Part shown: positions 1-47,333 of the stretch, in pieces | Layout: every line of letters begins with the position of its first letter | Numbering within the stretch: position 1 is the stretch's first letter | Origin: Dactylosporangium sp. AC04546 | GTDB taxonomy: Bacteria > Actinomycetota > Actinomycetes > Mycobacteriales > Micromonosporaceae | Reading direction: 5' to 3' | Assembly: GCF_022095675.1 (NCBI RefSeq) | Contig: NZ_JAHYSG010000097.1 | Coordinates: 1-47,333, forward strand | DNA length: 47,333 nucleotides | Translations under genes and position numbers: made by a program | Notes under the pieces: model-generated | Database searches by the model: none | What the model was told of the DNA's origin: nothing | Seen by the model: the letters and a program-made list of their open reading frames with translations, nothing else

Positions 1-45
1 CGACTGCGCGGTCGCGCTGGGCCTGGGTGGCGGGGCGTCCGGGGG

Positions 46-1677
46 CTACGCCGACAGGGCCGCCGAGACCACCGAGCGGGCCTCCTGCTGGATCCTCGCC
101 AGGTGGTCCGGGCCCTGGAACGACTCGGCGTAGACCTTGTAGACGTCCTCCGTGCCCGACGGGCGCGCGGCGAACCAGCCCGACGCCGTGACGACCTTCA
201 GGCCGCCGATCGCCGCGCCGTTGCCCGGCGCCGCGGTGAGCTTCGCGGTGATCTCCTCCCCCGCCAGGGTCGTCGCCGTCACCTGCTCCGGCGACAGCTT
301 GCCGAGCACCGCCTTCTCCTCCCGGGTCGCGGCGACGTCGATGCGCGCGTAGGCCGGCGCGCCGTGCCGGGCCGTGAGGTCGGCGTAGTGCTCCGACGGC
401 GAGCGGCCGGTGGTGGCGATGATCTCCGAGGCGAGCAGGCAGAGCAGGATGCCGTCCTTGTCGGTCGTCCACACCGACCCGTCGCGGCGCAGGAACGACG
501 CGCCGGCGCTCTCCTCGCCGCCGAAGCCGACCGAGCCGTCGAGCAGGCCCGGCACGAACCACTTGAACCCGACCGGCACCTCGACCAGCCGGCGGCCGAG
601 GTCCGCGGCCACCCGGTCGATCATCGAGGACGACACCAGCGTCTTGCCGATGGCGGCCTCCGACGGCCAGCCGTCGCGGCGGGAGTACAGGTACTGGATG
701 GCGACGGCCAGGAAGTGGTTGGGGTTCATCAGCCCGGCGTCGGGGGTGACGATGCCGTGCCGGTCGGCGTCGGCGTCATTGCCGGTCGCGACCTGGAAGT
801 CGGCGCGGCGGCTGATGAGGGAGGCCATCGCGTTCGGCGACGAGCAGTCCATCCGGATCTTGCCGTCCCAGTCCAGGGTCATGAACCCGAACGTCGGGTC
901 GACCACCGGGTTGACCACGGTGAGGTCGAGCTTGTGCCGGTCGGCGATCTCCGCCCAGTACGCGACGCTGGCCCCGCCGAGCGGGTCGGCGCCGATGCGC
1001 ACGCCGGCCGCCCGGATGGCGTCGACGTCGATCGCCGACGGCAGGTCGCCGACGTACGCGCCGAGGAAGTCGAACCGCTCGGTCGTCTCGGCCGCCAGCG
1101 CCTTGGCGAGCGGCACCCGCCGGACGCCGCGCAGGCCGTCGGCGAGCAGCGCGTTGGCCCGGTCCTGGATCCACTTCGTCACGTCGGTGTCGGCCGGGCC
1201 GCCGTGCGGCGGGTTGTACTTGAAGCCGCCGTCCTCCGGCGGGTTGTGCGACGGCGTCACGACCACGCCGTCCGCGCCCCGGTCCCGGTGGGTGAGGATC
1301 GCGTGCGAGACCGCGGGGGTCGGCGTGTAGCCGTCCCGGCTGTCGATCAGGACCGTCACCCCGTTGGCGGCGAACACCTCGAGGGCGCTGACGGTGGCCG
1401 GCTCCGACAGCGCATGGGTGTCCTTGCCGACGAAGAGCGGTCCACGGTACCCCTGCAGCTCGCGGTACTCGCAGATCGCCTGGCTGACGGCGACGATGTG
1501 GTCCTCGTTGAACGAACGGCGCAGGCTCGACCCGCGGTGGCCGGACGTGCCGAAGGCCACCTGCTGGGCCGGGTCGGACGGGTCGGGGTGCTCGGCGTAG
1601 TAACTGGTGACGAGCCGCGGCACGTCGACGAGGTCGGCGCGCTGCGCGGGCTGTCCCGCGCGGGGATGGACGGACAT
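46..1677 (-). CDS. pgm: Phosphoglucomutase (alpha-D-glucose phosphate-specific)
   Basis: Interconverts glucose 1-phosphate and glucose 6-phosphate in the cytoplasm, linking glycogen, trehalose and cell-wall sugar synthesis to glycolysis. The 543-residue product has the four-domain alpha-phosphohexomutase layout: an early TSGHRGSS loop, the catalytic phosphoserine loop [11 protein letters not shown] (Ser near residue 143, close to Ser146 of E. coli Pgm), the metal loop [10 protein letters not shown], the sugar loop [10 protein letters not shown] and the C-terminal phosphate loop [11 protein letters not shown]. Length matches the long bacterial Pgm family rather than phosphomannomutase/GlmM. 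The frame stays open to 1737, but I place the start at the ATG at 1675-1677, because the extra 20 residues do not look like the family. It is divergent from the haemoglobin gene. Nothing odd is seen. Confidence 0.95.
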
Positions 1678-1794
1678 ACCGCTTACGTTGCCATGCCCGG
1701 CACCGCCCGGCGACAGGACCGGTACATCGCCGGACACAATCCGCCGTTACACTCCCGCGCATCGATGCCTGGTCGGCGCCACTGGAGGTTTGGC

Positions 1795-2178
1795 ATGGCC
1801 GTCACCCCCGACAGCCCCACGATGTACCGCCGCGTCGGCGGCGGCGCGGCGATCAAGGTCGTGGTGGACCAGCTGTACACCTGGATCCTGCTCGACGAGG
1901 AGCTGGCGCCGTACTTCGCCGGCGTCACCGTCGAGTCGCTCAAGCGGCACATGGCGGCGCTGCTGGCGCAGGTGCTGGGCGGGCCGCAGGAGTACGGCGG
2001 CCGGGATCTGGCCGAGGCGCACCGCGGCCTGGCCGTCACCCCGGCCCACTACGCGCGGGTGGTCGACCTGGCCCTGGCCGCGCTGTTCCTCGCCCACGCG
2101 CCGCGCGACATCGTGGCCGCCGTCGAGGGGACCCTGATCGCGGTCCGCCCGCAGGTCCTCGGGGGCGCACTGACATGA
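1795..2178 (+). CDS. glbN: Group 1 truncated haemoglobin (trHbN-like)
   Basis: A 127-residue haem protein of the truncated 2-over-2 globin family; known members bind O2 and often detoxify nitric oxide. Visible family marks are the N-terminal YRRVGGGAAI segment (helix A/B), a Tyr in DQLYTW (residue 28, likely the B10 distal Tyr), ELAPYFAG, and LAEAHRGL with His76 as the likely proximal haem ligand followed by ALTP-like VTPAHYARVV. The ATG at 1795 is preceded by GGAGG (1784-1788) with a 6-nt gap, which decides this start over longer open frames. The following DUF664 gene begins 7 nt after the stop, so the two are probably co-transcribed. The NO/oxygen role is from family knowledge. Confidence 0.93.
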   Translation: MAVTPDSPTMYRRVGGGAAIKVVVDQLYTWILLDEELAPYFAGVTVESLKRHMAALLAQVLGGPQEYGGRDLAEAHRGLAVTPAHYARVVDLALAALFLAHAPRDIVAAVEGTLIAVRPQVLGGALT

Positions 2179-2185
2179 TCGGTCC

Positions 2186-2701
2186 ATGACCTGGATCGCG
2201 CCACCGCCGCCGCCGTTCGGTGGGTCGCTCGTCGCGGACGAGCGGACCCTCCTGGAAGGGTTCCTCGACTGGCAGCGGGCGGTGCTCGTCGGCAAGTGCA
2301 CCGGGCTCACCGGCGAGGAGCTGGCGCAGCGCTCCACGCCGCCGTCGACGCTGTCGCTGCTCGGGCTGCTGCGGCACGTGACCGACGTCGAGCTGGAGTG
2401 GTTCCACCGGCGGTTCCGCGGCGAGCCGGTCGAGTTCCACTACCGCCGCGACGGCGCCAAGGACGCCGCGTTCGACGAGCTCGACCCGGCCGCCGCCGAG
2501 CGGGACCACGCGCGGCTGCTCGCCCAGTGGGCGGACTCGCGGGCGGTGGCCGCGACGGCCGCCCTCGACGACGCCTTCGAGGACGAGCTGCGCGGGCCGA
2601 TGTCGCTGCGGGCGGTGTACCTGCACCTCATCCAGGAGTACGCCCGGCACAACGGCCACGCCGACCTGCTGCGTCAGCGCATCGACGGCCAGACCGGCTG
2701 A
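2186..2701 (+). CDS. DUF664 / DinB-like mycothiol-dependent transferase family protein
   Basis: A 171-residue protein of the DinB/YfiT-like four-helix-bundle superfamily, DUF664 branch, whose characterised actinobacterial relatives are metal-dependent thiol (mycothiol) S-transferases. Key visible residues are the histidines that form the usual metal triad: LLRHVTDVE in helix 2 and YARHNGHADLLR near the end. The N-terminus has a proline run (residues 5-10) common in this branch. It starts 7 nt after the globin stop, suggesting a two-gene unit handling redox or nitrosative stress. Its last 28 nt overlap the 3' end of the convergent acyltransferase gene. A second DUF664 gene lies at 10779-11279. 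The substrate cannot be told from the sequence. Confidence 0.85.
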   Translation: MTWIAPPPPPFGGSLVADERTLLEGFLDWQRAVLVGKCTGLTGEELAQRSTPPSTLSLLGLLRHVTDVELEWFHRRFRGEPVEFHYRRDGAKDAAFDELDPAAAERDHARLLAQWADSRAVAATAALDDAFEDELRGPMSLRAVYLHLIQEYARHNGHADLLRQRIDGQTG

Positions 2702-3843
2702 GCCGGCGCCGGCGAGATGGGCGCACCGTCCGGACCGGCCGCGAGGGCCCGCTGCGGCGGGATGGCCATCGCCCCCGCGCGGTGCCGGCCGGGGCGGCGC
2801 CGGCGCAGCAGCTCCAGTGCGGGCACCTCGACCCAGTGGTACACCCCCATGGCCACGATGAGGCTGAAGGAGAACACCGACGCGGTCGCGAGCACCCCCG
2901 CGACCGGGCCGGCCTCGTGCGGCAGCAGGCGGAACCGCTCGAAGGCCACGAACACCAGGTAGTGCACCAGGTAGAAGGCGAAGGACAGCTCCCCGAGGTA
3001 CACCATGAGCGGCCTCGACCACAGCGTGCGCTGACCTCGCAGGTCCGCCCGCGCGGCCGCGGCGATGACGAAGGCGACCGGGATCAGCGTCAGGGCCTGC
3101 TGGTTGACCGGGTAGGGCAGGAACAGGTTCCCGGCGTAGGCGGGCAGCAGCAGCGCGAACGACCAGCCCAGGCCCGGCCCGCGCCAGGTGCCCCGGCGCA
3201 CCAGCAGGGCGAGCACGATGCCGAGGGTGAACTCGGCCATCCGCACGGGCGGCAACAGGTAGGCGACGTAGAGCGCCGTGTCGTGGTCGAACGGGATCAG
3301 GTCGATCGCGACGGCGGCGACGAACTCGACCATGAGCACGGCCACGCCCCACAGCGCCGGCGTGCGCAGCCGGCGCAGCATCGCCAGCAGCATCGGGAAG
3401 CACAGGTAGAAGAACGCCTCGACGGACAGCGACCAGCTGACCGGGTTGAGCGCGCCGTAGACGTCGGCGCGCGGCACCCAGCTGTGGGTGAGCGTGAGGT
3501 TGGTGGCCAGTTGCAGCGGGCCGGCGGCGCCGACGAGGGCGACCGCGGCGAGCGTGGTGACGAGCGTCGCCGGGTAGATCTTGCTGATCCGGCGCCACCA
3601 GAACGAGCCGGCGCGCTCCCCGGGCCGGGTCGACCAGGTCAGCACGAACCCGGACAGGACGAAGAAGAACGACACCCCGAGCGCGCCACCGTTGACGAGT
3701 GCGGCCCACAGCACCGACCTGAGCTGCTGCGGCGCCTCCAGGTGCGCGTCGAAGTACCGCTCCAGCAGGTGCTGGCCGAACACCGCCACGGCGGCCGCCC
3801 AGCGCAACCCGGTGAGCGCCGGAAGCCGGCTCTTGCGGTTCAC
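2674..3843 (-). CDS. Acyltransferase-3 (OafA/YrhL-type) integral membrane protein
   Basis: A polytopic membrane O-acyltransferase (AT3 family) that transfers acyl, usually acetyl, groups to extracytoplasmic glycans or lipids. With the GTG start at 3843 it is 389 residues: LPALTGLRW then a His in VFGQHLLERY (the conserved helix-1 His), FFFVLSGFVLTWS, the RRISKIYPA cytoplasmic Arg motif, about ten hydrophobic helices and FAFYLVHYLVF near the C-terminus. The frame is open to an ATG at 3933, but the added 30 residues are proline/arginine rich and unlike the family, so the GTG at the point where family similarity begins is preferred; no clear ribosome site supports either. It ends inside the convergent DUF664 gene. 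The substrate is unknown; there are no glycan genes next to it. Confidence 0.88.
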   Translation of the reverse strand: MNRKSRLPALTGLRWAAAVAVFGQHLLERYFDAHLEAPQQLRSVLWAALVNGGALGVSFFFVLSGFVLTWSTRPGERAGSFWWRRISKIYPATLVTTLAAVALVGAAGPLQLATNLTLTHSWVPRADVYGALNPVSWSLSVEAFFYLCFPMLLAMLRRLRTPALWGVAVLMVEFVAAVAIDLIPFDHDTALYVAYLLPPVRMAEFTLGIVLALLVRRGTWRGPGLGWSFALLLPAYAGNLFLPYPVNQQALTLIPVAFVIAAAARADLRGQRTLWSRPLMVYLGELSFAFYLVHYLVFVAFERFRLLPHEAGPVAGVLATASVFSFSLIVAMGVYHWVEVPALELLRRRRPGRHRAGAMAIPPQRALAAGPDGAPISPAPAQPVWPSMR

Positions 3844-3915
3844 GCTTGTCTGTCTAACGAACCGTGCCGGGCCCCGCAGCCCAGGCCAGCGGTTTTCACC
3901 TGCGATGTGAACGGG

Positions 3916-3945
3916 CCGTGGCCGGCGGCTCACCGCCGGCCACGG
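3916..3945 (-). terminator. Strong hairpin terminator after the SPW-repeat gene
   Basis: A perfect 13-bp inverted repeat, CCGTGGCCGGCGG at 3916-3928 and its complement at 3933-3945, with loop CTCA. It lies 6 nt beyond the stop of the minus-strand SPW gene and before the acyltransferase start, so it probably ends the SPW transcript. There is no T-tract, which is usual in high-GC actinomycetes. Confidence 0.75.
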
Positions 3946-3951
3946 CGGAAA

Positions 3952-4392
3952 TCACCTGCGGACGCGTGGGGACCCGATGCCGGGCAGGCGCAGCATCACC
4001 AGCCCGAGCGCGAACATGATGACCCCGACCACGATGTTGTTCGCGATGGAACCACCGGTGGCGTAGGCGCCGCCGATGACCCACGGCGCGATGAACGTCC
4101 ACACCCCGAGAACCACCGGAACGAACGCGAGGCCGTGGGTGCGGCCGTACGCGGTGGCGAAAGCAAGCGCCAGGAAGGCGACGGCTACCCCGCAGATGAG
4201 GTTGTTCACCGCGAGATTGGGCTGCGCGCCGGCGAAGTTGACCACCCAGGGTGAGATGGCCAGGTAGACCCCGGTGAGCAGCAACAGCCCCTCGGCGATG
4301 TACCCCGTGGGCGCCGCTGACGCCCGGTCGTACCGCTCGCGCAGTTCGACGATGTCAGGGTGCCCTTCGAGGTCGGTGACGGGTCGGACCAT
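3952..4392 (-). CDS. SPW-repeat membrane protein
   Basis: A 146-residue integral membrane protein with two copies of the SPW repeat (PF03779): YLAISPWVVNF near residue 50 and FIAPWVIGGAY near residue 105, each within a pair of hydrophobic helices, so about four transmembrane segments. The soluble N-terminus is charged. The ATG at 4392 is preceded on the minus strand by AAGGGGG at a normal distance. The function of the family is unknown; members occur mostly in actinobacteria and proteobacteria. It is monocistronic: a terminator follows and the cellulase regulatory region lies behind it. Confidence 0.88.
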   Translation of the reverse strand: MVRPVTDLEGHPDIVELRERYDRASAAPTGYIAEGLLLLTGVYLAISPWVVNFAGAQPNLAVNNLICGVAVAFLALAFATAYGRTHGLAFVPVVLGVWTFIAPWVIGGAYATGGSIANNIVVGVIMFALGLVMLRLPGIGSPRVRR

Positions 4393-4635
4393 GACGACCC
4401 CCTTTCCTTACGGATCACGGGGCATCTAACCCGAATTCAGCGGAACTAACCCGCTCCGTACGTTTCACGGATTTCGTGAGCCGCCGCGGCGGCGTTTTCA
4501 GGGTCCGGGGAGTGCGGCGGTGGCGCTGCAGACGCCGGCCGCCGCACCCGAGATTCGCGTGGGAGCCGCGAGAACGGGTCGGCATCACCTCCAGGGATCG
4601 ACGGGTGCGGTGACCATAGCCATCGACGGGCCTTC
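4393..4635. other. Intergenic region upstream of the cellulase, distal part
   Basis: Non-coding space between the divergent SPW and cellulase genes. The part next to the SPW gene must hold its promoter, but I see no convincing -35/-10 pair there. Apart from a short GC-rich inverted repeat around GCCGCCGCGGCGGC near 4481-4494 (a possible hairpin), nothing else was recognised. The proximal cellulase promoter is listed separately. Confidence 0.5.
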
Positions 4636-4664
4636 TTGTCCCGGGAGCGCTCCCATGCCAGAAT
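4636..4664 (+). promoter_or_regulatory. Cellulase promoter with CelR/CebR-type operator in its spacer
   Basis: The palindrome CGGGAGCGCTCCCA (4642-4655) differs at one base from TGGGAGCGCTCCCA, the known operator of the LacI-family repressors CelR (Thermobifida) and CebR (Streptomyces), which release DNA on binding cellobiose or cello-oligosaccharides. It fills the 17-bp spacer between a -35-like TTGTCC (4636-4641) and a -10-like CAGAAT (4659-4664), each 4/6 to consensus. A bound repressor would block polymerase directly. The predicted start near 4671 leaves a leader of about 115 nt. The repressor gene is not in this window. Confidence 0.85.
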
Positions 4665-4700
4665 CGTCGCCACCTCGCGTCTGGGAGCCGACGAGGCACT

Positions 4701-4739
4701 GGCAGCAATGGCCTTGCGTACCAAGCCATTGGCACTGCC
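4701..4739 (+). promoter_or_regulatory. Hairpin in the cellulase mRNA leader
   Basis: An interrupted inverted repeat between the predicted transcription start and the ribosome site: GGCAG (4701-4705) pairs with CTGCC (4735-4739), CAATGG (4706-4711) with CCATTG (4726-4731), and CTTG (4713-4716) with CAAG (4722-4725), around a 5-nt loop, with a one-base and a three-base bulge. Fifteen pairs in 39 nt is notable, and its lower GC content than the surroundings argues against simple base-composition noise. Role unknown: mRNA stability or translation control is possible. Confidence 0.45.
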
Positions 4740-4786
4740 GCACGCCCCACACCCGGTTCGAAACTTTCACGAGGAGCTGTATTTCC

Positions 4787-7711
4787 GTGAGCACCCCCAC
4801 GAGACGCCGATGGCGCGCCCTCGCCGCCGGCCTCCTGGTCGCCGGAGCGATGGTCGCGCTGCCGGCCGGCACCGCCCACGCGGCGACCGGCTGTCAGGTG
4901 ACCTACTCCGTGCGCAGCCAGTGGCCGACCGGTTTCACCGGCGACCTGGTCGTCAAGAACCTCGGCGATGCGCTGTCCAGCTGGAACGTCACCTGGACGT
5001 TCGCCGGTAACCAGCAGCTGCAGCAGAGCTGGAACGGCGACTTCACCCAGACCGGCAACCAGGTCACGATCCGCAACGCGTCCTGGAACGGCAGCCTGCC
5101 CTCGGGCGGCACGGTCAACCCCGGCTTCAACGCCGGCTACAGCGGCACCAACGTGTCGCCGACGGCGTTCGCCCTCAACGGCGTCGCGTGCACCGGGCCG
5201 AACGCCTCGCCGACGGTGAGCATCACCGCGCCGGCGGCGAACACCCGGTACACGGCACCGGCGTCGATCCCGATCACCGCCACCGCCAGCGACCCCGACG
5301 CCGGTGACTCGATCGCGAAGGTCGAGTTCTACCACGACGGCCTGCTGTTGGGCACCGACACGAGCTCCCCGTACGCCTACACGTGGACGGGTGTGCCGGC
5401 CCAGTCGGCGGCGTACAGCCTGCAGGCGAAGGCCTACGACAGCAAGGGCGCGGTCACCACGTCCACCGCCGTGCCGGTGTTCGTGGACGCCCCGACCGGC
5501 CCGGCGATCATCGCCACGCCCTCGCCGCTGACCGTCCCCGAGGGCGGCTCGACGCCGCTGTCGGTGAAGCTCAACCAGGCGCCGACGGCGAACGTGACGG
5601 TGGCCGTCGCCCGCACCGGCGACACCGACATCACGGTCTCGCCGACGTCGCTGACGTTCACCACCGCCAACTGGAACACCGCGCAGACCGTCACCGTCTC
5701 CGGCGCCCAGGACGCGGACAGCACCAACGGCACCGCGACGATCAACCTCACGGCGTCCGGCTGGACGTCCGCCGCGGTACCGGCGAACGAGAGCGATGAC
5801 GACGTGGCCGGCGGCACGTACGTGCAGCGGTTCCTGGAGCAGTACCAGAAGCTGCACAGCGCCGGGTACTTCTCGCCGGAGGGCGTGCCGTACCACGCGA
5901 TCGAGACCCTCGTCGTCGAGGCGCCCGACCACGGGCACGAGACGACGTCGGAGGCGTTCAGCTACTGGATCTGGCTGGAGGCCAACTACGGCCGGGTGAA
6001 GCAGGACTGGGCCCCGTTCAACAAGGCCTGGGACACGATGGAGAAGTACATCATCCCGACCCACGCCAACCAGACCACCGGCGGCTACAACCCGAACGAC
6101 CCGGCCGACTACGCGCCGGAGGCCGACCAGCCGAGCCTGTACCCGTCGCAGGGCGGCAAGCTGGACCCGAACGTGAAGGTCGGCGTCGACCCGCTGTACA
6201 ACGAGCTCGTCTCCACGTACGGCAACGCCGACGTCTACGGCATGCACTGGCTCGAGGACGTGGACAACGTCTACGGCTTCAGCTCGTGCACCCCGGTGGC
6301 CGGCTCGAAGGTGTCGTACATCAACACCTACCAGCGCGGTCCGCAGGAGTCGGTGTGGGAGACCGTCGCCCACCCGTCCTGCGAGAACTTCACGTACGGC
6401 CAGTCGGGCGCCGGCTACCTGCCGCTGTTCATCTCCGGCACGCCGGCGAAGCAGTGGCGCTACACCAACGCCCCGGACGCCGACGCCCGCGCGGTGCAGG
6501 CGGCCTACTGGGCGCTGCAGTGGGCGACCGAGCAGGGCAAGGCGGCCGACGTGACGGCGACCGTCGCCAAGGCCGCGAAGATGGGTGACTACCTGCGCTA
6601 CGGGATGTACGACAAGTACTTCAAGAAGCCGGGCTGCACCTCGACCTCCTGCGCGGCCGGCACCGGCAAGGACTCCGCGGCGTACCTGATGAGCTGGTAC
6701 TACGCGTGGGGCGGCGACATGGGCGGCCAGTGGGCCTTCCGCATCGGCTCCAGCCACAACCACCAGGGCTACCAGAACCCGCTCGCGGCCTGGGCCCTGG
6801 CCAACGTGTCGGCGCTCGCGCCGCGTTCGCCGTCGGCGAAGGCGGACTGGCAGACCAGCCTGGGCCGGCAGCTCGAGTTCTACCAGTGGCTGCAGTCCTC
6901 GGAGGGCGCCTTCGCGGGCGGCGCGACGAACAGCTGGGGCGGCAACTACTCGGCCCCGCCGGCCGGGACGCCGACCTTCTACGGCATGTTCTACGACTAC
7001 CAGCCCGTGTACCACGACCCGGCGTCGAACCAGTGGTTCGGCTTCCAGGCGTGGTCGGTCGAGCGGGTCGCGGAGTACTACTACGCGACCGGCGACGCCA
7101 AGGCCAAGGCGATGCTGGACAAGTGGGTGTCGTGGGCGATCGCGAACACCACCTTCACGGCGAACGGCGACTTCAAGATCCCCGACACCCTGTCGTGGAC
7201 CGGCGCGCCGAACACGTGGAACCCGTCCAGCCCGCAGGCCAACACCAACCTGCACGTCTCGGTGGTCTCCACCGGCACGGACATCGGCGTGGCCGCCGCG
7301 TACGCGCGGCTGCTGACCTTCTACGGCGCCAAGGCCAACAACACGGCGGCCAAGACGACGGCGAAGAAGCTGCTCGACGGCATCTGGCTGCACACTGACG
7401 CGCAGGGCGTCGGCATCCCGGAGACCCGCACCGACTACAACCGCTTCGACGACGTGTGGTCCTCGAGCAACCAGCAGGGCCTGTTCATCCCGCCGGGCTA
7501 CAGCGGCACGATGCCGAACGGCGACGTGATCGCCCCCGGCAAGTCGTTCCTGGACATCCGTTCCTTCTACAAGAACGACCCGAGCTGGCCGGCCGTCCAG
7601 GCCTACCTGAACGGCACCGGCCCGGCCCCGACGTTCACGTTCCACCGCTTCTGGGCCCAGTCCGACATCGCCATGGCGATGGCCGACTACGGCTTGCTGA
7701 TCGGCGCGTAA
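4787..7711 (+). CDS. Secreted GH48 cellulase (reducing-end cellobiohydrolase) with N-terminal CBM2
   Basis: A processive exocellulase releasing cellobiose from crystalline cellulose outside the cell. The GTG at 4787 follows GAGGAG (4771-4776) and gives 974 residues, beginning with a Tat/Sec-like signal (RRRWRALAAG, cleavage after AHA at 32). Then come a CBM2 cellulose-binding module (about 33-137, Cys36/Cys135 disulfide, conserved Trp residues), a bacterial Ig-like domain (about 139-233, VEFYHDG core), a Calx-beta-like domain (about 236-338, VPEGGS and SLTFTTANW), and the GH48 barrel from about 345 to the end. The GH48 motif EAPDHGHETTSEAFSYW contains Glu378 and Glu389, near the family's proposed general acid. 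Expression is probably induced by cello-oligosaccharides through the operator upstream. It stands alone, with no other cellulase gene beside it. Confidence 0.95.
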   Translation: MSTPTRRRWRALAAGLLVAGAMVALPAGTAHAATGCQVTYSVRSQWPTGFTGDLVVKNLGDALSSWNVTWTFAGNQQLQQSWNGDFTQTGNQVTIRNASWNGSLPSGGTVNPGFNAGYSGTNVSPTAFALNGVACTGPNASPTVSITAPAANTRYTAPASIPITATASDPDAGDSIAKVEFYHDGLLLGTDTSSPYAYTWTGVPAQSAAYSLQAKAYDSKGAVTTSTAVPVFVDAPTGPAIIATPSPLTVPEGGSTPLSVKLNQAPTANVTVAVARTGDTDITVSPTSLTFTTANWNTAQTVTVSGAQDADSTNGTATINLTASGWTSAAVPANESDDDVAGGTYVQRFLEQYQKLHSAGYFSPEGVPYHAIETLVVEAPDHGHETTSEAFSYWIWLEANYGRVKQDWAPFNKAWDTMEKYIIPTHANQTTGGYNPNDPADYAPEADQPSLYPSQGGKLDPNVKVGVDPLYNELVSTYGNADVYGMHWLEDVDNVYGFSSCTPVAGSKVSYINTYQRGPQESVWETVAHPSCENFTYGQSGAGYLPLFISGTPAKQWRYTNAPDADARAVQAAYWALQWATEQGKAADVTATVAKAAKMGDYLRYGMYDKYFKKPGCTSTSCAAGTGKDSAAYLMSWYYAWGGDMGGQWAFRIGSSHNHQGYQNPLAAWALANVSALAPRSPSAKADWQTSLGRQLEFYQWLQSSEGAFAGGATNSWGGNYSAPPAGTPTFYGMFYDYQPVYHDPASNQWFGFQAWSVERVAEYYYATGDAKAKAMLDKWVSWAIANTTFTANGDFKIPDTLSWTGAPNTWNPSSPQANTNLHVSVVSTGTDIGVAAAYARLLTFYGAKANNTAAKTTAKKLLDGIWLHTDAQGVGIPETRTDYNRFDDVWSSSNQQGLFIPPGYSGTMPNGDVIAPGKSFLDIRSFYKNDPSWPAVQAYLNGTGPAPTFTFHRFWAQSDIAMAMADYGLLIGA

Positions 7712-7726
7712 CGTCACCGCTCCACC

Positions 7727-7758
7727 CCGCCGCCCCGGCCCACCCGCCGGGGCGGCGG
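7727..7758 (+). terminator. Terminator after the cellulase gene
   Basis: A perfect 13-bp inverted repeat, CCGCCGCCCCGGC (7727-7739) with its complement at 7746-7758, loop CCACCC, starting 15 nt after the cellulase stop. No T-tract. Confidence 0.8.
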
Positions 7759-7796
7759 CCCTTCCGCCCGGGGATCATGGACCGGATCATGGACCG

Positions 7797-8279
7797 GTGA
7801 GGATCTCCTGGAGGGTCGCCGACAACCCGGTCCCGACGCCCGGCCGTTCCGTGGTCGACGGTTCGATGCCGGCCGAGCGGGTGACCATCACCGCCCATGC
7901 GGTCGCCGACCCGCTCCGCGTCCACCGGCTGATCCTTCCGCTCGGCCCGGCGGACGCTGACCGCTTCCGCCGCTTCGCCCGCCTGGTCGTGCTCCAGCGG
8001 ATCGCGGGATTCGCGGTGCTGGCACTCTGGCTGGCGATGCTGCTCGCCTCGGTCGCCCTGCGGCTGGTGGAGTTGCAGGCGGCCTTCACCATCTTCACCG
8101 TCGCGGTGCTGGCCAACATGGCACTCGCCCTTGTCACGGTGGCGCTGCGCCCGAGGCAGTACCCGGTCCGCACCGGCAACTTCCTCGGCCCGCCACGCCT
8201 GAGGATCCGCGACGTCCACCCGCAGACGGCAGCCGAGTGGCAGACGATCGCCGGACCCAGGGTCCGTGTCGAACCATGA
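7797..8279 (+). CDS. Hypothetical membrane protein, two transmembrane segments
   Basis: A 160-residue protein I do not recognise. From the GTG at 7797, a soluble N-terminal 60 residues (strand-like RVTITAHAV) is followed by two hydrophobic helices, about residues 68-95 (FAVLALWLAMLLASVALRLV) and 98-118 (FTIFTVAVLANMALALVTVA), then a short basic tail ending in a hydrophilic 45-residue segment. Third-position G/C is high throughout, supporting real coding. An internal ATG at 7866 is an alternative start and neither has a clear ribosome site. The downstream YjbR-like gene begins 37 nt after its stop. Nothing indicates function. Confidence 0.6.
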   Translation: MRISWRVADNPVPTPGRSVVDGSMPAERVTITAHAVADPLRVHRLILPLGPADADRFRRFARLVVLQRIAGFAVLALWLAMLLASVALRLVELQAAFTIFTVAVLANMALALVTVALRPRQYPVRTGNFLGPPRLRIRDVHPQTAAEWQTIAGPRVRVEP

Positions 8280-8316
8280 CCGCCGGGCGTGGGCCTTCGC
8301 GGTACCGTGTGAAGCC

Positions 8317-8664
8317 GTGACCAGGGATGAGCTCCTCGCGCACTGTCTGGCCAAGCCCGGGGCCTGGGAGGACCAGCCGTGGGAGGGCGACGTCGTCGTC
8401 AAGGTCGGGGGGAAGATCTTCGCGTTCGTCGGGGGGCCCGAGTCCAGCACCGTCGGGGTCAAGTGTGCGCCCAGCCGGGAGGCCGCCGACGAGTGGCTGC
8501 ACCGGTACCCCGACGACGTGGCCGTGATGCCCTACATCGGGCGGTCCGGGTGGAACACGCTGCGGTACGGCGGCGGCATCCCGGACGACGAGATCGTCGA
8601 AGCCGTCGACGAGTCGTACCGGTGGGTCGTGTCGAAGCTACCGAAAAAGGATCGCCCGGCGTAG
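8317..8664 (+). CDS. MmcQ/YjbR family protein
   Basis: A 115-residue single-domain protein of the MmcQ/YjbR family (PF04237), small alpha/beta proteins with a CyaY-like fold sometimes annotated as DNA-binding; their true function is not settled. Family marks are the start TRDELLAHCLAKPGAWEDQP, WEGDVVVKVGGKIFAFVG, the VGVKCAPSREAADEW strand-helix and the end GWNTLRYGGGIPDDEI with ESYRWVVSKLPKK. The GTG at 8317 is chosen because similarity begins there; the frame extends to an ATG at 8266 inside the previous gene. There are no informative neighbours. Confidence 0.85.
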   Translation: MTRDELLAHCLAKPGAWEDQPWEGDVVVKVGGKIFAFVGGPESSTVGVKCAPSREAADEWLHRYPDDVAVMPYIGRSGWNTLRYGGGIPDDEIVEAVDESYRWVVSKLPKKDRPA

Positions 8665-8688
8665 TCTCCGCGCTACCGTGAGGTCGCC

Positions 8689-8840
8689 GTGCTGCTCCTG
8701 GTCGGGGCCGCGCGGTTCGTGGCCGGGCGGGCCATGGCCGTCGAGCTCGACGGCACGCGCGGCCGAGGGCAACCCGGGCGGCGGCACCCGCATCGTCGTC
8801 GACCTGCCCGCCGCCGTGCACCAATCCGGGCGGGAGCCCG
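8689..8840 (+). pseudogene. Possible frameshifted remnant of a histidine-kinase C-terminus
   Basis: Between the YjbR-like and kinase genes, one frame reads ARFVAGRAMAVELDGTRGRG and the next frame continues PGGGTRIVVDLPAAV. Joined by a shift near 8765, these resemble the last strand and G-box region of an HATPase domain (a helix reading FVAGRxA, VELD, then GGGTxxxVxLPA). There is no start with a ribosome site and no upstream kinase body. Similarity is by eye only and the segment is short, so it may be chance. Confidence 0.35.
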
Positions 8841-8855
8841 CGCCGAACCACTCAC

Positions 8856-10775
8856 ATGGCTGACACGATCGCCGGGCGGTACCGGCTTTCGCACGTGATC
8901 GGTTCCGGCGGCATGAGCCGGGTGTGGGCCGCGACGGACGAGCTGCTCGACCGGCCGGTGGCCGTCAAGGAGATCCTGCCGGTGCCGGGGCTCACCGAGG
9001 ACCTGTGGGCGCGGACCCTCCAGGAGGGGCGGGCCGCGGCCCGGCTCGCGCACCCGAACGTCGTGCGCGTCTACGACGTCCTGTTCGGCGACGGCCGGCC
9101 GTGGATCGTCATGGAGTACCTCACGTGCCGCTCGCTGGACGCCGTCGTCCGCGAGCGGGGCCCGCTGGACCCGGCCGAGGCGGCCCGCGTCGCCCTGGCG
9201 GTGCTCGACGGCCTGTCGGCGGCCCACCGCGCGGGCGTGCTGCACCGCGACGTCAAGCCGGCCAACGTCCTCATCACCGCCGACGACCGGGTCCTGCTCG
9301 GCGACTTCGGCATCGCGGTGTTCGACGCGCTCCCCCTGTCGGCGGGCCCGGTGGTGGCGTCGCCGGCGTACGTCGCCCCGGAGCGCGTCCGCGACGGCCT
9401 GTCGACGGCGCACGGCGACCTGTGGTCGTTCGGCGCGACCCTGTACTACGCCGTCGAGGGCCGCCCGCCGTTCTCCCGCCCGACAACGTCGTCCCTGCTG
9501 GGCGCCCTGACGTCGTCGCCGGTCGACCCGCTCCTGCGCGCCGGCCCGCTGACGCCGGTGGTCGAGGGCCTGCTGCGCCGCGACCCGGGCGAACGGCTGA
9601 CCGCCACCCGCGCCCGCCTCCTGCTCGACGCGCTGGCGTCGGCCGATGCCCCACCTCCCAGTTCGACGTCGGCATCGAGCTCGGCATCGTTCGCCGGCCG
9701 GCCGGCCCTGGTCCGCGGCCGGTCTCCGCTCCAGCGCCTCGGCTTCCCACTCGGACGGCTCGGCGCTTCGCTCCGGCGGGTCGGCGCCCACCAGTCCCCG
9801 GTCCCGATCGCGGCTGGCACGGCCGACGCGGCCACGCAGCAGGGGCGGGCTGGCACCGCTGGCACGGCCGTGCAGCAAGGGCCGGCTGGCACGGCTGGCA
9901 CCGCTAACACGGCCGCACAGCAGGGGCGGGCTGGGACGGCTGGCACGGCTGCGCAGAAGGTGCGGGCTGGGACGGCTGGCACTGCCGACGCGGCTGGCAC
10001 GGCCGCGCAGCAGGGGAAGGCCGGCACGGCCGCGCAGCAGGGGAAGGCCGGCATGGCCGTGCAGAAGGGGCGGGCCGGCGCCCCACAGCCCCGAGGCGCC
10101 AGCGGTGCCGCCGCGCCGCAGCAGCCGCCCGCCCTGGTCGCGGCCGGCACCTCGCCGCTGCCGCCGGTCGGCGGACAGCGGACCCTGGTCGCGGTCGGCG
10201 CCGACCCGCGGCCGCGGATCGGCGGACAGCGGGCCCTGGTCGCCGCGGGCGCCTCGCCGCTGCGACGGGTCGGCGGGCCGCGCGCACTGGTCGCCGCCGG
10301 GGTGGCCGCGCTGCTGGCCGGTGCCGCGGCCGCGGCAGTCCTGTCGCTGCCGTCCCGGTCGTCGTCCGACCCGTCCTCGGCCGCACCACCCGCGGGCTGC
10401 GCGGACCCGGCCGCGCCGCCGGCGTTGCCCAGAGCCGGCGCCACCTCGATCGTCGGCGGGCCGGAGCCGGACGGCTCGATCACGCATACGGACCCGTCCG
10501 GGTTCAGGCTGGCGTTGCCGTCGGACTGGCTGCGCAGCACCGACGCCGCATCCGTCTGCTTCGTCGATCCCGCCGGCCAGGTCCGGCTCACCGTCACGGC
10601 GGCGGCAGCGGGCGGCGACCGGGAGTTCAGCTACGACGCGGCCGGCCGCCGCTGGCACACCGCGCAGCTGAGGGTGCCCACCGGCCACCTCCTGGCGTGG
10701 ACGGCCGGCGAGTCCGAGTTTCCGTCCACGCGGTCCCGCTTCGACTCGATAGCCCGGACCTTCGTCGTGCTGTGA
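8856..10775 (+). CDS. Membrane-anchored serine/threonine protein kinase (PknB-like)
   Basis: A 639-residue Hanks-type kinase that phosphorylates proteins on Ser/Thr. The N-terminal kinase domain (about 9-265) is complete: glycine loop IGSGGMSRVW (16-24), Lys38 in VAVKE, catalytic HRDVKPAN with Asp132, DFG with Asp150, and APE in AYVAPER. A long linker (about 270-475) is low-complexity and repeat-built (see the two repeat entries), followed by one transmembrane helix (about 477-498, LVAAGVAALLAGAAAAAVL) and an extracellular domain of about 140 residues that resembles no PASTA repeat; it contains FRLALPSDWLRS and ends SRFDSIARTFVVL, a beta-rich pattern seen in small lipoprotein-like sensor domains. 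The ligand is unknown. It ends 3 nt before the convergent DUF664 gene. Confidence 0.92.
   Translation: MADTIAGRYRLSHVIGSGGMSRVWAATDELLDRPVAVKEILPVPGLTEDLWARTLQEGRAAARLAHPNVVRVYDVLFGDGRPWIVMEYLTCRSLDAVVRERGPLDPAEAARVALAVLDGLSAAHRAGVLHRDVKPANVLITADDRVLLGDFGIAVFDALPLSAGPVVASPAYVAPERVRDGLSTAHGDLWSFGATLYYAVEGRPPFSRPTTSSLLGALTSSPVDPLLRAGPLTPVVEGLLRRDPGERLTATRARLLLDALASADAPPPSSTSASSSASFAGRPALVRGRSPLQRLGFPLGRLGASLRRVGAHQSPVPIAAGTADAATQQGRAGTAGTAVQQGPAGTAGTANTAAQQGRAGTAGTAAQKVRAGTAGTADAAGTAAQQGKAGTAAQQGKAGMAVQKGRAGAPQPRGASGAAAPQQPPALVAAGTSPLPPVGGQRTLVAVGADPRPRIGGQRALVAAGASPLRRVGGPRALVAAGVAALLAGAAAAAVLSLPSRSSSDPSSAAPPAGCADPAAPPALPRAGATSIVGGPEPDGSITHTDPSGFRLALPSDWLRSTDAASVCFVDPAGQVRLTVTAAAAGGDREFSYDAAGRRWHTAQLRVPTGHLLAWTAGESEFPSTRSRFDSIARTFVVL
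9811..10080 (+). repeat. Degenerate Ala/Gly/Thr/Gln repeat region in the kinase linker
   Basis: Codes for about eight variable copies of a module like RAGTAGTAAQQG (kinase residues about 320-408). The DNA repeats GGGCGGGCTGG.ACGGCTGGCAC. Unlike the rest of the gene, alanine is often GCT here, so third-position usage differs from its neighbours. Likely formed by recent slippage or unequal exchange. Confidence 0.8.
10128..10310 (+). repeat. 51-bp tandem repeat running into the kinase transmembrane helix
   Basis: Three 17-residue copies (from 10128, 10179 and 10230) follow the pattern RALVAAGASPLRRVGGP, and a fourth begins at 10281 with RALVAAG and then continues as the membrane helix. The spacing is exactly 51 bp each time. 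Confidence 0.85.
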
Positions 10776-10778
10776 CGG

Positions 10779-11279
10779 TCAGGACGGGCGGCGGGAGCCC
10801 GTCGCGCCGTCGGCCAGCTCCCGCAGGATGTCCAGGTGGCCGGCGTGGCGGGCGGTCTCCTCGACCATGTGGACCAGGACCCAGCGTAAGTTGACCTCGA
10901 CGCCCCGCCACGAGCGGCCGAGGTCGTCCAGGGACAGCTCCTCGATGGTCTGGTCGGCGGCGGCGCAGGTCCGGGCGTAGTAGGCCAGGATGTCCTGCGT
11001 GCGCTCGCCCGCGGCGGCGCGCATGTCGGCGTCCGGGTCGGCCTCGTCGAACGGCAGGGTCTCGCCCGGGCGGCCGAACGCGTCGCAGAACCACAGCGAC
11101 TCCACCGACGCCAGGTGCTTCACCAGGCCGATCAGGTTGGTGCCCGACGGGGTCATCGGGCGGCGCAGCGTCTCGTCGTCGACGCCCTCGACCTTCCAGC
11201 GCACCGCGTCGCGGTGCCGGCGCAGGCTGTCGTGCAGCACGTCCTTCTCGTTGCCGGTCAACGGCGCCGCTTCCACCAC
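10779..11279 (-). CDS. DUF664 / DinB-like mycothiol-dependent transferase family protein
   Basis: A second DUF664 protein, about 166 residues. Family marks are the start DVLHDSLRRHRDAVRWKVEG, TPSGTNLIGLVKHLASVESLWF (first metal His), the middle DILAYYARTCAAADQTI and HMVEETARHAGHLDILRE with the two C-terminal metal histidines. The frame is open to 11354, but that would run through the terminator of the PTS operon; GTG codons at 11288, 11279 and 11276 are the realistic starts. I prefer 11279 because AAGGTG (11286-11291) sits 6 nt before it. It is only distantly similar to the copy at 2186-2701. Its partner thiol substrate is unknown. Confidence 0.85.
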   Translation of the reverse strand: MVEAAPLTGNEKDVLHDSLRRHRDAVRWKVEGVDDETLRRPMTPSGTNLIGLVKHLASVESLWFCDAFGRPGETLPFDEADPDADMRAAAGERTQDILAYYARTCAAADQTIEELSLDDLGRSWRGVEVNLRWVLVHMVEETARHAGHLDILRELADGATGSRRPS

Positions 11280-11307
11280 GCCCCGCACCTTACGCCCGGG
11301 GTACGAC

Positions 11308-11351
11308 AAAAAAACGCCCGGCGGGTCTCCCACAAGCGACCCGCCGGGCGT
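11308..11351 (-). terminator. Strong intrinsic terminator of the PTS operon
   Basis: A perfect 14-bp inverted repeat, ACGCCCGGCGGGTC (11314-11327) and its complement at 11338-11351 with a 10-nt loop, starting 13 nt after the enzyme I stop. On the minus strand it is followed by seven T (plus-strand A at 11308-11314), a canonical rho-independent terminator. Confidence 0.93.
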
Positions 11352-11364
11352 CATACGCGGAAGG

Positions 11365-12993
11365 TCAGGTCGCCGCCGCCCGGGCGGCCTCCGCGGTGTC
11401 GGCGGCCAGGGCCGCCTTGGCGATCGTGCGGCACTCGTCGAGCGTGTGGGCGGCCAGCGCCTCGCGCACCGCCGGGATGCTTCGCGGCGCCATGGACAGG
11501 CTCGTGATGCCCAGCCCCGCCAGTACCAACGCGAAGGCCGGATCCGCCGCGGACTCGCCGCACACGCCGACCGGCTTGCCGGCCTCCGCGCCCGCCGACG
11601 CGCAGGCCGCGATGAGCGCGATCAGCGCCGGCTGCCAGTGGTCCAGCAGTTCGGCCAGGTCGCCGCACATCCGGTCGGCGGCGAAGGTGTACTGGCTGAG
11701 GTCGTTGGTCCCCAGGCTGAGGAAGTCCACGCCGCGCAGGACGGACGGCGCGCGCAGCGCCGCGGCCGGGACCTCGATCATCACGCCCGCCGTCGGCAGG
11801 CCGGCCGAGCGGCACGCCGCCGCGAACGCCGACGCCTCCGCGGCCGTCGCCACCATCGGGGCCATCACCCAGACCTCGGCCGTCGTCGCGGCGGCCGCCG
11901 TGGCGATCGCGGTGAGCTGGGTCGTCAGCACGTCCGGGTTGTGCCGGGCGACCCGCAGGCCGCGCACGCCGAGCGCCGGGTTCGGCTCCTCGGCCATCCG
12001 CAGGAACGGCAGCGGCTTGTCGGCGCCCGCGTCCAGCGTCCGCACGACGACCTTGCGGCCGGGCAGCGCGGCGAACACGTCCCGGTACGCCGCGACCTGC
12101 TCGTCGAGCGTCGGCGGGTCGGTGCGGTCGAGGTACAGCAGCTCGGTCCGGAACAGGCCCACGCCCTCGACGTCGGTGGTGAGGTCGCGGGCCGAGCCGA
12201 TGTTGGCCAGCAGCGCCACCGGGTGGCCGTCGGCGGTGCGGCCGGGGCCGGACGAGGCGGCCGCGCGGGCGCGCCGGGCCTGCTCCCCCGCGTTGACGGC
12301 GGTCGCATCCGAGGCGGAGACGCCGACCGATACCAGGCCGGAGGCGCCGTCGAGGGAGACGAGCGTACCGTCCGGGACCGACAGGATGTCGGCGCACCGG
12401 ACCACCGCCGGGATGCCCAGCGTCCGCGCCAGGATCGCGGTGTGGCTGGTCGGGCCGCCCTCGGCCGTCACCAGGCCGAGCACCTGCGACGGGTCCAGGC
12501 CTGCGGTGTCGGCCGGGGCCAGGTCCCGCGCGATGAGCACGTAGGGGTGGCCGGGGTCGGGCAGGCCCGGCATCGGCAGGCCCAGGCAGGCCGCTACGAG
12601 GCGGTCGCGCAGGTCGTCGAGGTCGCTGACCCGCTCGGCGAGGTAGCCGCCGGCGGCCTCGAACGCGGCCCGGTGCACGGCCAGGGCCTCGACGGCGGCG
12701 TGCGGTGCGTCGGTGCCGCCGTCGATCAAAGCAACAACTGCCTCGAGCAGCGTCTCGTCCTCGACCATCAGGACCTGCGCCCGAAGCACCTCCGCCGCCA
12801 CATCGTCGCGGGCGCCGTCCGCGCGACGGTTGAGGTCGCCGCTGACCGACGCGACCGCCGCGACAAACCGGGCTCGCTCAGCCAGGGCGTCAGAGAAAGC
12901 AGGAGCAGGCAGCGCCGGCGGCGGGGCCAGCCGGTGGACCGGCCCCGCCGCGGCGCCCGGACTGACGCCGATCCCCTTCACGTCCGGCATCAT
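11365..12993 (-). CDS. ptsI: PTS enzyme I (phosphoenolpyruvate-protein phosphotransferase)
   Basis: First general enzyme of the sugar phosphotransferase system: takes phosphate from phosphoenolpyruvate and passes it to HPr. It is 542 residues, slightly shorter than the 575 of E. coli, as in other actinobacteria. The phospho-His loop GGPTSHTAILARTLGIP has His184; the barrel domain shows GVGLFRTELLYLDR, the PEP-binding RTLDAGADKPLPFL, GTNDLSQYTFAADR, and the active-site Cys in PVGVCGESAADP. The ATG at 12993 overlaps the HPr stop (ATGA), so the two are translationally coupled. It is the last gene of the operon. Having ptsI and ptsH inside a sugar-specific operon suggests the whole PTS is induced with that sugar. 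Confidence 0.96.
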   Translation of the reverse strand: MMPDVKGIGVSPGAAAGPVHRLAPPPALPAPAFSDALAERARFVAAVASVSGDLNRRADGARDDVAAEVLRAQVLMVEDETLLEAVVALIDGGTDAPHAAVEALAVHRAAFEAAGGYLAERVSDLDDLRDRLVAACLGLPMPGLPDPGHPYVLIARDLAPADTAGLDPSQVLGLVTAEGGPTSHTAILARTLGIPAVVRCADILSVPDGTLVSLDGASGLVSVGVSASDATAVNAGEQARRARAAASSGPGRTADGHPVALLANIGSARDLTTDVEGVGLFRTELLYLDRTDPPTLDEQVAAYRDVFAALPGRKVVVRTLDAGADKPLPFLRMAEEPNPALGVRGLRVARHNPDVLTTQLTAIATAAAATTAEVWVMAPMVATAAEASAFAAACRSAGLPTAGVMIEVPAAALRAPSVLRGVDFLSLGTNDLSQYTFAADRMCGDLAELLDHWQPALIALIAACASAGAEAGKPVGVCGESAADPAFALVLAGLGITSLSMAPRSIPAVREALAAHTLDECRTIAKAALAADTAEAARAAAT

Positions 12994-13259
12994 TCCGCGT
13001 CCAGATCCCGGGCGAGCAGCGCCGCGAGGTCGTCGAGCGCGGCCTGCGCACCGTCGCCGTCGGCCTCGAGGGTGACCTCGGTGCCCTGCTTGGCACCGAG
13101 CGAGAGCACGCCGAGGATGCTCTTGGCCGGCACCGGCTTCTTCCCGTCGGCGCGGATCGTGACCGCCACCGGCTGCTTCGACGCCGCCTCGACGAACAGC
13201 TTCGCTGGGCGGGCGTGCAGCCCGCTGGCGGATCCGACAACGACTGTCCTGGTCGGCAA
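12990..13259 (-). CDS. ptsH: HPr phosphocarrier protein
   Basis: An 89-residue phosphocarrier that relays phosphate from enzyme I to EIIA. The active-site motif GLHARPA places the phospho-His at residue 15, and AKSILGVLSLG contains Ser47, the position equivalent to regulatory Ser46 of Firmicutes HPr; no HPr kinase gene is seen here, and actinobacteria usually lack that regulation. It lies 10 nt after the dehydrogenase stop and overlaps enzyme I by 4 nt. Confidence 0.95.
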   Translation of the reverse strand: MPTRTVVVGSASGLHARPAKLFVEAASKQPVAVTIRADGKKPVPAKSILGVLSLGAKQGTEVTLEADGDGAQAALDDLAALLARDLDAE

Positions 13260-13269
13260 CGTGACCTCC

Positions 13270-14310
13270 CTACGGTTCGATGGTCACCTTGATCGCTTCA
13301 CCGCGGGCCACGATGCCGAAGGCGTCGAGGGCGCGGTCGAGCGGCAGGCGGTGGGTGATGAGGTCGGCGACCGGGACCGAGCCGTCGGCGATGAGGCGCA
13401 GCGCCTCCTTGTTGTGCTGCGGGCTGGAGCCGTTGGCGCCGACGATCGTCAGCTCGCGGTAGTGCACCAGGTTCGAGTCGAGCGCGATGACCGGGTTGTC
13501 CTTCGGCAGGCCGCCGAAGAAGCTGATCCGGCCCTGCCGGGCGGTCATCTGCACGGCCTGCTCCTGGGCGGCGCCGGCCGCCGCGGCGGTGATGACCACG
13601 TCGGCGCCGCGGCCCTCGGTGAGCTTGAGGACGGCGTCGACGACGTCGGTCTCCCCGCCGCAGACGGCCGCGTCGGGGCGCACCAGGCCGGCGGCCAGGT
13701 CGAGCCGCTCGCGGTTGAGGTCGACCAGGAACACGCGGGCGGCGCCGCGGGCCCGGGCCAGGCGCACGTGCAGGCAGCCGATCGGGCCGGAGCCCATGAC
13801 CACCACGTCGTCGCCGGCGCCGACCCCGGCGAGCTCCTGGCCGTTGAGCACGCAGGCGAGCGGCTCGGCGACCGACGCCTCGGCGAAGCTGAGCCCGTCG
13901 GGGATGCGGTTGAGCCCGTCGACGGCGAGCACGTTCGGCGGCACGATCATGTACTCGGCGAAGCCGCCGTCGAAGTGGTACCCCATCGACACCTGGTTGG
14001 GGCAGACCGTCATCCGCCCGCGCCGGCACTCGCCGCAGGTGCCGCACGGGATCGCGGCGATGACCTGCACGCGGTCGCCGGGCTGCCAGCCCGTGACGTC
14101 GTCGCCGACGGCCACGACCTCACCCGCGATCTCGTGCCCCATCACGCGCGGCGGCACGATGTGGTGGTGCCCGAAGCGGAAGATCTTCACGTCGGTACCG
14201 CACGTCGAGCACGCCCGGACGCGGATCTTCACGTCGCCGGGCCCCGGCGCGGGCTCCGGCGCGTCCTCGATGCGGACGTCGCCGGGAGCGTGGAATCGCA
14301 CGACTTTCAC
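13270..14310 (-). CDS. Zinc-dependent MDR alcohol/polyol(-phosphate) dehydrogenase
   Basis: A 346-residue medium-chain dehydrogenase, NAD(P)-dependent, of the sorbitol/threonine/galactitol-phosphate dehydrogenase group. Catalytic zinc residues are Cys37 (CSTCGTD) with GHE at 58-60; the four structural-zinc cysteines are Cys89, 92, 95 and 103; the Rossmann motif is VVVMGSGPIGCLH and the cofactor Asp is in VFLVDLNRER. The GTG start at 14310 overlaps the EIIA stop by 4 nt. Its place between EIIA and HPr in a mannitol-type PTS operon suggests it oxidises an imported hexitol phosphate, as GatD does for galactitol 1-phosphate. No MtlD-type long-chain dehydrogenase is present. The exact substrate is inference. 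Confidence 0.88.
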   Translation of the reverse strand: MKVVRFHAPGDVRIEDAPEPAPGPGDVKIRVRACSTCGTDVKIFRFGHHHIVPPRVMGHEIAGEVVAVGDDVTGWQPGDRVQVIAAIPCGTCGECRRGRMTVCPNQVSMGYHFDGGFAEYMIVPPNVLAVDGLNRIPDGLSFAEASVAEPLACVLNGQELAGVGAGDDVVVMGSGPIGCLHVRLARARGAARVFLVDLNRERLDLAAGLVRPDAAVCGGETDVVDAVLKLTEGRGADVVITAAAAGAAQEQAVQMTARQGRISFFGGLPKDNPVIALDSNLVHYRELTIVGANGSSPQHNKEALRLIADGSVPVADLITHRLPLDRALDAFGIVARGEAIKVTIEP

Positions 14311-14741
14311 TGTGTGTCCTCTGTCAGAATCTCGATGACTTCGTCGACCGACTCGGAACCGCGCAGCCGGGCGGCCGCGTCGGGGTCCATCAGGACGGTC
14401 GCCAGCTGGGCCAGGATCTCGACGTGACCGTCGCCGGCCGCCGCGATCGCGACGCAGACCCGCACGTCGTTGCCGTCCCAGTCGACGCCGTCGGGGAAGG
14501 ACAGCACCGCGAGGGCGTCGCGCTTCACCGACTCCTTGCTGTTCAGCGTGCCGTGCGGGATCGCCACGCCCTCCCCGATGTACGTGGAGATGCTCTGCTC
14601 GCGGGCGAGCATCGCGTCCACGTACACCGGGTCGACCGCACCGATCTCGACCAGCACATCCCCGCACCGGCGGATCGCGTCGTCCCGCGATCCGGCTCGC
14701 TCGCCGAGCCGGACCGCGTCGCGGCCGAGCAGGTCAGCCAC
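14307..14741 (-). CDS. mtlF: PTS EIIA, mannitol/fructose family
   Basis: A 144-residue cytoplasmic phosphocarrier that accepts phosphate from HPr and passes it to EIIB. The motif GEGVAIPHGT has the phospho-His at residue 63, and the sequence ends with the family pattern ILAQLATVLMDPDAAARLR. It is a free-standing protein rather than a domain of MtlA, as in split mannitol systems. It overlaps EIIB by 8 nt upstream and the dehydrogenase by 4 nt downstream. The symbol follows the mannitol-type EIIC partner; fructose or another hexitol cannot be excluded. Confidence 0.9.
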   Translation of the reverse strand: MADLLGRDAVRLGERAGSRDDAIRRCGDVLVEIGAVDPVYVDAMLAREQSISTYIGEGVAIPHGTLNSKESVKRDALAVLSFPDGVDWDGNDVRVCVAIAAAGDGHVEILAQLATVLMDPDAAARLRGSESVDEVIEILTEDTQ

Positions 14742-15042
14742 TCAGCTCACCACCACGCTGCACGGCGTTGACGACCTTGGTGACCGCCGGATCGCCGATG
14801 AACACCTGGATCGCCACGATGACCTTGTCGGGGGCGCTGACCCGGGCCCGAGCGGCCAGGCCCTTGTGGCAGATGACCACGTCGGCGTCGGCCGGGATCT
14901 GGTTGACCGGGGTGTGCTCGACGATCACCGCGTTCTTGGACAGCTGCCGCTTGAGCGTGCTGGCGAGCATCACGCTGCTGCCCATGCCGGCGTCGCACGC
15001 GACGACGACCTTCTTGATCTCGGCGCCGTTGATGGTGGGCAT
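14734..15042 (-). CDS. PTS EIIB, mannitol type
   Basis: A 102-residue EIIB that phosphorylates the incoming sugar. The phospho-Cys loop VVVACDAGMGSSVMLAS has Cys16, followed by HTPVNQIPADADVVICHKGL, as in the IIB domain of MtlA. It is a separate gene, 6 nt after the EIIC stop and overlapping EIIA. In E. coli this domain is fused to EIIC; here the system is fully split. Confidence 0.92.
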   Translation of the reverse strand: MPTINGAEIKKVVVACDAGMGSSVMLASTLKRQLSKNAVIVEHTPVNQIPADADVVICHKGLAARARVSAPDKVIVAIQVFIGDPAVTKVVNAVQRGGELSG

Positions 15043-15048
15043 GGCGGG

Positions 15049-16191
15049 TCACGCCTCCTGTCGGGTCAGCTTTGCGTTGACGTTGGCCTGCTCGTCGGGG
15101 TTGACGACGGTCTGCTCGTCCGGCCCGATCGCGTCGTCCTCGGCCGGCTCGCCGCGGCCGAACCCGAGCAGGACCGAGGCGACCGCGAAGGTGACCGCGG
15201 CGGCGATGACGATGCCGAGGATCACGCCGACGTAGCCGCCCTTGGGGGTGACCGCCATGTAGGCGAAGATGCTGCCCGGGGACGGGGTGGCGACCAGGCC
15301 GGCGCCGGTGACCATGAACGTGCCGACACCGGCGGCGCCGCCCGCGATCATGGCGAGGATCAGCTTCGGCTTCATCAGCACGTACGGGAAGTAGATCTCG
15401 TGGATGCCGCCGAGGAACTGCACGATGATCGCGGCCGGGACGCTGGGGCGCAGCGCGCGCGGGCCGAAGAGGAAGAACGCGAGGAGCAGGCCGAGGCCGG
15501 GCCCGGGGTTCGACTCGATCATGAACAGGATGGACTTGCCCTTGTCGGCGGCCTCGGCGACGCCGAGCGGGCCGAACACGCCGTGGTTGATGGCGTTGTT
15601 CAGGAACAGTACCTTGGCCGGCTCGACGACGACCGACGTCAGCGGGAGCAGGTCGTGGCTCACGAGCCAGTCGGCGCCGTTGCCGGCCTGCTTGGTGAGC
15701 CACTGCACGACCGGGCCGATGCCGTACATGCCGCCGATGGCCATCGCGCCGCCGATGATGCCGGCGCTGAAGTTGTCGACGAGCATCTCGAAGCCGGGGC
15801 GGATGCGGTTCTCGACCAGGCCGTCCCACAGCTTGAGGACGTAGGCGGTGAGCGGGCCGATGATCATCGCGCCGAGGAACATCGGCACGTCGGCGCCGAC
15901 GACGATGCCCATCGTCGCGACCGCGCCGACCACCGCGCCGCGCTGGCCGTGCACGAGCCGGCCGCCGGTGTACCCGATGAGGACGGGCAGCAGCACCGAG
16001 ATCATCGGGCCGACGACCTCGGCGATCTTCGCGTTGGGCCACCAGCCGGTGGGGATGAACAGGGCCGTGATGAGGCCCCACGCGATGAACGCGCCGATGT
16101 TCGGCATGACCATCGCGGCGAGGTGGCCGCCGACGCGTTGCACGGAGGCCCGGAATCCGGTTCCGGTCACCGCTGGGGTGTAGGTCGACAC
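15049..16191 (-). CDS. mtlA: PTS EIIC, mannitol permease subunit
   Basis: A 380-residue membrane channel component that translocates the hexitol during phosphorylation. It is strikingly like the IIC domain of MtlA: MVMPNIGAFIAWGLITALFI, VLLPVLIGYTGGRLVHGQRG, the conserved GGIHEIYFPYVLMKPKLIL loop with its Glu, and TPSPGSIFAYMAVTPKGG. About six to eight hydrophobic helices are followed by a hydrophilic tail of about 30 residues. The GTG at 16191 is set by AAGGAG just upstream (minus strand) and by the start of similarity; much longer open frames are spurious. It is probably specific for mannitol, though a neighbouring PfkB kinase leaves other hexitols possible. Confidence 0.93.
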   Translation of the reverse strand: MSTYTPAVTGTGFRASVQRVGGHLAAMVMPNIGAFIAWGLITALFIPTGWWPNAKIAEVVGPMISVLLPVLIGYTGGRLVHGQRGAVVGAVATMGIVVGADVPMFLGAMIIGPLTAYVLKLWDGLVENRIRPGFEMLVDNFSAGIIGGAMAIGGMYGIGPVVQWLTKQAGNGADWLVSHDLLPLTSVVVEPAKVLFLNNAINHGVFGPLGVAEAADKGKSILFMIESNPGPGLGLLLAFFLFGPRALRPSVPAAIIVQFLGGIHEIYFPYVLMKPKLILAMIAGGAAGVGTFMVTGAGLVATPSPGSIFAYMAVTPKGGYVGVILGIVIAAAVTFAVASVLLGFGRGEPAEDDAIGPDEQTVVNPDEQANVNAKLTRQEA

Positions 16192-16202
16192 GGGTGTCTC
16201 CT

Positions 16203-17156
16203 TCAGGAAGAAGGTCCGGAGCTGAGCAGGGGGCGGAGCTCGTCCGGGTGGGGGTGGATGGTGACGTTGTGGCGGATCAGGTCGGCGGGGCCGGGCATCC
16301 GGCTGCCGGGCAGGCTCACCGCGGCGGCGCCCCAGGCCACGCCCTCGGCGAGGGCGGCCGCACCCTGGGCGCCCGCGGCGAGGAACCCGGCGAGGAGGGC
16401 GTCGCCCGCGCCGACCGTGCTGCGGGGGCGGGTCACCGGGCAGCTGCCGGTGACGACGCCGTCGGCGTCGACCAGCACCGCACCGTCGGCGCCGAGGCTG
16501 GCCACGACGGTGCCGGCGCCCCAGGCCCGCAGCTGCTGGGCGGCGGCGACCACGTCGCCGAGGTCGGCCAGGGGCTTGCCGACCACCTCCGCCAGCTCGT
16601 CGCGGTTGGGCTTGAGCAGCGTCGCCCCGGCCCGGGCGGCCTCGCGCAGGGCGGGGCCGCTGGTGTCGACGGCGACCCGGATGCCGGCGTTGCGCAGCCG
16701 GCGGCACAGCTGGGCGTAGGCGTCCGCCGGCAGCCCGGGCGGGACGCTGCCGCACAGCACGACCCAGTCGGCGGTGCCGGCCCGGGTGAGCACGCGGTCG
16801 GTCACCTCGTCGAACTCGGCGTCGAACATCGCCGGGCCGGGTTCGTTGACCTTGGTGACCGTGCCGTCGGGCTCGGCCAGGGTGATGTTCGACCGGGTCC
16901 GGCCCGAGATCGGCACGGCGAGGACCTCCACGCCCTCGGCCTTGAGCAGCCGGACGAGCTGGTTGCCCTCGTCGCCGCCGCACGGCAGCACGGCCACCGA
17001 CGGCACACCGTTGGCCAGCAGCGCGCGGGACACGTTGACGCCCTTGCCGCCCGGGTCGAGGTGGGCCGCCGTGGCCCGGATGACCTCGCCGCGGGTCAGC
17101 GCGCCGATCTCGACGGCACGGTCGAGGCTCGGGTTGAGCGTGACGGTGACGATCAT
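16203..17156 (-). CDS. fruK: 1-phosphofructokinase / PfkB-family hexose-phosphate kinase
   Basis: A 317-residue cytoplasmic sugar kinase of the FruK/LacC group, phosphorylating fructose 1-phosphate or a related hexose phosphate (tagatose 6-phosphate in LacC) to a bisphosphate. Features are NPSLDRAVEI at the start, DPGGKGVNVSRAL, the LKPNRDEL strand and the catalytic STVGAGDALLAGF with Asp252. It overlaps the DeoR regulator stop by 4 nt and is followed by EIIC. With a mannitol-type EIIC and an MDR dehydrogenase, the kinase may act on a ketose phosphate derived from a hexitol phosphate; the FruK name is by closest resemblance. Confidence 0.88.
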   Translation of the reverse strand: MIVTVTLNPSLDRAVEIGALTRGEVIRATAAHLDPGGKGVNVSRALLANGVPSVAVLPCGGDEGNQLVRLLKAEGVEVLAVPISGRTRSNITLAEPDGTVTKVNEPGPAMFDAEFDEVTDRVLTRAGTADWVVLCGSVPPGLPADAYAQLCRRLRNAGIRVAVDTSGPALREAARAGATLLKPNRDELAEVVGKPLADLGDVVAAAQQLRAWGAGTVVASLGADGAVLVDADGVVTGSCPVTRPRSTVGAGDALLAGFLAAGAQGAAALAEGVAWGAAAVSLPGSRMPGPADLIRHNVTIHPHPDELRPLLSSGPSS

Positions 17157-17914
17157 GCCCGGACGACCCGCACGCCGGCCGCCTCCAGGTCGCCGACCAG
17201 GTCGGCGTCGGCGCGGCTGTCGGTGATGAACAGGTCCAGGTCGGCGAGCTCGCCGAACCGGGCCAGGTAATCGTTGCCGAGCTTGGTGTGGTCCGCCAGC
17301 AGCACCGTGCGGCGGGCCGCGCGGATCATCGCCCGCTTGACCGCCGCCTCGGCCGGGTCGGGGGTGGTCAGCCCGCGCTCGACCGAGATGCCGTTGGTAC
17401 CGACGAATGCCACGTCGACGTAGAGGTCGGCCAGCGGCCGCAGTGACCAGTCGTCGACGGTGGCGAGGGTCTTGCCGCGCACCCGGCCGCCCAGGAGCAG
17501 GACGTTGAGGTTGGCGCGGGTGCCGAGGGTGGTGGCGATGACCGGGGAGTTGACCACGACGGTCAGCTCCCGGTCGGACGGCAGGAGCTGGGCCAGGCGG
17601 GCCGTGGTGGTGCCGGCGTCGAGGATGATCGCGCCTTCTTCCGGTACCTCACTGAGGGCCAGCTTGGCGATGCGCTCCTTCTCCTCGATGAGCACGGCGT
17701 CGCGGGCGGCGAGGGCGGGCTCGAACCCGATCCGCTCGACCGGGATCGCCCCGCCGTGCACGCGCCGCAGCACGCCGGCCCGCTCCAGCATCGTCAGGTC
17801 GCGGCGGATCGTCTCCGTCGTGACGTTGAGCTCGTCGGCCAGGCCCGCCACCTCGACCCGGCCCTTGGCCCGGGCGATGCGGAGGATCTCCTGCTGCCGC
17901 TCTTCGGCGTACAT
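17153..17914 (-). CDS. fruR: DeoR-family transcriptional regulator of the PTS operon
   Basis: A 253-residue DeoR/GlpR-type repressor. The N-terminal winged helix-turn-helix reads EERQQEILRIARAKGRVEV and LNVTTETIRRDLTMLE; the C-terminal sugar-phosphate sensor domain has AIILDAGTTTARLAQ, the usual effector-binding loop, and FVGTNGISVERGLTTPDP. It is the first gene of the operon and probably represses it until a sugar phosphate binds. The likely operator lies directly upstream in an AT-rich stretch inside the 3' end of the preceding gene. The symbol reflects its link to a fruK-like gene. Confidence 0.92.
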   Translation of the reverse strand: MYAEERQQEILRIARAKGRVEVAGLADELNVTTETIRRDLTMLERAGVLRRVHGGAIPVERIGFEPALAARDAVLIEEKERIAKLALSEVPEEGAIILDAGTTTARLAQLLPSDRELTVVVNSPVIATTLGTRANLNVLLLGGRVRGKTLATVDDWSLRPLADLYVDVAFVGTNGISVERGLTTPDPAEAAVKRAMIRAARRTVLLADHTKLGNDYLARFGELADLDLFITDSRADADLVGDLEAAGVRVVRA

Positions 17915-17919
17915 GGTGT

Positions 17920-17972
17920 TGTTTCACCGCCGTTTCGTTTTGCTTGTGCTTTGTTTACGCCCGTTTGTGTGG
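17920..17972 (-). promoter_or_regulatory. Putative DeoR operator/promoter region of the PTS operon
   Basis: A distinctly AT-richer stretch with repeated GTTT cores on the plus strand (GTTTCACC, CGTTTCGTTTTG, CTTTGTTTAC, CCGTTTGTG). Repeats of this kind are typical of DeoR-family operators. It begins just before the regulator start and lies within the last codons of the upstream membrane protein gene. Confidence 0.5.
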
Positions 17973-18505
17973 GGAGTCAAGAGTTCAACCACAGAAACCC
18001 ACACGGGCCAGCCGACGAACCAGATCGCCACGACCAGGCTGAGCATGCCCTGCATGCTCCGCAGCGCCGCGGTGCGCTCCGCGTCGCCGACCAGCCAGAT
18101 CCCGGCCTGCAGCAGCACGACCGCGACCGCCCAGCCCAGCATCGCCTTGCCCCACTCACGCCACTCGTACCGCACCCGCTCCGGCCCGCGCTTCGGCACC
18201 TTGTGCGGCGGCGGGCCGCCGGCGAAGCGGTGGGCGAAGCGCACGTCGGCCCAGCGGACCATCGAGTGCCCGAACGCGACGGAGAAGCCCAGGTAGGCGG
18301 CGGCGAGGGCGTGCGCCTGGCCGGCGGTGCCACCGCCGCGCAGGTCGGCGGCGCTGACGACGAGCAGCACGACGTCGACGAGCGGGGTGGCGAGGAGCAG
18401 GGCGGCGCCCGTTCGCTTGGCTTTGAGTGGGTATCGCGCGATCAGGCCGGCGACCAGCAACACCCAGAAGGCGATCTCACATCCGACGATGAATCCCAGC
18501 AGCAT
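17924..18505 (-). CDS. Hypothetical four-helix membrane protein
   Basis: About 193 residues from the ATG at 18505: MLLGFIVGCEIAFWVLLVAG begins the first helix, then ALLLATPLVDVVLLVVSAAD, HALAAAYLGFSVAFGHSMVR, and two further hydrophobic segments (GWAVAVVLLQAGIWLVGD and LSLVVAIWFVGWPVWVSVVE). A conserved-looking basic loop carries the VPKRGPERVRYEWREW segment between helices. ATG codons at 18580 and 18568 are possible longer starts; none has a strong ribosome site. The basic C-terminal tail (GRKQSTSKTKRR) is encoded by the AT-rich operator region of the next operon. Similar membrane proteins of unknown function occur in other actinomycetes; the family was not identified. Confidence 0.7.
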   Translation of the reverse strand: MLLGFIVGCEIAFWVLLVAGLIARYPLKAKRTGAALLLATPLVDVVLLVVSAADLRGGGTAGQAHALAAAYLGFSVAFGHSMVRWADVRFAHRFAGGPPPHKVPKRGPERVRYEWREWGKAMLGWAVAVVLLQAGIWLVGDAERTAALRSMQGMLSLVVAIWFVGWPVWVSVVELLTPHTNGRKQSTSKTKRR

Positions 18506-18615
18506 GCCTTCAGCGTCGGTGGCCGATGCCCCGCCGACCTCGGCAGCGGTGACGAACCCCGCATACATCCTTCGTCGCATACCGCCCGATCGCCCGGGAT
18601 GGTGGAATCGGAGGC

Positions 18616-19746
18616 GTGAGGGGGCGCACGCTGGACCTGGTGCTCGCCGGGAGCTGTTTCGCGGCCGGCGGGCTGATGTTCGCCATCGGGCAGTACCAGG
18701 CGCACTACCCGACACTGCCGCACGCGCTCCTGCTGCTGCCGCTCGCCGTGTGCTGTGGCGCGATGCTGCTGCGCCGGGTGTCGCCGGTCGCCTCGGTGCT
18801 GGTCGGTGCGGCCGCCGTGGCCGCCGACCTGTGGATCGGCCCGTCCCTCGCCACCCCGCTGGTGTTCACGCAGGTCCTGTACGACGCTTGCGTGCACGGC
18901 CGGCCGCTGCTCGTGCGTGTGCTGCTCACCGGCTCCGTCGTGCTGTCGGTGCTGACCGGCGCGGTCGGCCTGGTCGTCGTGCGCGATCCGCGCGGGCTGG
19001 CGATCGCGGTGCTGTCCGCGCTCGTCACCGTGGTACCGGTGCTGACCGGCATCCACGTCCGTCACCATCGGGACCAGGCCGTCGCCGCCCGGCAGCTGGC
19101 CCGGCTGGCCGAGGCAGACCGGGCCAACGCGGTCGCCGCCGAACGCGCCCGCATGGCCCGCGAGCTGCACGACGTCATCGCCAACCACCTCAGCGCCGTG
19201 GCGATCCACGCCACCGCCGCGCTGAGCACCGACCTCGGCCCCGACGGCACCCGCAAGGCACTCACCGTCATCCGGGAGAACAGCGTGCAGGGCCTGGCCG
19301 AGATGCGCCAGCTCATCGGCTACCTGCGGGACCCCGGCTCGGCCGGCGACGACCCGTCGGTGGCCGGACTGTCGGGCCTGGACGGGCTGGTCGGCCGGGC
19401 CGAGCGGGCGGGTCTGGCGGTGGATGTGACGGTACTGGGAGAGCCCGCCGAACTGCCGGCGGGAGTCGACCGGGCAGCGTTCCGGATCCTCCAGGAGTCG
19501 CTGACGAACGCCTTGAAGCACGGCTCGGGGGGCCGCGTGGCGCTGTCGCTGGACTACGGGCCGGCCGCGCTCTCGCTGCGGGTCCGCTCGTCGCTCGCTG
19601 TCCGGGTGGCCTCCGTCGACGGCGCGGGCGCCGGGCTGGTGGGCATGCAGGAGCGCGCGGTCCAGCTCGGTGGCACGCTCTCGGCCGGCCCCGCGGACGG
19701 GCACTGGCTGGTCTCGGCCCGGCTGCCGCTGGTGGGGGCCGCGTGA
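18616..19746 (+). CDS. NarL/DesK-type sensor histidine kinase
   Basis: A 376-residue two-component sensor. The N-terminal part has about five to six hydrophobic helices (residues about 8-150) with short loops, so sensing is probably intramembrane. The HisKA_3 dimerisation helix reads ERARMARELHDVIANHLSAV with phospho-His185; the HATPase domain has the N box ILQESLTNALKHG and G box GAGLVGMQERA. The GTG at 18616 follows GGAGG-like sequence (GGAGGC at 18610-18615). It overlaps the response regulator by 4 nt, so the two form a pair. The signal is unknown; related actinobacterial pairs control drug-efflux or envelope-stress genes, but no target is evident nearby. Confidence 0.93.
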   Translation: MRGRTLDLVLAGSCFAAGGLMFAIGQYQAHYPTLPHALLLLPLAVCCGAMLLRRVSPVASVLVGAAAVAADLWIGPSLATPLVFTQVLYDACVHGRPLLVRVLLTGSVVLSVLTGAVGLVVVRDPRGLAIAVLSALVTVVPVLTGIHVRHHRDQAVAARQLARLAEADRANAVAAERARMARELHDVIANHLSAVAIHATAALSTDLGPDGTRKALTVIRENSVQGLAEMRQLIGYLRDPGSAGDDPSVAGLSGLDGLVGRAERAGLAVDVTVLGEPAELPAGVDRAAFRILQESLTNALKHGSGGRVALSLDYGPAALSLRVRSSLAVRVASVDGAGAGLVGMQERAVQLGGTLSAGPADGHWLVSARLPLVGAA

Positions 19747-20372
19747 TCAGGGTGCTCGTCGCCGACGACCAGCCGGCCGTACGGGCGGGGCTCGTGCTGA
19801 TCCTGGACGCCGCACCCGATGTCGAGGTCGTCGGCGAGGCCGCCGACGGCGCGGAGGCGGTCGACCGCGGCCTCGCGCTACGGCCCGACGTCGTGGTGAT
19901 GGACCTGCGGATGCCCCGCCTGGACGGCATCGCCGCGACCCGCCAGCTCGTCGAGGCCGGCCTGACCGGCGTCCTGGTGCTGACGACCTTCGATCTCGAC
20001 GAGTACGTCTTCGGCGCCCTCCGCGCGGGCGCGGCCGGCTTCCTGCTCAAGGACGCCTCGGCCGCCGACCTGGTGACGGCGGTGCGCACCGTGGCGCGCG
20101 GCGACGGGATCGTGGCCCCGGCCGTGACCCGGCGGATCCTGGCCACGTTCGCGGCGCCGGCCCCGCCCGAACCGCTGCCGGTGGAGTCGCTCACGGACCG
20201 CGAGCGCGAGGTGCTCGCCTGCCTCGGCGACGGCCTGTCGAACGCGGAGATCGCCACCCGGCTCGGCATCGCCGAGGCGACCACCAAGACACACGTCAGC
20301 CGCATCCTCACCAAGCTGAACCTGCGCAGCCGCGTGCAGGCGGCGATCGCGGCCCGGTCGCTTGACACGTGA
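19743..20372 (+). CDS. NarL/LuxR-type response regulator
   Basis: A 209-residue partner of the upstream sensor. The receiver domain starts IRVLVADDQPAVRAG and has the phospho-acceptor Asp54 in VVVMDLRMP, the Thr in VLVLTTFD and Lys in FLLKDAS. The C-terminal LuxR-type DNA-binding domain reads LTDREREVLACLGDGLSN, then AEATTKTHVSRILTKL. The GTG start at 19743 overlaps the kinase stop. Its stop codon lies within the ArsR promoter that follows. Confidence 0.95.
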   Translation: MIRVLVADDQPAVRAGLVLILDAAPDVEVVGEAADGAEAVDRGLALRPDVVVMDLRMPRLDGIAATRQLVEAGLTGVLVLTTFDLDEYVFGALRAGAAGFLLKDASAADLVTAVRTVARGDGIVAPAVTRRILATFAAPAPPEPLPVESLTDREREVLACLGDGLSNAEIATRLGIAEATTKTHVSRILTKLNLRSRVQAAIAARSLDT

Positions 20373-20389
20373 CCTTTTAGTCACATAAC
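20362..20389 (+). promoter_or_regulatory. Leaderless ArsR promoter with inverted-repeat operator
   Basis: A -35 box TTGACA (20362-20367, perfect) and -10 CATAAC (20384-20389) are 16 bp apart. The spacer holds the inverted repeat GTGAC (20369-20373) and GTCAC (20380-20384), a likely ArsR autorepression site. The start codon at 20398 is 8 nt after the -10, so the message is predicted to be leaderless. Confidence 0.75.
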
Positions 20390-20397
20390 TTGGGGAC

Positions 20398-20715
20398 GTG
20401 GACGACGATCGCGTCTTCAAGGCCCTCGCCGACCCGACGAGGCGCCACCTGCTCGACCTGCTCTTCGAGCGTGACGGCCGCACGCTGACCGAGCTGGAGT
20501 CGACCCTGGAGATGACCCGTTTCGGGGTCATGAAGCACCTCAAGGTGCTCGAGGAGGCGGACCTCGTGGTGACCCGCCGGCTGGGCCGGGAGAAGCTGCA
20601 CTTCCTCAACCCGGTGCCCATCCGCGAGATCCACGACCGCTGGATCGACAAGTACACGGCGCACCACGCCGCCGCACTGCTGGAGCTGAAGGCCGAACTG
20701 GAGGAGGACCCGTGA
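20398..20715 (+). CDS. ArsR-family transcriptional regulator
   Basis: A 105-residue winged helix-turn-helix repressor. It reads VFKALADPTRRHLLDLLFER, then LTELESTLEMTRFGVMKHLK (recognition helix) and DLVVTRRLGREKLHFLNPVP (wing). There is no cysteine metal-binding motif, so it belongs to the non-metal ArsR group that is usually encoded with an AHSA1/SRPBCC protein, as here, with a 4-nt overlap. It probably represses its own leaderless promoter. The GTG start is placed by the promoter and family N-terminus. Confidence 0.92.
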   Translation: MDDDRVFKALADPTRRHLLDLLFERDGRTLTELESTLEMTRFGVMKHLKVLEEADLVVTRRLGREKLHFLNPVPIREIHDRWIDKYTAHHAAALLELKAELEEDP

Positions 20716-21191
20716 CGACGCAGGTCTACAAGGTGTACATCAAGGCGACCCCGCAGCGCATCTGGGACGCCATCACGACCCCGGAGTGGACCGCGCGCTA
20801 CGGCTATCGCGGCCTCATTGAGATGGAGCTGCACCCGGGCGGCGCCGTCGTGGGCCGCGCCAACGCCGGCATGCTCGCCCTCGGCGCTCCGGAGATCGCC
20901 CTCGACGGCGAGGTCCTGGAGGCCGACCCGCCACACCGCCTGGTCCAGACGTTCCGGATGCTGATGAACCCGGAACTGGCCGCGGAGGGCTTCACGCGCC
21001 TGACGTATGAGCTCAAGGAGGGCAAGGACGGCGTCACCGCCCTGACGGTGACCCACGAGCTCGACGGCGCCCCCGGCCTGGCCGCGCTCATGGCCGGCCA
21101 GTTCGAGGACCAGGGCGCGGGCGGCGGCTGGGCGTGGACGCTCAGCGAGCTCAAGTCCCTGCTGGAGACCGGCACCGGCTTCGCCGGCTGA
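20712..21191 (+). CDS. AHSA1/SRPBCC-domain protein
   Basis: A 159-residue START-like hydrophobic-ligand-binding protein. The pattern YKVYIKATPQRIWDAITTPE followed by PPHRLVQTFRM and the C-terminal helix WAWTLSELKSLLETG is the AHSA1 (Aha1-like) family. Such proteins are often co-encoded with an ArsR regulator and may bind the effector molecule; the ligand is unknown. It is translationally coupled to the regulator by GTGA and ends before a bidirectional terminator-like hairpin. Confidence 0.9.
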   Translation: MTTQVYKVYIKATPQRIWDAITTPEWTARYGYRGLIEMELHPGGAVVGRANAGMLALGAPEIALDGEVLEADPPHRLVQTFRMLMNPELAAEGFTRLTYELKEGKDGVTALTVTHELDGAPGLAALMAGQFEDQGAGGGWAWTLSELKSLLETGTGFAG

Positions 21192-21248
21192 GCCCGGTCT
21201 GGTCGTGCCCGGCCGGCGGGTAGGGGCCATGGAGGACGGGCCGCGCCG

Positions 21249-21279
21249 GGCGGCCGAGACGCACGCGTCGCCGGCCGCC
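21249..21279. terminator. Bidirectional terminator-like hairpin between convergent genes
   Basis: GGCGGCC (21249-21255) pairs with GGCCGCC (21273-21279), and the loop carries an inner GACGC/GCGTC pair. It lies between the convergent AHSA1 and DUF6082 genes. Confidence 0.55.
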
Positions 21280-21288
21280 GGGCGTCCC

Positions 21289-22014
21289 TCAGCGCCGGCG
21301 GCCGATGAGCCACCCGATCGCCACGGCCGCGGTGACGGCGGCGCCGAGCACGACGGGTGTCACGCCCGCCTGCCTCCGGCCGGGCGGGGCTGGCGGTGCC
21401 GGGACGGGCTCCGAAACGGGTGGACCGGCCGCGATCGCCTTGCGGTACTCGTCGTCGGCGATCTCCGCGAACCGCCGGGCGGCCTTCGGCGAACGCTCGG
21501 CGAGCCAGTCGTCGGCACTCGACTCCCACTGCCGGCGACTGTCCGCCGACGCGAAGTACGCCGGCAGCGCCTCGGTGCGCAGGTTCTGCTCACTGAGCGT
21601 TCCGGCTTCGTACGCGAGCTTGAAGTAGTTGAGCGCCATGACGCAGAAGAAGCTGCGGCGCAACTGGGTCGCGGGCATCGTCGCGAACTCAGGCCCGAAC
21701 ATCACGCCATAGGCGTCCGGGTCCTGGATGGCGAGCATCAGCAGCCGCTCGTGCTTGTCCCGGGTGGCCTGGATCCGGGCCAGTCGAAGTTGCCGTCCCT
21801 GGTACCCGAGACCGGCCGCGACGCCCACGACGGCCAGCGCGCTGAGCGCCGCAGAGGCCGCACCGTACGCCTGCCCGATGTCCGCGAGCCGCCGCCAGTC
21901 GGGGTGCCACCAACCATCGGTGATCGACAGCACGAGCGGAGACCCGACGGCGCACAGCACCACGACGCCGGCGACGACCACGGTCGTCACGGCCGGGCGG
22001 ACCTGGGTTCGCAT
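21289..22014 (-). CDS. DUF6082-like membrane protein
   Basis: A 241-residue protein with two N-terminal hydrophobic helices (about 10-30 and 50-70, around IGQAYGAASAALSALAVVGV), a long cytoplasmic or soluble helical part (QLRLARIQATRDKHERLLML, then FFCVMALNYFKLAYEAGTLS and WESSADDWLAERSPKAARRF), and a C-terminal membrane helix ending GWLIGRRR. The layout matches the actinobacterial DUF6082 family as I remember it; function is unknown. The ATG at 22014 is chosen over the GTG at 22023 because GAGGAG lies 8 nt before it. A proline-rich spacer precedes the last helix. Confidence 0.75.
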   Translation of the reverse strand: MRTQVRPAVTTVVVAGVVVLCAVGSPLVLSITDGWWHPDWRRLADIGQAYGAASAALSALAVVGVAAGLGYQGRQLRLARIQATRDKHERLLMLAIQDPDAYGVMFGPEFATMPATQLRRSFFCVMALNYFKLAYEAGTLSEQNLRTEALPAYFASADSRRQWESSADDWLAERSPKAARRFAEIADDEYRKAIAAGPPVSEPVPAPPAPPGRRQAGVTPVVLGAAVTAAVAIGWLIGRRR

Positions 22015-22115
22015 GGCGAGCACTCCTCAAGCGCCGAGGTGAACGATCACGACGAGCGGCCCGCATCGGCCCACGCCTTCTCCGCCACGCCCAGGATAGG
22101 GAACCCGCGCACGAG

Positions 22116-22129
22116 TCATCCAATGTCTC
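22116..22129 (+). promoter_or_regulatory. Putative operator A upstream of the GH95-like gene
   Basis: TCATCCAATGTCTC resembles the element ACATCGGATGTCTC found before the fuconate dehydratase operon (11 of 14 positions). It may bind the same regulator. It is weaker evidence than the element at 22219. Confidence 0.35.
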
Positions 22130-22139
22130 CCCAGGGCAT

Positions 22140-22157
22140 ACCGGCAATGGTGCCGGT
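22140..22157. repeat. Short inverted repeat upstream of the GH95-like gene
   Basis: ACCGGCA (22140-22146) and TGCCGGT (22151-22157) flank ATGG. It lies in the 340-bp gap before the glycosidase, near TATA-containing sequence (22170-22190), and could be an operator. No firm promoter was assigned. Confidence 0.4.
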
Positions 22158-22218
22158 GGGCGAACCGGTATATTCCACCATCTATACGACGTAAATACCA
22201 ACGGGCCCTGGGCATTGA

Positions 22219-22239
22219 CGAATCCAGAGGTCCAATGTT
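22219..22239 (-). promoter_or_regulatory. Putative operator B upstream of the GH95-like gene
   Basis: The reverse complement of this 21-bp stretch matches 25661-25681 at 17 of 21 positions (shared AACAT.GGA..TCT.GATTCG). It overlaps a TTGACG box (22215-22220). The likely role is co-regulation of glycosidase and fuconate operon. Confidence 0.55.
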
Positions 22240-22354
22240 GACTGCTTGTCATTCCCACCGGCGGTGTGCGGCGCATCGACGGTGGTCTTACTGAGCGCGG
22301 GCGGTCTCGACGGCGCGACACCCCGACCCGCGTGACACGCAGAAGGAGATGAAC
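22240..22354. other. Leader region of the GH95-like gene
   Basis: The rest of the 340-bp gap before the glycosidase. It contains AAGGAG (22343-22348), the ribosome site that selects the GTG at 22355, and no recognisable gene. Confidence 0.5.
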
Positions 22355-25300
22355 GTGGGCAAGACCCGCCGACTCGCCCTCCTGGCGGCCGCCACCGCCT
22401 TGCTGGGCACCGTCGTCGCCGTGGTCCACGGCGGCAACGCCACCGCGTCGACAACGGACCAGGCGTTCAACCCGGGGACCGGCACGCTCGACGTGAACCG
22501 CGCCGGCTACCTGTCGAAGCACGACCTCGTCTACAACAGCCCGCAGACCAACGCCCTGCACGGGCTGACGGTCGGCAACGGCAAGACCGGCGCCATGGTG
22601 TGGAACCAGAACGGCCTCACCATGCAGGTGTCCAACGTGGACCTCTCGCCCCAGTCGGCCTACGCCGCCGGGCTGATCAACCTCAACACCAGTCCCGGCC
22701 TGGACACCGGCTACAGCACGTACCAGCAGCGGCTCTCGCTGTACGACGGCACGCTCACCACGAAGTACGACAGCAACCGGACCATCACCGTGATGGGGGT
22801 CCCGGGGTCCGAGGTGATGGGCATCCACGTCGAGGACTCACGCACGGGACTGGGCACCACGACGCTCGACCTGAGCATGTGGGACCCCAACTCGGTCACG
22901 AACAGCGCCGACGTGCCGAACCTGACCACCTGGCGCACCGTGAGCACGTTCAACGACAGCAGCGTCGCCGGGTTCAGCCGCGGCGTGCAGGACCCGGGCG
23001 GCTTCGGCTACACCTTCGCCGCCACGGTCGAGGGCGCCGCGTACACCACGCAGGTCGTCAACGGCACCCGGGTTCGACTGAACATCACGCCGACCGGCAG
23101 CTACACGATCTGGTTCACCGCGGCCAGCCGGATCAACTCGCCGGGGCAGGACTCCGTGGCGCAGGCGCGCAGCCAGCTCACGGCGGCCAAGAACACGGGC
23201 TACCAGACCAACCTGAACAACTACCGCAACTGGTGGCACGCGTTCTGGGACAAGTCGTTCGTGCAGTACAGCGGGGCCGCCGGCACCGGCGACTACCTGG
23301 AGAACGTCTACTACCTCTCGACGTACATGATCGCCGCCGGTGGCTACGGCAACTACCCGTACCACTTCATCAACGGCGTCTTCCGGGCCACCCAGGACAA
23401 CACGAAGTGGAGCAACGGGTACTGGTTCTGGAACCAGCGCGACGTCTACAACTCGTTCCTGGCCTCCAACCACACCGACCTCTTCGCCACCGAGAACCGG
23501 CTCTACAGCCGCAACTACAACGCGCTGAAGGCGTACACCCAGACGCGCTACGGCGTCGCGGACGCGCTGTGGGTGCCAGAGACGATGGGCTGGGACGGCA
23601 ACGCCCGCGGCACCGTCGGCAGCGACTACGTCAACGACATCTACTCCACGGGCACCGAGGCCGCCTACAACATGTACCTGCAGTACCGGTACACCAACGA
23701 CGCGGCCTACCTGCAGAACACCGTGTACCCGTACATGCGTGACGTGCTGCGCTTCTACCAGAACCGGTTCCAGCTGCAGAACAACGAGTGGGTCATGCCC
23801 AACTCCAACGCGCACGAGACGTACTGGGACGTGCGCAACGCGATCACCGACCTCGCCGCGGTACGGCTGCTCGCCCCGATCGCGATCCAGGTCGCCACGC
23901 AGCTCGGCCTCGACAGCGGGCTGCGCACGCAGTGGCAGGACCTGCTCAACCGGCTCCACCCGTACCAGGTGCAGAACGGCGCCTGGCTGCCGCACGACCC
24001 GCCGGCACCGGCCCAGCAGCGCAACGGCGAGAACGTGACGTCGGAGCTGATCTGGCCGTACGACCTGACCGGCATCGGCGCGCCGGACTACCAGACGGCG
24101 CTCAACAGCTGGAACACCCGGCCCAACCCGTACAGCAACGTGTGGGCCAACGACGCCGTGCAGGCCGCCCGGCTCGGGCTGGGTGACCAGGCGCTGTCCG
24201 GCATGAAGCTGATGCTCCAGCGGTACCAGAACTACCCCAACGGCATGACCAACAACACCAACGGCGTGTTCGAGTACCTCGGCGTGCACCTGGCGGCGAT
24301 GAACGAGACGCTGCTGCAGTCGTACAACGACAAGATCCGCGTGTTCCCGGCGGCGCCGAACGACGCCAACTTCGTCGGCAAGTTCACGCTGCTGGCCAAG
24401 GACGGCTTCCTCGTCTCCTCCGAGCGGGAGGGCAACGAGACGAAGTACGTCGGCATCCGGTCGCAGTTCGGCAAGCAGGCGCGCGTGGTGAACCCGTGGG
24501 GTACCCAGGAGATCCGGGTCCGCCGGGCCTCCGACAACGCCACCATCACCACGTCCACGGCCGGCGAGGTCACCTTCGCCACGGCGGCGAACACGGTCTA
24601 CATCGTGGAGCGCACCGCGAAGCCGCTGACGTCGTACACCAGCACGACGCTCAACGGCACGGCCAACAACGGCGTCAAGTCCCTGTCGGGCACCGCCTCG
24701 ACGCTCGGCACCGGCCCGGGCGGCGGAAACCCCGGCAACGGCCCGACGTTCTACTCCGACATCAACTTCTCCGGCAGCGCGGTGACCCTGGGCGCCGGCA
24801 ACTACGACCTCGCGCAGTTGCAGTCCGCCGGCATCGCCAACGACAGCATCTCCTCCATCCGTGTGCCGTCCGGCTACACGGTCACCGCCTACAGCAACAG
24901 CGGGTTCGCGGGCACGACCTGGACCTTCAACGCCGACAACCCGAACCTCATCAACACCGGCAACAACGACGCGATCTCGTCGCTGCGGGTGGCCACCACC
25001 GGCGGCGGGAGCGGCGGCAGCTCGCTGCGGGCCGCCGCGAACAACCTGTTCGTCTCCGCGGCCAACGCCGGGGCGTCGCCGCTCATCGCGAGCGCGAGTA
25101 CGGTCGGCGCGAACGAGCGGTTCGACGTCGTCGACCTCGGCGGGGGCAACGTGGCCCTGCGGGCGCGGGTGAACAACAAGTTCGTCTGCGCGGAGAACGC
25201 CGGCGCCAACCCGCTCATCGCCAACCGCGACGCGGCCGGCGCGTGGGAGACGTTCCGGCTGATCAGCAACTCGGACGGGACCGTGAGCTTCCAGGCGACC

Positions 25301-25405
25301 GTCAACAACAAGTACGTCGTGGCCGAGAACGGCGGCAACGCCGCGCTCATCGCCAACCGCGACGCGATCGGCCCGTGGGAGAAGTTCAGCCTGGCAACCG
25401 CCTAG
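22355..25405 (+). CDS. Secreted GH95-like glycosidase (probable alpha-L-fucosidase) with betagamma-crystallin and fascin-like modules
   Basis: A 1016-residue extracellular enzyme. AAGGAG (22343-22348) abuts an in-frame ATG at 22349 but is 6 nt from the GTG at 22355, so GTG is the likely start. A signal peptide (RRLALLAAATALLGTVVAVV) is followed by a beta-sandwich domain with HGLTVGNGKTGAMVW, then an (alpha/alpha)6-barrel (about 270-690) with YWFWNQRDVYNSFLASN, MPNSNAHETYWDVRNA and VFEYLGVHLAAMNETLLQSY, resembling clan GH-L family GH95. After about residue 790 come a betagamma-crystallin-like domain (FYSDINFSGSAVTLGAG) and a fascin-like domain with three NNKFV/NNKYV repeats, probably carbohydrate-binding. 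The fucosidase call rests on this resemblance and on the adjacent fuconate dehydratase; a related GH family is possible. Confidence 0.75.
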   Translation: MGKTRRLALLAAATALLGTVVAVVHGGNATASTTDQAFNPGTGTLDVNRAGYLSKHDLVYNSPQTNALHGLTVGNGKTGAMVWNQNGLTMQVSNVDLSPQSAYAAGLINLNTSPGLDTGYSTYQQRLSLYDGTLTTKYDSNRTITVMGVPGSEVMGIHVEDSRTGLGTTTLDLSMWDPNSVTNSADVPNLTTWRTVSTFNDSSVAGFSRGVQDPGGFGYTFAATVEGAAYTTQVVNGTRVRLNITPTGSYTIWFTAASRINSPGQDSVAQARSQLTAAKNTGYQTNLNNYRNWWHAFWDKSFVQYSGAAGTGDYLENVYYLSTYMIAAGGYGNYPYHFINGVFRATQDNTKWSNGYWFWNQRDVYNSFLASNHTDLFATENRLYSRNYNALKAYTQTRYGVADALWVPETMGWDGNARGTVGSDYVNDIYSTGTEAAYNMYLQYRYTNDAAYLQNTVYPYMRDVLRFYQNRFQLQNNEWVMPNSNAHETYWDVRNAITDLAAVRLLAPIAIQVATQLGLDSGLRTQWQDLLNRLHPYQVQNGAWLPHDPPAPAQQRNGENVTSELIWPYDLTGIGAPDYQTALNSWNTRPNPYSNVWANDAVQAARLGLGDQALSGMKLMLQRYQNYPNGMTNNTNGVFEYLGVHLAAMNETLLQSYNDKIRVFPAAPNDANFVGKFTLLAKDGFLVSSEREGNETKYVGIRSQFGKQARVVNPWGTQEIRVRRASDNATITTSTAGEVTFATAANTVYIVERTAKPLTSYTSTTLNGTANNGVKSLSGTASTLGTGPGGGNPGNGPTFYSDINFSGSAVTLGAGNYDLAQLQSAGIANDSISSIRVPSGYTVTAYSNSGFAGTTWTFNADNPNLINTGNNDAISSLRVATTGGGSGGSSLRAAANNLFVSAANAGASPLIASASTVGANERFDVVDLGGGNVALRARVNNKFVCAENAGANPLIANRDAAGAWETFRLISNSDGTVSFQATVNNKYVVAENGGNAALIANRDAIGPWEKFSLATA

Positions 25406-25416
25406 GAACGTGCGCG

Positions 25417-25443
25417 GGGGCGTGGACCGTCGGTCCGCGCCCC
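25417..25443 (+). terminator. Terminator-like hairpin after the GH95-like gene
   Basis: GGGGCGTGGACC (25417-25428) pairs with GGTCCGCGCCCC (25432-25443) with one G-U pair and a 3-nt loop, 11 nt after the stop. Confidence 0.7.
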
Positions 25444-25525
25444 TGTGGCATGCACGCCACCGTGGCGACCCGGGCACGCCGACGGGCCCGGGCACCTCGA
25501 GCGGGTGCACGGGCATGCGGGTATC

Positions 25526-25559
25526 GGTGCCGGCCGCCGGGCGCCCGGCGGTCGGCACC
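25526..25559. repeat. 34-bp near-perfect palindrome in the intergenic region
   Basis: Two 17-nt arms, 25526-25542 and 25543-25559, are complementary except for one G-U pair, with no unpaired centre. It is a second strong hairpin 80 nt after the first, in the 398-bp gap between the glycosidase and fuconate dehydratase genes; a backup terminator or insulator is possible. Confidence 0.75.
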
Positions 25560-25660
25560 CACCCCGCGGCGCGTCGGCGTCACGCTGCGGGGTGCTGTCC
25601 GCAGGTCCCCGGAGCGGTGGGTCCGCTCATCGAACCATGGACAACCCTCAACGCAGAGTG

Positions 25661-25681
25661 AACATCGGAGGTCTCGATTCG
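25661..25681 (+). promoter_or_regulatory. Putative operator C upstream of the fuconate dehydratase operon
   Basis: Begins AACATCGGAGGTCTC and matches operator D, exactly 100 bp downstream, at 14 of 15 positions, and the inverted element at 22219-22239 at 17 of 21. Probably binds a shared regulator. Confidence 0.6.
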
Positions 25682-25760
25682 TCAAGATGCTTGCCGGACT
25701 TCCGTTCAGGCGAACAAAAGCCGAAAACTGCCCCTTGCCCTCGGGACCATGATCCTGCTA

Positions 25761-25775
25761 AACATCGGATGTCTC
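25761..25775 (+). promoter_or_regulatory. Putative operator D upstream of the fuconate dehydratase operon
   Basis: AACATCGGATGTCTC contains the perfect palindrome ACATCGGATGT. It lies 28 nt before the dehydratase start and overlaps a weak -10-like TAAACA (25759-25764). A TTGCCC 18 bp upstream could be its -35. Confidence 0.55.
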
Positions 25776-25803
25776 TGCAACGCGCACCTAGGACGGGAAC
25801 CGA

Positions 25804-27117
25804 ATGACGAGCCGATTTGTGTCGCTGGACACCTACGACGTACGGTTCCCGACCTCACAGCACCTCGACGGCTCCGACGCGATGAACCCCGACCCCGACT
25901 ACTCCGCCGCGTACGTCGTGCTGCGCACGGACGCCGAGGACGGGCGCGAGGGCCACGGGTTCGCCTTCACCATCGGCCGGGGCAACGAGGTGCAGACCGC
26001 CGCCATCCACGCCCTGCGACCGTACCTCGTGGGCCGGCTCACCAAGGAGGTCCTCGACGACCTCGGCGGACTCTGGCGGGAGCTGGTCCACGACTCGCAG
26101 CTGCGCTGGCTCGGGCCGGAGAAGGGTGTCATGCACATGGCCATCTCCGCCGTCGTCAACGCGCTGTGGGACCTCAAGGCGAAGCGGGCCGGGCTGCCGC
26201 TGTGGCAGCTGCTCGGCTCGATGACCCCCGAGGAGCTCGTCGACCTCGTCGACTTCCGGTACCTCACCGACGCCCTCACGCGGGACGAGGCGCTGGAGCT
26301 GCTCCGCCCGGGCGCCGAAGGGCGCTCCGAGCGCATCGCGACGCTGCTGGAGCACGGGTACCCGGCCTACGCCACCTCACCCGGCTGGCTGGGGTACTCC
26401 GACGAGAAGCTGCGCCGCCTGTGCCGCGAGGCCGTCGACGCCGGCTTCACCCAGATCAAGCTCAAGGTCGGCGCGGACCTCGAGGACGACCTGCGCCGCA
26501 TGCGGATCGCCCGCGAGGTCTGCGGGCCCGACGTGCGGATCGCGGTCGACGCCAACCAGCGCTGGGACGTCGGCACCGCCGTCGAGTGGGTCCGGGCGCT
26601 CGCGCCCTACCACCCGTGGTGGGTCGAGGAACCGACCAGCCCCGACGACGTGGTCGGGCACGCCGAGATCGCGCGGAGGATCGCCCCGATCCCGGTCGCG
26701 ACCGGCGAGCACGTGCAGAACCGGGTCGTGTTCAAGCAGCTGCTGCAGCTCGACGCCGTCTCGTTCGTCCAGCTCGACGCCGCCCGCGTCGCCGGGGTGA
26801 ACGAGAACATCGCGATCCTGCTGCTCGCCGCCAAGTTCGGGGTGCCGGTCTGCCCGCACGCCGGCGGCGTCGGGTTGTGCGAGCTCGTCCAGCACCTCTC
26901 CATGTTCGACTACGTGGCCGTCTCCCGGTCCATGGACGACCGCGTCATCGAGTACGTCGACCACCTCCACGAACACTTCACCGACCCGGTCCAGCTGCGC
27001 GAGGGCCGCTACCTCGCGCCGACGGCCCCCGGGTTCAGCTCCACCATGCGGGCGGAGAGCCGGGCCCGCTACGCCTATCCGGACGGCCCCATCTGGAACC
27101 CCACCAACACCCCCTGA
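25804..27117 (+). CDS. L-fuconate dehydratase (enolase superfamily)
   Basis: Dehydrates L-fuconate to 2-keto-3-deoxy-L-fuconate in the non-phosphorylative L-fucose pathway. The 437-residue product closely follows the ENOSF1/FucD family along its whole length ([74 protein letters not shown]). Catalytic and metal residues are visible: Lys219 and Lys221 (IKLKVGAD), Asp249 (VDANQRW), Glu275 (VEEPTSPDD), Glu302 (ATGEHVQN) and His352. It starts an operon with the ABC importer 8 nt downstream. The fucose dehydrogenase, lactonase and later enzymes are not in this window. Confidence 0.93.
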
Positions 27118-27125
27118 GGACTCCC

Positions 27126-28160
27126 ATGAGAATCCTGCCGGCAATCGCCGCCGCCGCCCTGGTCGTGAGCCTCGCTGCCTGTAGCGACTCCGCGGACCCG
27201 AAGAACTCCTCCGACAGCAACAGCCCGCCCATCGCGGTCGACCTCCCGCGCGCCGACTCCGACTTCTGGAACAGCTACGCGAAGTACATCCCGCAGTTCG
27301 CCAAGGACAGCGGCATCAACCTGATGACGCCGACCAACTCGCAGAACGACATCGCCAAGCTCGTCGCCAACACCCAGGCATTGACGAGCCAGGGCGCCAA
27401 GGCGATCGTGATGGCACCGCAGGACACCGGCGCCATCGCCAGCACCCTCACCACCCTGGAGCAGAAGAAGATCCCCGTGGTCACCGTGGACACGCGGCCC
27501 GACAAGGGCAACGTCTACATGGTCGTGCGCGCCGACAACCGGGCGTACGGCCAGAAGGCGTGCGAGTTCCTCGGCCAGAAGCTCGGTGGCAAGGGCAAGG
27601 TCGTCGAGTTCCAGGGCTCGCTGTCGTCGGTGAACGGCCGGGACCGCTCCGAGGCGTTCGCCGAGTGCATGAAGGACAAGTTCCCCGGCATCACCGTCTT
27701 CGCCGAGCCGACCGAGTGGGAGGGCGCGAAGGCGTCCGCCGCGCTGCAGACCCGCCTCGCCCAGCACCCCGACATCAACGGCATCTACATGCAGGCCGGC
27801 GGCGTGTTCCTGGCCCCGACCCTGCAGCTGCTGCGCTCGAAGAACCTGCTGGTGTCGCCGACCGACCCCAAGCACATCTTCATCGTCTCCAACGACGGCA
27901 TCCCGCAGGAGTTCGAGGCGATCCGCAAGGGCGAGATCGACGCGACCGTCTCCCAGCCGGCCGACCTCTACGCGAAGTACGCGCTCTACTACGCCAAGGC
28001 GGCCGTGGAGGGCAAGACGTTCCAGCCCGGCAAGACCGACCACGACAGCACCATCGTCAAGGTCCGCGACGGCGTCCTCGAGGACCAGCTGCCCGCCCCG
28101 CTCGTCACCAAGGACAACGTCGACGACACGGCGTTGTGGGGAAACCAGATCGGTAAATGA
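27126..28160 (+). CDS. Sugar ABC transporter substrate-binding lipoprotein (RbsB/RhaS type)
   Basis: A 344-residue lipoprotein of the periplasmic-binding-protein-1 group that captures a sugar at the cell surface. The lipobox is LVVSLAAC with Cys19, then a Ser/Asp/Asn-rich linker, and the two-lobe fold: PRADSDFWNSYAKYI, AIVMAPQDTGAIASTL, PVVTVDTRPDKGN, EFQGSLSSVNGRDRSEAF and FIVSNDGIPQEFEAIRKGEI. It lies between fuconate dehydratase and the ATPase, whose ATG overlaps its stop. Context suggests L-fucose or a fucose-containing sugar as ligand (inference). Confidence 0.93.
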   Translation: MRILPAIAAAALVVSLAACSDSADPKNSSDSNSPPIAVDLPRADSDFWNSYAKYIPQFAKDSGINLMTPTNSQNDIAKLVANTQALTSQGAKAIVMAPQDTGAIASTLTTLEQKKIPVVTVDTRPDKGNVYMVVRADNRAYGQKACEFLGQKLGGKGKVVEFQGSLSSVNGRDRSEAFAECMKDKFPGITVFAEPTEWEGAKASAALQTRLAQHPDINGIYMQAGGVFLAPTLQLLRSKNLLVSPTDPKHIFIVSNDGIPQEFEAIRKGEIDATVSQPADLYAKYALYYAKAAVEGKTFQPGKTDHDSTIVKVRDGVLEDQLPAPLVTKDNVDDTALWGNQIGK

Positions 28161-29656
28161 TGACCGTTGACCAACCGGCCGTGGCGGCGCTCGAAGTGTC
28201 CAAGCACTTCGGCGCCACCACGGCGCTGTCGAACGTGACCCTGCGGATCGCGCCGGGTGAGACGCACGCCCTGGTCGGGCGCAACGGCGCCGGCAAGTCG
28301 ACCCTCGTGTCGCTGCTCACCGGCCTGCACCGGCCGGACGGCGGCGAGATCCGCTTCGCCGGCACCGCCGCGCCCCCGGTCGCCGACCGGGCCGCGTGGC
28401 GGCAGCGCGTCGCCTGCGTCTTCCAGCGCTCCACGATCATCCCGTCACTGACGGTCGCCGAGAACCTGTTCCTGAACCGGCAGGCCGACCGGGGCCCGAT
28501 CCGCTGGCGGGCCCTGCGCACGAAGGCGGCCGACCTGCTCGCCGAGTACGCCGTCGACGTCGACCCCGCTGCCCTGGCCGGCGACCTGGACGTCGAGCAG
28601 CGCCAGCTCGTCGAGATCGCCCGGGCCCTGTCGCAGGGTGCCCGGTTCATCATCCTGGACGAGCCGACGGCCCGCCTCGACGCCACCGGCATCGACCGGC
28701 TCTTCGAGCGGCTCCGGAGCCTGAGCGCCTCGGGCGTCACCATGCTGTTCATCTCCCATCATCTCCAGGAGGTGTACCGCGTGTGCGACACGGTCACCGT
28801 GCTGCGCGACGCCCGGTGGGTCCTCACCGAGCCCGTGGCCGACGTCGGGCACGACGCGCTTGTCGCGGCGATGACCGGCGAGGCGGTCGGGCTCACGACC
28901 GTCGCGCCGCGCCCGCCGGTGGCCGAGACCGCGGACACCGCCCTGCGGCTGTCCGGCCTCGCCCTCGACGGCGCCTACGAGCCGCTCGACCTGACCGTCC
29001 GGGCCGGCGAGATCGTCGGCGTCACCGGCTCGGGCAGCAGCGGCAAGGTGTCCCTCGCCGAGACCGTGGGCGGCCTGCGCAGGCCGACCGCGGGCACGAT
29101 CGAGGTCGGCCCGGCAACCGTGAAGGCCGGCAGCGTGCCGGCCGCGCTCGCCGCCGGGATCGGCCTGGTACCGCAGGACCGCCACCGCGAGGGGCTGATC
29201 CCGCTGCTGTCCGTGGGCGAGAACGCCACCCTGCCGATCGCCGGCAGGCTCGGCCCGGCCGGTGCGATCGTGCCCAGCCGGCGGCGGGCCGTCGCCGAGG
29301 CGTTCATCCGGCGGTACGACATCCGCACCGAGGGACCGGATGCGCCGGTCAGCAGCCTGTCCGGCGGAAACGCCCAGAAGGTCGTCCTCGCGCGGGCGTT
29401 GAGCACCGACCCGCGGGTGCTGGTCCTCATCAACCCGACCGCGGGCGTCGACGTCCGCTCGAAGGAGTCGCTGCTCGGCGCGGTCCGCACGGCCGCCGAC
29501 GCCGGCACGGCCGTCCTGATGGTCTCCGACGAGCTCGACGACCTGCGCCACTGCGACCGGGTCCTCGTCATGTTCCACGGGCGGGTCACCGCCGAACTGC
29601 AGGCCGGCTGGAGCGACACCGACGTGGTCGCCGCCGTCGAAGGAGTATCCGCATGA
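28157..29656 (+). CDS. Sugar ABC transporter ATP-binding protein, two ABC domains
   Basis: A 499-residue energising subunit of a ribose/rhamnose-class importer with two fused nucleotide-binding domains. The first is intact: Walker A GRNGAGKST (Lys47), signature-like DVEQRQLVEIARAL and Walker B FIILDEPTARLD. The second is degenerate: Walker A GSGSSGKVSL, a good signature LSGGNAQKVVLARAL, but Walker B reads VLVLINPTAGVD, with Ile-Asn where Asp-Glu is expected, so it probably binds but does not hydrolyse ATP. It overlaps the binding protein upstream and the permease downstream by 4 and 4 nt (ATGA). One permease gene follows, so the channel is likely a homodimer. Confidence 0.93.
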   Translation: MMTVDQPAVAALEVSKHFGATTALSNVTLRIAPGETHALVGRNGAGKSTLVSLLTGLHRPDGGEIRFAGTAAPPVADRAAWRQRVACVFQRSTIIPSLTVAENLFLNRQADRGPIRWRALRTKAADLLAEYAVDVDPAALAGDLDVEQRQLVEIARALSQGARFIILDEPTARLDATGIDRLFERLRSLSASGVTMLFISHHLQEVYRVCDTVTVLRDARWVLTEPVADVGHDALVAAMTGEAVGLTTVAPRPPVAETADTALRLSGLALDGAYEPLDLTVRAGEIVGVTGSGSSGKVSLAETVGGLRRPTAGTIEVGPATVKAGSVPAALAAGIGLVPQDRHREGLIPLLSVGENATLPIAGRLGPAGAIVPSRRRAVAEAFIRRYDIRTEGPDAPVSSLSGGNAQKVVLARALSTDPRVLVLINPTAGVDVRSKESLLGAVRTAADAGTAVLMVSDELDDLRHCDRVLVMFHGRVTAELQAGWSDTDVVAAVEGVSA

Positions 29657-30663
29657 CCACCACCGCCCCGGCCCCCGTCGCCAGCCGCCGGCGCGCCGTC
29701 CCGAGGCTCGCTCGCATGCGGGACCTCACGCTCGTGCCGGCGATCATCGTGCTGCTCATCGTGGGCGCGCTGATCGACCCGGTGTTCCTGACCGGCGCCA
29801 ACCTCGTCAACGTCCTGCAGCAGCAGACCGAGCTGTCACTGCTGGTCCTGGCCGAGACACTGATCCTCATCGGCGGCCGGTTCGACCTGTCCCTGGAGTC
29901 GACGGTGGGCCTGGCCCCGGCGCTGGGCGTGGCGTTGGTGATCCCGGCCGCGAGCAACGGCATCGGCACCGAGTGGCCTTATGCGCTCGCCGTGCCGATC
30001 TGCCTGCTCGTCGGCCTGGCCGTGGGTGCGCTCAACGGCCTGCTGATCCTCCGCTTCGGATTGTCCGCGTTCATCGTCACACTGGGCATGCTGATCACGC
30101 TGCGGGGCCTGCAGATCGGCATCACCGGCGGCCAGAGCGTCTTCGACGTCCCACCGTCGGTGTTGTACCTGGGCAACGCGGCCTGGCTGGGCCTGCCGCT
30201 GTCGATCTGGATCTGCGCGGCCCTGTTCGCCGCCGGCATCGCGGCACTCGGCTGGTTCCGCCACGGCCGGGCGGTGTACGCCATCGGCGGCAACGTCGAC
30301 GCGGCGCGGGCGGCCGGCATCCGCAGCAACCGGGTGATGTGGATCGTGTTCATGGTCGCCGGCCTGCTGGCGGCCCTGGCCGGGCTGCTGATGACCGGCC
30401 GCCTGGGCTCGGTGGCCGCCGCCCAGGGAGACGGCATGATCTTCCAGGTCTTCGCGGCTGCCGTCATCGGCGGCGTGAGCATGGACGGCGGCAAGGGCAC
30501 CCTATTCGGCGCCCTCTGCGGCGTGCTGGTCCTCGGCCTGATCAGCAACATCCTGACGCTGGCCGGCGTCTCCGCCCAGTGGATCCAGGCGGTGTACGGC
30601 CTGATCATCCTGGTCGCGCTGATCCTGGCCCGGGTCACGACGGGCAAAGCCCAGGACTCCTAG
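29653..30663 (+). CDS. Sugar ABC transporter permease (RbsC type)
   Basis: A 336-residue membrane channel subunit of the importer, with about nine to ten hydrophobic helices and the BPD_transp_2 family marks GGRFDLSLESTVGLAPALG, AFIVTLGMLITLRGLQIGIT and the coupling-loop region YAIGGNVDAARAAGIRSNRV, ending AVIGGVSMDGGKGTLFGALC. The ATG at 29653 has AAGGAG (29640-29645) at 7 nt and overlaps the ATPase stop. It is the last gene of the operon and is followed by a complex hairpin. Confidence 0.93.
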   Translation: MTTTAPAPVASRRRAVPRLARMRDLTLVPAIIVLLIVGALIDPVFLTGANLVNVLQQQTELSLLVLAETLILIGGRFDLSLESTVGLAPALGVALVIPAASNGIGTEWPYALAVPICLLVGLAVGALNGLLILRFGLSAFIVTLGMLITLRGLQIGITGGQSVFDVPPSVLYLGNAAWLGLPLSIWICAALFAAGIAALGWFRHGRAVYAIGGNVDAARAAGIRSNRVMWIVFMVAGLLAALAGLLMTGRLGSVAAAQGDGMIFQVFAAAVIGGVSMDGGKGTLFGALCGVLVLGLISNILTLAGVSAQWIQAVYGLIILVALILARVTTGKAQDS

Positions 30664-30668
30664 CGGCT

Positions 30669-30755
30669 CCCGCTCACGAGACGACCACCCCGAAGGGCGT
30701 GACGGCGAGATCGCCGCCGCACGCCCAGATCGGGGCCGGGCGGATCGTGAGCGGG
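30669..30755. terminator. Nested hairpin after the fucose ABC operon
   Basis: CCCGCTCACGA (30669-30679) is perfectly complementary to 30745-30755; inside, GGGCGTG (30695-30701) pairs with CACGCCC (30720-30726) and GGCGA (30704-30708) with TCGCC (30711-30715). It begins 5 nt after the permease stop and may end the operon. It also lies within a short minus-strand reading frame. Confidence 0.5.
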
Positions 30756-30802
30756 GCGTCGTCGCCCGGGACGCGCACCTGCGTCTCGTCCGGGTGGCGC
30801 AT
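30674..30802 (-). CDS. Possible 42-residue small protein or gene remnant
   Basis: A minus-strand frame (MRHPDETQVRVPGDDAPLTI, then a part rich in Pro, Gly and Val ending FGVVVS) fills the gap between the permease and the methyltransferase. Its third positions are almost all G or C, like real genes here. There is no clear ribosome site, and no family was recognised. It starts 9 nt from the divergent methyltransferase ATG. It may be a true small gene, a fragment, or chance in GC-rich DNA. Confidence 0.35.
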   Translation of the reverse strand: MRHPDETQVRVPGDDAPLTIRPAPIWACGGDLAVTPFGVVVS

Positions 30803-30811
30803 GATGGGCGG

Positions 30812-31453
30812 ATGAGTGACGACGTGGTGGCCGAGCAGGTGCGGTACTACCGGCGCCGCGCCGGCGAGTACGACGCGACGGCGTACGGGGACGTCGGCGC
30901 CGCTCGTGAGCGGATCGCGCGGCTGGTGGCGCGGATGCGGCCGGCCGGGCGGGTGCTCGAGATCGCCTGCGGGACCGGGCTGTGGACCGAGGCGCTCGCC
31001 GCGCACGCGGAGTCGCTGCTGGCGATCGACGCGGCGCCCGAGACGATCGCGATCGCCCGGGAGCGGGCGCCGGGCGCCGCCTTCGAGGTGGCCGACGTGT
31101 TCGCCTGGACCACCGCCGAGCAGTTCGACGTCGTCTTCTTCTCGGCCTGGCTGTCGCACGTGCCGGACAGCCGGTTCCCGGCCTTCTGGGCGCAGCTGCG
31201 GGGGCTGCTCACCGACGGCGGGCGGGTGTGGTTCCTCGACGAGCACGTCGACGAACAGGCCAAGGAGGCCTGGGTCGGGGACCAGATCGTCGAGCGGACC
31301 CTGCAGGACGGGGGGACGTTTCGCATCGTGAAGCAGTTCATCGACCCCGCCACGCTCGTCGGGCGGCTGCGCGGGCTCGGCTGGGACTGCCGCATCGAGC
31401 GCGACGGCACCGACTGGATCCTCGGCGAGGCCCGCCCCGTGGCGGGTCGCTGA
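30812..31453 (+). CDS. Class I SAM-dependent methyltransferase
   Basis: A 213-residue methyltransferase. Motif I is VLEIACGTGLWTEAL, the acidic motif II LLAIDAAPETIAIARERAPG, then FDVVFFSAWLSHVP and LTDGGRVWFLDEHVD. It resembles small actinobacterial methyltransferases of the Methyltransf_25 type; the substrate is unknown. The ATG at 30812 is chosen because family similarity starts there, although the frame extends 18 nt upstream. It is convergent with, and 6 nt from, the SRPBCC gene. Confidence 0.88.
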   Translation: MSDDVVAEQVRYYRRRAGEYDATAYGDVGAARERIARLVARMRPAGRVLEIACGTGLWTEALAAHAESLLAIDAAPETIAIARERAPGAAFEVADVFAWTTAEQFDVVFFSAWLSHVPDSRFPAFWAQLRGLLTDGGRVWFLDEHVDEQAKEAWVGDQIVERTLQDGGTFRIVKQFIDPATLVGRLRGLGWDCRIERDGTDWILGEARPVAGR

Positions 31454-31459
31454 CCCGGC

Positions 31460-31873
31460 TCAGTCCTCCTGCGACTCCTCGCAGAAGCGCTTGAGGCCCT
31501 TGAGGTCCTCGCGGAGCCGGGATCGAAGCACCTCCTCGGGTGCCTGGCCGACCATCGGCACCTGGCTCTCGTCCAGCTCGACGACCGCGAACACGTCGGT
31601 GCCGCGGCCTGCGGCCTCCTCCAGGCGGAACGTCTCGGTCAGCACCGCGCTGTCCCAGTGCACCAGGCGGCCCGGCTCCGTGCCGGCGAGCACCGCGTCG
31701 AGCTCGACCCGCCGCCCGCCGATGTCCAGGGTCATCCGCGCCACCGACCGGGCAAGCGGCGTCAGGCTCAGCACCGAGGACATGAACCTGGGGTACTCCT
31801 CGAAGTGCACCAGGTGCTCGTAGGCCGACATCGGCGGCACGCCGACCCGGACGCCGTCACGCATGATGATCAT
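31460..31873 (-). CDS. SRPBCC / polyketide-cyclase-like protein
   Basis: A 137-residue START/SRPBCC-fold protein with the pattern VPPMSAYEHLVHFEEYPRFM, RRVELDAVLAGTEPGRLVHW and a long C-terminal helix RSRLREDLKGLKRFCEES, as in cyclase/dehydrase (Coq10-like) proteins. It probably binds a hydrophobic small molecule; the ligand is unknown. The ATG at 31873 has a G-rich stretch (GGGGGT) in ribosome-site position. It is divergent from the sugar-binding lipoprotein across a 129-bp gap containing the inverted repeat ACGGTACG/CGTACCGT (31905-31912 and 31933-31940), a possible operator. Confidence 0.8.
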   Translation of the reverse strand: MIIMRDGVRVGVPPMSAYEHLVHFEEYPRFMSSVLSLTPLARSVARMTLDIGGRRVELDAVLAGTEPGRLVHWDSAVLTETFRLEEAAGRGTDVFAVVELDESQVPMVGQAPEEVLRSRLREDLKGLKRFCEESQED

Positions 31874-32002
31874 GATCGCACCCCCGTCGGGCTCGCGTGC
31901 TTCAACGGTACGCCGGCGCCGCGGACGAAGTTCGTACCGTCCGGTGGCGGGAGACCGACACAAAGCGCGCGGGCCAGGGTGGTGCGCCCCACAATCGGCG
32001 CC

Positions 32003-33265
32003 GTGTCCGGTCATCGACTTCCAGCAGCCGCGCGCGTCGTGGTCGCCGCCCTCCTTGCCGGTGCGCTCGTGGCCTGTGAGCAGCGGGCCACACCGCCGAT
32101 CGTGGACGACGACCGGCACAGCCGGCCCGGGACGCTGGTGATCTGGGCCGACGACGACCGGGTCAAGGCGCTGCGGCCGTTCGCCGAGCAGTTCGCCGCG
32201 CGGCACGGCATCCACGTCGAGTTCGACGGGGCGGCGACGGCGGACGACCGGCGGTACGACTTCCTGGCCGCCGTCCGTGCGGGCAAGGGACCCGACCTCT
32301 TCCTCGGCGAGCACTCGTTCACCGGGGAGTTCGTCGCCGCGAAGGCGGTCGTGCCGATCGAGCTGCCCGAGCCGGTGCGGGCCGGGTTCGAGCCGCTGTC
32401 CATCCGGGCCGGGACCTACGACGGACAGCTGTACCTGCTGCCGCACGGCTTCAGCAGCGTCGTGCTGTACCGCGACACCAGGCTGGTGCCCGAGGCGCCG
32501 GCCACCATCGAAGACCTCGTCGCCGCCGGCCGCCGGGTCGTGACCGCCGGGCAGGCCAGCGAGATCCTCGGCCTGCCGGTCGGCGAGAGCGGCGACCTCG
32601 AGCACGTCTACCCGCTGTACACCTCGGCCGGCGGCTACCTGTTCGCCGCGAAGGACGACGGCACGGCCGACCCCGCCCAGCCCGCCCTGGGCACGCCCGC
32701 GTCCGTCGCCGCGTTCCGGCGCCTCGCCGAGCTCGGCGAGACCGGCTCCGGTGCGCTCCAGCGGTACCTCGACCTCGGCAAGGTCTCGGGGACGGTGGCC
32801 GGCGGGCGGGTGCCGATGGTCGCCCTGCACCCGTTCATGATGGAGCTCGTCCGCCCGTTGACCCAGGCGACCTGGGCGGCCTCGCCGGTGCCGGGGTTCG
32901 CCGGCGGGCGGCCGGCCCGGCCGCTGGTGCGGGTCCAGGGGTTCTACCTGTCCAGCGCCGCGAAGAACCGGGACCTCGCCGAGCAGTTCCTGCTCGAGGT
33001 GGCGGCCACCGTCGAGGTGCAGCACGCCCTGTACGCGGCCTGGCCGATGGTGCCGGCGCTCGCCACGGCCATCGACGTGGTCGTCCGTGCGGACCCGGAC
33101 ATGCTGGCCGTGCTCGACGTCGCCCGCACCGGCGAGCTGGTGCCGTCCATCCCGCAGATGCGCAAGGTGTGGACCCCGTTCGGCAAGGCCGAGGCCGAGG
33201 TCGTCGGCGGCGGCGACCCGGCGAAGGCGGTCGCGGACGCCGCGGCGAGCGTCGGGAGCGGCTGA
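32003..33265 (+). CDS. Orphan extracellular sugar-binding lipoprotein (MalE-like)
   Basis: A 420-residue solute-binding protein of ABC importers (SBP_bac_1/MalE fold). The signal peptide ends in the lipobox ALLAGALVAC (Cys25); the mature part shows TLVIWADDDRVKALRPFAEQ, KGPDLFLGEHSFTGEF, the hinge YLLPHGFSSVVLYRDTRLVP and VQGFYLSSAAKNRDLAEQFL. No permease or ATPase is next to it, so it is an orphan that may work with transporters elsewhere or act as a sensor. The GTG at 32003 gives a normal signal peptide, but lacks a clear ribosome site; a GTG further upstream is possible. Confidence 0.9.
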   Translation: MSGHRLPAAARVVVAALLAGALVACEQRATPPIVDDDRHSRPGTLVIWADDDRVKALRPFAEQFAARHGIHVEFDGAATADDRRYDFLAAVRAGKGPDLFLGEHSFTGEFVAAKAVVPIELPEPVRAGFEPLSIRAGTYDGQLYLLPHGFSSVVLYRDTRLVPEAPATIEDLVAAGRRVVTAGQASEILGLPVGESGDLEHVYPLYTSAGGYLFAAKDDGTADPAQPALGTPASVAAFRRLAELGETGSGALQRYLDLGKVSGTVAGGRVPMVALHPFMMELVRPLTQATWAASPVPGFAGGRPARPLVRVQGFYLSSAAKNRDLAEQFLLEVAATVEVQHALYAAWPMVPALATAIDVVVRADPDMLAVLDVARTGELVPSIPQMRKVWTPFGKAEAEVVGGGDPAKAVADAAASVGSG

Positions 33266-33331
33266 TCCGGCCCGCAGGATGGCGTGTTTGCGGGTCGCCG
33301 GCCACCGGCCCGGCTCCCGACAATCGATGAC

Positions 33332-34483
33332 GTGCGAGTGCTGTTCACAGCGGTGCCGATCCACGGCCATCTGCTGCCCGTGCTGCCGCTGGCCGAGGCC
33401 GCCGCCGCGGCGGGCGACGAGGTCGCGGTGGCCGTGCCGGCGTCGATGGGGCACCTGGTCGATGGGCTCGCCGTGCACCCCACCGGCCCGGACGCGGCCG
33501 AGCTGCTGGCCGAGAACGACCGGCGGACCGGTGGGGCCGACATGGCGGACATGCGTGACGTGTTCCCGGTGGCGTCGTTCTTCGCGGGGACGCGGGTGGA
33601 TCTGACGTTCGACGCCGCGCTGGCCCGGGCGCGGGAGTTCGGGGCCGAGGTCATCGTCGCCGACGAGTACGACGCGGTCGGGGCGATGGTGGCCGCCGCG
33701 CTCGGGGTGCCGCTGGTGCGGCACGCGGTGGGGCTGCCGGTGTCGCCGCCGGCGCTGGGGCCGGCGATGGAGGACCTGCTGACGCCGCGGTACGCCGAGC
33801 GCCGCCTGGCCAGGGCCGGGCGCTTCGCCCTGGTGGACCCGTGGCCGGCCGCGTTGCACGGGCCGCGCTGGTCGCCGCCGGCCGACCGGCTGCCGGTCCA
33901 GCCCCGGGCCTACGCCGGGACGGCGCCGGCCGAGCTGCCGTCGTTCGGCGGCCCGCCGCGGCGCGCACGGGTGCTCGTCACGCTGGGGACCGTGCTGCTG
34001 GACGCGGCGATGCTCGACGCGCTCGTGGACTCGGTGGCGGCGCTCGACGACGTGGACGTGCTCGCGAACGTCGCGCCGGGCACCGCCCGCACGCTCGCGG
34101 ACACCCGGCCGAACGTCCGCTTCGTGGGCTTCGTGCCCATCGCGCAGCTCCTCGCCGCCGGCGTCTCGGTGGTCGTCGCCGCGGGCGGCGCCGGGACCGT
34201 GCTGGCCGCCCTGGGCCGCGGCATCCCGATGGTGCTGTGGCCCAAGGGCGCGGAGAAGCCGATGAACGCCGAGCGGGTCGCCGCGGCCGGGGCCGGCATC
34301 GTCGTCGACGAGCCGGCGCGGGCGGCCGACGCGGTCCGCGAGATCCTGCACGACGCGTCGTACCGCGCCGGCGCCGAGCGCGTCGCCGAGCAGCTCCGCG
34401 CCGCGCCCCACCCGGCCCGGGTCTGGTCCGCGCTGCGCGAACGGCTGCGAACCAGCGCCGCCGCCACGGTCACGGGCAGCTGA
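33332..34483 (+). CDS. GT1-family glycosyltransferase (UGT/MGT-like)
   Basis: A 383-residue GT-B glycosyltransferase of the macrolide/antibiotic type, transferring a nucleotide-activated sugar to a small-molecule acceptor. The N-terminal VPIHGHLLPVLPLAEAA loop contains the likely catalytic His, and the C-terminal donor site has VVVAAGGAGTVLAALGRGIP followed by PKGAEKPMNAERV. The GTG at 33332 is chosen at the start of the typical N-terminal strand RVLFTAVPIHGH. The 3' end overlaps the convergent SARP regulator by 14 nt. It may decorate the product of the neighbouring ligase-methyltransferase cassette, but this is only proximity. Confidence 0.92.
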   Translation: MRVLFTAVPIHGHLLPVLPLAEAAAAAGDEVAVAVPASMGHLVDGLAVHPTGPDAAELLAENDRRTGGADMADMRDVFPVASFFAGTRVDLTFDAALARAREFGAEVIVADEYDAVGAMVAAALGVPLVRHAVGLPVSPPALGPAMEDLLTPRYAERRLARAGRFALVDPWPAALHGPRWSPPADRLPVQPRAYAGTAPAELPSFGGPPRRARVLVTLGTVLLDAAMLDALVDSVAALDDVDVLANVAPGTARTLADTRPNVRFVGFVPIAQLLAAGVSVVVAAGGAGTVLAALGRGIPMVLWPKGAEKPMNAERVAAAGAGIVVDEPARAADAVREILHDASYRAGAERVAEQLRAAPHPARVWSALRERLRTSAAATVTGS

Positions 34484-37400
34484 ACGCGGCCCGCGCCCGG
34501 TCCAGGTGCGCGGCGCGGTCCAGCCCCAGCGGCGAGCGCCGGCCTTCGGCGAGGTGCCGGGCCAGCTCGTGATGGGCGCGGGCCAGCTCGTACGGCATCC
34601 GCCGGCGCTCCGCCTCGCGGACCGCCCGCACCCACACGCGCGTCGCGGCCCGCCGGCGGCCGGCCAGCCAGCGGGCCCGGCCGAGGCAGACGAGGGCGCG
34701 CGGGCGGGCCATGGGGAAGGCGCGGGCGTAGCGGCGCAGCCGCCGCAGGGCGCCCGCCGCGGTCGCCCGGACGCCGGCCGGGTCGGGCCCGCCCTCGGCG
34801 GCGGGCTGTTCGAGCAGCGCGAGGCAGACCTCGACGACGCCGGCGTGGGCCTCCAGGGCGTACTGCGCGAACGACGGGCGCGGGCCCACCAGCCGGTCCG
34901 CCGCGACGGCCGCCTGCCAGGCCTCCGCCCGGCGGCCGGCGGCGAGGTGCACCCGGGCGGCGGCGACCCGGTAGCGGGCGGCGTCGACGCCGGCCGTGTC
35001 CGGCAGGAGCCCGGCGGCGGCCCGCAGGTGCTCCGGCAGCGCCGGGTCGGCGGGGTCGGCGCGGACCGCCGTCTCGATGAGCAGCAGCAGGCCCCAGAGC
35101 TGCACGACCACGTCCTGGCGGTCGCGCCCGGAGGCCAGGCCCTCGGCGGCCGCGGCGACCGTCTCCGGGTCGCGGGCGGTGAGGTACCGGGCCGCCGCCG
35201 CGATGAGCAGCACCTCGTCGGCCCACCGGTGCAGCGGCGTGCGGTCGCGCAGCGCCAGCGCCCGGGCCGCGCCGGCCTCCACGTCGGCCCACGCGCCGAC
35301 GCCGGTCCAGTACAGCCCGCCGACGATGCCGACCCAGCAGGTGGTGAGCGGGTCCCCGGCCCGGTCGGCCGCGGCGCGGGCGGCGCGCAGCTGGCGGCGG
35401 GCGAGCGGGTGCAGCCCGCCGACGCCGAGCAGCATCCCCAGGCCGGCCCGGGCGCGGGCGGTGAGGTCGGGGTCGCCGGCGCGCTCGGCCTCGTCGAGCG
35501 CGCCCAGCGCCGCCGGCAGCATCGGGAGCCGCTCGCCGAGGACCCAGTAGGCCTCGATGATCGTGAAGTACGCCGCCGCCCGCTCACGGACCTCGTCGCG
35601 CCGCTCCCCGCGGAGTGCGGCGCGGCCCGGCAGCAGCCGCCGGCCCACCCGGGCGGCCAGCGTGGCCAGGCGGCCGGCGGTCGTCCGCGGGGCCCGGCTG
35701 CCCAGCCGCTCCAGGGCCCGCTCCAGGTGGTGCCGGGCCGCCCCGGCCTCCCCGAGCTGCTGGTGGGCCTCGCCGAGGACGCGCTCCCAGCGGGCCCGGA
35801 GCAGGGCCGGTGTGCCCGGGCGGTCCACCGCGGCGGCGAAGCACGCCCGGACCTCGCGGAACCAGCCCATCCGGCCGTACAGCGCCCACACCAGGCCGAG
35901 GTGGGCGTCGAGTGTCGCCGGGTCGGCCGTGCGGACCAGCAGCTCGGTCGCCGCGCGCAGGTTCTCCGCGTCGGCCTCCGGCCACGACTCGCCCCCGGCG
36001 GCGAGCAGCGCGGCGTAGTGCCGTGCGTGGCGCCGCAGCGTCTCCGCCTCCTCCTCCGGGTCGGCGGCGAGGCGCTCGGCGGCGTACTGGCGCAGCAGCT
36101 CGTGCAGCTCGTAACGGCCGTCGTCGCCCACGGCGACCAGCGACTGGTCGACCAGCCCGGCCAGCACCGCCAGCCCGGCGCCGGCCACCGCCTCGGCGGC
36201 GGCCAGGTCGAAGCCGCGCCGCAGCACGGAGAACCGGCGCAGGGCGCCGGCCTCCTCGTCGGTCAGCAACCGGCAGGACCAGTCGATCACCGTGCGCATG
36301 CTGCGGTGCCGCGGCTCCACGTCGGACGCGGTGGTCGCGAGCAGGTCGAGGCCGGCGGCGAGCCGGTCGGCGATCGCGGCCGGGCCGGCCGAGCGCATCC
36401 ACCGGGCGGCGAGCTCGATCGCCAGCGGCATCCCCGCCACCAGCCGGCACAGGCGGCCGGCGGCCTCGGTCGCCTCGGCGGTCGTCAGGCCCGGGCGCAG
36501 GAGCCGGGCCCGCTCGACGAAGAGCCGTACCGCGTCGTAGCCGGCCGCGTCGGCGCCCGGCGGCGGGCAGGCCAGGCCCCGCACCTCGACGAGCCACTCG
36601 GCGCCGAGGCCGAGCTGCCGCCGCGAGGTGGCCAGCACCGTCACGCCGGGCGCCCGGCGCAGCAGCTCGACGAGCACGCCGCCCGCGCCGCGCAGGTGCT
36701 CGAGGTTGTCGAGGACCAGCAGCAGCTCCCGGTCGGCGAGATGGCCGGCGAGGACGTCGAGCGGGTCGCGCGGGACCGCGAGCGACAGGCCGAACGCGCG
36801 GGCGAGGTCGGTGACCACGAGATCACCGGCCCGGTCGGCGCCGGCCGGGCCGGTGCCGGCGAACGACACGAACACCGCCCCGTCGCGGTGCCGGTCCGGG
36901 CGCTGCGCGGCGGCCTCCACCGCCAGCCGGGTCTTGCCGACCCCGCCGGGCCCGACGAGTGTGACGAGCCGGCAGGCCGGGTCGGCCAGCAGCTCCCGCA
37001 GTCGGCGCAGCTCCTCGTCCCGCCCGATGAGCGTCGTGAGCGGCCGCGGCAGGTCGGGAACCCCAGCGGTGCCGGCGGTGAACGACGCCGCGCCGGCGAT
37101 CTCGTCGCGCAGCGCGGCGGTCGCGGCCGACGGCTCGGCCCCGACCTCCTCGCGCAGCAGGTATCGGCAGGTGTCGTACTGGGCGAGCGCGGCGCTGCGC
37201 CGGCCGTCCAGCGCCAGGAACCACATCAGCGCGCGGTGCGCCTCCTCGTCCAGCGGGCCCAGCTCCAGCATGCGCCGGGCGACCTCGACCCCGCCGGCCG
37301 CGTCGCCGCCGTCGCGGGCACGGCGCACCGCGCGGTCCATGACGGCGAGCATGTCCGCCCGGGCGGCCGCGCGCCGCCCGGCCACCCACTCGTCGAAGAC

Positions 37401-37808
37401 CGGCGCCCCCGGCACCTCGAAGCCGTCGAGGAACTCGCCGCGGCACAGCCGGACGGCCGTCAGCAGCTCGCCGTCGTCGGCGCTCGCGGCGACGCGGGCC
37501 ACCTCGAGGGCGTCGACCCAGATCGGCGGGCCGTCCGGCGCCACCGTCTGCCGGCTGATCCGCAGGCGGCCCGGCACGACCCGGCGCAGCTTCGTGAGCA
37601 CCAGCCGGAGGTTGGCCCGCGCGGCCGGCTCCGGCAGGTCACTCCACAGCAGCCCGGCCAGCGCGGTGCGGGGGTGCGCGGTGCCGGTCACGGCGAGGAA
37701 GCACAGCAGTGCGGCCGCCTTGACGGACGCCAGCTCCGCGAGCGGGCGCCCGTCGACGGTCAGCTCGGCCCGGCCGAGCACGCGGATCCGGAGCTGCTTG
37801 TCGATCAT
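34470..37808 (-). CDS. AfsR-like SARP transcriptional regulator with NB-ARC and TPR domains
   Basis: A 1112-residue activator of the AfsR class. The N-terminal OmpR-type winged helix (about 1-95, LRIRVLGRAELTVDGRPLAE and LRLVLTKLRRVVPG) is followed by a BTAD domain (about 96-240, CRGEFLDGFEVPGAPVFDEW and DTCRYLLREEVG), then an NB-ARC ATPase with Walker A LVGPGGVGKTRLAVEA (Lys292), Walker B ELLLVLDNLEHL and VTVLATSRRQLGL, and a long C-terminal TPR-like helical region from about 620. It is divergent from the acyl-CoA ligase, and the 94-bp gap holds direct repeats of SARP type, so it probably activates that operon. The ATG at 37808 is at the domain start; the longer frame is spurious. Confidence 0.93.
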   Translation of the reverse strand: MIDKQLRIRVLGRAELTVDGRPLAELASVKAAALLCFLAVTGTAHPRTALAGLLWSDLPEPAARANLRLVLTKLRRVVPGRLRISRQTVAPDGPPIWVDALEVARVAASADDGELLTAVRLCRGEFLDGFEVPGAPVFDEWVAGRRAAARADMLAVMDRAVRRARDGGDAAGGVEVARRMLELGPLDEEAHRALMWFLALDGRRSAALAQYDTCRYLLREEVGAEPSAATAALRDEIAGAASFTAGTAGVPDLPRPLTTLIGRDEELRRLRELLADPACRLVTLVGPGGVGKTRLAVEAAAQRPDRHRDGAVFVSFAGTGPAGADRAGDLVVTDLARAFGLSLAVPRDPLDVLAGHLADRELLLVLDNLEHLRGAGGVLVELLRRAPGVTVLATSRRQLGLGAEWLVEVRGLACPPPGADAAGYDAVRLFVERARLLRPGLTTAEATEAAGRLCRLVAGMPLAIELAARWMRSAGPAAIADRLAAGLDLLATTASDVEPRHRSMRTVIDWSCRLLTDEEAGALRRFSVLRRGFDLAAAEAVAGAGLAVLAGLVDQSLVAVGDDGRYELHELLRQYAAERLAADPEEEAETLRRHARHYAALLAAGGESWPEADAENLRAATELLVRTADPATLDAHLGLVWALYGRMGWFREVRACFAAAVDRPGTPALLRARWERVLGEAHQQLGEAGAARHHLERALERLGSRAPRTTAGRLATLAARVGRRLLPGRAALRGERRDEVRERAAAYFTIIEAYWVLGERLPMLPAALGALDEAERAGDPDLTARARAGLGMLLGVGGLHPLARRQLRAARAAADRAGDPLTTCWVGIVGGLYWTGVGAWADVEAGAARALALRDRTPLHRWADEVLLIAAAARYLTARDPETVAAAAEGLASGRDRQDVVVQLWGLLLLIETAVRADPADPALPEHLRAAAGLLPDTAGVDAARYRVAAARVHLAAGRRAEAWQAAVAADRLVGPRPSFAQYALEAHAGVVEVCLALLEQPAAEGGPDPAGVRATAAGALRRLRRYARAFPMARPRALVCLGRARWLAGRRRAATRVWVRAVREAERRRMPYELARAHHELARHLAEGRRSPLGLDRAAHLDRARAAFSCP

Positions 37809-37849
37809 CGCCACCACCGTCGTCCAGCCGACCCTACCCGCACGACGAC

Positions 37850-37896
37850 CCGCACACGATCGGGAAACGATCCGCACACGGTGGGCCGGCACGATC
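37850..37896 (+). promoter_or_regulatory. Putative SARP binding repeats and leaderless ligase promoter
   Basis: CCGCACACG occurs at 37850-37858 and 37872-37880, exactly 22 bp apart, and ACGATC at 37856-37861 and 37867-37872, 11 bp apart. SARP activators bind direct repeats at 11/22-bp spacing about 8 bp upstream of a -10 box. Here a -10-like CACGAT (37890-37895) follows after 9 bp, and the ligase ATG at 37903 is 7 nt further on, so a leaderless message is predicted. Confidence 0.65.
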
Positions 37897-37902
37897 CGGG
37901 GC

Positions 37903-39555
37903 ATGACCGTCACCGATCCCTTCCGTAGCCCCCTGCCCGACGTGCCGGTCGGCGGGACCACCGTGCCGGCGTACGTGCTGCGGCACGCCGAACGCCTCGG
38001 CGACAAGCCGGCCCTCATCGACGGCCCGACCGGCCGGGCGATCAGCTACCGCGAGCTCGCGGCCGGCGTCGAGCGGGTCGCGGCCGGCCTGGCCGCCCGC
38101 GGGTTCGCGCCCGGGGACGTGCTGGCCGTGTACTGCCCCAACCGTCCCGAGTACGCCCTCGCCGCCTACGGGGCGATGGCCGCCGGCGGCGCGGTCACCG
38201 GCGCGCACCCCCAGCTCACCGCGGACGAGCTGGCCGGGCAGCTCACCGACGCCCGGGCCCGGCTGCTGGTCACCGTGCCCGCGCTGCTGGAGCGGGCCCT
38301 GGCCGCCGCCGCCCGCGCCGGCGTCGCCGAGGTGCTCGTCATCGACGGCGACGGCACCGCGGGCGGCACGCCGTTCGACGCGCTGACCGGCCACGGCCAC
38401 CCGTCGGTGCCGGACGGCGCGGTGGCCGCCCTGCCGTACTCCAGCGGCACCACCGGACTGCCCAAGGGCGTCGAGCTCACGCACGCGGCGCTGGTCACCA
38501 ACGCCCGGCAGGCGCAGGCGGTGCTGGGATTCGCCGCCGGCGACGTGGTCCTGGCGGCGGCGCCGTTCTGCCACGTCATCGGCATGAACCTGCTCCTGCC
38601 GTGCGGGCTGGCGGCCGGGGCGACCGTCGTCACCCTCCCCGCGTTCGACCTCGAGGACTTCCTGCGGGCGATCCAGGCGTACCGGGCGACCGTGACGATC
38701 GTGGTCCCGCCCGTCGCGCGGGCCCTCGCCCACCACCCGGCCGTCGACCGCTACGACCTGTCGTCGCTGCGCCGCCTCGGCGTCGGCGCCGCCCCGCTCG
38801 ACCCCGAAACCGAACAGCGCTGTGCCGAGCGGCTCGGCTGCGCGACCAGCCAGGGCCTGGGCCTGACCGAGGCCGGGGCGCTGGTCGCCGTCGGCCCGCT
38901 CGACGCGCCGCGGCGCGGGTCGGCGGGCCGGCTGGTGCCGAACACCGAGGCGCGCATCGTCGACCCGGGGACCGGCGCCGACCTCGGCACCGGCCGGACC
39001 GGCGAGCTGTGGGTGCGCGGCCCTCAGCTGATGCGGGGGTACCGCCGGCAGCCGGACGCGACCGCCGCCACCCTCGACGCCGACGGCTGGCTGCACACCG
39101 GCGACCTGTGCTCGTTCGACGAGGACGGCTACCTCTGGGTCACCGACCGGCTCAAGGACGTCGTCAAGTCCGGCGGCTACCAGGTGGCGCCGGCCGAGCT
39201 GGAGCGGATCCTGCTGCTGCACCCGGCGGTCGCCGACGCCGCCGTGGTGGCCCGGCCGGACCCGGTCGCCGGTGAGGTGCCGGTGGCGCATGTCGTCCTG
39301 CGCGGCCCGGCGACGGCCGCCGAGCTGCTGGCGTACGTGGCGGAGCGGGTCGCGCCGTTCAAGCGGCTCGCCGCGGTCCGCGTCACCGGGTCGGTCCCGC
39401 GCTCGCCGACCGGCAAGCTGCTGCGGCGCGTGCTCGCCGCGGCCGAGCGAGCCGACGCCGACCAAGCCGACGCCGGGGCCGACCGGGCCGGGGCCGACGC
39501 CGAGCGGGCCGGGGCCGACGCCGAGCGGGCCGACGCCGGGGCGGGCGCATCGTGA
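37903..39555 (+). CDS. AMP-dependent acyl-CoA ligase (4-coumarate-CoA ligase-like)
   Basis: A 550-residue ANL-superfamily enzyme activating a carboxylic acid with ATP to an acyl-AMP and then thioester. Motifs are the P-loop LPYSSGTTGLPKGVELTH, the A5-type TSQGLGLTEAGAL, HTGDLCSFDEDGYLWVTDR with the hinge, LKDVVKSGGYQVAPAELE and the catalytic Lys of SPTGKLLRR. The acid is unknown; the acyl pocket (APFCHVIGMNLLLPCGLAAG) resembles plant-type 4CL and fatty-acid ligases. The C-terminus is extended by a 30-residue Ala/Asp/Glu/Arg tail made of tandem repeats. It overlaps the methyltransferase by GTGA, and is probably switched on by the divergent SARP regulator. Confidence 0.93.
   Translation: MTVTDPFRSPLPDVPVGGTTVPAYVLRHAERLGDKPALIDGPTGRAISYRELAAGVERVAAGLAARGFAPGDVLAVYCPNRPEYALAAYGAMAAGGAVTGAHPQLTADELAGQLTDARARLLVTVPALLERALAAAARAGVAEVLVIDGDGTAGGTPFDALTGHGHPSVPDGAVAALPYSSGTTGLPKGVELTHAALVTNARQAQAVLGFAAGDVVLAAAPFCHVIGMNLLLPCGLAAGATVVTLPAFDLEDFLRAIQAYRATVTIVVPPVARALAHHPAVDRYDLSSLRRLGVGAAPLDPETEQRCAERLGCATSQGLGLTEAGALVAVGPLDAPRRGSAGRLVPNTEARIVDPGTGADLGTGRTGELWVRGPQLMRGYRRQPDATAATLDADGWLHTGDLCSFDEDGYLWVTDRLKDVVKSGGYQVAPAELERILLLHPAVADAAVVARPDPVAGEVPVAHVVLRGPATAAELLAYVAERVAPFKRLAAVRVTGSVPRSPTGKLLRRVLAAAERADADQADAGADRAGADAERAGADAERADAGAGAS
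39451..39531 (+). repeat. 21-bp tandem repeats encoding the ligase C-terminal tail
   Basis: Two identical 21-bp copies (39490-39510 and 39511-39531, encoding GADAERA) are preceded by degenerate copies from about 39451 (EADADQADAGADRA-like). The tail lies beyond the conserved ligase fold. Confidence 0.85.
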
Positions 39556-40892
39556 CCGCGCTGACCGCCCGGCGGGCGAGCGGGCGGAGCCGGCGGCTGC
39601 GCGAGTGGCTCGTCACCGCCGCCGCCACCGCGGCGTCGGTGTACGCGCTGGACGTCACGGCGACCGCCGCCGGGGTCGCGCTGGTCGCCGCCGGCTGGCT
39701 CGGCGGCATCGGCCACGGGTGGGCGGTGGCGTTCCTGGCCGTGACCTACCTGGCCTGGGGCGCCGGCCTGCGGGTCGCGCTGCGGGCCAACCGGCTGCTG
39801 CTGGAGACGACGGGGACGAGCACCAACGCCCTGTCGAAGGCCGCGTACGACCTGGCCCGGCGGCTGACCGGCCGGGCCCGCCCGGCCCGCCTCGCCGCGG
39901 CCGGCGGCTACACGGCCACGGAGATCGTCAAGGAGCTGCCGTACTACGCGGGCGCGTTCGGGGTCGCGGCGCTGAGCGACACCGTCGGCGGGGTCGACGC
40001 GCTGGTCTTCCTCGGCGGCGCGAACCTGGGTGCGGCGCTGTACGAGCTCGGGCTGGCCCGCCTGGTGCGGGCCGTCGTGCGGCGCCGGCGGCGGTACGCG
40101 TCGTTCGACACGGACTGGGTGCCCGCCGAGTACCTGGCCGGCTACTACAGCACCGTCGAGCCGGACGAGGTCGCCACGATCGCGTTCCTCGTCGAGGCGC
40201 TGCGCCGGGCCGAGCCCGGGCGGCCGGTGCTGTTCTTCGGCGTCGGACCCACCCTGCACCACGTCTTCGCGGCGGCCGGGGTCGCCTCCGAGATCCACCT
40301 CGGCGACTACCTGCCGGCGAACCTCGCGGAGATCCGCCGGTGGATCGAGCGGGAGCCCGGCGCGCACGACTGGCGGCCGTTCGTCCGCCACACGCTGCGG
40401 TGCGAGGGCAACGCCGAGCCGAGCGACGACGACGTGGCCGCCCGCGAGGACCTCACCCGGGCGCGGATCACGGCCCTGATCCGGGTCGACGCCCGCGACC
40501 CGCGGCCGGTCGACCGGTGCTACGCCACGGTGGTCAGCGCCTACTGCGCCGACTCCGCCACCGGTGACCGGGCGACCTGGGAGCGGTACATGCGCCACAT
40601 CACCGGACTGGTCGGGCCGGGCGGCCTGTTCGTCACCGCGGCGCTGCGCCGCTGCCGCGGTTACACCGTCGGCGGCAGGAGGTTCCCGAGCGCGTACGTC
40701 GACGAGCACGACGTCCGCACGGCGCTGCGTCACGGCTTCGACCCGCACGCCGGCGCGGTCGAGGTCCATCCGGTACCCCAAGTCGCCACCCACGGCTACG
40801 CGGGGATCGTGCTGGCCTGGGCCCGCCGGAGCGGGCCGGGCGCGCGCGGTCGCACGGCCCGGCCCGCGGTGCACGGCGTCAGCTCACCGTGA
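39552..40892 (+). CDS. NNMT/PNMT/TEMT-family methyltransferase with N-terminal membrane domain
   Basis: A 446-residue fusion. The first 170 residues are hydrophobic, with about four predicted helices ([79 protein letters not shown]). The rest (about 185-435) is a SAM-dependent methyltransferase of the nicotinamide/phenylethanolamine N-methyltransferase family: [37 protein letters not shown] (motif I), [34 protein letters not shown] and [19 protein letters not shown]. The GTG start overlaps the ligase stop. Such enzymes usually methylate amines; a membrane anchor would suit a lipid-like substrate prepared by the ligase (inference). Ends 14 nt inside the convergent protease gene. Confidence 0.85.
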
Positions 40893-42447
40893 CGGCGAGG
40901 TCGTCGAGGACGAAGGACGTCTGCAGGGACGAGTCCTCGGTGCCGTTGAACTTCAGGGTCACCGTCTGGCCGGCGAACGGCGAGAGGCTGTACGTCTTCT
41001 GGACGTAGCCCGACGCCTTGTTCAGGTTCGACAGGGTGGCCAGGGTGGTCGAGCCGGCGGTCACCGTCAGCTTGTCGTAGGCGACGGTGGTCGTGGTCTC
41101 GGCCGTGTCGATGTGCACCCAGAAGGTGAGGGTCGCGGTGCAGCCGGCCGGGATCGTCACCGACTGCGACACCGACTCGGTGTGGGTGGAGCCGTAGCCG
41201 AGCAGCCAGGCGCTGTAGGTGCCGGTGCGGGCGGGCTGGCCCTGGCTCGACCACTGGCCGATCGCGCCGGTGGTGCCGGTCCACGAGGCCGCGCCCGACT
41301 CGAAGCCGGGGTTCGCGAGCAGCTGGCCGCTGCACGTGCCGCCGCCACCGCCGCTGACCGTGAACGTGAACGTCGCGCTGCCGGTCGCGCCGGTCGTGTC
41401 GCGCGCCGTGACCGTCGTGGTGCTGGTGCCGGCCGTGGTCGGGGTGCCCGAGATGAGGCCGGTGCCGGTGTTGATGGTCAGCCCGGCCGGCAGGCCGGTC
41501 GCCGAGTAGGTCAGGGTCTGGCCGCTGCCCGACGACGACGCCTGGATCTGCAGCGACTTCGCGGTGCCGACGGTCGCCGTCTGGTTGCCCGGGTTGGTGA
41601 CGGTGACCGTGTTGCCGCTGCCCGGGGGCCTGGTGAGCAGGCAGCCGGCGAGGGTCAGGTCGATCGCCCGGCTGGCGTTGAGGCAGGTGGTGAACCAGTA
41701 GGTCTGCTCACCGTAGGACTGGCCCTGGTGGACGGTGACGTTGCCATTGGCGTCCACCTCACACGGGTTGTTCAGCGTGCAGCTCTGCCCGTCGTCGTTG
41801 CCGGTGTTGTTGATGCCGACGATCTGGTTGTCCGACGACCGGATGATCGGCGAGCCGGAGGTGCCGTGGGTGGTCTGGCATCCGGTGTTGTACCGGATGG
41901 AGTCGTGCCACGTCCACTGGTCCTCGCGCAGGGTCGGCACGAAGCCGTTGATCGAGCAGGTCCAGACCTGCTTCCAGTAGCTCGACGGGATCGTCATCGC
42001 GGTGCCGTCGGCCGGGCGGGCGGAGGCGATGGTGAGCGCCGTGGTGCTGTACTTGGTCTTGATCGACGCGAACGTCTCGTTGAGCTGGTAGAGGGCCACG
42101 TCGGTGTTGGTCATCGTGGCGTAGAGCAGCAGGTCGGCCCGCACGGTGCCGAGCGCGTTGCCGGTGTTGCCGAGCAGCGTGCCGGTCCGGGAGCTGGCGC
42201 GGTTGACGTACACCTGCCCGGCGTTGATGAACCCGTTCTCGTAGCAGTGGCCGTTGGTGAGCAGCATGGCCCGGTCGCTGTCGACCGAGCTGGGGTACCG
42301 CACCAGCGAGCCCGAGCAGTTGTTGAGGGCGATGGTGGCGGTCAGCCCGGTGACCTGGACCGCGTGGGCGGGGGCCGGACCGGCGACGACGCTCGCGGCG
42401 GCGGCGAGGATGGCCGCGCCGATGGCGAGTGCGCGTCTGTAGCGCAT
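40879..42447 (-). CDS. Secreted trypsin-like serine protease with putative Ig and carbohydrate-binding-like domains
   Basis: A 522-residue exoprotein with a signal peptide (cleavage after AHA, residue 29). The protease domain has the triad His67 (LLTNGHCYE), Asp116 ([10 protein letters not shown]) and Ser197 ([10 protein letters not shown]), with Cys residues for disulfides. Following are a putative Ig/cadherin-like domain (about 300-390, [20 protein letters not shown], He_PIG-like), a Gly linker, and a C-terminal beta-sandwich ([16 protein letters not shown] to [11 protein letters not shown]) like carbohydrate-binding modules. The ATG at 42447 is preceded by an AAAGGG ribosome site. It probably degrades protein outside the cell; the specificity is unknown. 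Confidence 0.9.
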
Positions 42448-42505
42448 GGGGGGACCCTTTCTCCGGGGGTACGGGCGGCGCACGCCGGTGGGCACACTTC
42501 GCCGT

Positions 42506-42539
42506 CCGTCGATTGATGAAGGCACCATCACATCGACGG
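42506..42539. terminator. Inverted repeat between antiporter and protease genes
   Basis: CCGTCGAT (42506-42513) and ATCGACGG (42532-42539) are perfect complements with an 18-nt loop, 9 nt after the antiporter stop on the minus strand. It could be a weak terminator, or an operator for the protease gene. Confidence 0.4.
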
Positions 42540-42548
42540 TCATGCCCG

Positions 42549-44129
42549 TCAACGGCCCTCGACCCTTTGCCCTCCCCCATCGCTGGGCACCAGCATGGCG
42601 TGCTGGAGGTCGAGCTCGCGCTGGATGTGGTGCAGCGCCTCGGTGCCGAGCTGGCCCTCCCGGCGCATCCGCAGCAGGACCTGCCGCTGTACCTCAACCA
42701 GCTCCAGCGACGCCGCGCGCTCCACCGCCATCCGGTGCGCGTGGTCGGGATCGCGCAGCTCGCCGGCCTCGCTCGCCAGCTCCCGGCGGCGGTAGCGGTA
42801 CACGTCCTCGAGCCGCTCGATCGTGCCCTCGTCGAGGCCGTCGCGCAGGACCAGCCGCTCCAGGTGGGCGAGCGCCTCCTCGGCGAGGACGAGCCGGGCC
42901 CGCGACTCCTCCTCCGCCTCCGAGGTCGCGCCCCCGGCGCGGCCCACGCCGGCGACGCGAATGAGCATCGGCAGGGTCAGCCCGGGCACGACGAGGGTCA
43001 GCAGCACCACGCCGAACGTGGTGAGCACGACGACCTCGCGGTCCGGGAACGGCTCGCCGCTGGCGACGCTGGTCGGCAGGGCCAGGGCGATCGCCAGCGA
43101 CACCGCCCCGCGCATGCCGCCCCAGGCGACGACGGCGCGTTCGGGCCGGGTGAGCACGTGCGGCACGAGGAACAGCCAGGCGAACCGGGTCACCATCACG
43201 ACGGCGGCGACCAGTGCGGCCACGGCCACGACGTCGATCGCCCGGTAGCCGGTCAGCTCCGCGAGCATCGGCCGCAGCTGGAGCCCGAGCAGCAGGAACA
43301 GCGCGCCGGTGAGCAGGTAGACGATCATCTGCCAGACCGGCTTGCCGAGCAGCCGGCTGGCCGGGGTGGCGACCTGCGGGATCTTCCACCCGCAGTACAG
43401 GCCGCACAGCAGCGAGCCGAGCACGCCGGAGAAGCCGAAGTGCTCGGCCGCGTGGTAGGCGGCGTAGGCGCCGAAGATGGTGACGCTGACCCCGATGATC
43501 GGGTCGGTCGAGCGGCCCCGCAGGAAGGCGACGAACCAGCCGACGGCGACGCCGGCCACGATGCCGCCGACGGTGCCCACGGTGAACAGCTGCACGGCGT
43601 GCCCGACCGAGAAGCTGCCGGCCACGACCGCCGCGACCGTCACCTTGAACAGCGCCAGGGCGGTGGCGTCGTTGAACAGCCCCTCGCCCTCCAGCACGGT
43701 GATGACCCGCCGGGGCACGCCGAGCCGGGTGGCGATCGCGGCGGCGGCGACCGGGTCGGTCGGCGACACGATCGCGCCGAGGGTCGCCGCCACCGGCCAG
43801 GGCAGGCCGCCCACGGTGTGCGCGACGACGGCGACCGCCGCCGCGGTGACGAGCACCAGCACCAGACAGAGCAGCGCGATCGCGATGCCGTGGGCACGCA
43901 GGTCGCGCGGGGTCGTGTAGTAGCCGGCGTAGTACAGCAGCGGGGGCAGGAAGACCTGCAGCACCACTTCGGGCGACAGGTCCACCCCCGTCATGCCCGG
44001 CACGAAGCCGATCGCCATGCCACCGAGCACCAGCAGGATCGGGTACGGCACGGCGATCCGGTGCGACAGCGCGACCAGGCCGATCGCCGCCAACAGCAGC
44101 GCCAGCAGCGAGAACGCGGCACCGTTCAT
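42549..44129 (-). CDS. CPA1-family Na+/H+ antiporter
   Basis: A 526-residue membrane antiporter exchanging monovalent cations for protons, of the NhaP/NhaS1 type. About 12 to 13 transmembrane helices are seen; conserved motifs are [16 protein letters not shown] and [18 protein letters not shown] with the ion-binding Asn-Asp, and [17 protein letters not shown]. The C-terminal 130 residues are a hydrophilic, Glu/Arg-rich helical tail ([20 protein letters not shown]) likely involved in regulation. It begins 22 nt after the RraA-like gene and may be co-transcribed with it. Confidence 0.93.
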
Positions 44130-44151
44130 GGTCTACGAACCGTACCCCCGC

Positions 44152-44841
44152 TCACTCCTCGACCGCACCGCCGACGGCGCGCAGGTGGCGGCGGAAGGTG
44201 TACCCCGGGTCGGCGGTACGGCGCGCCAGGTACCCGGCGAAGTCGGTCTGGTCGCGCAGGGTCTCCCCCGCCGCGATCCGCCGGGCCTGCCCGCGCTCGG
44301 TGTCGCGGATGGCCCGCGCGGCCCGCAGTACGACATCCGCGTCCGACTCGGCGACGAACACGACCCCGTCGTCGTCGGCGAGGACCAGGTCGGCGGCGCT
44401 GACCAGATGCGGTCCGAAGCGGGCGCTGCTCAGCGCCTCCGGCTCGCGCTCGTCGACGCGCACCGGGCCGGCCGGCAGCGTCCCGTAGCTGAACACCGGC
44501 ACGCCGATGGCCACCAGCTCCGGCGTGTCGCGGTGCAGGCCCCACACGACCAGGCCGGCCACCCCGGCGGCGGCCGCCTCGAGGACGGTCAGGTCGCCGA
44601 CGCAGGCCTCGTCGGTGCGGCCGCCGTTGTCGACCACCAGCACGTCGCCGGGGCGGGCCCCGCCGAACGCCTCCAGGAAGACGTCCACGCTGCCGTAGTG
44701 GCGGGCGGGCAGGACCCGGCCGGCGAGCCGCTGACCGGCGGTCACCGGTGCGACACCCGCCGGGGCGACCCGCAGCGGCACGCCGTTGCGCACGCAGGCG
44801 TCGGCGACGAGCGGGGTGGAGAGATCATCGAAGTCGGTCAC
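44152..44841 (-). CDS. RraA-family protein (aldolase/demethylmenaquinone methyltransferase-like)
   Basis: A 229-residue protein of the RraA/HMG-aldolase fold. The signature is GDVLVVDNGGRTDEACVGDL, then GVAGLVVWGLHRDTPELVAI with the Arg-Asp pair and VPVFSYGTLPAG. Members are either class II pyruvate aldolases (4-hydroxy-4-methyl-2-oxoglutarate or oxoadipate) or RNase E inhibitors; the C-terminal extension after about residue 165 is longer than in RraA. The GTG at 44841 is at the start of family similarity (TDFDDLSTPLVADACVRNGV). Function cannot be chosen from sequence alone. Confidence 0.85.
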   Translation of the reverse strand: MTDFDDLSTPLVADACVRNGVPLRVAPAGVAPVTAGQRLAGRVLPARHYGSVDVFLEAFGGARPGDVLVVDNGGRTDEACVGDLTVLEAAAAGVAGLVVWGLHRDTPELVAIGVPVFSYGTLPAGPVRVDEREPEALSSARFGPHLVSAADLVLADDDGVVFVAESDADVVLRAARAIRDTERGQARRIAAGETLRDQTDFAGYLARRTADPGYTFRRHLRAVGGAVEE

Positions 44842-44902
44842 GGGCGCATCATCGCGCGGATTCCGGCGGTACCGGAGCGGCCAATCGCCGTTCGGTGGAC
44901 TG

Positions 44903-45361
44903 TTACGCGAACAGCTGGGCCAGCAGGCGGGCCGTGGGCCTGGCCTCAAGGTGCAGGCGGGCGACGTTGAGCCCGTCGTCGCCGAGGACGGCCATCAGCC
45001 GGTCGTTGTCGACCGCGTACACGGTGAAGTACCCGCCCTCGCCCCGCATGGTCGCGTCGCGGAACGGGCTCTGCCCGAGCACGAGCGCCGTCTGCCGGCC
45101 GAGCCCGAACGTCGTCGCGGCGAGCGCGGCGAGGTCGTGGGGTTCCGCCGGTACCGGCAGGTCGTACGTGATGAGCAGGCCGTCGACGCCGGACAGGACG
45201 CTGCCGCGCACCCCGGGCACGCGCAGCCGCAGGTCGGCGAGCTGGCCCCGGACGGCGCCGAGGCCGGCGTCGTCCGGGCCGGGACGGGACGCGATCCCCG
45301 CGCCGTGGTACGGGCCGGCCGAGGGTGCGCCCTCCCGGCGGGGCAGGTAGCCGCTCGTCAC
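44903..45361 (-). CDS. Roadblock/LC7-domain protein A
   Basis: A 152-residue protein whose last 110 residues have the roadblock/LC7 pattern (RLRVPGVRGSVLSGVDGLLI, LAALAATTFGLGRQTAL, GEGGYFTVYAVDNDRLMAVL). Roadblock proteins pair with MglA-type small GTPases as GAPs or scaffolds. The N-terminal 40 residues are Pro/Gly rich. The GTG start overlaps the stop of roadblock protein B, so the two are translationally coupled. No GTPase or histidine kinase of a conservon lies beside them in this window. Confidence 0.8.
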   Translation of the reverse strand: MTSGYLPRREGAPSAGPYHGAGIASRPGPDDAGLGAVRGQLADLRLRVPGVRGSVLSGVDGLLITYDLPVPAEPHDLAALAATTFGLGRQTALVLGQSPFRDATMRGEGGYFTVYAVDNDRLMAVLGDDGLNVARLHLEARPTARLLAQLFA

Positions 45362-45732
45362 AGCTCCAGGCTCGCTTCGATGCCCTTGAGCTGGTGCCGC
45401 GCGAGGGCGAGGTTGGCCCGCGTCTTGGACAGCGCCAGGTAGAGGAACAGGCCCTGGCCGCCGCGGGACGACAGCGGGCGGATCAGGTGGTACTGCGAGT
45501 CGAGGCTGATCAGGATGTCCTCGATGCGGTCGGGCAGGCCGAGCATCTCGATCGTGCGGAACTTGGCGCGCACGACGTCGGTGTTGCCGGCCGCGGCGAC
45601 GGTGATGTCGAAGTCGGGCCCGCCGCCGAGCGTGCCGAGGGTCATGCCGCTGGTGTAGTCGACGAGCGCCACGGCGACGGCTCCGTCGATGGTCATCGCG
45701 CTCTTCAGCGCGACGTCGAGGGTGTTGTTCAA
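45358..45732 (-). CDS. Roadblock/LC7-like protein B, TTG start
   Basis: A 124-residue protein with the pattern NNTLDVALKSAMTIDGAVAV, VDYTSGMTLGTLGG, FDITVAAAGNTDVVRAKFRT and HLIRPLSSRGGQGLFLYLAL. The start is a TTG at 45732, fixed by an AAGGAGG ribosome site (plus-strand CCTCCTT, 45739-45745) 6 nt upstream; earlier in-frame codons give residues unlike the family. It probably forms a heterodimer with roadblock protein A. The role is unknown. Confidence 0.8.
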   Translation of the reverse strand: MNNTLDVALKSAMTIDGAVAVALVDYTSGMTLGTLGGGPDFDITVAAAGNTDVVRAKFRTIEMLGLPDRIEDILISLDSQYHLIRPLSSRGGQGLFLYLALSKTRANLALARHQLKGIEASLEL

Positions 45733-45926
45733 GTCCGGCCTCCTTGGTGTCGCCCGGAGCGTGCCATGCGGCAATCGTTGCGAACAGGTGCTGCGCAAGC
45801 ATCTGGCCGTCCGGCTCACCGCAACCTGACCTCCCGACCGATCCGCTGCTCACGGCGCGGGTTGACCGCGCCGACGGTCTGTGACATCGATTTCAGTCGG
45901 TCTTTGTGACCCACGTCGCGTCCGGT

Positions 45927-45968
45927 TTGACCGGAGGCATGCCTCCGGTATTGTGGAGGCGTGCCTCG
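45927..45968 (+). promoter_or_regulatory. Leaderless MFS promoter with palindromic operator pair
   Basis: A -35 TTGACC (45927-45932) and -10 TATTGT (45949-45954) are 16 bp apart, and the GTG at 45961 is 7 nt after the -10, so the message is likely leaderless. The perfect 20-bp palindrome ACCGGAGGCATGCCTCCGGT (45930-45949) fills the spacer. A related site, GGAGGCGTGCCTCG (45955-45968), lies 22 bp downstream over the start codon. This suggests a TetR-type repressor. Confidence 0.8.
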
Positions 45969-47333
45969 ACTTCAAGCTACCTCGCCGCGGCGGACCTTTG
46001 CCGTGCTCGCCAGTGCGGCGGGTGCGTTCGCCATGCTCCAGTCGCTCGTCAGCCCGGTCCTGCCGGTCATCCAGCGCGACCTGCACACCAGCGCGAGCAC
46101 CGTCACCTGGGTGCTCACCGCCTGGCTGCTCGCCGCGTCCGTCGCCACGCCGCTCATGGGCCGCATCGGCGACATGATCGGCAAGGACCGCACCCTGCTC
46201 GTAGCGCTCGCCGCGATCGCCGCCGGGTGCCTGATCGCCGCGCTCGCCCCGAACGTCGGGGTGCTCATCGCGGCCCGGGTGCTCCAGGGCCTCGGTGGCG
46301 CGGTCTTCCCGCTGGCGTTCGGCATCCTGCGCGACGAGTTCCCGCCCGGCCGGATGGTCTCGGCGGTCGGCGGCATGTCGGCCGTCCTCGCCGTCGGCGG
46401 CGGGGCGGGGATCGTCCTGGCCGGGCCGGTCGTCGCCGCGCTCGACTGGCGGTGGCTGTTCTGGCTCCCGTTCGGCGTCATCCTCGTGACGCTGCTCCTG
46501 GCGTACCGCTGGATCCCCGCCTCGCCCGTCCGCACCCCGGGCCGGGTGAACTGGCTCGCCGCGGCGCTGCTGTCCGGCTGGCTGGTGGCGTTGCTGCTGC
46601 CGCTGAGCAAGATCAACGCGTGGGGCCTCGTGCCGGTCGCCGGCCTGCTCGCCCTCGCCGTCGCACTGTTCGCCGGATGGGTCGCCGTCGAGCTGCGGGC
46701 CGGCAACCCCCTCGTGGACATGCGCATGATGCGGCTGCCCGCGGTGTGGACCACCAACGTGGTGGCCCTGCTGTTCGGCGCGGCGATGTTCTCGGTGTAC
46801 GCCTTCCTGCCGCAGTTCATGCAGATCCCGGCCGGCACCGGCTACGGCTTCGGCGCCTCGGTCGGCCGCGCCGGCCTGCTCATGCTCCCCCTCCTCGTCA
46901 CCATGGCGGTGGTCGGCGCCCTGAGCGGCCCGGCGACCCGCTGGCTCTCCTCGCGCACCCAGGTGATCTGCGGCGCGGTCCTGGGCGCGGTGTCCTGCGT
47001 GATGCTCGCGCTCGCGCACACCCACCCGTGGCAGGTGGCCCTGGCCGCCGGCGTGTTCGGCGTGGGGATCGGCCTGGCCTACGCGGCCATGACGTCCCTC
47101 ATCGTCCACAGCGTCCCGGTCGCCCAGACCGGCGTCGCGAGCGGCATGAACGCCAACATCCGCACGATCGGCGCGTCGATCGGCACCGCCGCGGTGAGCG
47201 CGATCGTCACCCACGGCCTGCGCCCCGACGGCCTGCCGCGGGAGTCGGGCTTCACGACGGCCTTCGCCGTCCTGGCGGGCGCCGCGACCCTGGCGGTCCT
47301 GGTGGCCCTGCTGATCCCCCGGACCCGCCGCAC
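45961..47333 (+). CDS. MFS transporter, probable drug efflux (partial)
   Basis: At least 457 residues of a major facilitator exporter resembling the DHA2 (EmrB/QacA) group; the gene runs off the window end, so the C-terminus is missing. The N-terminus reads TSASTVTWVLTAWLLAASVA and GRIGDMIGKDRTLL (motif A), followed by RVLQGLGGAVFPLAFGILRD and GGAGIVLAGPVVAALDWRW (motif C region). The repressor-like operator pair suggests inducible efflux of a toxic compound; the regulator is probably just beyond the window or elsewhere. The GTG start fits the leaderless promoter. Confidence 0.9.
   Translation, partial: MPRLQATSPRRTFAVLASAAGAFAMLQSLVSPVLPVIQRDLHTSASTVTWVLTAWLLAASVATPLMGRIGDMIGKDRTLLVALAAIAAGCLIAALAPNVGVLIAARVLQGLGGAVFPLAFGILRDEFPPGRMVSAVGGMSAVLAVGGGAGIVLAGPVVAALDWRWLFWLPFGVILVTLLLAYRWIPASPVRTPGRVNWLAAALLSGWLVALLLPLSKINAWGLVPVAGLLALAVALFAGWVAVELRAGNPLVDMRMMRLPAVWTTNVVALLFGAAMFSVYAFLPQFMQIPAGTGYGFGASVGRAGLLMLPLLVTMAVVGALSGPATRWLSSRTQVICGAVLGAVSCVMLALAHTHPWQVALAAGVFGVGIGLAYAAMTSLIVHSVPVAQTGVASGMNANIRTIGASIGTAAVSAIVTHGLRPDGLPRESGFTTAFAVLAGAATLAVLVALLIPRTRR

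Follow-up and report, generated by a model that had tools for sequence, protein, structure and literature searches.

A large AfsR-like SARP very probably controls a single promoter in the window (by which we mean the whole 47,333-nucleotide stretch of Dactylosporangium sp. AC04546 that was analysed), and this promoter would drive a two-gene operon composed of an acyl ligase and a methyltransferase with an N-terminal membrane domain. The initial annotation had described a SARP divergent from a translationally coupled ligase and NNMT-like methyltransferase, and the three genes were confirmed with small coordinate corrections. The features are, in window positions:

34470 to 37808, minus strand: SARP, a large AfsR-like regulator of 1112 aa from its ATG (MIDKQ...), with a BTAD match.
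37836 to 37895, plus strand: ligase promoter with an 11-bp direct-repeat array, a heptamer box and a -10-like hexamer, from repeat and cross-genome comparison.
37903 to 39555, plus strand: ANL-type, 4CL-like acyl ligase of 550 aa, ATG start, with PF00501 and PF13193.
39552 to 40892, plus strand: methyltransferase with an N-terminal membrane domain, GTG start, PF01234.
39552 to 40091, plus strand: the N-terminal membrane domain (residues 1-180), four long helices predicted, with no Pfam family at E 0.001.
40101 to 40739, plus strand: NNMT/PNMT/TEMT-type methyltransferase domain (residues 184-396), PF01234.

The SARP contains a BTAD domain (PF03704, 60.7 bits, Pfam cut-off 22.1) and the Walker A motif GPGGVGKT can be read in its sequence, while its AAA_16 match (30.9 bits) is just below the Pfam cut-off of 32.6. 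Neither an OmpR-type N-terminal DNA-binding domain nor a C-terminal TPR was reported by Pfam at E 0.001 in the 1112-aa protein. Its sole PDB match at E <= 0.001 is AfsR (8k60), which is weak (phmmer, E 8e-6, residues 6-600). A longer mechanical reading frame, with its end at 38018, was rejected because it runs into the ligase gene. The alignment of the D. siamense SARP (L045:7511-11188) is broken between residues 99 and 118 into two pieces, which lie 267 nt apart where ~54 nt are expected.

The divergent SARP and ligase genes are separated by 94 bp. The heptamer box in this region (37852-37882) reads ACACGAT-N4-AAACGAT-N4-ACACGGT and is followed after 7 nt by the -10-like hexamer CACGAT (37890-37895), which lies 7 nt ahead of the ligase ATG. 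In all six ligase promoters three heptamers recur every 11 bp and are followed after 7-8 bp by a -10-like hexamer; this hexamer is TACnnT in the other five, whereas that of the window begins with C and not T. The ATG stands at the same 7 nt past the hexamer in D. sucinum and G148, which suggests that the ligase mRNA is leaderless. In PMC10936776 the SARP rule is given as repeats 11 or 22 bp apart with the last one 8 bp from the -10, and the spacing of the ligase box is consistent with it.

The 11-bp array was also reported independently by Tandem Repeats Finder (37836-37880), and among lags 8-24 lag 11 was the highest in all six promoter regions. The number of shuffles, of 2000, that reached the lag-11 score was 5 for the window, 0 for D. 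sucinum, 15 for D. siamense, 41 for G148, 20 for D. aurantiacum and 71 for G102. The best lag-11 triple of the window, like that of G102, begins one repeat upstream of the box. When the flanks were aligned with gaps, the box (65-97% identity) was the better conserved in 13 of 15 pairs against the 40 bp upstream, and likewise in 13 of 15 against the 20 bp downstream. The exceptions are G148 against D. aurantiacum and against G102 for the upstream flank, and D. sucinum against G148 and G148 against G102 for the downstream flank.

A genome-wide pattern search in the six genomes gave one exact box match in each, always at the ligase, and no match with one mismatch; with two mismatches there were 10 matches, versus 9 for the reversed-pattern control. 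The matrix built from the six boxes scores them at 39.9-50.8, with no other place above 14 in the 2.36 million positions of the loci scanned. Because pattern and matrix were both derived from the same six sites that they recover, these tests speak for the uniqueness of the box and not for its discovery. One regulator with one target promoter, as initially proposed, is supported since a SARP-type site precedes every one of the six ligases and each genome has a single exact match. We can suggest that the SARP binds and activates this promoter.

Orthologues of the ligase (E <= 1e-160, identity of at least 71%) and of the SARP (residues 1-500 as the query, E <= 1e-80) were found in the same six of 354 family genomes, where the best four candidates per genome were scored and those passing these cut-offs were counted. 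These are G000, G095, G044 and G081, together with G148 and G102 of genus g30; of the seven genomes in genus g1, four carry the pair and the remaining three carry neither gene. An identical set would have a probability of 3.8e-13 if genomes were independent, but six genomes from two genera are not. The presence of both orthologues in the same six genomes indicates that the association exceeds chance. The membrane-domain gene directly follows the ligase in all six, and in five the SARP is divergent and adjoins the ligase. In the sixth, G102, the SARP (66% identity over residues 1-1109) is ~240 kb off, although the box is retained. SARP, ligase and membrane protein thus form a conserved unit in two genera, and conservation across genera had been named beforehand as support for a system. 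The contrary case, in which the ligase-methyltransferase pair occurs mostly without the SARP, was not seen, as the SARP adjoins five of the six ligases and is present in every one of the six genomes.

In G181 a membrane-domain gene lies between the same two flanking genes as in G148 (87-89% identity), and neither SARP nor ligase is present between them, so at this locus the SARP-ligase pair is either there or missing as a unit. The source genome is 13.0 Mb in size with a contamination reading of 11.5%; despite this, the gene arrangement is real, since the D. sucinum locus retains 8 of the 9 genes tested at 85-95% identity. The neighbouring GT1 glycosyltransferase had been considered as a possible extension of the cassette. 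This was not supported, as among the loci compared it is found only in the window and in D. sucinum, and D. sucinum is just one of the four further loci in which SARP and ligase are linked. The absence of a polyketide synthase or NRPS nearby held for the 18 window proteins given to Pfam, none of which contains an assembly-line domain. Elsewhere the window encodes a glycosyl hydrolase family 48 cellulase with CBM2 (4520-7711, 978 bits) as well as ABC-transporter and PEP-utilising (PTS-like) genes.

The ligase matches PF00501 (AMP-binding, 308.6 bits) and PF13193 (AMP-binding_C, 64.8 bits), both over the Pfam cut-off. Its closest PDB relative is the plant 4-coumarate:CoA ligase 3a9u, with which it shares the full-length ANL architecture (residues 7-511 aligned). 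The two differ in the pocket, where the FHIYALNS of 3a9u is replaced by CHVIGMNL in the alignment; the tyrosine that reads the para-hydroxyl in 4CL is presumably gone. This change makes a nonpolar carboxylic acid more probable as the substrate of the ligase. The ligase stop and the methyltransferase start share the 4-bp overlap GTGA. The ligase of the window has an Ala/Asp-rich C-terminal tail encoded by a 21-bp tandem repeat (39442-39546). In D. sucinum this tail is missing or very short and the methyltransferase starts ~15 bp past the aligned ligase end.

The methyltransferase matches PF01234 at residues 184-396 (128.9 bits, Pfam cut-off 25), and PNMT, INMT and NNMT are the best PDB matches of this domain by both sequence and fold. 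Foldseek gave E 4.1e-13 to PNMT, with a full-length model whose pLDDT is only 61. D334 aligns with PNMT position 185, and the acid is invariant in 26 of 26 rows. Based on these matches and on D334, the methyltransferase is predicted to be active, and it would work at the membrane. The NCBIfam GntF model NF041360 also matches (71.9 bits, cut-off 60), at residues 197-396 only; we did not adopt this identity because the extra membrane domain argues for another role. The animal enzymes and GntF thus resemble the methyltransferase in PF01234, in fold and in the acid at PNMT position 185, whereas the PDB chains of PNMT, INMT and NNMT have 250-294 residues and the window protein has a four-helix membrane domain besides.

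This membrane domain, when modelled alone, shows four long helices and one short helix (pLDDT 86.6). The first ~180 residues have no Pfam (E 0.001) or NCBIfam match, and no fold match offers a transport or enzyme function. In the family- and phylum-genome searches the domain was found only in genomes of the family. Ten polar residues (D34, N80, T87, S90, N92, S95, K96, E128, N158 and E165) do not vary in any of the 32 rows, which points to the domain doing more than anchoring. The mean pairwise identity of the methyltransferase domain (0.748, 26 rows) is higher than that of the membrane domain (0.647, 32 rows), and this argues that the methyltransferase domain matters.

The membrane domain is more widespread than the ligase. 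It is present in 32 of 354 family genomes (in G142 only as a 52-residue fragment), and 26 of these 32 are without the ligase. With the full-length profile two of 396 phylum genomes match, the source genome itself and G560, where the match is confined to the methyltransferase part. The 32 near-complete copies come from 31 genomes; 26 have the methyltransferase and six lack it, two of the latter standing in the operon slot, after the ligase in G148 and after a flavin monooxygenase in G223. The stand-alone genes are L040, L041, L042, L061, L062 and L100, with L041 and L100 in the slot of the fusion. The G148 operon, with SARP, ligase and a membrane domain without methyltransferase, indicates that methylation is not obligatory, and a cassette centred on the methyltransferase is not well supported. 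Nor is the cassette self-contained, as first thought: most copies of the membrane domain come without the ligase, and many lie under a different promoter motif and next to other enzymes. The domain may perhaps be the common element of these operons.

Six of the 32 copies neighbour the ligase, 11 a STAND-like ATPase (STAND2; AAA_16, 36.1 bits in Pfam) and 15 neither. STAND2 was found in 22 of 165 sampled genomes and an FAD-dependent monooxygenase in 16, often adjacent to each other; the membrane domain is present in 13 of the 16 monooxygenase genomes (one a fragment) versus 32 of 354 overall. In the four g1 genomes that carry the SARP cassette STAND2 was not found; it does occur in G102, at a large distance from the ligase operon of that genome. 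One locus, L048:8554-12417, matches Virgisporangium aurantiacum; here the membrane-methyltransferase is flanked by a pyruvoyl-dependent arginine decarboxylase-like gene (PF01862, 86.7 bits) on one side and a second methyltransferase on the other, and an NAD-dependent epimerase is encoded upstream.

Ten loci beside STAND2 (L044, L046, L052, L056-L060, L100 and L048, taken from STAND2 to the next gene) have in common a 41-bp promoter motif (TTGGACAGCGATTAACAACTATCTGACCTGGAAAGTGAGCG-like), which precedes a flavin monooxygenase, an epimerase or a membrane-methyltransferase. The matrix of these loci found ten further sites when overlapping loci were counted once, seven before membrane-domain genes (one being the G142 fragment) and three before the monooxygenase; elsewhere in the scanned loci no site exceeded the matrix threshold. 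Counted by copy, the motif is directly upstream of 12 of the 32, upstream of the preceding gene or genes of four, and missing in 16, namely the six ligase-linked copies and ten others. A stricter pattern gave six sites in five genomes genome-wide (control 0), of which five lie at the loci already known. The remaining site is in G075, where it comes after a further STAND2 copy and precedes a gene that is FAD-binding by its N-terminus only (L141). This stricter pattern found no site in G102, which has both STAND2 and the monooxygenase. The 41-bp motif possibly marks a second regulon.

From these data the following mechanism can be suggested. The large SARP would be switched via its ATPase region, bind the three repeats, spaced at 11 bp, that lie shortly before a weak -10, and bring the polymerase to one promoter, from which the translationally coupled ligase and methyltransferase pair would be driven. 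The ligase would then activate a nonpolar carboxylic acid, aryl or medium-chain, while the four-helix domain would tether the SAM methyltransferase domain, which would act on an amine or heteroatom, to the membrane and probably also bind or move the lipophilic product. A methylated acyl metabolite, small and membrane-associated, would result, either a signal or a protective compound. The regulatory half, one SARP acting on one promoter, we regard with high confidence; the chemistry is tentative, with its chances below even, and towards the explanation as a whole we lean slightly.

One alternative is that the membrane domain is the working core, as a transporter, receptor or membrane enzyme, and that the enzymes and even the methyltransferase domain are exchangeable accessories under different STAND-type regulators. 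The six copies without methyltransferase (two in the operon slot), the ten invariant polar residues and the two distinct promoter types fit this option, but the higher conservation of the methyltransferase domain and the lack of a transport or enzyme function among the fold matches do not, and we hold it possible but doubtful. Another option is a dispersed pathway, in which the ligase-methyltransferase pair only tailors a product of genes elsewhere in the genome. The ligase yields only an activated acid, a condensing enzyme was not seen among the 18 window proteins scanned and the SARP is already unlinked in G102; yet with one exact SARP site per genome the partner genes must lie outside the regulon, and this option appears rather unlikely. 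An island for conflict or defence that combines a STAND switch with variable effectors would explain STAND-like regulators with swapped neighbour enzymes, but is highly improbable: the neighbour genes appear metabolic, and a PADLOC scan of six proteins gave a single short match, in the flavin monooxygenase (22.8 bits, residues 5-35), and none for the SARP, ligase, methyltransferase, STAND protein or membrane domain. That the genes are functionally unlinked chance neighbours, as the many other neighbours of the membrane methyltransferase in Actinoplanes-like genomes might imply, is scarcely credible given that SARP and ligase share one set of genomes and that the box is kept even when the SARP is unlinked.

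The proposed SARP-controlled operon belongs to a kind already known, here in a minimal form of two genes. As described in PMC10936776 and PMC10972967, the AfsR-afsS system of Streptomyces similarly has a large SARP with an ATPase region, 11-bp repeats near the -10 and an adjacent target. The AfsR target is a small regulator and AfsR binds other promoters too, whereas the target here is a two-enzyme operon. Unlike AfsR-afsS, the box consists of three or more ACACGAT-type repeats and has no other exact or one-mismatch site in the six genomes. The cluster-situated SARPs named in PMC10972967 (RslR3, PolY and others) likewise lie beside their presumed target genes, but in our case no PKS or NRPS was found near (18 window proteins) and the predicted regulon has two genes.

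The more novel element appears to be the undescribed membrane-methyltransferase family, whose membrane part lacks a Pfam or NCBIfam match. It is conceivable, if rather doubtful, that the membrane domain represents a new functional membrane protein family of Micromonosporaceae and not an anchor, a common terminal stage for different activating enzymes that has moved between SARP and ligase on one side and STAND ATPase, flavin monooxygenase and its own 41-bp promoter on the other. If true, it would be a portable membrane methylation or export module that yields minimal metabolites outside any classical cluster. The fusion, with its invariant polar residues and two promoter types, makes regulatory rewiring directly testable, and a large SARP with a single predicted promoter and a box kept at ~240 kb separation is a small, clean test case for SARP logic.

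SARPs are usually taken as flags of large antibiotic clusters. Without a PKS or NRPS, the operon would probably escape standard cluster mining. Certain soil actinobacteria appear to devote an antibiotic-type regulator to one two-gene promoter, and relatives pair the same membrane protein with a different regulator and enzyme.
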